Source: Fibrobacter succinogenes (GTDB taxonomy: Bacteria > Fibrobacterota > Fibrobacteria > Fibrobacterales > Fibrobacteraceae). From it: DNA of 47,835 bases. The translations under genes and the position numbers were made by a program. The stretch spans positions 1 to 47,835 of the forward strand of contig CACWPM010000041.1 in the NCBI GenBank assembly GCA_902762795.1. The letters run 5' to 3'. Shown piece by piece: positions 1 to 47,835 of the stretch (the stretch's first letter is position 1; every line of letters starts with the position of its first letter). Under the pieces are notes generated by a model. The model worked only from the letters and a program-made list of their open reading frames with translations, made no database searches and had not been told where the DNA came from.

Positions 1-1
1 C

Positions 2-813
2 GCAGGCATCCACTCCGGCGACTCCGCAAGCGTCATCCCGCCGATGACCCTCTCCAAGGAAATCCAGGACAAGGTCCGCGCCTACGCCAAGGAATTCGCA
101 AAGGAACTCCACGTTTGCGGCCTCATGAACATGCAGCTCGCCGTCAAGGATGGCGAACTCTACATGATCGAAGTGAACCCGCGCGCCTCCCGCACGGTGC
201 CGTTCGTGTCCAAGTCCATCGGCGTGCCGCTTGCCAGCTACGCGAGCCGCTGCATGCTCGGCGAAACTCTCGAACAAATCGGCTTCACCGAAGAAGTGCA
301 CGTGCCTTACGTGAGCGTCAAGGAAGCAGTCTTCCCGTTCGTCAAGTTCCCGGGTGTCGATATCACGCTTTCTCCGGAAATGAAGTCCACCGGCGAAGTC
401 ATGAGCATCGATCGCGACCGCGGCCTTGCCTACCTCAAGAGCCAGCTGGCATCGGGCAACAAGGTCCCGAGCCAGGGCAACATCTTCGTGTCGCTCAAGG
501 ACGAAGACAAGCAGAAGGCCGTCCCGCTTATCCGCCAGCTCGTGAACCTCGGTTACGAACTGTACGCGACCCGCGGCACCTCCACCATGCTCTACAACGA
601 AGGCATCAAGACCCGCGCCGTGTTCCGCATCTCCCGTGGGAAGCCATGGTCGACGAAATCCAGATGCGCTCCAAGGCGGTCGTGTCCGGCATTCCTATCA
701 CGACGACCATCGCCGCCCTCACCTCTACCGTGGAAGGCCTCATGGACAAGCACGACTTCGGAAGATTCGAAGTGTGCAGCTTGCAGGAATACCATAGGCA
801 CGTGAAGAAGTAA
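2..813 (+). pseudogene. carB: carbamoyl-phosphate synthase large subunit, C-terminal part, frame-disrupted
   Basis: This is the 3' end of carB, which makes carbamoyl phosphate from glutamine-derived ammonia, bicarbonate and ATP for pyrimidine and arginine synthesis. The gene enters from before the window. In-frame coding from base 2 shows the second ATP-grasp domain (AGIHSGDSA, then EVNPRASRTVPFVSKSIGVP) and the start of the MGS-like allosteric domain (ATRGTSTMLYNEGIKTRAVF). Near 635-646 the CarB reading frame jumps from phase 2 to phase 1: the first frame ends at FRISRG and the second resumes at EAMVDEIQMRSKAVVSG, running to the TAA at 811-813. Compared with the E. coli enzyme, roughly 20-25 residues of the MGS domain are missing at the joint, so this is an out-of-frame deletion rather than a single-base slip. 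Since carB is usually essential, an assembly error is as likely as a true mutation. Family assignment is certain; the intact state is not. Confidence 0.9.
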
Positions 814-872
814 AGTGGTTGGAAGAGGGGAAAGCCTTCCCCTCGCTTCAGCCCCGTCCCACCCTTAGAGTC

Positions 873-902
873 AAGCCCGCGCAAGCGGGCTTCTCCTTTT
901 TA
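873..902 (+). terminator. intrinsic terminator after carB
   Basis: An 8-bp perfect stem, AAGCCCGC (873-880) and GCGGGCTT (885-892), closes a GCAA tetraloop and is followed by TCTCCTTTTT. It lies 60 bases after the carB stop codon and would end that transcript. Confidence 0.75.
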
Positions 903-904
903 TA

Positions 905-985
905 CCCCACCCAAGCTGGGTCTTCCGCTACCCTTTCTAGCGGGCTTCAGACGCCAGCCCGCAACGCCTGGGCTTACTTTTTCCT
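905..985. repeat. cluster of short hairpins in the carB-FISUMP intergenic region
   Basis: Three further short inverted repeats follow the carB terminator: ACCCA/TGGGT (909-921), CCGCTA/TAGCGG (925-943) and AGCCC/GGGCT (956-974), the last followed by TTACTTTTTCC. They share the AGCCCGC/GCGGGCT wording of the first terminator. They may be degenerate copies of one hairpin, giving redundant termination, or a small repeat element. The rest of 814-1063 shows no gene. Confidence 0.4.
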
Positions 986-1063
986 TATATAATTTGAAAC
1001 TAAAATTCAAAATTTTATATATATAGATGGGGAAGAAATCGGTATTTATAAAAGGTTTTCATT

Positions 1064-1756
1064 ATGAGAATTCTCACATTTCTTTGCTTTTTGGGACAAC
1101 TTCTTTTAACCTCTTGCAAAGAGGAACCACGCTCTACTCCATATATCACTGAAGAACATGATTTAATCGTTAAAACATCCTTAGGAGAGGAATATTTCCT
1201 TGACAAAAGAAATGGATCTATGTATCCCCTGATAAAAATTGGCAACCAGATTTGGTTTTCTAAAAATCTTGAAATAAAGACTCCTAACAGCTATTGTCCA
1301 GAAAATGACGAAGTCGCCTGCTCTTTTTATGGCAGGTTGTACGAATGGAATGATGCTGTAAAGGCGTGTCCAAGCGGTTGGAAATTACCAACAAAACATG
1401 ACTTTGAAAATTTGATTAATACCGTAAAGCAAATATGTCATGAGTCAGATGATAGTAAAATCGGAACTCTTTTAAAATCTAAGATTGCTTGGGACATGGA
1501 TGAAAAAATTGCACAAGGAATCCCAAACGGAATTAATTGTGTTAATTTTTCCGCTTTGCCTGCCGGGCGAAGAAAAGACACAGGTTTTTTAACAATAGAA
1601 GGAGCTAACAAAATGCGAAACTATGCAGCATTTTGGACTTCTGATGAAGATGGTTTTGGCGCAGTTCATTATTCCTTGTATAATTATAAGGAGGTTTTCG
1701 CATTAGGAAATTCTGACAAAAACTATGCTCTTTCAGTAAGATGTCTGAAGGAATGA
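1064..1756 (+). CDS. FISUMP-domain lipoprotein
   Basis: A 230-residue secreted lipoprotein of the Fibrobacter succinogenes major paralogous domain (FISUMP) family, whose function is unknown. The N-terminus has a short hydrophobic signal ending in a lipobox (LLLTSC, Cys about residue 18), so the mature protein should be lipid-anchored in the envelope. The body has the family's typical wording: IKIGNQIWFSKNLEI, FYGRLYEWNDA, CPSGWKLPTKHDFENL, an ALPAGRR segment, AFWTSDED and a terminal SVRCLKE. The start is supported by a weak AAAGG upstream. Local base composition is clearly AT-richer than carB, as in the next gene. It stands alone between terminator-like hairpins and a convergent gene. A similar but distinct paralogue lies at 22033-22731. 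Confidence 0.85.
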   Translation: MRILTFLCFLGQLLLTSCKEEPRSTPYITEEHDLIVKTSLGEEYFLDKRNGSMYPLIKIGNQIWFSKNLEIKTPNSYCPENDEVACSFYGRLYEWNDAVKACPSGWKLPTKHDFENLINTVKQICHESDDSKIGTLLKSKIAWDMDEKIAQGIPNGINCVNFSALPAGRRKDTGFLTIEGANKMRNYAAFWTSDEDGFGAVHYSLYNYKEVFALGNSDKNYALSVRCLKE

Positions 1757-1835
1757 TTTTTCAAGACTGAAATTGACTAGCTCTTCCCACGCACATAATA
1801 CGAAGGAAACTTCTAAAACTTGCGATTAATAATGT

Positions 1836-3563
1836 TTAAAGATTCACTTTATCAAGCAAGAATTCCAAAATAAAAGTCCATATATAGGTTTGTTCAAAAG
1901 AGTTATCATTTACAAGTCCATGGGCAATCCTATTCCTATAATTAAAACCTAGTTCACTATAAAAAAGCATCTTTATTTGAAAGGCTTTTTCTCGGCCTAA
2001 AACATTAACAGTTTCATTCAAATCTAAAAATTTTCCAGGACTTTTTTCAAAGTCTTCATTGGCTCGTCCTCTACCCATCACAGGAACGCCCTTTTCCTTC
2101 AAAAAATTTAATAGGATACGATCAAAATGCGGGACCATTAAATGCAATGCCGTATAAACATCCTCCTGAATTCCATATACCCATCCTTTGGCAAATGCTG
2201 ACACATTTGTCTCATTCAAATAGCTAGAGTGATTTAGCAGTTGTTCCTTAGCGCTGTCGTATGTCAGGTTACATTTTTTTGTTAATTCGTTAAAAATGGG
2301 TTCAAGACATTCAACACTCTGCTTAAACACATATGTTTGAAATTCTTTAGCAATACAATCCTTTTCAAGTAATTTTTTAGACGCATCATCCCAATTGGAG
2401 GATACAATATTGCCATTAGCATTTAAAACATTCATTGGAGAACCCGCAATAAAAGTTAAACCATTTTTCAACTCAGAACCTGCATGAATTATACTTTCAT
2501 ATGTCGTTCTTTCAAATGCGATTGATTTAAGTAAGTAGCCAAATAGCAAAGCAGGATTAAGCTTGGACAATTTTTTTTCAATAGATTTTCTTCTGTTTAA
2601 ATCAGCATACTCGCTGTGGCAATGAAATTCAATTTGCATTGCCATTCGATAAAGTTCTTCTGATTTTTTTATCATCCATTGCTCCTTGTCTTGCAATTCA
2701 GCCCGTTTGTTTTTTGACATTTTTCCAAGCAATGGAATCAACTTGTTTATTTCGCAGGCACGGACAAAAAAATCTCGTGTAATTTCCTTTTCAAAATAAG
2801 GCAATCGGTCGTTTATCAATTCTTCATAAAGTGAATCCGAAATATTTTGATTGACTAAGCCTATTTTGTCTATTGCCTTACACCAATATGTAATCAACGA
2901 AAAAGATATCCTAGGAATATAATAACGAATAACTTTTACGCAAGTATCTATCACATCAGGATGTAATTCCAAATCACTCTTTTCAAAGACTTCGATTAAA
3001 GCCCATATAAGAGGTTCCACATCATCGTTTGTTGCATTTCTGACAAATTCAAGAAATAACCCCTTTAGTTCCTCAATTCTTTTTTTTGCTCTAGTTTGAA
3101 TAAGGAAAAAGGCTCTTTGCCAAGCATCTTGCAAATACAGGTTCCAATTCTTGGAACCTATCGGCATTTTCAAATACGCATTTATTGCATTGTCAATATA
3201 AGGGCGAAACTGTTTTGTTTTACAAAATAAAATATCTGCAATCCTTGCTTTTATGTAAGGATTAATATCTTCGTTAAGCAAGGATGTTAAAAAATCCGCA
3301 TCTTTTTCATCTAAATACTCTAACCGAAAGAAATACATTGGTATGAAATCTTTCTTTTCTTTGTCAAATTCTAAAGAAAGTATATCTGCAAGCAACCATA
3401 ATATTTTACTTTTATACGGATTATCTTCTTGTTCTGCGGCTTCCTGAAACAAACAAAAGGGAAAAGACGGAGAATCGTCGCCTTTCAAAAGAATGTTGCC
3501 ATATCGCAAGCATTCTATCGAATCAATCCGATATTCAATATTTTCTAATTCATTTCTTCGCAT
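1836..3563 (-). CDS. DUF4209-like protein with C-terminal HEPN-type RNxxxHG motif
   Basis: A 575-residue, predicted soluble, mostly helical protein of AT-rich composition. Most of it is not recognised. Near the C-terminus is NYRNRIAHGLVND, which fits the conserved RNxxxHG motif of DUF4209 and also the R-x4-H pattern of HEPN RNase domains (Arg about 543, His about 548). HEPN proteins often act as RNA-cleaving toxins or abortive-infection factors, so an RNase or defence role is a reasonable guess, but nothing adjacent confirms it. The ATG at 3563 is preferred; an in-frame TTG at 3593 would add ten residues, and neither has a good ribosome-binding site. It is monocistronic, and its composition and position beside a decayed toxin locus suggest an acquired gene. 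Confidence 0.65.
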   Translation of the reverse strand: MRRNELENIEYRIDSIECLRYGNILLKGDDSPSFPFCLFQEAAEQEDNPYKSKILWLLADILSLEFDKEKKDFIPMYFFRLEYLDEKDADFLTSLLNEDINPYIKARIADILFCKTKQFRPYIDNAINAYLKMPIGSKNWNLYLQDAWQRAFFLIQTRAKKRIEELKGLFLEFVRNATNDDVEPLIWALIEVFEKSDLELHPDVIDTCVKVIRYYIPRISFSLITYWCKAIDKIGLVNQNISDSLYEELINDRLPYFEKEITRDFFVRACEINKLIPLLGKMSKNKRAELQDKEQWMIKKSEELYRMAMQIEFHCHSEYADLNRRKSIEKKLSKLNPALLFGYLLKSIAFERTTYESIIHAGSELKNGLTFIAGSPMNVLNANGNIVSSNWDDASKKLLEKDCIAKEFQTYVFKQSVECLEPIFNELTKKCNLTYDSAKEQLLNHSSYLNETNVSAFAKGWVYGIQEDVYTALHLMVPHFDRILLNFLKEKGVPVMGRGRANEDFEKSPGKFLDLNETVNVLGREKAFQIKMLFYSELGFNYRNRIAHGLVNDNSFEQTYIWTFILEFLLDKVNL

Positions 3564-3639
3564 TATTTTAAAGATAATATTCTTGCGGTTCAAAAATTTT
3601 TACAAGCAAAGAAAAACTTTTTTATTACAGCATCCGCGT

Positions 3640-3800
3640 TAGGAATAGTGACCCCTTGGGGCGGCGCTGTGGCGCCGTTGCAAGAGCGACGCGGGCGTGC
3701 CGCAGGTGCGCACGGGGCGCCTTGCAATATAGCCCGACCGCACATATATGTGCGGGAACGCCCATACAATTCCCCTTGGGCGCTGTTATAACGCCCCTTT
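3640..3800. repeat. GC-rich block of palindromes, possible repeat element or structured RNA
   Basis: A sharply GC-rich island inside AT-rich DNA. It holds CCCC-TT-GGGG (3652-3661), CGGCGC/GCGCCG (3662-3677), a perfect 18-bp palindrome CCGCACATATATGTGCGG (3738-3755), and GGGCG/CGCCC enclosing GTTATAAC (3778-3796), followed by CTTTTC. CCCCTTGGG plus GGCGCTGT occurs near both ends (3652 and 3773), so the block looks like an element with related termini. A 64-codon minus-strand frame (3625-3819) spans it; its arginine- and alanine-rich wording probably follows from the base composition, so no protein is called. A dispersed repeat or a non-coding RNA are both possible. Confidence 0.5.
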
Positions 3801-3880
3801 TCAAAACCAAAACGACCAAAAACTTGCGATTTCGCCCCTAAAAAACTATATTAGGAGTATTACGGCATCAAGGAGCCCCT

Positions 3881-4054
3881 ATGACAACGACAAAAAGCAT
3901 TGATTCTTACAGATTGACGGACTTGGAAGAACCGACCGATGAAATGCTTGCCCAAATTATGAGGGAAGCCGCCGAGGACGCTCGCAAAGCCAATGCCGAC
4001 GCCACCAAACGTTTTTTCGATGAAATTGAAAAGGCTGCCGCGACCATCCGTTAA
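3881..4054 (+). CDS. small antitoxin-like protein upstream of zeta-type toxin remnant
   Basis: A 57-residue charged helical protein with a strong ribosome-binding site (AAGGAG, 3870-3875). The sequence LEEPTDEMLAQIMREAAEDA followed by a Lys/Ala-rich helix resembles the short proteins that precede P-loop zeta-like toxins in other bacteria, so an antitoxin role is inferred from wording and position. The downstream toxin remnant follows directly. The protein may also have lost its C-terminal end, because the toxin's first third is missing at exactly this point. If so, this is an orphan partner of a dead toxin. Confidence 0.55.
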   Translation: MTTTKSIDSYRLTDLEEPTDEMLAQIMREAAEDARKANADATKRFFDEIEKAAATIR

Positions 4055-4460
4055 TTGCAAATCTTGGCGTGAAGAATCTTTGAAGAACCATAAAAGTCTT
4101 ATTTTTGAGTCAGTTTTTTCTTCTGATGAAAAAGTCGACTTTGTTTGCCGTGCGAAACAGCAAGGTTATTTCATCCGTTTGTTTTTTTTCGCGACCTCAC
4201 ACCCGTCCATCAATGCAGCAAGAATTGCAAAGCGAGTGATACAGGGCGGTCATGACGTCCCGATTTCCAAGATTATTTCTAGATACCAAAAGTCCATTTT
4301 CAACTGCAAGAAGATAATCCCATCGGTGGATCGTCTTTATGTTTATGACAATTCGATTGAAGATCAGGACGCTTCGCTTTTGTTTAGAATGTCGGATGGG
4401 AAATTGGTAAAGAGTTATACAAATAACATTCCTCAATGGGCGATGACGATACTCAAATAG
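4053..4460 (+). pseudogene. zeta-toxin-like P-loop kinase, N-terminally truncated remnant
   Basis: The frame encodes the C-terminal two thirds of a zeta-toxin-family protein (predicted ABC-type ATPase or UDP-sugar kinase fold). Recognisable parts are SLIFESVFSSDEKVDF, GYFIRLFFFATS, NAARIAKRVIQGGHDVP, ISRYQKSIFNC and DRLYVYDNS. The N-terminal part with the Walker A GxxGxGKS/T loop, needed for ATP binding, is absent. No start codon with a ribosome-binding site precedes the conserved region; the nearest in-frame ATG (3993) lies inside the antitoxin gene in another frame. A deletion fusing the antitoxin end to mid-toxin explains this, so the product should be inactive. Ends at TAG 4458-4460. Confidence 0.7.
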
Positions 4461-4501
4461 CGTCCACCGACTCACCACTTTTTCATACACCTCAGCGAAA
4501 T

Positions 4502-4534
4502 AAAAAGTCGTCCCTTGCAGGGCGACCTTTTACT
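4502..4534. terminator. bidirectional terminator between zeta remnant and GH30 gene
   Basis: A stem of GTCGTCC paired with GGGCGAC (4507-4526, one G-T pair) has A-rich sequence on its left and CTTTTAC on its right, so RNA from either strand ends in a U-rich run. It sits between two converging genes. Confidence 0.55.
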
Positions 4535-5917
4535 TATCTCAACACCACACGCTTCGTTTTTGCATTCCCGCATTTGACCATGTACACGCCGCGGCTTAAG
4601 CCTGCATTTGTCATGGCGTTGCGGAGTTCGCCGATATGTCCGGCCTGGAATTCGCCGATAAACGCGCCGATGGGGCTAAATACTTTATATGAACTTTGAA
4701 GATTTTTTTGAACAAAACGATTCCCGAAGGAAATTGCTTCTGTAGAATCTTTGGGCGGATCTACCTTGGGCTCTTGCCACAGAACGAATTCGACTGTCGT
4801 TGCACTGCGAGCCGGGGCGCTGTAGCTGCACTTTGTATCATCGACCTTGACTTCGGTTCCTTCCTTGAGGTTGTTATTGTCATCGGTAACGTAGGGTTTG
4901 AAGCTTCCAATTTTCGTGTTTCCGAAGTCAAAATCCGCCTTGAATTCCTCGTTCTTGGAATTGAGAATGACGACTGCGATTTTCGTCTTGAGGGAATCGC
5001 GGTAGGCGGTGACCTTTACATCTCTTTCGGGATTCTTGGTAGCATCGATTCTCCTCGCGCCGGGTCGCGCAAAGCGGCTGTAGTTTCCCATGACCCAGAG
5101 TCGCTTGGTGGGCTCCAGGTTGTCGGGGTTTCCTTGTCCTTGCGGCCAAAGGGCTCCGTTGCCGCAGCTGGGTTCACTGCAGGAATAAATCCACCAGAAA
5201 TGCCAGGCGTTCATATTCGAAATAGTCAGGGCATCGTGGATCATGTTTGCAACGCGGAGAGCGCTTCCCATGCCTACGTCTTCCCTATTGCTTCCGAGGT
5301 CGTAAACTTCGGTTTCCCAGAATTCTTTACCGGCTTCGTGAATTTCAGGGTAAGCAGCCGGGTCTCCGCCATATTCGTGCGTTCCAAAAATGTCCGTGTA
5401 TTTCAGAGCAGAGGGATTGTTGAAAAAGGCTTTTTTGTAATTGGGGAATCCGTACCAGTTGATGGCTTCGGTGCCAATGATTTTGATGCCCGTGGTATCG
5501 AGGGTGGGGCCAAGGTAGTCGCCTACCCAAGATGGTGTTGGCCCAGTCTTGGGCGTGATTGAAATCCAGGTGCTTTTTGTTGCCGTCGTAATTTACGGTG
5601 TATCTGGAAGTCCATGGGGCTGCCCAGACTTTGACGCCGTATTCACTCGCCTTTTTGGCGATGCTTGTTTCGGAGGTGGAGCCGTCCGGAGCAATACGGA
5701 TACGGTGCAGCGTAAGCCCCGCGCCGCTAGTGGAATCCCAAAGGAAGGCGGCGTTCTTGTCGGTGATGGAGCCCGCCCATGCCGATGCGGCACCAAAGCC
5801 GCTGATGCGTTGATATTCCTTGCCCATGTCAACGTTTATCGTTACTGCACTGGCAAGGGTGCTCAAAAATGCGATGGATCCCGCAAAAAGAGAAAATTCC
5901 TTCATTGAAAACGTCAT
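4534..5917 (-). pseudogene. GH30-family glycoside hydrolase (glucuronoxylanase-like) with internal out-of-frame deletion
   Basis: Read together, two frames form one secreted GH30 enzyme related to XynC-type glucuronoxylanases. The start at 5917 has a GGGAGG site five bases upstream and gives a signal peptide (MKEFSLFAGSIAFLSTLASA). The first frame carries YQRISGFGAASAW and WAAPWTSRYTVNYDG and runs through the DWANTI segment at about 5535. The reading frame then shifts, and the second frame gives GDYLGPTLDTTGIKIIGTEA, DIFGTHEYGGD, the KEFWETEVYD nucleophile region (Glu), HFWWIYSCSE and VRPG-like PGARRIDATKNPE. The segment that should hold the acid/base NEP motif (about 30-45 residues) is missing at the joint. 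The C-terminus (YMVKCGNAKTKRVVLR) looks like a type IX-like sorting domain. As written it cannot make active enzyme. Confidence 0.75.
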
Positions 5918-6188
5918 AAAGCCTCCCATACTAACTTTGCTTATCATAAAATAAGTTGGAAAATTCACTTTTTTGGGGGCCAAATTCAAATTCGTTTTGA
6001 TAAAATGACAACGATAAAGGCTTTATGGAGTCATAATCGCTTTTTTCGCAAAGAATTTGCGATTTTGTCAAAAATATTTCCTTGCCGCCATCGAAGAGTG
6101 CGAAAAACTGGCGAACGGCGAACCACTTGACCTAGGTATGTTGATTATCATCGAACACTAGGAAAAGGATCACTAGAGTAAAAAATCT
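5918..6188. other. intergenic region with possible gene remnant
   Basis: No complete gene is seen. On the plus strand 6072-6161 reads KYFLAAIEECEKLANGEP, then DLGMLIIIEH and a TAG stop. This looks like the C-terminal end of a real helical protein but has no start codon or ribosome-binding site, so it may be the tail of a deleted gene. The remainder is AT-rich and holds the promoter region of the GH30 gene. Confidence 0.3.
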
Positions 6189-6866
6189 TTATTTTTTGTC
6201 CTGCGGGACGAGTCTATCGACAATGCGGAATAAATCGTTATAGATTTCAAGGAAGTCTTCAATCCAAATCGGATCGTGCTCGCCCACGATGTGGAACGTT
6301 TCCTCAAGAGTATGGAGCGAATTGTACAAGCCTACCATAGAACGTGCCGGTTGTACAAAGCCCTTGCTATATGCAGATGTTGCAACAACACGAGCACGAT
6401 AACTTCTACGCAGGCGGGCGATTAACGCACTACGAAGCGCCAAAAGTTCATCATGCGCCACAAGATATTCGCCTTTTTGAATCCAGCTTTCCACAAGATT
6501 CAAACGGCGATTGATGGAATCGCGCTCCGTCGATGGAACAAGCATTTTCTTCGCTTCAAGTGTCGAACGAATCCGTCCGACAATTTTATTCAAAAGCTCG
6601 GCATTCCAAAAAATCATCGGTGGACGTACATCGCCCTTATTCTTTTCAAGAAGTGGCTTGTGAGCTTGTATCCAACGCTCCAATTTCTGAGCGACTAAAG
6701 ATGCTTCCGGGAAGCGGTCTACGGCCACATATTCCTGGGCTCGCTCGTAAAGCGTATCCGCATAAATCATCCGCCAATGCGATAATTTGCCGCTTTTGCG
6801 AATGGCATCAATACTCTGCTTAATATCAGAGAGTTTTTCAGAAAGAACTGTATCCATGAGAGCCAT
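6189..6866 (-). CDS. unrecognised helical protein, last gene of ZorAB-like operon
   Basis: A 225-residue protein with no signal peptide or membrane segment, so probably cytoplasmic. It is predicted to be almost entirely alpha-helical and rich in Arg, Leu and Glu (LERWIQAHKPLLEKNKGD, LNLVESWIQKGEYLVAHDEL, ARLRRSYRARVVATS, ending in VDRLVPQDKK). No family was recognised. Its ATG overlaps the TAA of the OmpA-like gene by one base (TAATG), so translation is coupled. A cytoplasmic partner of the stator's long tail is a plausible role, inferred from context only. It does not resemble ZorC, ZorD or ZorE as far as can be judged by eye: no helicase, HNH or other nuclease motif is visible. Confidence 0.8.
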   Translation of the reverse strand: MALMDTVLSEKLSDIKQSIDAIRKSGKLSHWRMIYADTLYERAQEYVAVDRFPEASLVAQKLERWIQAHKPLLEKNKGDVRPPMIFWNAELLNKIVGRIRSTLEAKKMLVPSTERDSINRRLNLVESWIQKGEYLVAHDELLALRSALIARLRRSYRARVVATSAYSKGFVQPARSMVGLYNSLHTLEETFHIVGEHDPIWIEDFLEIYNDLFRIVDRLVPQDKK

Positions 6867-7531
6867 TATCGAGTCACCTCAACTTTGGCCGTTTCTTTTT
6901 CACCGTTATTGGACTGGAGCGGTGTCACACCGATTTCCACACGACGGTTCAAGCGGCGATGTTCTTCACTATCATTTGGGTATTTTGGACGGTGTTCGCC
7001 AAAGCCTGCGGCAAAAAGCCTATCGGGCGGGAAACCCATTTTCACTAGCATCTTGACTACATTCACAGCTCGTTCAGTAGACAAGTTCCAGTTAGTATAA
7101 GTTTTGGACTTCACGGGCGTATCATCCGTAAATCCGCTAACCATGATGACATCCGTAGAATCAAGAGCTTCCAAAAGCCCCTTACTGATGCCACGAATCA
7201 CGCCCTCGCCTTCCTTGGTGAGGTTGGCTCCGTTAATCGGGAACAGGAAACTCGCCTGGATCTGGATTTTACCATCTTCAAGCGCGATAAGTCCCGCCTC
7301 GATAGATGTCTGCAAGCTCTTGGACAAAAGCGCATTGCGTTCTGCCGCAATTTTACGCATTTCTTCCTGGCACGAGAGGACTTCTTCTTCGGTTCGCGTC
7401 AGGTCTTCGGCCTTCTGCTCCTTGAGGGTCGCCATCGCCACAAACGCAAGGATAAAGAGCGAAACGAGGGCCACGCCCAAGTCCGTGTACGCCATCCAAG
7501 GATTGCTATTTTCGTCTCTATTGCGACGCAT
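6866..7531 (-). CDS. MotB/ZorB-like membrane protein with OmpA-type peptidoglycan-binding domain
   Basis: A 221-residue protein with the layout of MotB and ZorB: a short cytoplasmic N-terminus, one transmembrane helix at about residues 14-36, a linker with a coiled-coil segment (EEEVLSCQEEMRKIAAERNA), and a C-terminal OmpA/MotB domain at about 95-205. The helix begins NPWMAYTDLGVALVSLF; Asp17 is in the position of the proton-carrying Asp of MotB-type stators. The OmpA domain shows VSGFTDDTPV, NLSTERAVNVVKML, AAGFGEHRP and NRRVEIGVTP, fitting peptidoglycan binding. It lies two bases after the MotA-like gene and overlaps the next by one base. It should act as the periplasmic anchor and proton-channel partner of the product of 7534-9378. 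Confidence 0.9.
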   Translation of the reverse strand: MRRNRDENSNPWMAYTDLGVALVSLFILAFVAMATLKEQKAEDLTRTEEEVLSCQEEMRKIAAERNALLSKSLQTSIEAGLIALEDGKIQIQASFLFPINGANLTKEGEGVIRGISKGLLEALDSTDVIMVSGFTDDTPVKSKTYTNWNLSTERAVNVVKMLVKMGFPPDRLFAAGFGEHRPKYPNDSEEHRRLNRRVEIGVTPLQSNNGEKETAKVEVTR

Positions 7532-7533
7532 AG

Positions 7534-9378
7534 TTAACCTTCGACCTTAGATTGTGCAGGGATTGCGGAACGTTGGGTTTGTTCAAGGACTTCGAGCAAG
7601 ATTTCCTGAGTCTTGACTGCATTTTCCATGAGCACTTCGCTCGCGCGTTCGTGGAAGGCTTCGAGAGACTGGTTCAAGTGTTCGACAAAGTTGTCTTCTT
7701 CTTCGTGTTCAGCCGTATCGCCCGAGAGCTTTTCGAGGATTGTCTCGAGGCCACTGCGAAGCATTTCGAGGTTTGCGCTGAGTTCGGACTGGTTCACGCG
7801 CATAAGCTCTGCGGTTTCCACAATGTTTCCGCCAAGAGCGTCCGTGGCTTCTTTTTCCTTGACCACGCGATTGTCGATGCTTTCGGTGAGAGCCTTTTGC
7901 GCCTCGAGAAGCACGTTCGATGTTTCGGAAAGCTTTTGGAAAGCGCCGAGAATATCGGAAGAAAGGGAGCCAAGCTTTTCGGAGACATTCTGGGAAAGTT
8001 CTGCAGAACCCGCCTGAGCCTTTTCGGCCACTTGGAGAGCCACGTTCTTGAGCGTTTCGAGGCCTTCGCGCTGGGAATCGACATTTGCCGTTGTCTTGTC
8101 TTCAAGACGTTGCATAAAGCTATTCCACTGTTCGCTAGACTGCTTAACTTGTTCAGAAACGGAATCGGCGATGCTTTTCGTTGATCCTTCCATAGCCGTT
8201 GCGGTTGCGGTAGCCACGCCATCCAGGCCAGCCTTTACGTCAGAAGCGACCTTTGCAAGAGCCGTTTCCACATTACCCGAAACGCCTTCGAGCGAAGACT
8301 TGACTCCAGAAGAAATCCCTTCAAGCCCAGTATTCAAGGCAACCGAAATGCCGTTCAGCTTTTCATCCAGCTTTGCAGGGAGCGCTTCGACCGATTTCGA
8401 AAGAGAACCGATATTTTCGTTAATCGGATTGAATGCGTTCGAAACCGAAGCTCCCACCAGTTCACCAAACTTCTGGGAAGATTCGTTCATATTGGCAACG
8501 GCACCCGCAAGAGAATCGTTCACAGCCTTGATCGATGAAGTCATTTCGCTTGAAACATTACGAACAGACGCAACAACATCTTGATTGAGCTTGGATGTCA
8601 TTGCAGAAAGTTCCTCTCCCACCATTGCAACAACTCCTGCAAGACCATCCTTCACCGAAGAAGCAATTACGGACAAGTTTTTTTCAACAGAATCAAACAA
8701 ACGTTCAAGTTCATTCTTGTCTTTTTCAACAGCGCCTTTTTCGGTTTCCGCTTCCTGCATATCAAGCGTAAAAGCGTCAAGATGAGCCATAAATTCATCA
8801 CGCCTGGAACTGAGCACCGTGCGGCTAGTCCCCAAAATCAAGGCTGCAAACAAACCGCAAAGGCTCGTACCGAAAATGCCTTTCATGTTCTGGAAAAGCA
8901 CCTGGATTGTATCGAGCGTGCCCTGTGTCGTGGAATTGTCAATGGCACCACCAGCTGTCGCCACCGATTGCATAAGGCCAAAGAACGTACCCATTAGGCC
9001 AAGAAGAATGACGGTCGAACCAACACTGCGGTTGAGCGGAATGGAAGAACCGGACGAAAGGACTTCGAAAGCAATCGGGGAATCCAACCGAATGTTTTTT
9101 TGCAGGAGACGCTTTGCTAGTTCAATTCGCTTCGCTACAACGCCCTCATCCAATTCGGGATAAACGTTCTCCTTTTCGCAAGCGTCGATGATATCGTCTT
9201 CGGCGATAATCTGCTTCATCTTGCGTATCGCAGAAATCTGTTCGACCAGGTAAACGGCCATAATGGCGATCATGATGATCCAGCCAAATGCGGGAGCGCC
9301 AAAGTAAAGTGCGCCAGCAATAAGGGTCACAAAACCCACCACCGTCAAAATAAGAATCGTTTTAAATGCTTTTTTCAT
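7534..9378 (-). CDS. MotA/TolQ/ExbB-type proton channel subunit with long coiled-coil tail (ZorA-like)
   Basis: A 614-residue inner-membrane stator subunit. Transmembrane helices are expected at about 8-24, 30-48, 118-140 and 166-186. The last two carry the family's signature wording, TVILLGLMGTFFGLMQSV and KGIFGTSLCGLFAALILG. A cytoplasmic segment lies between helices 2 and 3. After about residue 200 comes a tail of some 415 residues, rich in Ala, Ser, Glu, Leu and Val with heptad-like repeats (GLEGISSGVKSSLEGVSG, VASDVKAGLDGVA), predicted to form a long coiled coil. This is the architecture of ZorA of Zorya anti-phage systems and far longer than ExbB, TolQ or MotA. It pairs with the MotB-like gene two bases downstream. 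Proton-driven rotation is inferred from the family. Confidence 0.9.
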   Translation of the reverse strand: MKKAFKTILILTVVGFVTLIAGALYFGAPAFGWIIMIAIMAVYLVEQISAIRKMKQIIAEDDIIDACEKENVYPELDEGVVAKRIELAKRLLQKNIRLDSPIAFEVLSSGSSIPLNRSVGSTVILLGLMGTFFGLMQSVATAGGAIDNSTTQGTLDTIQVLFQNMKGIFGTSLCGLFAALILGTSRTVLSSRRDEFMAHLDAFTLDMQEAETEKGAVEKDKNELERLFDSVEKNLSVIASSVKDGLAGVVAMVGEELSAMTSKLNQDVVASVRNVSSEMTSSIKAVNDSLAGAVANMNESSQKFGELVGASVSNAFNPINENIGSLSKSVEALPAKLDEKLNGISVALNTGLEGISSGVKSSLEGVSGNVETALAKVASDVKAGLDGVATATATAMEGSTKSIADSVSEQVKQSSEQWNSFMQRLEDKTTANVDSQREGLETLKNVALQVAEKAQAGSAELSQNVSEKLGSLSSDILGAFQKLSETSNVLLEAQKALTESIDNRVVKEKEATDALGGNIVETAELMRVNQSELSANLEMLRSGLETILEKLSGDTAEHEEEDNFVEHLNQSLEAFHERASEVLMENAVKTQEILLEVLEQTQRSAIPAQSKVEG

Positions 9379-9385
9379 TTTTTAC

Positions 9386-10303
9386 CTACACATTCTGCGC
9401 TTGATAAGGAGCGACTGTTTCAAACAAATTTAATTGACCGCGAGAGAACCCGCGAAGGAATAAAGACCATTTACTTTGGTACCATTCGATAATCTGCATC
9501 GTAAGCCCTTGTGCATAATCGCAAAAGTCATCCGTAAACGCCAAAAAACAGTTTTCGTAAGCATAATGCGGATTCCAAAAGCGACCGACATTCCTTGCGC
9601 AAGACATCGCGGACGAATAATAGCGCACAGGGCCTTTCGAAGAAAACGCTGCAGCAAAACGTTTCTTGGCAAGCGAGTTCAAGGACGTGCGGAGCGAGAC
9701 GACCATCGCGTTTTCCTTTTCGCGCAAGGACGCTTCCAGGCATGGCAAAAGCTTCGATACAGGATCCACAGCACTTTCGGAAAGCCAGTACTTGCAAAGT
9801 TTTTCCTGCAACTGCATCACGCGACCGTGCATACGCACAAACAAAGGTTCAGCATCGCTCACCAACAAATGTATTGTCGCCGAATAGAAATTGTTGATAT
9901 CCTGCTTGTTGTTCTTGACAGTAAGCGCCCAACCTTTTTCTTCGTCATGGACCAAAAAATCCCCGCCTTCAAGCAAAAGACGGAGAACCTCATCCGTCGC
10001 AAAACGCTGGATCCACTTGGCACGGAACTCGCTGTAAAGCTTTTCGCAATCTTTAAATATCTGCGGGAAACCCGATTCACAAAGTTTCCAGGCCGATTCG
10101 CTAAACGAAATGAGCTCGGAGCAGCCGACATTCGCCGACGGGTTGTTGAGCATAGCGTCGAGATGTTCAAAAAGAGCTATTGACCACGTGACCATCATGG
10201 ACTGCGAGAGCGTAGCAACGATTGCCGATCGGTTAGGACGAACGGCCAGGCGCACGCTAGCGCCGGTCATCTTGCGTATGGCTCTACGAAATGCTTCTTC
10301 CAC
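9386..10303 (-). CDS. unrecognised protein preceding the ZorA-like gene
   Basis: A 305-residue protein without signal peptide or membrane helix, probably cytoplasmic. It is helical with scattered Cys and aromatic residues (WKLCESGFPQIFKDCEKLY, YYSSAMSCARNVGRFWNP, WYQSKWSLFLRGFSRGQLN). No domain was recognised and no catalytic motif is obvious. The start is GTG at 10303, chosen because AGAGGT lies at the right distance and the upstream gene ends only nine bases before. It ends seven bases before the ZorA-like gene, so both are surely cotranscribed. It may be a cytoplasmic partner of the ZorA-like tail; that is inference from position. Confidence 0.8.
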   Translation of the reverse strand: MEEAFRRAIRKMTGASVRLAVRPNRSAIVATLSQSMMVTWSIALFEHLDAMLNNPSANVGCSELISFSESAWKLCESGFPQIFKDCEKLYSEFRAKWIQRFATDEVLRLLLEGGDFLVHDEEKGWALTVKNNKQDINNFYSATIHLLVSDAEPLFVRMHGRVMQLQEKLCKYWLSESAVDPVSKLLPCLEASLREKENAMVVSLRTSLNSLAKKRFAAAFSSKGPVRYYSSAMSCARNVGRFWNPHYAYENCFLAFTDDFCDYAQGLTMQIIEWYQSKWSLFLRGFSRGQLNLFETVAPYQAQNV

Positions 10304-10312
10304 GGCTACCTC

Positions 10313-11035
10313 TTAGAAACGCGCTTCGATGTTGTGCCACACGTTGCGACGGACACGTTTTTTGGTGAGTTTCAAGTCAGCGTCTTCACTGCGGATATCG
10401 GATTCGAGGTTGTTGCGAATCAAGTCCGTATCGCCATCGAGCTTGCCACCCGATTCGAGATAAAGTCCGTAAACGTTTTCAGAAATGCTGGTTCCGTTCG
10501 AAACAACGCGACCGGCCCTCACAGATAAAGCATAGCGGTTATGAGCCAAAGTGCAACGAACTAAAGTGACATCAGGACTTTCATCGACCCAGAGACCGTA
10601 ATAATTATTGAAAAAGCTGACATTTTCAAGCGTACCATGGGAACGGAAAATCGTATTGCGGAAGGCGTTTTCAATTGTCAAATTATGAATACTGAAAGGG
10701 CGTTCGCTCGACATGATGTGAAACCCGTTCCAGTTCGCTACGGAATCGGCACCGCAAAAGACAACTGGCTTATCGTTTGTACCTGCTATTTTAACGGTTC
10801 CCTGGATGATAAGTTTTGCAAACTCCCCCATCAAGACCGTCACACCAGGTTCAATGACCAGCGTATCGGACGCACCGACAACCACACCCTGTTCGAGCAC
10901 ATAAGGACTATCTTTTTCTTTTAAAAGCACCTTGCCATTTTCCACAACAGGAAACGGCATTCCCGAAGCAAACGAAGAACAAGCAAATACAAGAACCGTC
11001 AAAATCGAGGAACGCATAAAATTTTTACAAATCAT
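10313..11035 (-). CDS. secreted right-handed beta-helix protein
   Basis: A 240-residue exported protein. The N-terminus has a signal peptide (MRSSILTVLVFACSSFASG from the internal Met7), and the body has the short repeating rungs of a parallel beta-helix: LVIEPGVTVLMGEFAKLIIQ, VKIAGTNDKPVVF, FSIHNLTIENAFRNTIFRS, LENVSFFNNYYGLWVDES, VTLVRCTLAHNRYALSV and SISENVYGLYLES. Such folds bind or cut polysaccharides or act as scaffolds; no catalytic set can be named. Its ATG overlaps the TGA of the lipoprotein gene (ATGA), so the two are translationally coupled. Expected location is periplasm or cell surface. Its presence in the same operon as a stator pair suggests the system reaches across the envelope. 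Confidence 0.8.
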   Translation of the reverse strand: MICKNFMRSSILTVLVFACSSFASGMPFPVVENGKVLLKEKDSPYVLEQGVVVGASDTLVIEPGVTVLMGEFAKLIIQGTVKIAGTNDKPVVFCGADSVANWNGFHIMSSERPFSIHNLTIENAFRNTIFRSHGTLENVSFFNNYYGLWVDESPDVTLVRCTLAHNRYALSVRAGRVVSNGTSISENVYGLYLESGGKLDGDTDLIRNNLESDIRSEDADLKLTKKRVRRNVWHNIEARF

Positions 11036-11871
11036 TGCATGTTCCTCAACGTGATTTTCTGATTGACATTCAAACTCGGGAGAGTGTCACCAGCGACAAG
11101 ATCACGCACATCGAGAACGGCAACAATATTCATTTCCGCAGACGAAATCGTTCCATGTGTCACATCAAAAAGAACCACGCCATCCCCTACGACATAATCG
11201 CTACTTTTGAGCTGCAAATTCGAGGTCGTGTCCGGGAGTTCCAAATACTTCATGCCCATGTGGATTTTAACCATACGGGCACCATCCTGCAAATAGACGT
11301 CTTGGAGCGTGAACGTCTTGTAAACCGTCGTCGAGCTATTGCCCTTGCCAAAGATCGGCATCTGGCGTTCCCAGGTTTCGCCAAGTTTCACAGGCTTTTC
11401 GGGCAAGAGCGGTTGCGCCTTGAGGAAAAGCGGAAGCAAGTTCAGTTCGTCCTCGGAAGGCAAGTCCACGGCATTTTCAATCGTCGGATCCGTGATAATT
11501 CCATCGTGATGGAGCTTGAACTGAAAATTTTGAATGGAAAGATATTTTTCAATATTGCGGAACTCGTCAACGGAACGCTTATCGCTCGTATAATCGACAG
11601 AATCGATTTTCATTTCGAAACGTCCAGAACCATCGTCGTATGACATAAGAAGACTCATCGTACTGCGGACACTCACGTGCGTGCGCATAGATTCAGGAAC
11701 ATTCACAGAATCGCCCGGCAAGCTCACGTTCAACGTAGATTCAAGAACATACGACTGCGGGGCTACAGTCTGCGTGTTAAAAGCAAGATGAATTTCGTTC
11801 CGTTCGCAGGAGCAAAGAGTCAATAAAGCAATTGAAAGCGCCGAAAAAGCGCCAAACTTGATAAAATTCAT
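11032..11871 (-). CDS. lipoprotein of unknown function, first gene of ZorAB-like operon
   Basis: A 279-residue lipoprotein. The signal peptide ends in a lipobox within ALLTLCSCERNEI (lipidated Cys about residue 21 or 23). The mature part is beta-rich and free of membrane helices, with VPESMRTHVSVRSTMSLLMS, FEMKIDSVDYTSDKRSVDEF, KPVKLGETWERQMPIFGKG and TISSAEMNIVAVLDVRDL. The phrase around KLGETW resembles DUF6263-like lipoproteins, but this is a weak impression. It begins the six-gene operon; the next gene overlaps it by four bases. AT-rich DNA upstream (11872-11900) probably holds the operon promoter. Placement in the outer or inner membrane cannot be decided from the sequence. Confidence 0.75.
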   Translation of the reverse strand: MNFIKFGAFSALSIALLTLCSCERNEIHLAFNTQTVAPQSYVLESTLNVSLPGDSVNVPESMRTHVSVRSTMSLLMSYDDGSGRFEMKIDSVDYTSDKRSVDEFRNIEKYLSIQNFQFKLHHDGIITDPTIENAVDLPSEDELNLLPLFLKAQPLLPEKPVKLGETWERQMPIFGKGNSSTTVYKTFTLQDVYLQDGARMVKIHMGMKYLELPDTTSNLQLKSSDYVVGDGVVLFDVTHGTISSAEMNIVAVLDVRDLVAGDTLPSLNVNQKITLRNMQ

Positions 11872-11898
11872 GCGTAGAATATAGATATTACATTTGTG

Positions 11899-11925
11899 AT
11901 TTGTGGTTAGTAATTAGTGATTAGA
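11899..11925 (+). repeat. degenerate 7-bp-period repeat (TTAG type)
   Basis: Reads GTTAGTA, ATTAGTG, ATTAGAG as consecutive heptads upstream of the lipoprotein gene. The same unit (ATTAGAC, ATTAGCC) occurs at 23705-23718, and its complement recurs near 12144-12164. Confidence 0.5.
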
Positions 11926-12006
11926 GGGCTTTAGAATCGGCACAGAAGTCTTTAGGCTAGGAAATAAATTCTAATCCGCTAGGAAGGAGACTATCGTCGT
12001 GGCAAT

Positions 12007-12084
12007 GTCATCCTCCAAAGGGGGATCCATACATCTAGAAAACGTAGCTGGAACTGTATGGATCCTCGCGAAAGCGAGGATGAC
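12007..12084. repeat. nested inverted-repeat element (GTCATCCTC ... GAGGATGAC)
   Basis: Outer arms GTCATCCTC (12007-12015) and GAGGATGAC (12076-12084) enclose inner arms GGATCCATACA (12023-12033) and TGTATGGATCC (12055-12065) and a small CTCGCGAAAGCGAG hairpin (12065-12078). It is the most complete copy of a dispersed family also seen near 14778, 20041, 21838, 24310 and 45748. It carries no coding capacity and lies between two minus-strand operons. Confidence 0.6.
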
Positions 12085-12136
12085 CTCATAGGAGCTTAAG
12101 CTCTGTGCCCATAGCACAAAAGACCGTAAAGTCTGA

Positions 12137-12164
12137 GCCAATGGCCTAAAACCTATAACCTAAA
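12137..12164. repeat. degenerate 7-bp-period repeat downstream of tadA
   Basis: Four consecutive heptads: GCCAATG, GCCTAAA, ACCTATA, ACCTAAA. On the minus strand they read TTTAGGT, TATAGGT, TTTAGGC, related to the TTAG heptads elsewhere. The array ends at the tadA stop codon. Confidence 0.5.
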
Positions 12165-12786
12165 TTCCTTTATTGCCCGAATCGCCTTTTTCGAGGCGCA
12201 TTTGCTGGAAGAATCCTTTAAGGAGGCCAAGGCATTCGTCGGCGAGAATGCCGCCCGTGACTTCTACAACGCGCTTGAGGGCATTGCCGGTAATGACATC
12301 AATCGTTGTGCCGCAGCCGCCAAAACGAGAATCCGGGGAACCGTAGACCACACGGGAAACGCGGCTGTTGAGGATAGCTCCAGCGCACATGGGGCACGGC
12401 TCCAGAGTCACGTACAAAGTACAACCATCCAAGCGCCAGTTGTCGAGCGTACTTGCAGCAGTTCCAATGGCAATGATTTCGGCGTGGGCGGTCGCATCCT
12501 TGAGCTGTTCGACTTGGTTGTAGCCCTTCCCTATCACCACACCGTCTTTCACGATTACGCAGCCGATGGGGATTTCCTTCATGTCAAAAGCAATTTGAGC
12601 CTGACGAAGCGCCATACGCATGAATTTTTCGTCTTCCGACGAAAAATTAGACGAAGGACGAGAGACGAAAGACGAAAGAGATGCGGGGTCGTTCGTAAAC
12701 TCGCTCTGAGGTCGCGTTGCTTTGAGGTCGTTCGCTTCGCTCACTTTGAGGTCTGAGGATTCTTCTTTGATTTTTACGTTATTCAT
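12160..12786 (-). CDS. tadA: tRNA-specific adenosine deaminase TadA, with N-terminal extension
   Basis: TadA deaminates adenosine 34 of tRNA-Arg(ACG) to inosine. The 208-residue protein has the zinc deaminase motifs HAE (His101, Glu103 as proton donor) and PCPMC (Cys131, Cys134), plus EIPIGCVIV and the family-typical NSRVSRVVYGSPDSRFGGCG. The conserved domain starts only at about residue 51 (EDEKFMRMALRQAQ). The first 50 residues are low-complexity, and their DNA (about 12655-12780) is made of repeats: heptads GAAAGAC/GAGAGAC and repeated GACCTCAAAG units. The called ATG at 12786 sits eight bases after the upstream gene, with AAAAAGGAATAGG before it; ATG at 12621 would clip the domain. The extension looks like captured intergenic repeat DNA. 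Confidence 0.9.
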   Translation of the reverse strand: MNNVKIKEESSDLKVSEANDLKATRPQSEFTNDPASLSSFVSRPSSNFSSEDEKFMRMALRQAQIAFDMKEIPIGCVIVKDGVVIGKGYNQVEQLKDATAHAEIIAIGTAASTLDNWRLDGCTLYVTLEPCPMCAGAILNSRVSRVVYGSPDSRFGGCGTTIDVITGNALKRVVEVTGGILADECLGLLKGFFQQMRLEKGDSGNKGI

Positions 12787-12794
12787 ACTACAAC

Positions 12795-13097
12795 CTATTC
12801 CTTTTTATTGCCGCTTTTACGACGAGAAAGCATATACTCAACGTAACCTCGAGGAAACATAAAGACAAGCCAAAGCCCCAATGATATAAAGATTCTTCCC
12901 AAAACACCACAAGAATTTCTAAAAATATAAAAAACACAACCCAAAATTATCGGCAATGCAACCAAACGAATTTTCCATATTTTCGGTTCATTGTATGGAT
13001 GTTCATTGCATCCCATCAAAATTGGAATTACCAGCCCCGCCACAAAAAAGCAAACAAAAAAAATTTCATCAAAATGTAATGTTATAAAATCAATCAT
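12795..13097 (-). CDS. small membrane protein in the radical SAM operon
   Basis: A 100-residue integral membrane protein with about three hydrophobic helices (FFVCFFVAGLVIPILMG, LVALPIILGCVFYIF, IFISLGLWLVFMF) and a basic C-terminus (SRRKSGNKKE). No family was recognised. ATG at 13097 was chosen because it lies just after the upstream stop codon; an in-frame ATG at 13145 would overlap the upstream gene by 38 bases. It is followed eight bases later by tadA. AT-rich composition matches the preceding gene. Confidence 0.65.
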   Translation of the reverse strand: MIDFITLHFDEIFFVCFFVAGLVIPILMGCNEHPYNEPKIWKIRLVALPIILGCVFYIFRNSCGVLGRIFISLGLWLVFMFPRGYVEYMLSRRKSGNKKE

Positions 13098-13107
13098 ATT
13101 TACATCA

Positions 13108-13722
13108 CTACCAATTAGACTTATTTGAATTGCTGATTTCTTCAAGATTTTTCAATTTTTGCTCGTATTCGGCTTCCTGTTTCGAGGTATCTTTTCCTTC
13201 GCGTCTTTCACGCCCCACTTTCAAAGCAATGTCAAAAAGTTCATCCGCAGAAAATTGAGATTCTTCCGATGAAATCAAACTACCGGTTTCTTCGAAATTT
13301 TTCACCTTTTGTTCGTATTCGGCTTGCAATTCAGAAGTATTCATCCCTTCCCGCTTTTCCTTGCCAATTTTCAAAGCCATATCGAAAAGGTCACCCGCAT
13401 TATCACTAGCTTCACCTGGCGAAACTTCCCAAGGCGGAGCATGTTTTCCAAAAGACCTCCCCAGAAAAACAATTGGAAGCTCTATAAGCCAAACCAATAG
13501 CGTAATTCCAAGCCAGTTAAAGATATTAGGCAAATTTATATAACAGTACGCTTTTTCACCGATAAAGAACTCAAAAAAAAGTATAACTCCAAAAACAGGG
13601 AAAGAGCCTAACCAAACAATCCACTTAAGATTGTCCCGTTCAACAAATTTCTTTGTTTTAAGCAGAAAGGGAAGAAGAATATAAATCAAGTATATCCAAA
13701 AAAGCGACCACATAGTCATCAC
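13108..13722 (-). CDS. membrane protein with duplicated cytoplasmic helical repeat
   Basis: A 204-residue protein. The N-terminal half has three hydrophobic segments (about residues 5-21, 33-53, 68-90). The C-terminal half has two near-identical copies of a segment of about 40 residues: LFDMALKIGKEKREGMNTSE... and LFDIALKVGRERREGKDTSK..., each ending EYEQKxKNxEE. The duplication is recent enough that most positions still agree. No known family was recognised. Its ATG overlaps the TGA of the radical SAM gene (ATGA), so the two are translationally coupled and probably work together. Confidence 0.7.
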   Translation of the reverse strand: MMTMWSLFWIYLIYILLPFLLKTKKFVERDNLKWIVWLGSFPVFGVILFFEFFIGEKAYCYINLPNIFNWLGITLLVWLIELPIVFLGRSFGKHAPPWEVSPGEASDNAGDLFDMALKIGKEKREGMNTSELQAEYEQKVKNFEETGSLISSEESQFSADELFDIALKVGRERREGKDTSKQEAEYEQKLKNLEEISNSNKSNW

Positions 13723-14711
13723 TTAATTCCGCGGCCGTACGCGCAGTAGCTATCTTCCTGCATGTAGTCGCCGTCGTGGTAGTAAGCGGCACGGGCGCGG
13801 CAACCGCCGCAGCGGTCATTGAACTTGCACTTGCCGCAAGCTCCAGCATAAGCCTTGGTGCGGAGTCTCTTGAACACCTCGGCGTTCGCCCAGATTTCGT
13901 CGAACGGCGTATCGTGAACGTCGCCCGCTTCTTCCATCATGTAAGCGCAGGGGCGCACCTTGCCGATCGGGCTTACGATGCAGTAGTCAAGGCCAGCAAG
14001 GCAACCGCGGCTGTAACGCGTCTTGATGTCGAGCTGGTCGGCAATGCGGAGGAACTGCGGAGCGCAAGTCGGTTTCACCGGGATTCCAAGCGTGCGGCTC
14101 TTTTCCATAATCTTGCGCAACAGGCCTTCGTATTCGGCAACGCGGAGCGCATGGCCTTCGATTTCCTTGCCACGGCCCACCGGGATGAGGAAGAAAATCT
14201 GGTGGTTCACGGCACCGATTTCCTTGACCCAGTCCATGATGTCAAAAATCTCGTTCTGGTTCCAGTCCATAATCGTTGTGTGAATTTGGAACGGGAGGCC
14301 TGCCGCCTTGCAGTTTTCGATGCCCATCAATGTGAGTTCAAAAGCATTCGGGAGGCCTCGGAAATCGTTATGGCGTTTGGGATCGATGCTATCGACGCTG
14401 ATGCCCATTGCCATCGCCCCCGCTTCCTTGAGCTTGAACGCCAAATCGTGCGTGATGAGCGTTCCGTTCGTGCCAAACACCGGGCGGAGTCCACGTTCGC
14501 GGGCATGGGCCACAAGTTCCACGATATCCGGGCGCGTCATCGGCTCGCCACCGCTGAAAATCATGATCTTGAATCCGGCCTTGGCAATCTCGTCGATGAG
14601 CTTGAGCGCTTCGGCAGTCGTGAGTTCAGCAGACTTGTTTTCGCCTGCGTCCTGATAGCAGTGTTTGCATGTCAAGTTACACTTATTCGTTGTCATCCAA
14701 GAGACGATCAT
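13719..14711 (-). CDS. radical SAM/SPASM-domain protein (NirJ2-like)
   Basis: A 330-residue radical S-adenosylmethionine enzyme. The cluster motif is CNLTCKHCY (Cys11, 15, 18), followed by FSGGEPMTRPDI for SAM binding. The C-terminus is a SPASM-type domain with extra cluster cysteines: CLAGLDYC, GKVRPCAYM, CGKCKFNDRCGGCRA and a last Cys in EDSYC. The N-terminal wording (MIVSWMTTNKCNLTCKHCY) resembles the NirJ2/AhbC-AhbD group of heme and heme d1 enzymes, but SPASM proteins also modify peptides, so the substrate is open. No heme genes or obvious precursor peptide lie beside it. The next gene starts within its stop codon. Upstream DNA (14712-14885) holds a repeat and the neighbouring gene's terminator. 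Confidence 0.8.
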   Translation of the reverse strand: MIVSWMTTNKCNLTCKHCYQDAGENKSAELTTAEALKLIDEIAKAGFKIMIFSGGEPMTRPDIVELVAHARERGLRPVFGTNGTLITHDLAFKLKEAGAMAMGISVDSIDPKRHNDFRGLPNAFELTLMGIENCKAAGLPFQIHTTIMDWNQNEIFDIMDWVKEIGAVNHQIFFLIPVGRGKEIEGHALRVAEYEGLLRKIMEKSRTLGIPVKPTCAPQFLRIADQLDIKTRYSRGCLAGLDYCIVSPIGKVRPCAYMMEEAGDVHDTPFDEIWANAEVFKRLRTKAYAGACGKCKFNDRCGGCRARAAYYHDGDYMQEDSYCAYGRGIK

Positions 14712-14777
14712 GCCATAGACCTCATAAAAAATATTGCGCCATCAAAAAAGTATCTGTAGTCAATACCGTGTATGGCG

Positions 14778-14798
14778 ATCCCCGAACAAGTCGGGGAT
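14778..14798. repeat. dispersed repeat copy, hairpin ATCCCCGA/TCGGGGAT
   Basis: Perfect 8-bp arms (14778-14785 and 14791-14798) around ACAAG, followed by GACAT. It is a member of the GGATCC/GTCATCC-type family. Confidence 0.5.
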
Positions 14799-14811
14799 GA
14801 CATCGCAAATA

Positions 14812-14839
14812 TAGAAAATGCCCGGCCTAGAAGCCGAGC
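14812..14839 (-). terminator. terminator of small lipoprotein gene
   Basis: On the minus strand GCTCGGC, TTCTAG loop region and GCCGGGC form a stem that includes one G-U pair, followed by ATTTTCTAT. It lies about 45 bases after the stop codon of the gene at 14886-15257. Confidence 0.5.
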
Positions 14840-14885
14840 AAATCAAAACGACAACCGTATTAATGAATAACGATTGAAAGAACCC

Positions 14886-15257
14886 TTAGTTAAGACTATT
14901 CAACAGCTGTTCGCAAGCGTCCTTAGCAGAGGATTCGTCGTAAGCATAGATGGTGACGGGAACGCCATCTATAAGCATGTTTTCACATGTCTTCTTAGCT
15001 CCACCCGGGCAACCAGAACCCGTGACAGCGCTGGCAATGTCTTCTTGTTCGGCATCCTTAATATCAGCCATTTCTTCGCGGCAATAATTGGATATGTAGG
15101 ACTGTTCCTTGGAGTCGATGCACAAATGGCGAGGAATCTCCCAGAAAACAGAGTTCATATCGCAGGAGGTGACTTTTTCATCTTCAGAAGTCGAAACTTC
15201 ACACCCTGTAAAAATGGTAGCCACCACAACCATGGAAGCAAGAATCATTTTTTTCAT
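14886..15257 (-). CDS. small cysteine-rich lipoprotein
   Basis: A 123-residue lipoprotein with a standard signal and lipobox (ATIFTGC, Cys about residue 19). The mature part has seven further cysteines (CDMNSVFWEIPRHLC, YCREEM, SGCPGGAKKTC, KDACEQLL), likely forming disulfides in the periplasm. No family was recognised. The start has AAAGGGAT upstream. It is a single-gene unit with its own terminator. Confidence 0.75.
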   Translation of the reverse strand: MKKMILASMVVVATIFTGCEVSTSEDEKVTSCDMNSVFWEIPRHLCIDSKEQSYISNYCREEMADIKDAEQEDIASAVTGSGCPGGAKKTCENMLIDGVPVTIYAYDESSAKDACEQLLNSLN

Positions 15258-15380
15258 AGTTTTATCCCTTTTTACTTTAATTAAAAGATAAAATAAAAAA
15301 AGGAAATTAGCCAGTGTCCCCCCAAAAATGCTATCTTAATACAGAAATCATTCAATTTTAAACAAAAAACTTGTAAAAAT

Positions 15381-16631
15381 ATGAACAGAAGAAGAGTCGT
15401 TATTACCGGTATGGGTGCAGTGACCCCCGTTGGCAAGTCCGCCCCCGAACTTTGGGCATCCATCAAGCAAGGCAAGTGCGGCATCGCCCCCATCACTTTG
15501 TTCGATGCATCCAACTGCCCCGTGAAAATCGCCGCAGAAGTCAAGGATTTCAAGCCCGAAGAACACGGAATCGACCCGAAGGAAGCCCGCCGCATGGCCC
15601 GCTTCACGCAGTTCCTCGTCGCCGCCGCGAACGAAGCCGTCAAGGACGCTAGCCTCAGCCGCGAAATGCTCGCCGAAGACACCACTGGCATTGTTGCCGG
15701 TAACGGTCTTGCCGGTATGGACGTCGTCGAAGAAACATATTGCAAGTATCTCGAAGGTGGCCGCCGCCGTGTTTCGCCGCTCGCCATGCCCGAACTGATT
15801 GCAAACGAAGCCTGTGCCAACGTCTCCATCGCCCTTGGAATCACGGGTTCCGCATGGACAGTCTGCACCGCCTGTGCCTCCGGCACGGACGCCATCGGCG
15901 TAGCCCTCGACGCCGTCCGCTCGGGCAGGCTTGACGTCTGCCTCGCCGGCGGTTCCGAAAGCGCCATCACGGACTACTCCATCAAGAGCTTTGCGGGCAT
16001 GCACGCCCTCACCGACAAGTTCAACGACGCCCCGGAAAAGGCTTCCCGCCCGTTCGACAAGGACCGCAGTGGTTTCGTCATGGGTGAAGCTGGCGCCATC
16101 CTCGTGCTCGAAGAACTCGAACACGCCAAGGCCCGCGGTGCAAAGATTTACGCTGAAGTCGCCGGTTACGGATCTTCTGCCGACGCGTACCACATCACAA
16201 GCCCGCGCCCGGGTGGAGAAACCTGCGCGAAAGCCATGGTCAAGGCATTGAAAGATGCGGGCATCGCCCCGATGGATGTGGACTACTACAATGCCCACGG
16301 CACCTCGACGCACCTGAACGACCTCACCGAAACGCAAATGCTAAAAATTGCGCTCGGCGAACACGCCTACAAGATCAAGGTCTCTAGCACCAAGAGCATG
16401 ACCGGCCACTGCGTCGGTGCAGCTGGCGTTATCGAAGCGATGATCAGCACACTCGCCATCCGCGATTCGTTCTACCCCGCGACAATAAACCTCGACAACC
16501 CGGACGAAGGCTGCGACCTCGACTACGTTCCGCACAAGGGCATCGAAGGGAACATCAACGTCGCCGTGTCTGCCTCGCTTGGCTTTGGCGGTCACAACGG
16601 CATTGTCGTAATCAAGAAATTTAAAGACTAA
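15381..16631 (+). CDS. fabF: beta-ketoacyl-ACP synthase II (FabF-like)
   Basis: A 416-residue condensing enzyme that extends acyl-ACP with malonyl-ACP. The catalytic triad is complete: Cys165 in TACASG, His306 in NAHGTST and His343 in KSMTGHCVGAAG, with Lys338. The opening VVITGMGAVTPVG and closing SLGFGGHNG are typical of FabF. No acyl carrier protein gene lies next to it, unlike many housekeeping fabF genes; instead it heads an operon with a small membrane protein, a DUF2334 protein and an acyl-CoA synthetase. It may therefore serve a special lipid or simply be the housekeeping enzyme. No clear ribosome-binding site is visible upstream; the sequence there is A/T-rich. Confidence 0.88.
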   Translation: MNRRRVVITGMGAVTPVGKSAPELWASIKQGKCGIAPITLFDASNCPVKIAAEVKDFKPEEHGIDPKEARRMARFTQFLVAAANEAVKDASLSREMLAEDTTGIVAGNGLAGMDVVEETYCKYLEGGRRRVSPLAMPELIANEACANVSIALGITGSAWTVCTACASGTDAIGVALDAVRSGRLDVCLAGGSESAITDYSIKSFAGMHALTDKFNDAPEKASRPFDKDRSGFVMGEAGAILVLEELEHAKARGAKIYAEVAGYGSSADAYHITSPRPGGETCAKAMVKALKDAGIAPMDVDYYNAHGTSTHLNDLTETQMLKIALGEHAYKIKVSSTKSMTGHCVGAAGVIEAMISTLAIRDSFYPATINLDNPDEGCDLDYVPHKGIEGNINVAVSASLGFGGHNGIVVIKKFKD

Positions 16632-16646
16632 ACAAAGGAGTGCGCT

Positions 16647-16778
16647 ATGTCTGATTGGCTTTTCAAATCTTGGATAAAGGTTTCTATCTGCAGTGCTGTG
16701 CTGTTCTTCTTCTATCATCTATTCATCTCGCAAAAGCTTGAAGAAGAAATCGACACTAAATCCAAGGAAAACGAGTAG
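16647..16778 (+). CDS. 43-residue single-pass membrane protein
   Basis: A short gene with an AAAGGAG ribosome-binding site six bases before its ATG. The protein has one hydrophobic helix (VSICSAVLFFFYHLFI) and an acidic/lysine tail (KLEEEIDTKSKENE). It starts 15 bases after fabF and ends three bases before the DUF2334 gene, so it is part of that operon. Function is unknown; a membrane tether or small subunit is possible. Confidence 0.7.
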   Translation: MSDWLFKSWIKVSICSAVLFFFYHLFISQKLEEEIDTKSKENE

Positions 16779-16781
16779 CTT

Positions 16782-17552
16782 ATGGAACAGAATAAAGATA
16801 TAGCCGACATCCAAGCGGCCGAAGCGACCATCCAAAAGAAAAAAAAGTTCATTCTCTGCTACCATAGCTTTAGCGTGAACAATTTCAAGAAGGCTTCCAT
16901 CCAGATTAGAAAACTTGCTGAAGCGGCAGGCTCCCCCATCAGTATTGCCGTTATCCCAGCATTCGGTGCAGCCCCGGAATCCGAAGCCGAACAATTCCGC
17001 GAAGAAATCGAAAAATTTGTCAAGGAAGGCTACGAAATCATGCTTCACGGTGCACGTCACCGCGCGGACCTGTCGCTCCAACGAAGCATTTCGGGCAAAC
17101 TTGCGCTTCTCGTTTCGAATAACGAAGCAGAATTTGCAGGCATCGACGAACGCTTTACGCAGGCCCTTCTCAAGAGGAGTCTTGCGCTTTGGAAAGCTCA
17201 CGGCAATGGAAAGCCGTCCGGATTCATTCCACCGGTTTGGTTTGGAAACAAGTTCCTCAAGGAACAGGCTCTCGCCATTTTCGATTACTACGAAGATTTC
17301 CACGGCATTTACCAAAAGGTGAAAGGAAATATCAAGAAGACCCGTTCAGCGACACTCAGCTTTTCCATTTTGCCTACGGCACTCCTTGGAATAGCGCAAA
17401 CTTACGCCTGCCTCAAAATGCTCTTGCCAGGCGGAGTCCATCGTTTGGTATTCCACGATAAAGACTTTAGAACGATTGGCGAAAAGCGCATTTTGAACAT
17501 GGTGCGCTACATTTCCACCATGCGTGAAAAAATCATGTACAAGGACCTGTAA
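16782..17552 (+). CDS. DUF2334-type polysaccharide deacetylase-like protein
   Basis: A 256-residue protein matching the DUF2334 branch of the polysaccharide deacetylase (NodB) fold. Visible features are LCYHSFS near the N-terminus, ISIAVIPAFG, and GYEIMLHGARHR, whose His residues resemble the metal-binding HxxxH of deacetylases. A later GFIPPVWF segment is also family-like. There is no signal peptide, so it is probably cytoplasmic or membrane-associated through its hydrophobic segment LPTALLGIAQTYACL. A role in deacylating or deacetylating a sugar lipid would fit the neighbouring ketosynthase and ligase, but this is inference. Confidence 0.7.
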   Translation: MEQNKDIADIQAAEATIQKKKKFILCYHSFSVNNFKKASIQIRKLAEAAGSPISIAVIPAFGAAPESEAEQFREEIEKFVKEGYEIMLHGARHRADLSLQRSISGKLALLVSNNEAEFAGIDERFTQALLKRSLALWKAHGNGKPSGFIPPVWFGNKFLKEQALAIFDYYEDFHGIYQKVKGNIKKTRSATLSFSILPTALLGIAQTYACLKMLLPGGVHRLVFHDKDFRTIGEKRILNMVRYISTMREKIMYKDL

Positions 17553-17570
17553 TTCTAGGACTTCGCATAA

Positions 17571-19319
17571 ATGATTTTAAACAAGTTCTTATCTAAAATT
17601 GAGTACAAGTCTTACGATGACTTGTATAAAAACTTCAAGATATCCATTCCGGACAACTTTAATTTTGCATACGATGTCGTTGACGAATACGCAAAAACAG
17701 AACCCAAGCGCGAAGCTCTCGTGTGGTGCGACGACAACGACGAAGACCACATTTTTACGTTCAAGGATTTATCGCAAGCCTCCCAGCGCACGGCGAATTT
17801 CTTGGTAGAACAGGGAATCCGAAAAGGCGACCGCGTGATGCTTATTTTGCGCCGTCGCTATGAATTCTGGTTTTTCTTGCTTGCGCTGCACCGCATTGGC
17901 GCGATTGCAATCCCGGCAACAAACATGCTCGCCGCCGAAGACTTGGAATACCGTTTCAATGCCGCCGAAATCAAGATGGTCGTGACTTACGACGATCCGG
18001 CATTGCAAAAAGAAGTGGACAAGGCGAAATCAAAATGCAATTCCGTTGAAAAACTAGTGACCATCGGTCAAACGGCTCGTCAAAACTGGATAAGCTTCTA
18101 CAACGATTACGAAATTTATCCCGCAACATTCGAACGCCCCGTTGGCGATGAAGCAACGCATAACGACGACATCATGATCGTCTATTTCACGAGCGGCACT
18201 AGCTCAAACCCCAAAATGGTGGCACACACTTATACGTACCCGCTCGGACACATCGTGACCGCCAAATACTGGCAGCACGTCGTTGACGGAGGTCGACATT
18301 TGACCGTCGCCGAAACGGGCTGGGCCAAGGCTCTCTGGGGTAAAATTTACGGGCAATGGATTGCTGGGAGTGCCGTTTTCACGTACGACATGACCACGTT
18401 CATTCCGGGCAAGCTCCTCGAAAAAATGGCAGAATACAAGGTGACGACGTTCTGTGCGCCGCCGACCGTTTACCGCTACATTTTGCAGCACGGCATCGGC
18501 AAATACGATCTGTCGAACCTCAAGTATTGCACCACCGCAGGCGAATCGTTGAACCTGGATATTTACAACAAGTTCTTCGAGCAGACGGGCATCCGTATGC
18601 AGGAAGGTTACGGACAGACCGAACTCACGCTTACCACGGGCAACTTCGGCTTTAGCGAACCGCACCCGGGTTCAATGGGCAAGCCCTCCCCCGGCTACCG
18701 TATGGAAATCGTGAACACAGAAGGCAAGCCCTGCGCCGCTGATGAAGTCGGTGAACTCATCATCAAGATTGACCAGGGCAAGCCTTTCGGCATGTTCGGC
18801 GGGTACTACCGCGATGCTGAACGCACCGAGAAAGTCTTTGAAGGAGGCGTGTATCATACTGGCGATACCGCTTACCGCGACAAGGACGGTTTTTTCTGGT
18901 TCGTGGGCCGCACCGACGACCTCATCAAGAGTTCCGGCTACCGCATCAGCCCCTTCGAAGTAGAAGAAGTGCTGCACAAGCACCCGGCCGTCTTGGAAGT
19001 CGCTGTCACGGGCGTCGAAGACAAGTCTCGCGGTCAAGCCGTCAAGGCAACGGTCGTCTTGCAGAAAGGCTACGAAGCCTCCAAGGAACTCGCGAAGGAA
19101 ATCCAGCTTTTTGCAAAGAACATTGCCGCAAGCTACAAGAGCCCGCGTATCATCGACTTTGTGACGGAACTGCCAAAGACCATCAGCGGTAAAATCCGCC
19201 GCGCGACAATACGAGATAAAGATGCCGCCGAAGCTTCGGCAAGCTCACCAACCGTAGATGCGCCGAACGAAACACCCGAAAAAAATATAGCGAACACGGC
19301 AAGTGACGCTGAAAAATAG
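17571..19319 (+). CDS. AMP-binding acyl-CoA synthetase
   Basis: A 582-residue member of the ANL superfamily that activates a carboxylic acid as acyl-AMP and transfers it to CoA. Core motifs are in order: YFTSGTSSNPKMV (A3), TTAGESLNL, EGYGQTELT (A5), YHTGDTAY (A7), GRTDDLIKSSGYRISPFEVE (A8) and ELPKTISGKIRR with the catalytic Lys (A10). The overall wording is closest to acetyl- or medium-chain acyl-CoA synthetases. The last 35 residues are a low-complexity tail. It starts 18 bases after the DUF2334 gene and ends the operon before a strong terminator. The substrate cannot be read from the sequence. Confidence 0.88.
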   Translation: MILNKFLSKIEYKSYDDLYKNFKISIPDNFNFAYDVVDEYAKTEPKREALVWCDDNDEDHIFTFKDLSQASQRTANFLVEQGIRKGDRVMLILRRRYEFWFFLLALHRIGAIAIPATNMLAAEDLEYRFNAAEIKMVVTYDDPALQKEVDKAKSKCNSVEKLVTIGQTARQNWISFYNDYEIYPATFERPVGDEATHNDDIMIVYFTSGTSSNPKMVAHTYTYPLGHIVTAKYWQHVVDGGRHLTVAETGWAKALWGKIYGQWIAGSAVFTYDMTTFIPGKLLEKMAEYKVTTFCAPPTVYRYILQHGIGKYDLSNLKYCTTAGESLNLDIYNKFFEQTGIRMQEGYGQTELTLTTGNFGFSEPHPGSMGKPSPGYRMEIVNTEGKPCAADEVGELIIKIDQGKPFGMFGGYYRDAERTEKVFEGGVYHTGDTAYRDKDGFFWFVGRTDDLIKSSGYRISPFEVEEVLHKHPAVLEVAVTGVEDKSRGQAVKATVVLQKGYEASKELAKEIQLFAKNIAASYKSPRIIDFVTELPKTISGKIRRATIRDKDAAEASASSPTVDAPNETPEKNIANTASDAEK

Positions 19320-19347
19320 CGGCCTTGCCACTATATCCATTAAAATG

Positions 19348-19382
19348 AAAAATCCGGCTTCATCTGAGCCGGATTTTTTTTG
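19348..19382 (+). terminator. strong intrinsic terminator of fabF operon
   Basis: Perfect 9-bp stem AATCCGGCT (19351-19359) and AGCCGGATT (19367-19375) followed by a run of eight T including the stem end. The left side is A-rich, so it may also act on the converging minus-strand gene. Confidence 0.9.
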
Positions 19383-19396
19383 CAAAGTTAATTCGC

Positions 19397-19708
19397 TTAT
19401 TTATTGTCTGCACAATATTTATTGGCCATGTCAAGCAACTGATCCTTGCCAACCTTGACATCAAATTCTTTCGGTTCCAGAGAGCTAAGCACGCCACCAT
19501 ATGTCATGCTGTAACCGTTTTCGGTCTGCGTGAAGGTGACAGAACCACCCTTTGTAGTCGCAGTCGCAGAGTTGTCCGTGCTAGAGACTTGGCAATCGCT
19601 AGCTTCAGCAACGGTCGATTTTGCAGATGAAGCAGCAGATGAAGCGGCAGCGCATGAAGAAAGAATAGCAGCAGCTCCAATAACGGCAAAGATCATCATT
19701 TTTTTCAT
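19397..19708 (-). CDS. small lipoprotein
   Basis: A 103-residue lipoprotein. ATG at 19708 was chosen because AAGGAG lies seven bases upstream; a longer frame starts at 19750 without support. The signal peptide MKKMMIFAVIGAAAILSSC ends in a lipobox, followed by an Ala/Ser-rich linker and a small beta-rich domain (GGSVTFTQTENGYSMTYGG, EFDVKVGKDQLLDMANKYC). No family was recognised. Confidence 0.75.
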   Translation of the reverse strand: MKKMMIFAVIGAAAILSSCAAASSAASSAKSTVAEASDCQVSSTDNSATATTKGGSVTFTQTENGYSMTYGGVLSSLEPKEFDVKVGKDQLLDMANKYCADNK

Positions 19709-19813
19709 AAGTTTCTCCTTGTTAATTGATGATAATAAAATATAAAACAAAATTCTCCACAGAAGTTACCATGGAGAATACTTTTCATCGAGGAAAATGT
19801 TCCGCCGAGAAAC

Positions 19814-19987
19814 CTAATCCTTTTTATTGAATACAAGCGCAATCACAATTGCAACGATAACGTAAAGCGCCACAGCCGAAAACAGCCCGAGAATTTCCGA
19901 GCCAGAGAGTGCCTCCACCTTGATATAAAGCAAGACGGAAAGGGGCATGGCAAGTAAAAAAAGGATTCCGGGAATTTTCTGTTTCAT
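19814..19987 (-). CDS. 57-residue membrane protein
   Basis: ATG at 19987 gives a short protein with two hydrophobic helices (IPGILFLLAMPLSVLLYI and GLFSAVALYVIVAIVIALVF) and a basic tail (NKKD). A longer frame to 20077 reads through the xylanase terminator and a repeat copy, so it is not preferred. No good ribosome-binding site is visible. Expression may depend on read-through from the xylanase gene or on a promoter within its terminator region. Confidence 0.5.
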   Translation of the reverse strand: MKQKIPGILFLLAMPLSVLLYIKVEALSGSEILGLFSAVALYVIVAIVIALVFNKKD

Positions 19988-20003
19988 GAAAAGCAAGATA
20001 GTA

Positions 20004-20027
20004 AAAAAGCCGCATAACGCGGCTTTG
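20004..20027 (-). terminator. intrinsic terminator of xylanase gene
   Basis: On the minus strand AAAGCCGC, a short loop and GCGGCTTT (20006-20026) run into TTTTTTAC. It lies about 100 bases after the xylanase stop codon. A repeat-family copy (20041-20113) lies between them. Confidence 0.8.
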
Positions 20028-20124
20028 AAACTTGACTGGATTCCTCGCCCGTAAAGGGCTCGGAATGACGAATGCAACCTGTCATCCTCGACCGTCAGGG
20101 AGGGGATCCATTATTTTAACAGCA

Positions 20125-21777
20125 TTACTTCACCGTAATCTGGAACTTCTTGTCGCCGGCGTTGACCTGGTAGAAGCCCTTGAAACCGCGGAACTTTGCA
20201 ACTCCGTTTTCGTCAGCGGTAGCGTAGAGGTCCGTCGTCCAAACTTTGTGCCACAAGTCGTAAACACGCTTTGCAGCAGGCTTTTCACGACCGTCAGAAG
20301 CGACCATGCCACCGTTCTTGACCCAGTGACGGTTGTCCCAGAAGCCCCAGAACACGATTCCGTTCACAGCCGGATGGCTAAAGGCGGTGCGGAGGAACGT
20401 TTCGAACTTTTCGGCCTGAACTTCTTCGGTGTCGTTCATGCCAACTTGCCAGTCGCCCACATCGAATTCAGTGACCTTGATCGGAAGGCCAAGAGAAGCG
20501 AGCTTGTCCAAGCGTTCCTTGATGAGGCCCGGCACAACCGGACGGAGTCCAAAGTGGCACTGCACGCCGATGCCCATCACAGGCACCTTGCGTTCGAGCA
20601 TTCCCTTAATCAAACCATAATAGCGATCCGTTTCGCCTGCGGCAACGACGTTGTAATCGTTGATGTAAAGCATTGCGCTCGGGTCAGCCTTGTGAGCCCA
20701 AACGAATGCGCTGTCGAGAATGCCCCAACCGCACTTGTTGAACGTCCAGGATTCGTGGATAGGTTCGTTCCACACGTCGTATTCCGTAATCTTGCCCTTG
20801 TATTCCTTGAGGTCGCGGTAGATACGTGCCTTGAGCTTTTCGGCCATCTCTTCGCAGCTACCCTTGTTGCTGTAGTGCTTGTCAAAGCCGTAACCCTGGT
20901 GGCTCCACATGAGCGCGTGACCGCGAAGCTTCCAATGATTCTGCGCCGTGAAGTCGGTGTATTCCTTCATTTCTTCACGCTTGATCTTGCCCTTCTTCGG
21001 TTCGTATTCCGGCCACTTGAACTGGTTTTCGGAGACGCCGTGCCAGAAGTACTTCTTGGCTGCATTGCGGTACCAATTTTCGGTGCTGTCCTTGGTGTCG
21101 TAGAGGGCAAGCGCCGTACCGAACGGGAACGAATGGCGCAACAGCTTCACGTGGACCTTTTCGCCCGGATTTGCCTTGACCGTGAAATCCACCTTGCGGA
21201 GGCTATCGATGCGGGCATCGGCATTGTTGAACCAAGACGGATCCGACATTTCGTCCATCTTTTCGACTTCTACATCGTCGAGCTGGATCCAGCCCTTCTT
21301 GAGGCCAATCTGGAACGTGATGTTGTTGAGGCCGTAACCCTTCTGGTCGGCTAGGAAAATCATTTCATAAGTCTGCCACTTGTCCGTCAAGTCAAACGAA
21401 GCGCTTTCCTTCTGGCGGTAATCCGGAGGGCCGCCCTGCACCACGGAATTGATGGGCATATTGCCTTTTGCCTTGAACGTGAGCTTATAAAAACCGGAGT
21501 CCGCCAGGAATTTAGGCGGCTGGAGCTGCAAGCCCCACCACGGATTCGGAAGTTCCTTCACGACGACCTTAGCGCCCTGGGAGCCATCCACGCCAAGCCC
21601 CTGCACGGCAATCTGCGATTCAGCCACAGCCGGGCCATCGGGATTGTTCCACAGATACCAGCCACCATCGCCATATTCCATATCGCCATTGCTCACACCG
21701 TCTGCAAAGGAAGGCATTGAGAGCGCCATGGCAACAGTCGCCGCAATCGCAAGAGCTTTATTCTTTTTAAAAATCAT
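20125..21777 (-). CDS. secreted GH10 endo-1,4-beta-xylanase with N-terminal carbohydrate-binding module
   Basis: A 550-residue secreted enzyme that hydrolyses xylan. It has a signal peptide (about residues 1-25, cut after SFA), a CBM4/9/22-like beta-sandwich (about 28-172), a GH10 barrel (about 185-510) and a short C-terminal beta segment (FRGFKGFYQVNAGDKKF). The acid/base Glu338 is in YDVWNEPIHE and the nucleophile Glu437 in IKVTEFDVGD; RGHALMWSHQ and GIVFWGFWDNRHW are also conserved GH10 elements. A GAGGAG ribosome-binding site precedes the ATG. It is monocistronic with its own terminator. Activity on xylan is expected with high confidence; the exact specificity is not. Confidence 0.93.
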   Translation of the reverse strand: MIFKKNKALAIAATVAMALSMPSFADGVSNGDMEYGDGGWYLWNNPDGPAVAESQIAVQGLGVDGSQGAKVVVKELPNPWWGLQLQPPKFLADSGFYKLTFKAKGNMPINSVVQGGPPDYRQKESASFDLTDKWQTYEMIFLADQKGYGLNNITFQIGLKKGWIQLDDVEVEKMDEMSDPSWFNNADARIDSLRKVDFTVKANPGEKVHVKLLRHSFPFGTALALYDTKDSTENWYRNAAKKYFWHGVSENQFKWPEYEPKKGKIKREEMKEYTDFTAQNHWKLRGHALMWSHQGYGFDKHYSNKGSCEEMAEKLKARIYRDLKEYKGKITEYDVWNEPIHESWTFNKCGWGILDSAFVWAHKADPSAMLYINDYNVVAAGETDRYYGLIKGMLERKVPVMGIGVQCHFGLRPVVPGLIKERLDKLASLGLPIKVTEFDVGDWQVGMNDTEEVQAEKFETFLRTAFSHPAVNGIVFWGFWDNRHWVKNGGMVASDGREKPAAKRVYDLWHKVWTTDLYATADENGVAKFRGFKGFYQVNAGDKKFQITVK

Positions 21778-21837
21778 GAGGACTCCTCAATTTTAATTCT
21801 ACTCCGACCTTTCAAATGCCGTTGAGAATGCGCATTG

Positions 21838-21895
21838 CCGTCATCCTGAACGGTCTAACACGTCATCCTGAACGAATGTGAAGGATCCAGGACTT
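21838..21895. repeat. dispersed repeat copies upstream of xylanase gene
   Basis: Two adjacent GTCATCCTGAACG units, then AATGTGAAGGATCCAGG. This is the GGATCC/GTCATCC family. The rest of 21778-22032 is AT-rich and shows no gene; it should hold the xylanase promoter. Confidence 0.5.
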
Positions 21896-22032
21896 TTATT
21901 TTTCAGGTTTAAATATATACTCGAAGTGCGTTTTTCGGGCGATTTAGGGCATATTTTAGGCGGACTATAAAACAAACATTATAAAACGTGTATCAAGTGT
22001 ATTTCGTTTTGCAAACTTCATTAATAATCAGT

Positions 22033-22731
22033 TCAATCCTTTACACAGCGAAGATAAAAACCATTACCCTTTTTATTCCCGAGAGAAAGAACTTTCTCAA
22101 ATAAAGTAGCAAAACTTTGAACAAGCGCTACATTAATCGTATCCTTTGCATTTCTTGTATAATATTCAATAACTTCATTCGTACTACTACAAGTCCACAG
22201 GCCCGTAATAAAGTTTTCTTGCATAAAATCTTTTTTATCAACATATCCTCTTTTGAGATGATACCACATCAAATATCCCCCAGCAAGCATATTAAAGCCA
22301 AACTCGTCAGTACTTTTAAAATCAGAGGAGTCTTCTCCTTCCCACCCGTTTTTTGACTTTAATTTCATCCCAGCCGTATCTATACCGCCAACATAGTCAT
22401 ACAATTCGTTGAATTCGTCATTTGAGGGAACATGAAACCCATCGGGGCAAATTCCCTGATGGGGATGCTTTTCTAACGACTCGCATTTACGGTCATAGCA
22501 AGAATCCGGGAAAGCCATCACGGAAACCCATGTATAAAGGCGACCATACTTCTCGCAGTTTTCCGGTTTATTAGCATAACACCAAGAACCTTTTTCCGTG
22601 CGGACATTAAGGTTTTCTGCCATCCAAACTTGCTTGCCGATCTTTACGGTTTTATAAAGGTTACCATCGGAATCCTGGATATCGCTGCTGCACCCACACA
22701 AAAGAAGTAAAAGAAAAAATAAAACAAGCAT
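22033..22731 (-). CDS. FISUMP-domain lipoprotein (second copy)
   Basis: A 232-residue lipoprotein with a very short signal (MLVLFFLLLLLCGCSS, lipobox Cys about residue 14). The FISUMP domain is clear: DGNLYKTVKIGKQVWMAENL, EKYGRLYTWVSVM, GICPDGFHVPSNDEFNELYD, MLAGGYLMW, GLWTCSSTNE and GNGFYLRCVKD. It differs much from the copy at 1064-1756, so this is family expansion and not a recent duplication. It is transcribed divergently from the radical SAM gene at 22818. Function of the family is unknown. Confidence 0.88.
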   Translation of the reverse strand: MLVLFFLLLLLCGCSSDIQDSDGNLYKTVKIGKQVWMAENLNVRTEKGSWCYANKPENCEKYGRLYTWVSVMAFPDSCYDRKCESLEKHPHQGICPDGFHVPSNDEFNELYDYVGGIDTAGMKLKSKNGWEGEDSSDFKSTDEFGFNMLAGGYLMWYHLKRGYVDKKDFMQENFITGLWTCSSTNEVIEYYTRNAKDTINVALVQSFATLFEKVLSLGNKKGNGFYLRCVKD

Positions 22732-22817
22732 AACGTATGAGCAGTTCCTTTTTAGGAATAAAATACTTTTTTTCGCAGCAATAGTCGGATGCTTATTGGG
22801 GAATAATTAACTATTTT

Positions 22818-23708
22818 ATGGACATGCATTACAAGCCATATCGCGATTTACTTTTGGAACTCTTCCCCAATTACCTCAAGGTGCGCAAGCTCCCGCTCAA
22901 TGGCGGCATGAGCTGCCCGAACCTCGACGGTACCAAGGGATTTTCGGGTTGCAGCTACTGTAACAACCGCAGCTTTAGCCCTGTTTTTGACGAGGCAAAG
23001 GTTTCGATTCAGGAACAGCTCGAAAAGTTTGTCCCGAAGCTTCGCGACAAGTATCCGAATGCAGGCATCCTCGCCTACTTGCAGCCATACACGAACACAC
23101 ATGCTCCGCTAGAACACTTGCGCGAAATCATCGATCCGATTATCAAGCACAAGGAAATTGCGGGCCTTGCAGTAGGCACGCGGCCGGATTGCCTCGAAGA
23201 CGAAAAGATTGTATACCTTGCAGAACTCAACCGCAAGAAACCAATTATCGTTGAAATCGGCCTCCAGACGGCAAACGACTTGACGCTCGCAGGCATCAAC
23301 CGCCGTCACACGCTTGCGGAATTTGAAGATGCTGTAAAACGTTGCCAGGCCGCAGGACTCACGGTTACGACGCATGTGATTGTGGGACTCCCCGGCGAAA
23401 AGATGGAAGACTTCAAGCGCACGGCGCAAGTGATACATGACTTGAAACTGGCGGCTGTCAAGATTCACCCACTGCACATCGTTGTCGGAACAGCCCTTGC
23501 GCAAGATTACATCCACAAAGAGTTCAAACTTTTGACGTTCGAAGAATACTGCGAAGCGGTTGCCGAGATGATCAAGATTATCGGCAAGGATATCGCGATT
23601 GAACGTTTTAGCGGCGAAAGCCCTAGCGAGCTTCTGATTGCACCGAACTGGTGCGGGGAGCGCGACAAAATTATTGCGACAGTGGAAAAATTGCTAGATA
23701 GTCATTAG
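22818..23708 (+). CDS. TIGR01212-family radical SAM protein (YhcC-like)
   Basis: A 296-residue radical SAM protein of the YhcC/TIGR01212 family, widespread but without a settled reaction. The iron-sulfur motif has the family's long spacing, CPNLDGTKGFSGCSYC, followed by NNRSFSP. Other typical stretches are ILAYLQPYTNTHAP, VGTRPDCLEDE, VEIGLQTANDLTL, NRRHT, HVIVGLPGE and KIHPLHIV. Length fits the family. ATG at 22818 is followed by another in-frame ATG at 22824; neither has a strong ribosome-binding site. The 3' end of the gene runs into a 7-bp-period repeat. Confidence 0.85.
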   Translation: MDMHYKPYRDLLLELFPNYLKVRKLPLNGGMSCPNLDGTKGFSGCSYCNNRSFSPVFDEAKVSIQEQLEKFVPKLRDKYPNAGILAYLQPYTNTHAPLEHLREIIDPIIKHKEIAGLAVGTRPDCLEDEKIVYLAELNRKKPIIVEIGLQTANDLTLAGINRRHTLAEFEDAVKRCQAAGLTVTTHVIVGLPGEKMEDFKRTAQVIHDLKLAAVKIHPLHIVVGTALAQDYIHKEFKLLTFEEYCEAVAEMIKIIGKDIAIERFSGESPSELLIAPNWCGERDKIIATVEKLLDSH

Positions 23709-23767
23709 ACATTAGCCAATGGTTACTACTAATGACCATTGACCAAAGACTATTGACCACAATAACA
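23698..23767 (+). repeat. degenerate 7-bp-period repeat between radical SAM gene and apt
   Basis: From the last codons of the radical SAM gene to near apt, the DNA reads as heptads: GATAGTC, ATTAGAC, ATTAGCC, AATGGTT, ACTACTA, ATGACCA, TTGACCA, AAGACTA, TTGACCA. Units share the pattern NNGACYA or ATTAGNN. No other feature explains this stretch. Confidence 0.6.
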
Positions 23768-23777
23768 AGAGGGGAAA

Positions 23778-24293
23778 ATGAAACGTATTGAAGACTACAT
23801 TATTGCAGTTCCGGATTTTCCGAAACCGGGAGTTTTATTCCGTGATATCACGGGAATTTTGGGCAATGCAGACGGCCTCAAGCTCACATTGGAAGAGTTT
23901 TACAAAATTCTTGAAAACGTAGAATTCGATGTCGTTGTCGGACTTGAAGCTCGCGGGTTCCTTTTCGGAGTTCCGATTGCAGAACACTTCCACAAACCGT
24001 TTGTCCCCGAGCGCAAAAAAGGCAAACTCCCCCGCGAAACCGTTGAAGTTACTTACGATCTTGAATACGGGACCGCCTGCATGGAAATACACAAAGATGC
24101 TATAAAACCTGGGCAGCGCGTAGTTATTGTCGATGACTTGCTCGCCACCGGAGGAACAGCAAAAGCCGCAGCGCATCTCGTGGAAAAAATGGGCGGCAAG
24201 GTGGAATGTTTCGCATTTGTTATTGAACTTACCGACCTTAAAGGTCGAGAAATTCTAGACGGCTACCACGTGGAATCCCTGACGAAATTTTAA
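23778..24293 (+). CDS. apt: adenine phosphoribosyltransferase
   Basis: A 171-residue enzyme that salvages adenine with PRPP to make AMP. Family features are PDFPKPGVLFRDITGIL at the N-terminus, VVGLEARGFLFG, the KKGKLPRETVEV loop and the PRPP-binding motif VVIVDDLLATGGTA. Length is normal and the sequence is intact. A good AGAGGGG ribosome-binding site lies five bases before the ATG. It converges on the last gene of the APE cluster. Confidence 0.95.
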   Translation: MKRIEDYIIAVPDFPKPGVLFRDITGILGNADGLKLTLEEFYKILENVEFDVVVGLEARGFLFGVPIAEHFHKPFVPERKKGKLPRETVEVTYDLEYGTACMEIHKDAIKPGQRVVIVDDLLATGGTAKAAAHLVEKMGGKVECFAFVIELTDLKGREILDGYHVESLTKF

Positions 24294-24302
24294 TGCAAAT
24301 GA

Positions 24303-24364
24303 TAATGGCGATTCCGCACTAGAACAAGTCCGGGGTGACAAAGAGGCCTGAATGACAATGGCGA
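24303..24364. repeat. degenerate dispersed repeat between apt and apeR
   Basis: AATGGCGATT occurs twice (about 24303 and 24355) flanking a degraded copy of the CCCCGAACAAGTCGGGGATGAC unit (GCACTAGAACAAGTCCGGGGTGAC). No clear terminator for either converging gene is seen here. Confidence 0.35.
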
Positions 24365-25594
24365 TTAAACACGCTTGAAGATAAGCGAAGTATTTATGCC
24401 GCCGAACGCAAAGTTGTTCGACATAAAATATTCCGTATCCATTTCACGCCCGGAACCCGTGATGTAATCCAACGGAGCGCATTCCGGGTCCACGTTTTTC
24501 AAGTTCAAATTCGGGCTAAACCATCCACGGTTCATCATGTTGATGCCAAGCCAGGCCTCGATGCCGCCGCATGCACCAAGCGTATGGCCCATGTAGCTTT
24601 TAAGGCTTGAAATCGCCACTGCACGCTGCTTAAACGCATTATACGTTGCCCAGCTTTCGGCGATATCGCCATGATGCGTTGCGGTTCCGTGACCATTCAC
24701 ATAGCCAACCGCATCGGGTGAAATATCGGCATCTTTCAAAGCCAATTCCAGCGCACGTTGCATCGTATCTTTCTTAGGCTGCGTGATGTGTTCGCCATCC
24801 GTATTATGCCCGAAGCCAACGAGCTCTGCATAAATGTGTGCGCCACGAGCTTTGGCATGCTCGTATTCTTCGAGCACAAGCGTTCCCGCGCCCTCGCCGA
24901 TAACAAGGCCGTCTCGGTCGCGATCGTACGGAGCTGGCGTAAGTTCCGGCGTCGAGTTCTTGACGCTCGTTGCAAAAAGCGTATCGAACACAGCTGTTTC
25001 AGTAGCGGCAAGCTCTTCGGCTCCGCCCGCAATCATCACATCTTGCAAGCCATACTTAATCGCCTCGTACGCATAACCAATGGAGAGGCTACCGCTCGTA
25101 CAAGCCGTATTCGTCGTGATAAGTCGTCCCGTAAGGCCAAAGAAAAGGCTTATGTTCACAGCGCAAGTCTGTGGCATGGACTGGATATACGTCGTCACAG
25201 AAACGTTAGCGCAGTTGTACGGCGGATTTTGCATGGAGACAAAATCCAGAAGCGGACGCACGCTCCCCATCGATGAACCGTAAGCAACGCCCACGCGGCC
25301 TGACTTGAGAAGATCCTTTTCACATGCAAGCCCCGCCATTTGCATAGCCTTATCCGCAGATGTAATCGCAAGCACACCCACACGACCAGCACCGCGAACT
25401 TTTTTGCGTGGGTATTCCGGCAAATCATAGAGAATTGGGCCCGCCAATCGTGTATTCATTTGTGCGTACTTATCCCAATCATCCATGCGGACGATATGAT
25501 TTTTCAGAGACTTGAGCTCCGAAAAAATTTCATCCAGTTCCATCCCTAAAGATGTAACGCAACTGCCTCCGGTAACGACAACTCGACGACTCAC
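24365..25594 (-). CDS. apeR: APE beta-ketoacyl-ACP synthase (ApeR-like)
   Basis: A 409-residue FabF-type ketosynthase at the end of the aryl polyene operon. The active site is complete: Cys in NTACTSGSLS, His in NGHGTATHHGD, and Lys/His in SLKSYMGHTLGACGG. In the characterised APE systems ApeR is a homodimeric ketosynthase acting early in chain building. Here it follows the reductase gene with a four-base overlap (stop and start share ATGA). The gene order O-P-Q-R matches the E. coli CFT073 cluster, which supports naming it ApeR rather than FabF. Confidence 0.85.
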   Translation of the reverse strand: MSRRVVVTGGSCVTSLGMELDEIFSELKSLKNHIVRMDDWDKYAQMNTRLAGPILYDLPEYPRKKVRGAGRVGVLAITSADKAMQMAGLACEKDLLKSGRVGVAYGSSMGSVRPLLDFVSMQNPPYNCANVSVTTYIQSMPQTCAVNISLFFGLTGRLITTNTACTSGSLSIGYAYEAIKYGLQDVMIAGGAEELAATETAVFDTLFATSVKNSTPELTPAPYDRDRDGLVIGEGAGTLVLEEYEHAKARGAHIYAELVGFGHNTDGEHITQPKKDTMQRALELALKDADISPDAVGYVNGHGTATHHGDIAESWATYNAFKQRAVAISSLKSYMGHTLGACGGIEAWLGINMMNRGWFSPNLNLKNVDPECAPLDYITGSGREMDTEYFMSNNFAFGGINTSLIFKRV

Positions 25595-26337
25595 GCCAAG
25601 CCTCCATTGACCGAGATGACCTGGCGCGTGATGTATGCAGCGCCTTCAGAAAGCAGGAATACGACTGTAGCCGCGACTTCTTCGGGCTTGCCAACACGTT
25701 TCATAGGAATGGTCGGGAGAATCATGTCGAGCGGAGCATCCTTGATCATTTCGGTTTCGATGACGCCAGGAGCCACGCTATTCACGGTGATGTTGCGGCT
25801 TGCAAGTTCTGTAGCAAGCGCTTTAGTAGCCCCAATGAGGCCCGCCTTTGAAGCACTGTAGTTGACCTGGCCACGGTTTCCAATCACGCCAGAAACAGAC
25901 GAAATCGTGATAATGCGGCCTTTGCGCTTACGGCACATCGGTAAAACAATCGGATGGACGACATTGTAAAATCCGTTCAAGTTTGTATTCAAGACTTTGT
26001 CCCAAAATTCATCGGTCATAGCCGGGAATGCGGCATCGGCACAGACGCCGGCATTTGTGACAACGCCATAGTACACGCCATTTTCGGCAATGTCTTTTTC
26101 AAGAACGTCTTTGCACTGTTCACGGTCGCAAATATTGAACTGCAATGTGCGAATTTTACCGCCATTTGCTCGTATGCGTTCGGCAAGTTCATCAATCGAA
26201 GCGGAATTTCTATTGTAATGGGCAACAACCGTGTAGCCTTCTTTTGCAACAGCTTCGGCAATGGCAAGACCAATTCCGCCACTTGCACCTGTAATCAAGA
26301 CTGACTTTTCATTATCCATACCATACCTCTGCATCAA
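25591..26337 (-). CDS. apeQ: APE 3-ketoacyl-ACP reductase (ApeQ-like, FabG family)
   Basis: A 248-residue short-chain dehydrogenase that reduces the 3-keto group of the growing polyene chain with NADPH. It shows the cofactor motif TGASGGIGLAIA, the NAG element in VVTNAGVCAD, and the catalytic Ser-Tyr-Lys in ISSVSG and NYSASKAG. It overlaps both neighbours by four bases, so it is translationally coupled inside the operon. Position between the dehydratase and the last ketosynthase identifies it as ApeQ. Confidence 0.88.
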   Translation of the reverse strand: MMQRYGMDNEKSVLITGASGGIGLAIAEAVAKEGYTVVAHYNRNSASIDELAERIRANGGKIRTLQFNICDREQCKDVLEKDIAENGVYYGVVTNAGVCADAAFPAMTDEFWDKVLNTNLNGFYNVVHPIVLPMCRKRKGRIITISSVSGVIGNRGQVNYSASKAGLIGATKALATELASRNITVNSVAPGVIETEMIKDAPLDMILPTIPMKRVGKPEEVAATVVFLLSEGAAYITRQVISVNGGLA

Positions 26338-26804
26338 TTTAAATTTAATGAACTTTTAGGGTCATCGACTTCGACTGTATTGAGTTTAGCAGTTGCCGCT
26401 AGCATTCCGTTGACTGTAGCGGTCCCTTCAAATGAAACCGCATTGTCTGTACGGATTTTTTCAACCACATTGACAACGACTTTTTCACCAACTTTAAAAA
26501 CAGGAATATTTGCGTTAAAAGCGCTCACGCTCATAATAAAGCCGGTCTTTGGCTTTTCACCTTTGGAACGTCCGCAAATTCCAGACAAAGCAGAAACACT
26601 TTGCGCCATGAATTCAAAAGCAACCCACACAGGTACGCCACCAAGCTCTTCTTCATAAAACATGTTATCGCGAGCAATATCAATTTCAGTCGTGATAGAA
26701 TTTTCTTTCAAATCATAATTGCGAACTCGATCGAGCAATAGCATTTTGCCTTTGTGAGGCACAAGTTCACTGACTAAATCTTTTGTATCAAAAACTTCTG
26801 TCAT
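26334..26804 (-). CDS. apeP: APE hotdog-fold dehydratase (ApeP-like)
   Basis: A 156-residue FabA/FabZ-like protein. VPHKGKMLLLDRV near the N-terminus carries the hotdog catalytic His17, and VWVAFEFMAQSVSAL holds the acidic partner on the central helix. It removes water from 3-hydroxyacyl-ACP to form the conjugated double bonds. In characterised APE systems ApeP works as a complex with ApeI; here the ApeI domain is part of the fusion protein at 34951-37368. It overlaps both neighbouring genes by four bases. Confidence 0.85.
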   Translation of the reverse strand: MTEVFDTKDLVSELVPHKGKMLLLDRVRNYDLKENSITTEIDIARDNMFYEEELGGVPVWVAFEFMAQSVSALSGICGRSKGEKPKTGFIMSVSAFNANIPVFKVGEKVVVNVVEKIRTDNAVSFEGTATVNGMLAATAKLNTVEVDDPKSSLNLN

Positions 26805-28102
26805 ACACTACCATTTTCGACAATCAATGACACGTTGCAACCCCCAAAAGCAAAAGAATTGCTCATGCAATATTTGAGATTCTTTACCGTTTCGCCCGCT
26901 TTTACTAAATGCAACAGCGGAAGTTTTGGATCGACAATGCCATCAAATAAATGCGCAGGAAGAGGGAATTCTCTTTCACAGCCACCGTTTTTGTCTGCGC
27001 TAAATTCGCGGTTTCCAGTCATCGCAAGGCAACAGAACGCAAGTTCCAATGCACCGGCAGCACCAAGCGTATGCCCTGTGAGAGCCTTGGTTGAACTTAC
27101 CGGGACATTTGCTGTTTCAGCTCCGATGGAATCAGCAAAAATTCGTTGAACAGCGCGCGCTTCCATGGCATCGTTCAATTCCGTACCCGTTCCATGCAAA
27201 TTCACATAACCCATCTGAGAGGCGTCAAGGCCAGCATCTTCAAGCGCAGCCTTCATTGCCTGATAAGCGCCTTCCCCATCGGCGCGCGGTGCCGTAATAT
27301 GGTCGGCATCGGCGCTTTCGCCAAAACCGATAACTTTAAGATTCTCGCAATCAGCCGCGCAAAGGTCAGCATCCAGGTTGCGCGTCACAACAAAGAACGC
27401 TGCGGCATCACCAAGCGTAAGGCCGGAGCGGTTTGCGCTAAAAGGATTCGTCGGCTTATCGCTCATCGCTTCGAGCGATGCAAAACCGAGAATCACCGAA
27501 AGAGAGGCGATATCGACACCGCCAACAATAGCAACATCGCAATGACCAGCGTAGAGAGCATTACGAGCCGAGACAAACGCACTTGCGCTAGATGCACAAG
27601 CTGTAGAATGAACCGAAAGCATTCCCGTAATTCCATAGCGTTGCGCAATAAACTGTGCCGGGAAATCGGCTCGCTGGTAATCGAGTACGTAACCTTCAGG
27701 GAATGCGCCTGTTTCCTTGAAGCGCTTGAGCGCTGCTAACGATGCTTCGGAACCGTTGTCACAGGAACCGATAAAAATACCAACACGGTTTGCACCATAT
27801 TTTTCGACTGCTTTTTGAATGGTCTTTTCAAGCCCCACTAAAGCCGCCTGAGAAAGCCGATTGACACGATTATCAAATTTTTTTTCTTGGACAGGAGCAA
27901 GCGTTTTTGGATCAATTGTTGCTGCAGGGCGCTGAACACCAGCCACGTCGTAGGTGGTAAAGCAACTGCGTTTTCCATTCTTGAGCGCATCAAGAACTTG
28001 AACCTTATCGCCACCTAGAATGCAATAAAGGCTAAAATCATTAATGTACACTGGTTTTGAACGGCTTGCGTCATCAGCCCGTTTATTTGTTTCAACTTCC
28101 AT
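26801..28102 (-). CDS. apeO: APE chain-extending ketosynthase (ApeO-like)
   Basis: A 433-residue ketosynthase. The active-site Cys is in HSTACASSASA, the His residues in NLHGTGTELND and KALTGHTLGAAGA. In known APE pathways ApeO pairs with the Cys-less ApeC to extend the polyene; an ApeC-like gene lies in this locus at 39135-39809. The N-terminus (VYINDFSLYCILGG) is longer than in FabF, as in ApeO proteins. It begins 21 bases after the exporter gene and overlaps apeP by four bases. Confidence 0.85.
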   Translation of the reverse strand: MEVETNKRADDASRSKPVYINDFSLYCILGGDKVQVLDALKNGKRSCFTTYDVAGVQRPAATIDPKTLAPVQEKKFDNRVNRLSQAALVGLEKTIQKAVEKYGANRVGIFIGSCDNGSEASLAALKRFKETGAFPEGYVLDYQRADFPAQFIAQRYGITGMLSVHSTACASSASAFVSARNALYAGHCDVAIVGGVDIASLSVILGFASLEAMSDKPTNPFSANRSGLTLGDAAAFFVVTRNLDADLCAADCENLKVIGFGESADADHITAPRADGEGAYQAMKAALEDAGLDASQMGYVNLHGTGTELNDAMEARAVQRIFADSIGAETANVPVSSTKALTGHTLGAAGALELAFCCLAMTGNREFSADKNGGCEREFPLPAHLFDGIVDPKLPLLHLVKAGETVKNLKYCMSNSFAFGGCNVSLIVENGSV

Positions 28103-28123
28103 AGGCTACAACAATTTAGTATA

Positions 28124-30577
28124 TTAACGTTTAGCGCTAAAAGGCGAAATGAGAAAACAGCAAGAAATGCCAAACAACACGGCAAGACCAAACGTATGGA
28201 CAGGCACAAAGGCGCTGCAAGCAAGACTACCAAACGAAATAATCGTCGTCATTGCCGAAAGCATAATCGCAAGCGCAGTTGTCAAGTTTGAGCGGCCGCC
28301 TTCTTTAAAGAACAAAGCATAATCTATTCCAATTCCTAGCGTAAGAATTACACCGACAATCGCAAAGAAATTGAAATCGATTCCAATGTAACCAAAGATT
28401 GAAGCAGCAAAGAGACTTGCCAAGACCGGAGCTCGGATAATCCGAACCGCATCTTTAAATTTATACACAATTACAAGAATCAAGAATACAACCGCATAGG
28501 CTATACAAACAAGTTTAAGCGACACATGCGAAATTTTTGTAAGCGCATTATTGATGTTTTGCATTTTGTTCACCGCATAGACGTTCGACAAGCCCTCTGC
28601 AATTTTTTTAGCGTCGAATTTATCGGACACATGAAGCGGAAGTACCGCGCTATAATATTTGTCCCCGATATGGCCAATCCAAAGCATTTGGAGAAGAAAA
28701 CTCAATGATTGTGGAAAATCATTCTTTAAATCAACATCAACAAATCTATCGTTTTTGTCAATCTTTTCGAAATCAATAAAATCTTGTGATAAAAGTAAAC
28801 TTTTAACAAAAATAGAATGGTTCTCCACGCCTATTTCCGTTAAATAATTCCTGACATTAGGTGCAAGCATTTGCGGCAATTCATTATTAATTAAAATCTC
28901 TGTCCATCGTTTTTTTATTCCAAAAACCAGCTTTTCTAAATCCAAAATAGAACCAGCTTGAAACCTTCCTGACGGGATGATATTCGATACCGCCAAATAC
29001 GATTTTACCAATCCTTCTTTTTCGGCTTGATTAAGGCGTTCTGTAAGCAGTTCTTCATTTTCTAAAAGGATGTGATCCTGTTTCCCTTCAACAATAAAAT
29101 AAGACGGTGCAACACCCAAATTGTTTAGTTTCGAGGCCAAAGACTCAGACGCTTTAATTTCATCATTCATCGTGTAAAAGTTGCCAATATCCGTATGAAT
29201 ATGGAGTTGTTTAAGCCCCGGAAGAAGCGCTAGGACAAAAAGCGCAAATATCAATCGGACGCCCCACTTGGGGAGTTTTGCATAAGCATTGAGGAATACT
29301 GCAGGTAATCGAGTCGGCAGATTTGCAGGCACTGATTGTGCTTCAGTTCCTTCACTAGAAACTATCGAATTTTCAAATACCGCATGGAACAAGAGCGTAA
29401 TCGTCAAGAATGCGCTCAACAGACCCACAATCGAAAACACAGCCATTTGGCGCAATAGCGAAAATTCCGCAAACGTAAGCGCGATATAGCTGAGTTCTGT
29501 TGTCAAGAAACCAAGCAAAAGCCCCTTGATAATACATGAACGTACATTTCGTACGCCTGCTTTTCTATGGACAAAAAAGTGAACCGCGTAATCAATACTC
29601 ACGCCAATAATGCTTGTACCAAATACAAACGTAAAAACATGAACATTTCCAAAAACAAACCATGTAGATGCAAGCGCCGTAAAAATACCAACAGCAATCG
29701 TCGATAGCGTCGCTAGAATTGGAACCGGAGAACGGAATACGTATAAAAGCAACAACAAAATCAGCACAATCGATACACCCGAAATCCAGGCAATTTCGGA
29801 CTTCGCGCGATCAGAACTTTCAAAGCTGTGGAACGGCACGCCCGACTTCGCCACAAGAAGCCCCGGCTGCGCCATTTTCAAAGAATCCAGCACACGATTC
29901 ATTCGAGCAACAATATGGCCTTCAGACGAAAACGCAGAGACATTTTTGGAGAGGACAGCATTCCACATTACATAAGTAGCATTGGAATCTGTCGCATAAA
30001 GTACGCTATCGCGAAGAACAAAGCGGCTCAATGACATCGGGGAATTCTGCACAAAATTTTCGAACGCCGCATCCCCCAGCAAAAATGGATCTTCATCAAG
30101 ATGATTCAAGTCCGTCATGGAAAATGAACCATAGATTTTTTGGAGAGCCCTATTCTTTAATGATTCAAAATCGCCTTTTGCAAACATTTCACGAATAGTT
30201 TTCCCCTGCAATGTATAACGATGCTTAAAGAAAAACTCACGCATTTCATTCATTGCGTTTTCGTTCACGAAAAGCCGAGTTTCTTCAAAGGAAGAATCGC
30301 CTTTAAACATGCTATCCAGCAAAATGGCAGCACTGCGCGCAACCTCGAAATCTTCATGCCCGACAAGAACCGTAATATTTCGCACCGTTCGGGAACTGAG
30401 CTCTTTTTCAGCTTCGCTCACATTCTTGATTTCATTGGAATCCGGCAGTATTGAATACAAGTCGGAATCCATCTTCCACGGAACCGAAAGACCGAGAACA
30501 ATCAAGATGGCGTGAATGGCCACCCACAGAATAATTCCCGTTTTTGCACTCAATCGTATTCCGTTAAAGAACTTCAT
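28124..30577 (-). CDS. apeM: MMPL/RND-type exporter (ApeM-like)
   Basis: An 817-residue inner-membrane transporter with two repeats of one helix, a large periplasmic loop and five helices (first set about 15-35 and 235-400, second about 425-445 and 670-810). Typical stretches are WKMDSDLYSILPDS, GVSIDYAVHFFVH and GIGIDYALFFKEGG, whose Asp residues match RND proton-relay positions. MMPL proteins in APE loci are thought to move the lipid-linked polyene toward the outer membrane with the LolA-like protein. It sits directly after the LolA-like gene. The sequence is intact. Confidence 0.88.
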   Translation of the reverse strand: MKFFNGIRLSAKTGIILWVAIHAILIVLGLSVPWKMDSDLYSILPDSNEIKNVSEAEKELSSRTVRNITVLVGHEDFEVARSAAILLDSMFKGDSSFEETRLFVNENAMNEMREFFFKHRYTLQGKTIREMFAKGDFESLKNRALQKIYGSFSMTDLNHLDEDPFLLGDAAFENFVQNSPMSLSRFVLRDSVLYATDSNATYVMWNAVLSKNVSAFSSEGHIVARMNRVLDSLKMAQPGLLVAKSGVPFHSFESSDRAKSEIAWISGVSIVLILLLLLYVFRSPVPILATLSTIAVGIFTALASTWFVFGNVHVFTFVFGTSIIGVSIDYAVHFFVHRKAGVRNVRSCIIKGLLLGFLTTELSYIALTFAEFSLLRQMAVFSIVGLLSAFLTITLLFHAVFENSIVSSEGTEAQSVPANLPTRLPAVFLNAYAKLPKWGVRLIFALFVLALLPGLKQLHIHTDIGNFYTMNDEIKASESLASKLNNLGVAPSYFIVEGKQDHILLENEELLTERLNQAEKEGLVKSYLAVSNIIPSGRFQAGSILDLEKLVFGIKKRWTEILINNELPQMLAPNVRNYLTEIGVENHSIFVKSLLLSQDFIDFEKIDKNDRFVDVDLKNDFPQSLSFLLQMLWIGHIGDKYYSAVLPLHVSDKFDAKKIAEGLSNVYAVNKMQNINNALTKISHVSLKLVCIAYAVVFLILVIVYKFKDAVRIIRAPVLASLFAASIFGYIGIDFNFFAIVGVILTLGIGIDYALFFKEGGRSNLTTALAIMLSAMTTIISFGSLACSAFVPVHTFGLAVLFGISCCFLISPFSAKR

Positions 30578-30588
30578 AAAAATTCGTG

Positions 30589-31257
30589 TTACGGCGTAGA
30601 AGTTTCACGCTTTTGCAGTTTCTTTCCTACCGTCTTGTAATTCAAAAATTCAAGCATTACTGGCGTTTTATCACCATCTGTTATAGTGACTTTGTCAATA
30701 TTATTGCATGCTTCAATTATAACATTATCAATAACCATGCGGACCATTCCATCACGCGGAACAAGTCCCATTACAAAGCCGCAGGATTTTTTTTCGTAGA
30801 ATATTTGGAATTTAGATTCCAGTTCTGATATTTTCCCCAAAAAAAACGATTGGATATTTCTAGATAAATCTGTAAAAATAGGATTGTCTTTGGGCAATAG
30901 CATGTGTGACTGGCCACTAGAATCGCGTTCAAAAATACCGCCATTATTAAGCGCCAATTCCGAAAAAATAGGCTTTTGCGTTTTCCAGATGATTCCTGCT
31001 TTTTTAGAAATACGGAAAGTTCCCGTCGAAACAAAATTACGGTTAAGCTTCTGAATCGATTTAGTCTGCTTAAAATCTCCCGTAGCAATCTCGTAATCCA
31101 TAACCTTAGCCAAGGATTTTTCAAGCTCCGGCCTATTTTTTACACTCAACGGACGATCAAAAACACCAGCCAATGATAATCCAAAGCTAAGCAAAACCGA
31201 CAAAATGAAAACACAAACACTTCGACTAAACATACGCATCTTAAACCACCTTATCAT
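30589..31257 (-). CDS. apeL: LolA-like periplasmic carrier (ApeL-like)
   Basis: A 222-residue exported protein with a signal peptide (ending SFGLSLAG) and a LolA/LolB-type body: DYEIATGDFKQTKSIQKLN, FVSTGTFRISKKAGIIWKTQ, SNIQ-like NIQSFFLGKI and a terminal beta strand set. It should carry the hydrophobic product across the periplasm, by analogy with LolA and lipoproteins. Its start overlaps the thioesterase stop by four bases, and it ends 11 bases before the exporter gene. No DUF3261-type ApeN lipoprotein, present in some APE loci, follows. Confidence 0.8.
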   Translation of the reverse strand: MIRWFKMRMFSRSVCVFILSVLLSFGLSLAGVFDRPLSVKNRPELEKSLAKVMDYEIATGDFKQTKSIQKLNRNFVSTGTFRISKKAGIIWKTQKPIFSELALNNGGIFERDSSGQSHMLLPKDNPIFTDLSRNIQSFFLGKISELESKFQIFYEKKSCGFVMGLVPRDGMVRMVIDNVIIEACNNIDKVTITDGDKTPVMLEFLNYKTVGKKLQKRETSTP

Positions 31258-31695
31258 TTTTCCGATGATGTTTTCTCTGTCAAGTTTTCCTTTGCAAGAA
31301 AAGATTTCACCTTATCGACAAAACAAGGCGGACAAGCCCAAAGCGAATCTTTCGTTTTCATATCCACCGCCATTTGGGTACTTTCAGCTTTCGTGAGCAC
31401 CGCACCCGTTTCGGCATCCATAAACTTGTACGAGAGTTTCATGCAGACTTCGTATTCCACAAGTGTCACCTCGGCACGAATCCTCTGCATAAAAATCATC
31501 GGACGGATATATTTAATATGCAAATCTACGACGGGCCGTCATTTCGTTGTAATCATACCCAATTTTACGTAAAAGTGCGCAACGGGCGACTTCCATGAAC
31601 TTTACATAATTGCCATGCCATGCGACTTGCATGGAATCGACATCGTAAAATTCAACTTGAAATTCGATCGTTTCCTTAATTTTTTTTACTGCCAT
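31254..31695 (-). pseudogene. apeK: APE thioesterase (ApeK-like), frame-broken
   Basis: A 4-hydroxybenzoyl-CoA-type hotdog thioesterase. The first frame (from 31695, AAGGA upstream) reads FQVEFYDVDSMQVAWHGNYV, with the catalytic Asp of the DVDSMQVAWHG motif, then FMEVARCALLRKIGYDYNEM. About 31535 the frame shifts; the second frame continues PVVDLHIKYIRPM to the end at 31254. Family members have about seven residues (typically xxSGYAW) between these two parts, but only four bases remain, so about 17 bases are missing. The catalytic loop is kept but the fold is cut. Either the cluster has lost its thioesterase or this is an assembly error. Confidence 0.75.
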
Positions 31696-31711
31696 GCGAA
31701 TTTAGGTCCTT

Positions 31712-33238
31712 TTATACAGCGTAAAATTTCTGGCGAATCAGCTCCAGCGTATTGCGCAAATCCTGTTCCAATTGACGGTCACATTCAAGCGGAGCAAACT
31801 TCGAGAACACCTGATTGTAAGTCTCTTGAAGATTCTTAAGGCGGTCTTCCGAAATTTCACCTCGTTCCAAGCGTATGCGAAGTGCCTGAGCCGAAGCCAG
31901 AAGCGTTGCCGCTGCCACCTGTTCCGAAAGCTCCAAGACGCGGATGCAGTCACGGGCTGCAATCGTACCCATGCTGACCTTGTCCTGGTTGTGGCATTCC
32001 GTCGAACGGCTGAACACGCTCATCGGCATTGTAAGGTGGAGCGCTTCTGCAGTCCACGCCGAGACTCCAATCTGCACTGCCTTAAAGCCGTGATTGATAT
32101 CGTAATCGCCCTTGCTACCCGCAAGATTCGGCGGTAAGTTACGATTAAACTTGATATCGACAATCATAGCGAGCTGACGGTCCAAAAGGTCCGCAATGTT
32201 TGCAACCATGTTCTTGAGCGTATCCATCGCAAGGCAAATATGCCCGCCATAGAAATGCCCACCGTGGAAAATGTTCTTTGTGAACGGATCGACAATCGGA
32301 TTGTCATTGGCACTGTTGAGTTCAATTTCAATCAATTGGCGCAAGAACGCGCTAGAATCATAAAAAAGTCCAATCACATGCGGAGCGCAACGCAAAGAAT
32401 ACGGGTCCTGAATTTTCTCGGGAACCACATTCTTCGCCACATCGAGATTCAAGGCATAACGAATTTTCTTTGCGGCAAAGCCAAGTCCCGGATGCGGTTT
32501 TGTTTCGAACAAGCGTTCATAATAGTGATACGCATTGCCCTTCATCGCAACCGTAATCATCGCTGTAATTCGGCAAGCAAGATCAGAAAGGTATTCCGCA
32601 CGAGAATAAGCCATGCAAGCAACTGCGTTCATCGCCGCAGTACCGTTCATGATAGCAATCGCTTCTTTCGGGCGGAACTTATGCGGAGTAATTCCCAGTT
32701 CTTTCATCACATCCAGAGAAGAACGTCGTTCACCCTTGTACATCACATTGCGTTCGCCAATCACGGCACCCGCCAAATACGAAAGCGGAGTCAAGTCGCC
32801 ACTTGCCCCCACGGAACCTTCCTGCGGAATAAGCGGCAAAATATCGTTCTGCAAAAACTGCGTAATGATTTTCAAAAGCGCATAGCTCACGCCCGAGAAA
32901 CCTTGCGCAAGCGTATTCAAACGCACCGCCATAATTGCACGGGTTGTCTCTGCATCAAAATAATCGCCGAGACCGCATCCATGAAAACGCGTCAAATTAA
33001 TCGGGAGCTGGCTGTAATGTTCCGGCGGCAACACCTGCGTGCAGGAATCACCATATCCTGTTGTCACGCCATAAATGCCACCATGTTCTGCAAGCGCTTC
33101 GTCCAAGAATTCTGCACCAGAATCAATCTTTCTCTGGAATTCCGCAGAACTATCAAGTTCCACTGCGACTTGCTTTTTCGCAATCGCAACAACATCTTCA
33201 ATTGAGAGCTTACCGCTTCCAATAACGACGGTTTTCAT
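31712..33238 (-). CDS. aromatic amino-acid ammonia-lyase (HAL/TAL family)
   Basis: A 508-residue lyase that eliminates ammonia from histidine, tyrosine or phenylalanine. The MIO cofactor precursor Ala145-Ser146-Gly147 lies in GSVGASGDLTPLSYLAG; the catalytic Tyr56 is in YGVTTGYGD. The specificity pair in NLTRFHGCG is Phe85-His86; Ser-His is typical of histidine lyases and His-Leu of tyrosine lyases, so the pair is atypical. Its place inside an APE operon between acyltransferase and thioesterase genes implies a role in making the aryl starter (4-coumarate or cinnamate), as for the tyrosine lyases of flexirubin loci. It is not beside hut genes. Length and motifs are intact. Confidence 0.85.
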   Translation of the reverse strand: MKTVVIGSGKLSIEDVVAIAKKQVAVELDSSAEFQRKIDSGAEFLDEALAEHGGIYGVTTGYGDSCTQVLPPEHYSQLPINLTRFHGCGLGDYFDAETTRAIMAVRLNTLAQGFSGVSYALLKIITQFLQNDILPLIPQEGSVGASGDLTPLSYLAGAVIGERNVMYKGERRSSLDVMKELGITPHKFRPKEAIAIMNGTAAMNAVACMAYSRAEYLSDLACRITAMITVAMKGNAYHYYERLFETKPHPGLGFAAKKIRYALNLDVAKNVVPEKIQDPYSLRCAPHVIGLFYDSSAFLRQLIEIELNSANDNPIVDPFTKNIFHGGHFYGGHICLAMDTLKNMVANIADLLDRQLAMIVDIKFNRNLPPNLAGSKGDYDINHGFKAVQIGVSAWTAEALHLTMPMSVFSRSTECHNQDKVSMGTIAARDCIRVLELSEQVAAATLLASAQALRIRLERGEISEDRLKNLQETYNQVFSKFAPLECDRQLEQDLRNTLELIRQKFYAV

Positions 33239-33252
33239 TTAATTGTTCTCCA

Positions 33253-34212
33253 CTATTTATCTAACCTGTCCCAAAAATTGTAGAAATTGTACCACTGATA
33301 AGGATGTTCTTTACACAGCCTTTCCAACAGCTCAGCGTATTCCTGCAAAAGCATTTTCAAGCGCACAGGGCGTTCCTTGCGCAAACAGTCCAAATTCGTC
33401 TTGGCACGCACCACATGCATTTCGTAAGGCGAACGGATATTAAAGTCATGTTTGCGAATTGCAAATACAAAGTAAACGGGAGCGTTCAAAATGCCCGCCA
33501 GTGAAAAAGCGCCTTCCGGGAAATTCGCAGTCTCACCCAAGAACGTTGTTTCAAGCACGCGATTTCGCGTATGGGCAGAAGTACGATCCCCAGCAATCAC
33601 CACAAGATTTCCATCTGCAATTTTTTCTTTCATCCAAATAGCCGAATCGACATCAATGGAATTGGCATCAATTACATTTTCCATCAGTTCCGGCTTCAAT
33701 TCACGCAAAAGCGCATTGAACTTTTTTGAGCCCGACAAATCGACTACAGGATAAACCTTAAAACACTTTAATGTATGATATTCGCCATATTCAGTCAAGG
33801 AGCGCAGCATTTCCATATTGCCCAAATGCGAACAGAGTAAAAAAGCGCCCTCGCCTTTATTAATTTGTTCTACCAGCAAAGGCAAATCATCTTCTTGCGC
33901 TTCAACGCGATTGAGTTTAATAGCCCCTTTCCAACCTAACAATTTTTCCATCATCGAAAGCGCAAACGAAAGGATGTGCTTATACGTTCCAAACGCACCC
34001 ACGCGTACGCCCAATTTTCGCAAGTGTTCCAAATAAATTTTCGAACGCGCACGAACAGGTGCTGCCCCAAGCCAGAAAAAAAAGCATATTACAGCCGTAC
34101 ACAATTCGACAAGAAATAGCGGCAAATGGCACACGACCCAAAGCATAAAACGGAAATGCCAAACACTTCCGCCCACTTCTTCGATTTCGGACCAGTGTTC
34201 ACTCATAGTCAT
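33253..34212 (-). CDS. LpxL-like lysophospholipid acyltransferase (acyltransferase half of ApeJ)
   Basis: A 319-residue inner-membrane acyltransferase. One hydrophobic helix lies near residues 25-50 (LWVVCHLPLFLVELCTAVICFFFWLG). The H-x4-E type catalytic motif is in LCSHLGNMEML, with VVIAGDRTSAHTRNRV and FPEGAFSLAG as further conserved blocks. In E. coli-type APE loci the corresponding ApeJ is one protein with a glycosyltransferase part; here the two halves are separate genes sharing four bases (ATGA). It probably attaches an acyl or polyene chain to a sugar carrier. Confidence 0.8.
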   Translation of the reverse strand: MTMSEHWSEIEEVGGSVWHFRFMLWVVCHLPLFLVELCTAVICFFFWLGAAPVRARSKIYLEHLRKLGVRVGAFGTYKHILSFALSMMEKLLGWKGAIKLNRVEAQEDDLPLLVEQINKGEGAFLLCSHLGNMEMLRSLTEYGEYHTLKCFKVYPVVDLSGSKKFNALLRELKPELMENVIDANSIDVDSAIWMKEKIADGNLVVIAGDRTSAHTRNRVLETTFLGETANFPEGAFSLAGILNAPVYFVFAIRKHDFNIRSPYEMHVVRAKTNLDCLRKERPVRLKMLLQEYAELLERLCKEHPYQWYNFYNFWDRLDK

Positions 34213-34958
34213 ATCTTTTTAAACAAGCGACGCCCAATAGTCAAAGGAAGTCGAAGCACCATGCCAATGCAGAGCATCGTATGCGTCATCGAAATCACTA
34301 CGTTGTCATGGAACATTCTAAAATTCGAAACGCCATCTTTAGGATAGTGCACCTTTACCGGGAAAAAATGCATCTTCACGCCAGCCCACGATAACCTTAC
34401 AATCATTTCAATATCAAAGCCCATACGCTTATTGCGCAAGCGCTTCATCACCGGCCAAGACGAATCTAACGGATACACGCGAAAGCCGCACATGGCATCG
34501 GGAATTTTGAGCGAAAGCGTTTCAATCGCCACCCAAAAATTCGTAATCTTTCGGCCCTGTTCTCGAGCCTTGGGCACAGATTCATCGTATTCCGGGTAAC
34601 CGCAAATCAAGTCTTCAGGATGTTCCTTCGTTTCGTTTATAAAAAACGGAATCGCCTTCATATCGTGCTGGCCGTCGGCATCGACCTGCAAAGCGTGCGT
34701 GAATCCCGCCACAATAGCAGCATCCATGCCGGAACGCATCGCAGCGCCTTTTCCACGGTTGCATTCATGCGTCACAAGTTCCACATCCGGGAATTCTTTT
34801 GCAATTTCAACAAGAACTTGATGCCCTTCGGGAACGTTACCATCATCTACCAGAATTACAGGAATTCCCAAGGATGCAAGCGACTTCACGACATGACAAG
34901 ACGCTTTCTCATGGCGATAAACCGGCACGATGGCGCAAACTTTTACCGAATTATCCAC
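34209..34958 (-). CDS. family 2 glycosyltransferase (glycosyltransferase half of ApeJ)
   Basis: A 249-residue GT2 enzyme of the dolichol-phosphate mannosyltransferase type. The nucleotide-sugar binding parts are AIVPVYRHEKAS, VILVDDGNVPEG and the DxD-like QVDADGQHD. A C-terminal segment (MTHTMLCIGMVLRLPL) may associate with the membrane. It overlaps the fusion gene by eight bases and the acyltransferase gene by four. It should transfer a sugar onto a lipid or the polyene head group. Confidence 0.82.
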   Translation of the reverse strand: MDNSVKVCAIVPVYRHEKASCHVVKSLASLGIPVILVDDGNVPEGHQVLVEIAKEFPDVELVTHECNRGKGAAMRSGMDAAIVAGFTHALQVDADGQHDMKAIPFFINETKEHPEDLICGYPEYDESVPKAREQGRKITNFWVAIETLSLKIPDAMCGFRVYPLDSSWPVMKRLRNKRMGFDIEMIVRLSWAGVKMHFFPVKVHYPKDGVSNFRMFHDNVVISMTHTMLCIGMVLRLPLTIGRRLFKKI

Positions 34959-37368
34959 GATTTTCGCCCTCGCCTGCGGCAGCAGTCATATTCATCACAA
35001 GCGAGCCATTAGAATACAAAGTTTCTCCATTTTCACTTGTATATGCAAAAATCACCTTGCCCGCATCTGCATCGTATGTAATTTTCACCACTACAGGGAC
35101 ATCTGGCAAAATAGGACATGCAAAACGCGTGCGATTCATCTTAGAAAGTTCCTTGGGAACATCCAAAAAGTTCCGAGCCAATCGCAACACCATATCCACT
35201 TGCACGACCGCGGGCAACAACTTGAACTCCGGGAAATGATTGTCAAAATAGTCGCTCGCAGCAGGGAACAAAAGCTTCGCTGTCAACACACCCGGTTCCC
35301 TGCGGAACTTGAGAATCTTGAAGTTCGGACTTTCAGCAAGGCCAAACAGCGACTGAATATCGCGCATACGAATTTTGCCTTCCGTATTCTGCGGGAGTTC
35401 TTCAAGGTAACGCCATTTCTTCGGTGAAACCGTATTCTCGATAAACTTGAGCAAATAATCGTGAAAGAAATTATTTATAGCCAGTTTCGGTACCCCGGCA
35501 AATTTTTCACGCCCCGCAGCATTCAAGACAATGGCTGCAGCCAAATACTGGCGTTTACCCACCATCGGCACAACGCGCACATCTTGCACCAAGCCCGTCT
35601 GCTTCAAGCGCATTTCCACTTCCGGGAGAGAAATGCGTTTTTCTTCGATTTTCACAATCGAATCGGAGCGGCCCTTGAGCAAAAAACGACCGTCATCATA
35701 AAGGTCCACCAGGTCGCCCGTTGTAAAGCCCTCTTCTTCAAGAATATAACTCGACTTGATATTCAGGCAACCATTTTCAGCAACACTCATTTTACAAACT
35801 TCAAACGGAGTCCACACCAAACCGTTTTTAGATTGTCTGTAAGCAATGCCCCCCGTTTCGGTACTGCCATAAATTTCCATCGGCCAAAATCCAGTGCGTT
35901 CACAAGCCTTACGAGCCACATCCTCAGGCAACGGGCCCCCGGACGAATAAATTATTGGAGCACATTTGAATTCAAACGGCTGATCAGTTTCTGCAGATAA
36001 ACGTTTCAAGAATGCGGGACTCGAAGCCATCACCGCAGCTTCCCCCGCGATGTTCGCCAATTCCGTAGGAAAATCAATACGGTGCCTGCGGAACGGAAGC
36101 CCTGTTGCAATCGGCAAAAGCGCCGTAAACAACAAACCGTAAATATGGTGGTGGTTGACAGTACTATAAACCTTGCGGTTTACCCAGTCATTTCCAAAAA
36201 CTTTCACCAGTTCGAAAAGTTCATTTTCAAATTGCAGAAAGCGTTTGTACACAGCCTTCGGTTCACCCGTTGTCCCCGACGTATACAACACCATTTCAGC
36301 CTTGGACTTGTCAAACTTTCCGAACTTGATTTCGCGGGCGTTTTCACCATCCGAACAGCGCGCGTTTTCCTCAGCAAGCACATCTTGGATCAAAGTCGTG
36401 GGCATCTCGCCCGCATTCGATGCATTCCCCGCAAAAGGTTCATCCGTCAGAAATCCATATTCCGGCTTCTTGATTTCCTTGATAAAAGCTTCTTGACGAT
36501 TTGCCGTCACAAGCGCCTTGCGTCCGCTCTGGAGCATTGCCAAAAGAGCCACAGTAAAGTAATACGCATCTTCGCAATGCAAAATCCATGGCGTATTTTC
36601 ACGCGCTTCCAAGTAATAACGAACCCTAGAAACATCTTTTACGAAATCGCGCCATGTTCTAAGCCCAGCCACATTCGCTACAGCGCCCGACACATCAGCC
36701 ACTTCGGCAACGGCGTCAAAACACACTAGCGCGCCATCCGGGCGAGCATCTGATTCCAAGTCACATACAGGAACATACGATTGCATTTTATTCCGCATCA
36801 TTTTTCGAATCAAATATTCTATAATAAAAAATAAACCGATTAAAATGTAAGAAATAAGACCATTGTACAGCGACCAAATCTTATCGGAACACACAAAAAC
36901 CGTGAGCACAGCGATAATTCCATTCACGACAAAAAAAATGCACCACGCAACAGTCACTTTTTGGCAATAGCGTTCCACCGCTTTGAACGCAGGCGACATA
37001 TTCAAACTCTTATCGCCTAGACAAGCCATACGGAATGCAAAACTCGGCGGTCGCCAAAGCGTAAACCCGAAAAAAACAAGCAGGCTCAAATTCACAAGCA
37101 CCGGGTAAAGCTTCACAAACAAAACGTTGTTTGCAACAAACGCAAAAATCGCACAAGCCAAGACAAGCGCAACAAGCCCTCCCGTACGCCCCCGATCCAC
37201 ACCAGACTTGCTTCGTGTAAAATTCAAAAAATGGTAAAAAGCAAGCGCAATAAGCATCAAGCTCAAGCGCCGTGGAGAAAGTCCCCAGTACCTAAGTCCA
37301 CAAAAGACAATTACCGGATACAAAACGGAAATCGCGGTAAAGAAAATCTTTCCCGCAAACCGCTTCAT
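34951..37368 (-). CDS. fused ApeG-ApeH-ApeI protein: membrane domain, AMP ligase, hotdog dehydratase
   Basis: An 805-residue protein with three parts that are separate genes in E. coli-type APE loci. Residues 1-200 form a membrane domain of about five helices, like ApeG (COG4648). Residues about 210-675 are an adenylating ligase (ApeH): LYTSGTTGEPKAV, IYGSTETGGI, FTTGDLVDL, GRSDSIVKIEEKRI and NTEGKIRMRD with Lys665. Residues about 685-795 are a hotdog domain (ApeI) with YFDNHFPEFKLLPAVVQVD, where His711 is the likely catalytic residue. The ligase should activate the aryl acid and load an ACP. The start overlaps the ACP stop by one base (TAATG). No stop or frame change interrupts it, so the fusion appears real. 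Confidence 0.88.
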   Translation of the reverse strand: MKRFAGKIFFTAISVLYPVIVFCGLRYWGLSPRRLSLMLIALAFYHFLNFTRSKSGVDRGRTGGLVALVLACAIFAFVANNVLFVKLYPVLVNLSLLVFFGFTLWRPPSFAFRMACLGDKSLNMSPAFKAVERYCQKVTVAWCIFFVVNGIIAVLTVFVCSDKIWSLYNGLISYILIGLFFIIEYLIRKMMRNKMQSYVPVCDLESDARPDGALVCFDAVAEVADVSGAVANVAGLRTWRDFVKDVSRVRYYLEARENTPWILHCEDAYYFTVALLAMLQSGRKALVTANRQEAFIKEIKKPEYGFLTDEPFAGNASNAGEMPTTLIQDVLAEENARCSDGENAREIKFGKFDKSKAEMVLYTSGTTGEPKAVYKRFLQFENELFELVKVFGNDWVNRKVYSTVNHHHIYGLLFTALLPIATGLPFRRHRIDFPTELANIAGEAAVMASSPAFLKRLSAETDQPFEFKCAPIIYSSGGPLPEDVARKACERTGFWPMEIYGSTETGGIAYRQSKNGLVWTPFEVCKMSVAENGCLNIKSSYILEEEGFTTGDLVDLYDDGRFLLKGRSDSIVKIEEKRISLPEVEMRLKQTGLVQDVRVVPMVGKRQYLAAAIVLNAAGREKFAGVPKLAINNFFHDYLLKFIENTVSPKKWRYLEELPQNTEGKIRMRDIQSLFGLAESPNFKILKFRREPGVLTAKLLFPAASDYFDNHFPEFKLLPAVVQVDMVLRLARNFLDVPKELSKMNRTRFACPILPDVPVVVKITYDADAGKVIFAYTSENGETLYSNGSLVMNMTAAAGEGENRG

Positions 37369-37625
37369 TATTTGGCTTCCGAATTTTGAACAAGATTATA
37401 AATACCATCGACCACATTCTCAAGAGTACGCATTCTTTTGAATTCTTCAGGGTCGATATTTCTCGGCAAAAAAGACTTGAGTTTAACAATCAAGTCCACG
37501 GCATCAATGCTGTCCAGTTCCAAGTCCTCATAAAGACGAGCTTCGGGAACAATCCGCACTTCATCCAAGTCGAAATCATCAATAAGGGCAGCCTTGATCT
37601 TTTCGAAAATGACCTTTTTATCCAT
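37368..37625 (-). CDS. apeF: acyl carrier protein (ApeF-like)
   Basis: An 85-residue ACP. Phosphopantetheine attaches at Ser39 in LYEDLELDSIDAVDLI. Helices around it are acidic as usual. It lies three bases after the first ACP gene and overlaps the fusion gene by one base. It should carry the aryl starter or growing polyene. No phosphopantetheinyl transferase gene is seen in the window. Confidence 0.88.
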   Translation of the reverse strand: MDKKVIFEKIKAALIDDFDLDEVRIVPEARLYEDLELDSIDAVDLIVKLKSFLPRNIDPEEFKRMRTLENVVDGIYNLVQNSEAK

Positions 37626-37628
37626 GAA

Positions 37629-37904
37629 TCAACCCTTAGAATTTGCAGAAATGTAAGCAGCAAGCGCATCTACCGATGCAAAATGTTTCTTGGTTTCTTC
37701 CTTGACCGTAGAAAATGTTACACCAAAATTTTCCTTGATGGCAATGCCCAATTCCAAAGCATCAATAGAATCGAGTCCAAGACCTTCGCCGGCCTCATTT
37801 TTCCCAAAAATCGGAGCGGAATCCACAATATCGGCAGGGGTGATATCTTCCAATTCCAAGGACTCGATCATAACTTCCTTAATGCGGGTATTCAAATCGG
37901 ACAT
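37629..37904 (-). CDS. apeE: acyl carrier protein (ApeE-like), first gene of the minus-strand APE operon
   Basis: A 91-residue ACP with Ser46 in GEGLGLDSIDALELG as the phosphopantetheine site. It is slightly longer than ApeF because of the insertion GKNEAGEGLG before the motif, as in APE-type ACPs. It opens the thirteen-gene minus-strand operon and is transcribed away from the methyltransferase gene. Confidence 0.88.
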   Translation of the reverse strand: MSDLNTRIKEVMIESLELEDITPADIVDSAPIFGKNEAGEGLGLDSIDALELGIAIKENFGVTFSTVKEETKKHFASVDALAAYISANSKG

Positions 37905-38014
37905 ATGCTTTTAGCGACCTCAATCAAGGTTTATGTTTTCTTGGATAGGCAATATAGAAAAATAATTTTATATTAAGGGAACCTTATCTTTTATGATTTC
38001 GCAATAGAGAAAAC
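37905..38014. promoter_or_regulatory. divergent promoter region of the APE locus
   Basis: A 110-bp AT-rich gap between the two divergent APE transcripts. It contains GGCAATATAGAAAAATAATTT and TTATATTAAGG, usable as minus-10-like elements on either strand. No operator can be assigned by eye. Both arms of the cluster must be started from here, so this is the likely control point. Confidence 0.5.
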
Positions 38015-39118
38015 ATGTTCGATTTTTACAAAAATGATGTCATCGATGCCGTAAACGCAAAGTTCGAAGCTCAAAAAATTGCATTTGCCCCCCTCAGTTT
38101 CCAGGCGGCCCGCGTCCTCAGAAACATGGGCATTTTGGACGAAATCAGCAACGCCCGCAAAAAGGGCATTACCATTTCGGAACTCGCCCAAAAACTGGAT
38201 ATATCGCTTTACGGAGTGAGCGTTCTTGTGGAGATGGGACTCGGCATGGGAGCAATCAAGCTCCACAAGGATTCTAGCGAAGATGACTTGCGACTCACGC
38301 TCGGGAAAATCGGATTTTTCCTCATGAAAGACGAAATGACACAAGTGAACATGGATTTTTCACAAGACATCTGTTACCGCGGCGCCGAAAAACTTGAAGA
38401 ATCCATCCGCAAAGGCAAACCGATGGGGCTAACGCACTTAGGGCCATGGAAAACCGTTTACGAAGGACTTTCAAATCTCACCGAACAGCAAAAAAAAAGC
38501 TGGTTTGGTTTTGACCATTTTTATTCCGACTTGGCATTTCCCGAAGCCCTCCCCATTGTTTTCGAGAAACTCGCCGAACAAAAGGATCCAAGACTTTTTG
38601 ACATTGGCGGTAACACGGCAAAATGGGCCATCGCCTGCTGCAAATACAACGCAAACGTGCAAGTTTCCATCATTGACCTCCCGGGGCAAACCGCAATTGC
38701 CGAAAAGAACGCTGCAGAAGCAGGCTTTAAAGACCGCATTGACACAATTCCATGCAATGTTCTCGATGATACGACCGAATTCCCACAAGGTGCAAATGCC
38801 GTCTGGATGAGCCAATTCCTAGATTGCTTTTCACTTGAGCAGATTACAAAAATTCTCTCGAAAATCCGCCGCGCCGTAACACCGGACACAAACATCTACG
38901 TCCTAGAACCGCTATGGGACAAGCAGCGTTTTGAAGCCGCCGCCTACTCGCTCCAGGCAACATCGCTTTACTTCACTTGCATAGCAAACGGAAACAGCAA
39001 AATGTACCGCTACGCAGAACTCAAGCGCGCCATCGAAACAGCCGGCTTCGAGCTGAAAGAAGCTCACCACAACATAGGTCCCAACACCTATACATTGCTT
39101 AGATTCAACAAAAAATAA
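38015..39118 (+). CDS. SAM-dependent O-methyltransferase of APE locus
   Basis: A 367-residue methyltransferase with the layout of plant-type caffeate/hydroxyindole O-methyltransferases: an N-terminal winged-helix dimerisation domain (ISELAQKLDISLYGVSVLVE) and a Rossmann domain with the SAM motif LFDIGGNTAKWAI, VSIIDLPGQTAIAEKN and WMSQFLDCFS. The missing basic His of many plant enzymes cannot be judged. Methyltransferases in APE loci modify the aryl head. It begins the plus-strand arm of the cluster. Confidence 0.82.
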   Translation: MFDFYKNDVIDAVNAKFEAQKIAFAPLSFQAARVLRNMGILDEISNARKKGITISELAQKLDISLYGVSVLVEMGLGMGAIKLHKDSSEDDLRLTLGKIGFFLMKDEMTQVNMDFSQDICYRGAEKLEESIRKGKPMGLTHLGPWKTVYEGLSNLTEQQKKSWFGFDHFYSDLAFPEALPIVFEKLAEQKDPRLFDIGGNTAKWAIACCKYNANVQVSIIDLPGQTAIAEKNAAEAGFKDRIDTIPCNVLDDTTEFPQGANAVWMSQFLDCFSLEQITKILSKIRRAVTPDTNIYVLEPLWDKQRFEAAAYSLQATSLYFTCIANGNSKMYRYAELKRAIETAGFELKEAHHNIGPNTYTLLRFNKK

Positions 39119-39134
39119 AGCCCACCCATAATAA

Positions 39135-39809
39135 ATGCATAACGTTTTTATCGAAAGAATAGCAAGCTTTGTCCCGACAGAGGCTCTTCCCAAGCCTGAC
39201 GTCTCGTTCGTTCCCATGCTTATGCGCCGCCGTCTCAGCTACATTTCGCGTATGGTGGTACTCGTGAGCAATCAAGTCTCCCGCGATAACAACGGACACA
39301 AGCTCAAGCCAAACAAGGTGACTTTTGCATCGCAGTTCGGAGAAATCAGCCAGCAGCTGAAAATTTCGCAAACGCTTATCGATACGGGAATGGTATCCCC
39401 AGCACATTTTAGCCTTTCAGTCTTCAACGCCTCCATTGCAAGCGCATCGATTCTCGAAACAAACACCGCAGGGTATTCCGCCGTATTCCCCGGGAAAGAC
39501 GCATTTACCACAGGCCTCGCGGATTGCATCGCCGCCCTCGAAACAGAAAAAGAGGACTCGCGCACATTTATCTTTGCAGACGAACTCATTCCCGAAATAT
39601 ACGCACCCATAGCAGGAGTTCCTTACCCGAACGCCGTTTGCGCCATCGCGCTTAGACTCACGAAAAACGAATCGAAAGCAGAATCCACCCTAAAAAATAT
39701 AGATGTGTCAGATAAACTCACCCAACTCAAAATGTCAAAGAACAACTTCGACACCGCTGCAGAACAAGCGCTAGCATTCCTCCGCGATATCGACATGCAA
39801 AGGACTTAA
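39135..39809 (+). CDS. apeC: ketosynthase-like chain-length-factor protein (ApeC-like)
   Basis: A 224-residue protein matching the N-terminal ketosynthase-like family (Ketoacyl-synt_2) found in APE loci. The family's phrase is FSLSVFNASIASASI; there is no active-site Cys or HGT motif, so it should not condense by itself. In characterised systems ApeC forms a heterodimer with ApeO. It starts 16 bases after the methyltransferase gene and ends three bases before the acyltransferase gene. Confidence 0.78.
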   Translation: MHNVFIERIASFVPTEALPKPDVSFVPMLMRRRLSYISRMVVLVSNQVSRDNNGHKLKPNKVTFASQFGEISQQLKISQTLIDTGMVSPAHFSLSVFNASIASASILETNTAGYSAVFPGKDAFTTGLADCIAALETEKEDSRTFIFADELIPEIYAPIAGVPYPNAVCAIALRLTKNESKAESTLKNIDVSDKLTQLKMSKNNFDTAAEQALAFLRDIDMQRT

Positions 39810-39812
39810 TGA

Positions 39813-40592
39813 ATGACAAGAATCAGCTACATATGGCACGTTTGGGCAAAGCTTTTCTGCTTTGCATTTTTCGGTAGCTGTAGTCTAATTCTAGTGCTTA
39901 TCTTATTCCCCGTCATGCATTGCATGGCCGGTTTCTCCGAAAAAAAATTCAAAATCATCGCGCGTAAATTCAATTACCGCTATTTTAAAATATTTGTTAA
40001 AATTGCAGAGTTTATTGGATGCATACACCTAACTGTCGAAAACAAGGATGAGCTCAGCAATCTCCGTTCCAAAGTTGTCATAGCCAACCATCCATCGCTT
40101 TTAGATGTAGTCATTCTATTTTCGCTTGTTCCCAATGCCGACTGTATCGTTAAAGGGGACCTTGTTCAAAATATATTTATTTCGAGAATTATCAAAAATC
40201 TTTATATTCCAAATAACATATCATTTGAAGAACAACTGGAATGCGCAAAAAATTCCATGAGCGAAGGAAACAATCTCATCATATTCCCCGAAGGAACTCG
40301 TTCGAAACCAGGCGAACCATGGGAATTCAAAAAAGGCGCGGCTAGGATGGCCATTTATTCTAAAAATGACATTATCCCCATTTTTTTCGGAGGAAACGAG
40401 AAAATCGGGCTTCGCAAACACGATAAAGTACTGCAATACCATCCTACGGAACGTTACACGTACAACCTGAAAGTCCTTCCCCAAATTTCTGTAAAAGAAT
40501 TCGAAAACATGCCCCTTACCAAAAGCGCCACCAAGCTCACCCATAAAATGAAAAAAATACTCGAAGAAGAGCTGCCAGAGACAGGTATTTAA
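39813..40592 (+). CDS. apeD: 1-acylglycerol-3-phosphate acyltransferase-like protein (ApeD-like)
   Basis: A 259-residue membrane acyltransferase. A hydrophobic helix covers about residues 13-36. The catalytic NHPSLLDVV block (H-x4-D) and the substrate-binding FPEGTRSKPGEP block are both present. In APE loci it is thought to acylate a glycerol or lipid carrier for the polyene. It ends the plus-strand arm; the following 124 bases are AT-rich and hold the next promoter, with no clear terminator. Confidence 0.82.
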   Translation: MTRISYIWHVWAKLFCFAFFGSCSLILVLILFPVMHCMAGFSEKKFKIIARKFNYRYFKIFVKIAEFIGCIHLTVENKDELSNLRSKVVIANHPSLLDVVILFSLVPNADCIVKGDLVQNIFISRIIKNLYIPNNISFEEQLECAKNSMSEGNNLIIFPEGTRSKPGEPWEFKKGAARMAIYSKNDIIPIFFGGNEKIGLRKHDKVLQYHPTERYTYNLKVLPQISVKEFENMPLTKSATKLTHKMKKILEEELPETGI

Positions 40593-40716
40593 TCCCCCAA
40601 AATTTACATATTAGCGTGATTTTCATTCCATTTATCGAAAAAACGCCCTGTTAATGAAAAAAAAACTTTTCTTTTTCTCTTTTATTTGCTAAATTAAACC
40701 CCAAAGGAGATTCCAT

Positions 40717-41724
40717 ATGAATTGTTTCAAAAAGTTTTTTGCAGTAACACTTGCTCTCGCAGCATCAATTTATGCATCCGAACGCGTTTATTTAGCACCG
40801 TTTAGCATGGTCGGCTTAAATGAAGATTTTGGTATAGCCGCCGAAAAGCTCATGAATGCCTATATCGATGATAACGGCCGCTTCGTTCTAGTCAATTATG
40901 CCGAAGAAGATTCCGTGAAAATTGGCGATCGTGAAGCAGCCAACAAAAAAGCCATCGAAAAGAACTGCACTAAATTCATCATGGCCGAATTTACCCGCCT
41001 TGGAGAAAATGTCATTACCGCATTCAAGCTCTATGACATCAATAACGAAGCTCCCGTTTGGAGCGACCGCCTCAAGGCAAAAAATCCCGATGATTTCGAC
41101 CCGATTATCCAGCGTGTCGCCCGTAACATCGGTACAAAGCACAAGGCCACTAACGACGACGATATTTACACCGTCACCGAACAGGAAACCAAGAATCCAA
41201 GAAAGAAAGGCGTTACCTCTTACTGGGGCGGTAAGATTGTAGGAGCACTCCCACTCAACCCGTCCGAAGCAAAAATGGATGCCGGCATCGGCTTGTATGT
41301 CCTTTACGATGCAAGAGACCTCCTCTTTGGCTTTGATTGGACCATGAGCAACCTTGGCGAAAGCCATGATAGACCGATGCTTATCGACCTCACTCTTTCT
41401 GCATTCTATCCGTTCACTTCATCGAATATTACACCGTACGCCGGTGGCGGTCTTTCCTATAGCTGGCGTTACACCTATTACGAAGACGATCGCTACGACA
41501 GAGAAAACCAATCAAACGGCCTTTCTTTACAGCTTGGTGGCGGAATTTTGTTCAACCGCGCAAGCCGTGTCATGTTCATTATGCAGGCTCATTACTTCAT
41601 CGACTTCTTTGAAACATCTTTTATCAATGAAATCGAAACCAAGAATCAGACTTCTGTGGTCGAAGAAAAGAAGCATTACATGAACGGCTTCAAGTTCGGT
41701 TTAGGTCTTGCCATTGGATTCTAA
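40717..41724 (+). CDS. exported protein with C-terminal outer-membrane beta-barrel
   Basis: A 335-residue protein with a signal peptide ending at YAS-E (about residue 21). The first part (about 25-150) is a mixed alpha/beta domain (VYLAPFSMVGLNEDFGIAAE, IMAEFTRLGENVITAFKLYD) resembling periplasmic domains that bind or sense. The second part (about 165-335) has alternating amphipathic strands ending in Phe (GFKFGLGLAIGF), as in outer-membrane barrels. The start has CAAAGGAG upstream. A lipoprotein gene follows after three bases, so they form an operon. Confidence 0.7.
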   Translation: MNCFKKFFAVTLALAASIYASERVYLAPFSMVGLNEDFGIAAEKLMNAYIDDNGRFVLVNYAEEDSVKIGDREAANKKAIEKNCTKFIMAEFTRLGENVITAFKLYDINNEAPVWSDRLKAKNPDDFDPIIQRVARNIGTKHKATNDDDIYTVTEQETKNPRKKGVTSYWGGKIVGALPLNPSEAKMDAGIGLYVLYDARDLLFGFDWTMSNLGESHDRPMLIDLTLSAFYPFTSSNITPYAGGGLSYSWRYTYYEDDRYDRENQSNGLSLQLGGGILFNRASRVMFIMQAHYFIDFFETSFINEIETKNQTSVVEEKKHYMNGFKFGLGLAIGF

Positions 41725-41727
41725 ACA

Positions 41728-42315
41728 ATGATACGCAAATTAGCCATTTTTTTCCTGATAGCATCCGCGTCACTTAACCTGACAGGATGCTTTTCAGGCC
41801 GAACCAGTGTTGTTGCAAGCCAATACAGCTCTAAACCTTACGATATTTATCTAAACGGTAGACAAGTCTGCAGAATGGGCGGCGATGAAGAATGCACGTT
41901 CCAAACACGCGGAACAAGAGCCGGAGGCTTGCTCGAAGCATACCTGGACGGTCAAAGAGTAGGCTCCATCAACATCCATCGTACGGTGTCCTTTGCCACC
42001 ATTTTGTGGGCCATACCTACGTACGGTGCGGCACTATTCCTATATAAAGCCTATCCTGACGAAATTGAAATTCCAATTGACACCTACGTACTGAGAAACG
42101 GCAACAACAACTACGGCTATAGCAAGCAGAGAGAAAATAACGAATATAGCGGTAGTGTCTGGGATCGTCCTTTTACTACAAAAAAGACGAAAAAAGCAGA
42201 AATACCCGTATCGCCAACGGAAACCGAAGTTTCTCCCCAAGAAACGGTTGAAAGCAATGTAACGGAAGCAACAAGCAGCGAACCGTTTTCAACCAAAAAA
42301 AGCATTTGGGATTAA
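41728..42315 (+). CDS. lipoprotein paired with the upstream barrel protein
   Basis: A 195-residue lipoprotein with lipobox NLTGC (Cys about residue 21). The middle part has a PEGA-like feel (YDIYLNGRQVCRMGGDEEC) with one hydrophobic stretch (FATILWAIPTYGAALFLY). The C-terminal third is disordered and rich in Thr, Glu and Ser. It lies three bases after the barrel gene and ends before a strong terminator. It may anchor or assist the barrel; family is not certain. Confidence 0.7.
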   Translation: MIRKLAIFFLIASASLNLTGCFSGRTSVVASQYSSKPYDIYLNGRQVCRMGGDEECTFQTRGTRAGGLLEAYLDGQRVGSINIHRTVSFATILWAIPTYGAALFLYKAYPDEIEIPIDTYVLRNGNNNYGYSKQRENNEYSGSVWDRPFTTKKTKKAEIPVSPTETEVSPQETVESNVTEATSSEPFSTKKSIWD

Positions 42316-42397
42316 CAAAATACTTTAACCTCGTAATATTTTACAAGGCACGTCATAGCAAAGCGAAAGCGAACGCAATTTGACAAAAAAATCTATT

Positions 42398-42430
42398 TTC
42401 CCAATAGTCGCTATTGGGAATTTTTTTTTC
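42398..42430 (+). terminator. strong intrinsic terminator
   Basis: Perfect 10-bp stem TTCCCAATAG / CTATTGGGAA with a TCG loop, followed by ten T. It ends the barrel-lipoprotein operon. Confidence 0.92.
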
Positions 42431-42454
42431 TTGTAATCGCCAATATATTTCGCG

Positions 42455-42787
42455 TCAGTCACGTGAAGCATTTTCGCCTATACCCAGCAGTTGCATGTAA
42501 TTACGTTTGGCGTAGAGTACGCGATGGATTTGGACCGTATTGCCCCTGACCACATAGAACATCAGACAGTTGTCGATAGGAATGACCCTGTAGCCGACGA
42601 GTTTCAGCAGAGAATCCTGATGGACGGGATAGGTGAGCGAATGCACTTTCAACAGCCTGACCCGCTCAAGGAATTTCTCAAAAACGGAATTTGAAGCCGT
42701 TTTTAGAATGTTCGTAAAATAAATCTTGATCTCTGTCAGATCCCTTTGTGCCGAAGGCGTGACGACGACTTCGTACTTTTTAGCCAT
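42455..42787 (-). CDS. RelE/ParE-family toxin
   Basis: A 110-residue toxin of the RelE/ParE superfamily, whose members cut mRNA at the ribosome or poison gyrase. Typical features are YEVVVTPSAQRDLTEI at the start, the YRVIPIDNCLMFYVV strand pair and VQIHRVLYAKRNYMQLL at the end, including the conserved RVLYAKRNY. Which target it has cannot be told. It starts inside the end of the antitoxin gene (eight-base overlap), the usual coupling for such pairs. Confidence 0.85.
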   Translation of the reverse strand: MAKKYEVVVTPSAQRDLTEIKIYFTNILKTASNSVFEKFLERVRLLKVHSLTYPVHQDSLLKLVGYRVIPIDNCLMFYVVRGNTVQIHRVLYAKRNYMQLLGIGENASRD

Positions 42788-43037
42788 TCATCAGGTCCTT
42801 CAGGAATTTTTCAGCATCGGCGCATTCCGCACCGCGCTCCACTTCGGAAATGGCCTCGGCAAGTTTTGAATAGAGTTCCAGCTGGGCCATCTGCTTTTCA
42901 TAACACTCGATGGACATCACGACCATGTCGCCCACGCCATTCTTGGTCAGATACATGGGTTCATCGTACTTGTGTACGGTTTCTGCGATGCTCGTAAAGT
43001 TGTTGCGCAAGTCTGAAATCGGTCGGATATTCGGCAC
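42780..43037 (-). CDS. Phd/YefM-family antitoxin
   Basis: An 85-residue antitoxin. The N-terminal DNA-binding Phd/YefM domain is clear (IRPISDLRNNFTSIAETV, EPMYLTKNGVGDMVVMSIE), followed by a charged toxin-binding helix. The start is GTG at 43037 with GGGAGG six bases upstream. It should bind the palindromes just upstream and repress the pair together with the toxin. Confidence 0.88.
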   Translation of the reverse strand: MPNIRPISDLRNNFTSIAETVHKYDEPMYLTKNGVGDMVVMSIECYEKQMAQLELYSKLAEAISEVERGAECADAEKFLKDLMNG

Positions 43038-43049
43038 GGAGACCTCCCT

Positions 43050-43082
43050 TTATCATGATAATATAATATCATAATTATGATA
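43050..43082 (-). promoter_or_regulatory. toxin-antitoxin operator palindromes and promoter
   Basis: Two perfect palindromes lie just before the antitoxin start: TTATCATGATAA (43050-43061) and TATCATAATTATGATA (43067-43082). They share the half-site TTATCAT. AT-rich sequence between them on the minus strand (ATATTATATT) offers a minus-10 element, so a bound antitoxin would block the promoter. Confidence 0.7.
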
Positions 43083-43108
43083 AGTCAATAAAAAAATGAT
43101 TATTTGAA

Positions 43109-43127
43109 AGGGGTATGTGCTACCCCT
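43109..43127. other. hairpin upstream of restriction-methylation gene
   Basis: Perfect 7-bp stem AGGGGTA / TACCCCT with loop TGTGC. There is no T-run, so it is not an intrinsic terminator on the plus strand. It lies 60 bases before the start of the restriction-methylation gene and may be a regulator site or leader structure. Confidence 0.4.
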
Positions 43128-43186
43128 CCCCCCTGTTATTGAGGATAAAACATTCAGCTTCTCATAAAAATTCTTATATTCAGGGC

Positions 43187-45661
43187 ATGAATTATTTGAA
43201 GCTCCGCGAAGAAGAATTGAAATCCGCCGTACGCGATGATTTTTTTGTCGATTACAAATGCAGGCCTCTCGGAAATATTGATTTCGTAGTAGCAAAACGC
43301 AATACAACAGGTGAACAAACTGAATTATTAGAAGATGAAATCGCCGACCTCAAAAGCATCTTATGGGCTGAGGCGAAACAGGGCAACACCCACGACATTT
43401 ACGAATCTTTTGTGCAACTGATGCTCACGATCGGCAAGGAGCGTACCTTTGAGCACAATCTGCCGCCCAAATACATCGGAGCATTTGATGCGGAAAAATT
43501 TGCGTTTATCGAGTATCACGATATTCAAGAAATTTTCTACCAGAATGATTTCAATTGGAACGTAACCCCGAGCAATCACGACACCAAGGAATTTAAGAAA
43601 CTTCACGATCTTTGCCAAAAGTTGCTTGAAGAAAAATCTATTCTGTTCCGTTTTAAGAGTGACTCCGCTGAACTGAAGAAATTTATACGAACCAACTTCA
43701 AAATTACGAAGGATATCTCCGAAAAAATTTCAGTTACCAAGAACAATTTTACTTTCGTGTTCCAAAAATGGGAATCCGCGGTCAAGCCCTCTATTAATGT
43801 AGATTGGGCGAAGGTTAACAAGGCTGGAATCATATCAGCGGATTTCTTTTTGGCAGATTTGCTTTCTAGCGACAACCGCTCCATCAAGGACAATCTCTTT
43901 GTTGTCTTGAAAAGGACAAAGTACGCGCTAGCCAAGAAACTGGACGAGAACGGATTCCTTTCGTATTCCACAGTCGGCTTCAAGGATAACCAAAAGGCGT
44001 ACAAGGAGTTTTGGAGTATCTACAAGAGACCTCCACAAGAAGAATATTGGGACTACATCATAGAGCGACGTGATTTGTTGGTGCCACAGGATATCCGCGA
44101 ACGCAAAGGCAGCTTTTTCACTCCGCAGATATGGGTGGAAAAATCGCAGCAGTATTTGGCGGATGTGCTCGGAGAAACCTGGCAAGACGACTACTATATA
44201 TGGGACTGTTGCGCCGGAACGGGCAACCTGCTGAACGGGCTCACCAACTACGACAATGTGTGGGCATCGACATTGGACAAGCAGGACATCGACGTGATGA
44301 AGGACCGTGTGAATAACGGATGGTCCATGCCCGAAAACCATATCTTTCGGTTTGATTTTTTGAATGATGAATTTGACAAGTGCCCCGAAGAATTACAGCA
44401 AATCATCAATGATCCTGAAAAGCGTAAGAAATTGGTTATCTACATAAACCCACCATATGCGGAAGCGGCTACGACAAGAACGAAAACAAAAACAGGAACA
44501 AATAAGGAATCTGTTGCTCGCAACAACAAAATCTTTGACAGGTATGGAAATTCTATGGGTGGTGCGGGAAACGAACTATTTGCCTTATTTTTAATGCGGT
44601 GTTTCAAGGAAATACCCGATTGCATAATAGGACAGTTTTCAACGCTTAAAACCATTCAAGCACCAAATTTCCTTAAGTTTAGAAACATTTTTCAGGCAAA
44701 ATTAAATTCTTTATTTGTAGTACCCGCAGATACATTTGACAATGTAAAGGGCAAATTTCCAATAGGTTTCTTTATATGGAATACCGCACCGTCTGATTTT
44801 TCATTAATTTCCGCAGTTGCAGATGTTTACGACAGAAATAATGATCTGATTGGCAAGAAATCATTTTATGTTCCGCCAGAAAAAAGATTATTGATGGATT
44901 GGTTAAAAACTCTCCATGACAAAGAAAATGAGCCCATTGCGTATTTGAGAACGCTTGGTTCTGACTTTCAAAATAATGGAGGCGTATTCCTCACGCTTAG
45001 CCCTTCAAAAGCGGATTTTGAACAAAAGAAAATTTGCGAAGTTACAAAAAATAATTTTGTTAATATATCATGTTATTTTGCGGTTCGTCATTGTATTGAA
45101 GCCACATGGCTTAATGATAGAGACCAGTTCCTTTATCCGAATGACGGTTGGCAGGAAGATTTTGGCTTCCAGACGGACTGCCTGATCTACACGCTCTTCC
45201 ACGGGCAAAACAGGATTTCGTCCGAAGTCCTAGCTACCGACAAACAGTCGCTAGCAACAAACCACTGGATTCCTTTTACTCGAGAACAGGTTGGCTGTAA
45301 GAGCACCTTCAAAAGTAATTTCATGAACAAATTCCTGAAGGAGTTCCTAGATTCTTCGACTTTGCCTAACGGCTTCGCTCAGAATGACACTGGCAAAAAA
45401 GCTTTGTCGGCAGAAGCGCAAGCGGTCTATGATGCTGGGCTAGAACTTTGGAAATATTACCACGTTCAAGCAGGTGCAAAACCTGACGCAAGCTTTTATG
45501 ACATCCGCAAGCATTTTCAAGGTGTCGATGCCAAGGGGCACATGAACAGCAGTTCAGAAGACTCCACTTACATGGATCTAATCTCGGTGCTGCGCACCCG
45601 CCAAAAGGCACTTGCTTCAAAAATTGAACAGAGCGTCTATAAATACGGATTCTTGAAGTAG
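43187..45661 (+). CDS. single-chain restriction-modification enzyme (type IIG-like)
   Basis: An 824-residue protein, from ATG 43187 (family-like start MNYLKLREEEL; a longer frame begins at 43115). The N-terminus has a PD-(D/E)xK nuclease pattern, Asp32 in GNIDFVV and Glu62-Ala-Lys64 in LWAEAKQG. The central part is an N6-adenine methyltransferase: ERKGSFFTPQ (motif X, about 305-314), WDCCAGTGNLL (SAM-binding motif I, about 339-349) and NPPY (motif IV, 421-424). The C-terminal 300 residues should recognise the DNA target. No separate specificity or restriction gene is beside it. The 3' half is locally AT-richer. It sits next to a toxin-antitoxin pair, a typical defence-island setting. Confidence 0.82.
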   Translation: MNYLKLREEELKSAVRDDFFVDYKCRPLGNIDFVVAKRNTTGEQTELLEDEIADLKSILWAEAKQGNTHDIYESFVQLMLTIGKERTFEHNLPPKYIGAFDAEKFAFIEYHDIQEIFYQNDFNWNVTPSNHDTKEFKKLHDLCQKLLEEKSILFRFKSDSAELKKFIRTNFKITKDISEKISVTKNNFTFVFQKWESAVKPSINVDWAKVNKAGIISADFFLADLLSSDNRSIKDNLFVVLKRTKYALAKKLDENGFLSYSTVGFKDNQKAYKEFWSIYKRPPQEEYWDYIIERRDLLVPQDIRERKGSFFTPQIWVEKSQQYLADVLGETWQDDYYIWDCCAGTGNLLNGLTNYDNVWASTLDKQDIDVMKDRVNNGWSMPENHIFRFDFLNDEFDKCPEELQQIINDPEKRKKLVIYINPPYAEAATTRTKTKTGTNKESVARNNKIFDRYGNSMGGAGNELFALFLMRCFKEIPDCIIGQFSTLKTIQAPNFLKFRNIFQAKLNSLFVVPADTFDNVKGKFPIGFFIWNTAPSDFSLISAVADVYDRNNDLIGKKSFYVPPEKRLLMDWLKTLHDKENEPIAYLRTLGSDFQNNGGVFLTLSPSKADFEQKKICEVTKNNFVNISCYFAVRHCIEATWLNDRDQFLYPNDGWQEDFGFQTDCLIYTLFHGQNRISSEVLATDKQSLATNHWIPFTREQVGCKSTFKSNFMNKFLKEFLDSSTLPNGFAQNDTGKKALSAEAQAVYDAGLELWKYYHVQAGAKPDASFYDIRKHFQGVDAKGHMNSSSEDSTYMDLISVLRTRQKALASKIEQSVYKYGFLK

Positions 45662-45743
45662 AAACATTCGGGGTTTTTAAGGGGCAGAGCCCCTTAGGCA
45701 GAGGGGGTGATGGAAGACTTGCCCCTGTCAGACGGTGGTATGA

Positions 45744-45790
45744 AATGTATGGATCCCGTCGCTACGCTCCAGGATGACGTAAAAGGAAAC
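45744..45790. repeat. dispersed repeat copy upstream of dnaK
   Basis: Reads ATGTATGGATCCC, then CGTCGCTACGCTCCAGGATGACG. It matches the right half of the element at 12007-12084. The rest of 45662-45930 shows no gene. Confidence 0.5.
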
Positions 45791-45862
45791 GCTCTTGAAT
45801 GACGCAAGAGGGGCAAGGCTGCAATCAGGGGGATTCCTCCCCCGCACACCGTCCAATAATGA

Positions 45863-47835
<1,973 letters not shown>

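Follow-up and report, generated by a model that had tools for sequence, protein, structure and literature searches.

Zorya Type III and Other Ion-Driven Motors

The Zorya systems are centred on the ZorAB pair. In types I and II, the ZorA5B2 complex is an ion-driven motor, ZorB binds peptidoglycan, and defence requires wall binding, ion flow, and the ZorA tail (PMC11890865); these two types also have either ZorC and ZorD or ZorE. In Zorya type III, by definition, the ZorAB pair has a DUF3348 protein on one side and a DUF2894 protein on the other (PMC8565338; PMC11890865). A type III system from Stenotrophomonas lowered the plating of at least one phage in Escherichia coli (PMC8565338), and the defence label of the whole type rests on this heterologous expression of one example. 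The accessible part of the literature on DUF3348, DUF802, and DUF2894 reports no role for them outside of defence. It should be noted that the names of the flanking proteins are interchanged between sources: entries PDLC00652-PDLC00658 of PADLOC-DB label DUF3348 as ZorG and DUF2894 as ZorF, while PMC8565338 has DUF3348 as ZorF and DUF2894 as ZorG. The Tol-Pal, ExbBD-TonB, and MotAB stators likewise combine a MotA/TolQ/ExbB-type subunit with a MotB-type partner.

A Six-Gene Operon in Fibrobacter succinogenes

The stretch of F. succinogenes DNA analysed here (the window, 47,835 nucleotides) carries six close-packed genes, A to F, on its minus strand between positions 6189 and 11871. Gene A (11032-11871) encodes a DUF6263-like lipoprotein of 279 aa; gene B (10313-11035), a secreted right-handed beta-helix protein of 240 aa; gene C (9386-10303, GTG start), a helical soluble protein of 305 aa in the position of DUF3348; gene D (7534-9378), a ZorA3/DUF802-like, MotA-type channel subunit of 614 aa that includes a tail of about 415 residues; gene E (6866-7531), a ZorB3-like MotB/OmpA protein of 221 aa with the channel Asp at residue 17; and gene F (6189-6866), a helical soluble protein of 225 aa in the position of DUF2894. 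A and B overlap by 4 bases, gaps of 9, 7, and 2 bases separate B from C, C from D, and D from E, and E and F overlap by 1 base. A preliminary description of this DNA had listed six such genes, and all six open reading frames, their spacing, and their domain content have been confirmed.

That description had also asked whether the genes stay together in relatives. The grouping goes beyond chance, as the complete order A-B-C-D-E-F is present in 10 of the 12 other Fibrobacteraceae loci that could be read with their context; of the remaining two, one (L037) ends at a contig edge after D, and the other (L039, genus g2) does not have B.

The Motor Genes D and E

The match of D to the Pfam MotA_ExbB family is weak, but a hydropathy scan finds four clear transmembrane (TM) segments ahead of the long tail. 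E has an OmpA domain (Pfam, 1e-16) and, in the same type of scan, a single TM helix that starts at Asp17. PADLOC assigns E to ZorB3 (3.5e-43) and D to ZorA3 (1.5e-14), which bears out the earlier proposal of a ZorAB-type stator. When Fibrobacterota profiles were aligned with proteobacterial ones using hhalign, E matched the OmpA (ZorB) family with a probability of 100 (E-value 2.8e-53) and D matched DUF802 with a probability of 98.7 (E-value 4.6e-16). The channel block of D that spans TM3 and TM4 (8779-9060, about residues 107-200) is sufficient to match DUF802 by itself (E-value 9.4e-10), with the motifs GLMGTFFGL and FGTSLCGL aligned. The conserved C-terminal tip of D (7534-7845, about the last 100 residues), on the other hand, scores 20.3 against the DUF802 tip, which is not above the shuffle null of 20.5. 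Asp17 of E is invariant in comparison with Burkholderiales ZorB, conserved residues of the OmpA domain are also kept, and the channel Thr motifs are retained in D/E. On these sequence comparisons, D and E are certain homologues of ZorA3 and ZorB3. Sequence matches in the PDB are mostly PomB/MotB for E and only marginal TolQ for D. In published proteomics of F. succinogenes, FSU_0151 was considered as the E protein and rejected; its mass fits, but its pI is 6.65 versus about 5.4 for E orthologues.

Among plasmids and chromids, the closest homologues of E are found in Burkholderiales and Rhodocyclales, and the five annotated loci of this kind that were inspected carry DUF3348, DUF802, OmpA family, DUF2894. 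In a scan of one genome per species, the nearest relatives of E outside of the phylum are mostly beta- and gammaproteobacterial loci; these (L065-L117) have all four genes in the order DUF3348-zorA-zorB-DUF2894 wherever the contig reaches. The E homologues of these loci score 113-143 bits, versus at most 94 bits for those in other contexts.

The order C-D-E-F in the window is this same proteobacterial order, DUF3348-DUF802(ZorA)-OmpA(ZorB)-DUF2894. The likeness to Zorya type III also extends to motor homology, the channel Asp, the OmpA-domain residues, the long ZorA tail, the presence of two helical cytoplasmic partners, and a core single-copy status within genera. Thus, the machine cannot be called undescribed, as had been suggested, since its gene order and the homology of D and E match a published system, and the operon is very probably akin to Zorya type III. 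It nevertheless departs from that system in that C and F fall below detection by Pfam and PADLOC, that it has two extra exported genes, and that motor-less derivatives occur in Fibrobacterota. Furthermore, the window system is known from its genes, whereas a phage effect has been described for the Stenotrophomonas example.

The other motors are less similar. Like Zorya types I and II, the operon has a ZorAB-type motor with a long cytoplasmic tail; unlike them, it is not patchy and has no ZorC, ZorD helicase, or ZorE nickase, and PADLOC gives no match for A, B, C, or F. The resemblance to Tol-Pal, ExbBD-TonB, and MotAB leads one to expect an ion-driven 5:2 motor, but in contrast to those stators the MotA-type subunit here bears the tail of about 415 residues and has no flagellar context. 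No TolA/TonB arm, TolB, Pal, or ExbD-type partner appears among the family matches of A, B, C, and F.

The Soluble Partners C and F

Searches of Pfam, NCBIfam, and PADLOC give no credible family match for C or F, and the family models detect no nuclease, helicase, or other effector domain in either; a PADLOC scan of their deeper relatives likewise yields nothing credible. C and F look new because the PADLOC and Pfam models, those of DUF3348 and DUF2894 included, miss them. The PADLOC models recognise the proteobacterial proteins in the C and F positions at 1e-93 and 1e-79, so it is divergence or non-homology, and not a missing model, that explains the lack of matches for C and F.

Profile comparisons support homology well for F and suggestively for C. 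The profile-profile score of F with DUF2894 is 30.4, while 51 decoy families attain at most 22.4 and all of 200 shuffles stay below 30.4; hhalign gives a moderate probability of 31-45% (E-value 2e-4 to 5e-4). The aligned region is a C-terminal motif, GLYNS...DPIWIEDFLE in F and GPLNS...SPEYLNRF in DUF2894, and by this motif F is probably a remote DUF2894 homologue. For C and DUF3348, the score is 26.2 versus a maximum of 22.9 for the 51 decoys, again with none of 200 shuffles reaching it, but the hhalign probability is low, at 6.7%. In AF2 models, C (pLDDT 57.6, a low-confidence model from four sequences) and a DUF3348 protein (pLDDT 88.1) have three short helices, a longer helix, and long helices in the same order, as judged by eye from secondary-structure strings, with a beta-hairpin inserted in C. 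The profile scores and the gene position are suggestive of C being a remote homologue of DUF3348. A known fold was sought for DUF3348 itself and set aside; the listed PDB matches are helical bundles of low similarity, with a best Foldseek E of 0.16 and a best VIA Z of 6.9.

An alternative, in line with the preliminary description, is a separate machine that arose when a ZorAB-like stator combined independently with two proteins specific to Fibrobacterota; C and F would then have no relationship to DUF3348 and DUF2894. The silence of the three databases and the hhalign probability of just 6.7% for C would fit such an origin. Yet C and F share relative position, size range, and helical make-up with DUF3348 and DUF2894, both profile scores exceed those of all decoys and shuffles, the order of helices agrees in the two AF2 models (by eye, and with low confidence for C), and the intervening D and E are clear homologues. 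An independent joining is improbable. The previous view that the operon has no Zorya effectors appears mistaken or overstated, given that C and F occupy the DUF3348 and DUF2894 positions and are probably remote homologues. A match of the soluble proteins to known Zorya components, which had been named as evidence against a new machine, is largely found for F and suggestively for C. The operon is best termed type III-like, since C and F are at most probable members of the two families.

The Exported Proteins A and B

The two exported partners proposed earlier, a lipoprotein and a beta-helix protein, are borne out by a lipobox-like signal, LTLCSC, in A and by a Pfam Beta_helix match (2e-7) in B. 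A also scores 25.2 bits against the Pfam family DUF6263, below its cut-off of 26.7. A precedes C in Fibrobacteraceae and also in g14, a genus of family f3; B is confined to Fibrobacteraceae and is missing in genus g2, and neither A nor B is detected upstream of C in family f2. A and B together are Fibrobacteraceae additions to the type III-like set, a feature reported here for the first time. From their membership in the operon, both may be coupled to the motor.

Relatives That Have No Motor

Genera g7 and g11, of the same family as F. succinogenes, and the families f3, f4, and f5 have loci with a D-like protein (D') between C and F; it is a rod that is held in the membrane by one or two TM anchors and ends in the conserved tip of D. 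Both the channel block and a neighbouring MotB are absent from these loci, and a genome-wide search for E in the motor-less genomes gives weak matches of a generic OmpA/MotB kind or none. These motor-less forms are newly described here. The tip is the only part of the D tail kept in all motor-less relatives, and TM3-TM4 is missing from them. The rods of D' in g7/g11 (L050, L052, L053) have repeated stretches of the PKIEIP/PKIEVP type between the TM anchor and the tip. Most f3 loci and the f5 locus have a fixed C-D'-F neighbourhood, with RluD upstream (where the contig reaches) and HolA, ArgJ, and GlyA downstream. In g14, the gene immediately before A-C-D'-F, on the same strand, is Ser/Thr kinase-like (L045, L046, L047, L049, L063, L064) and is a possible regulatory input.

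In an unrooted tree of C, whose support is moderate, g7 and g11 fall among stator-bearing taxa, and the stator-bearing family f2 is sister to f1. The position of g7 and g11 implies at least one loss of the stator; in f3-f5, its absence may be ancestral or stem from a second loss. If it is ancestral, the original Fibrobacterota device would have been a motor-less, membrane-anchored scaffold of C, D', and F, and the Fibrobacteraceae/f2 line would have gained its stator afterwards, when a ZorA channel block was fused on and E was acquired. This is consistent with the absence of the stator from all sampled f3-f5 genomes and would need just two changes on the unrooted tree. However, Proteobacteria have the full four-gene set in the same order, which makes loss the simpler explanation, and one loss is required in g7/g11 anyway. 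A later gain of the stator is unlikely.

A Model for the Operon

The preferred reading, to which a probability of roughly 0.6 is assigned, is that the operon encodes a divergent Zorya-type-III-like machine, a vertically inherited core operon whose wall-anchored stator acts via C and F in an envelope function. By homology to Zorya I and II, D and E should behave as an ion-driven, wall-binding motor. They would form a 5:2 stator clamped to the cell wall by E, with the five D tails gathered into a single rod in the cytoplasm; C and F would attach to its conserved tip. Under envelope stress or remodelling, E would engage the wall, ions would flow, and C and F would then receive torque or a change of conformation through the rod. 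Since C, the D tip, and F are constant where the motor has been lost, the working end would consist of C and F attached to the tip, and the motor would be a drive that can be dispensed with; the balance of evidence tilts somewhat toward their sitting at this tip. In Fibrobacteraceae, A and B would lie across the membrane, on the periplasmic or outer side, as a sensor or target in the outer envelope.

The relatives that keep everything other than the motor suggest a basic cell-envelope job. The primary job might then be envelope maintenance or stress sensing, with phage protection as a consequence, and a primary role in the envelope rather than in defence is slightly favoured. The envelope process proposed in the preliminary description is plausible as an inferred function, and the kinship to type III is firm. 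A wider proposal is more tentative and is given somewhat less than even odds: Zorya type III in general would be an ancient, vertically inherited envelope machine and not primarily a defence system, with a DUF3348-like/DUF2894-like complex on the rod tip as its working part, which several Fibrobacterota kept after motor loss. The natural motor-less variants indicate which part of the ZorA tail is likely to be required by C and F, and they bear on how Zorya tails pass on a signal.

Core Status and the Question of Defence

C is present in 106 of the 151 genomes of the phylum sample and, within the genus, as a single copy in 64 of 67 genomes, the three exceptions being only 65-88% complete. The gene tadA lies directly upstream of the operon in 10 of the 12 Fibrobacteraceae loci. 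Within the genus, conservation is 86-88% for E, 81-85% for tadA, and 78-81% for C; across the family, the values are 62-78%, 68-79%, and 42-59%, respectively. E is about as conserved as tadA, and C is similar within the genus and less conserved across the family. The operon is inherited vertically and forms a core locus present in one copy, a status not previously described. The proteobacterial systems also lack patchiness within genera: DUF3348 is found in 64 of 65 Burkholderia genomes and in 77 of 81 from Stenotrophomonas. By contrast, ZorC (EH_Signature), the marker of Zorya I, is found in 3 of the 65 Burkholderia genomes. Across the Burkholderia order, DUF3348 is present in just 4 of 120 sampled genomes. 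Type III is patchy between lineages and fixed within these genera, unlike typical defence genes. As a control in the same genus as the window, HsdR varies from 0 to 6 copies and is found in 33 of 35 good genomes, so that its contrast with the operon is one of copy number only and it is a weaker control for patchiness than had been hoped.

Because a published type III system reduced the plating of phage in E. coli (PMC8565338), defence keeps a share of the probability. The operon would then be a true defence system, a Zorya type III that has become fixed in the core genome; ZorAB, anchored in the wall, would detect the entry of phage, and the response would be carried out or regulated by C and F. 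Besides that plating result, the requirement of Zorya I/II defence for wall binding, ion flow, and the tail (PMC11890865) and the match of D, E, and the gene order to type III speak for it. Against it, nearly every genome of the genus has the operon, once and at a fixed locus, and the type III genes of Burkholderia and Stenotrophomonas are just as fixed; the evolution of E is as slow as that of tadA; the motor-less derivatives persist; and neither C nor F shows a nuclease, helicase, or other effector domain. Nor were any defence genes found beside the operon in the window, and the idea of a defence-island location finds no support. A primary defence function is rather unlikely, and an envelope function is preferred. 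Three unrelated genera have these genes near-universally and in single copy, so that the defence label of type III can be put to the test.

Surroundings of the Operon

The genes adjacent to the operon in the window are tadA and a GH30-like gene. The latter comprises two consecutive minus-strand open reading frames downstream of the operon, one with a GH30 beta-sandwich domain (4534-5271) and one that reads like the N-terminal part of the same protein (5345-5989); the gene (4534-5989) looks frameshifted or broken. Farther along, a plus-strand frame (3993-4460) has a weak Zeta_toxin match slightly below cut-off, and a minus-strand gene (1836-3593) encodes a protein of 585 aa with DUF7380 and DUF4209 domains. 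On the other side of the operon, genes for a Radical SAM/SPASM protein, a ketoacyl synthase, and an AMP-binding enzyme lie near one another (13719-19319) and possibly constitute a small biosynthetic cluster.
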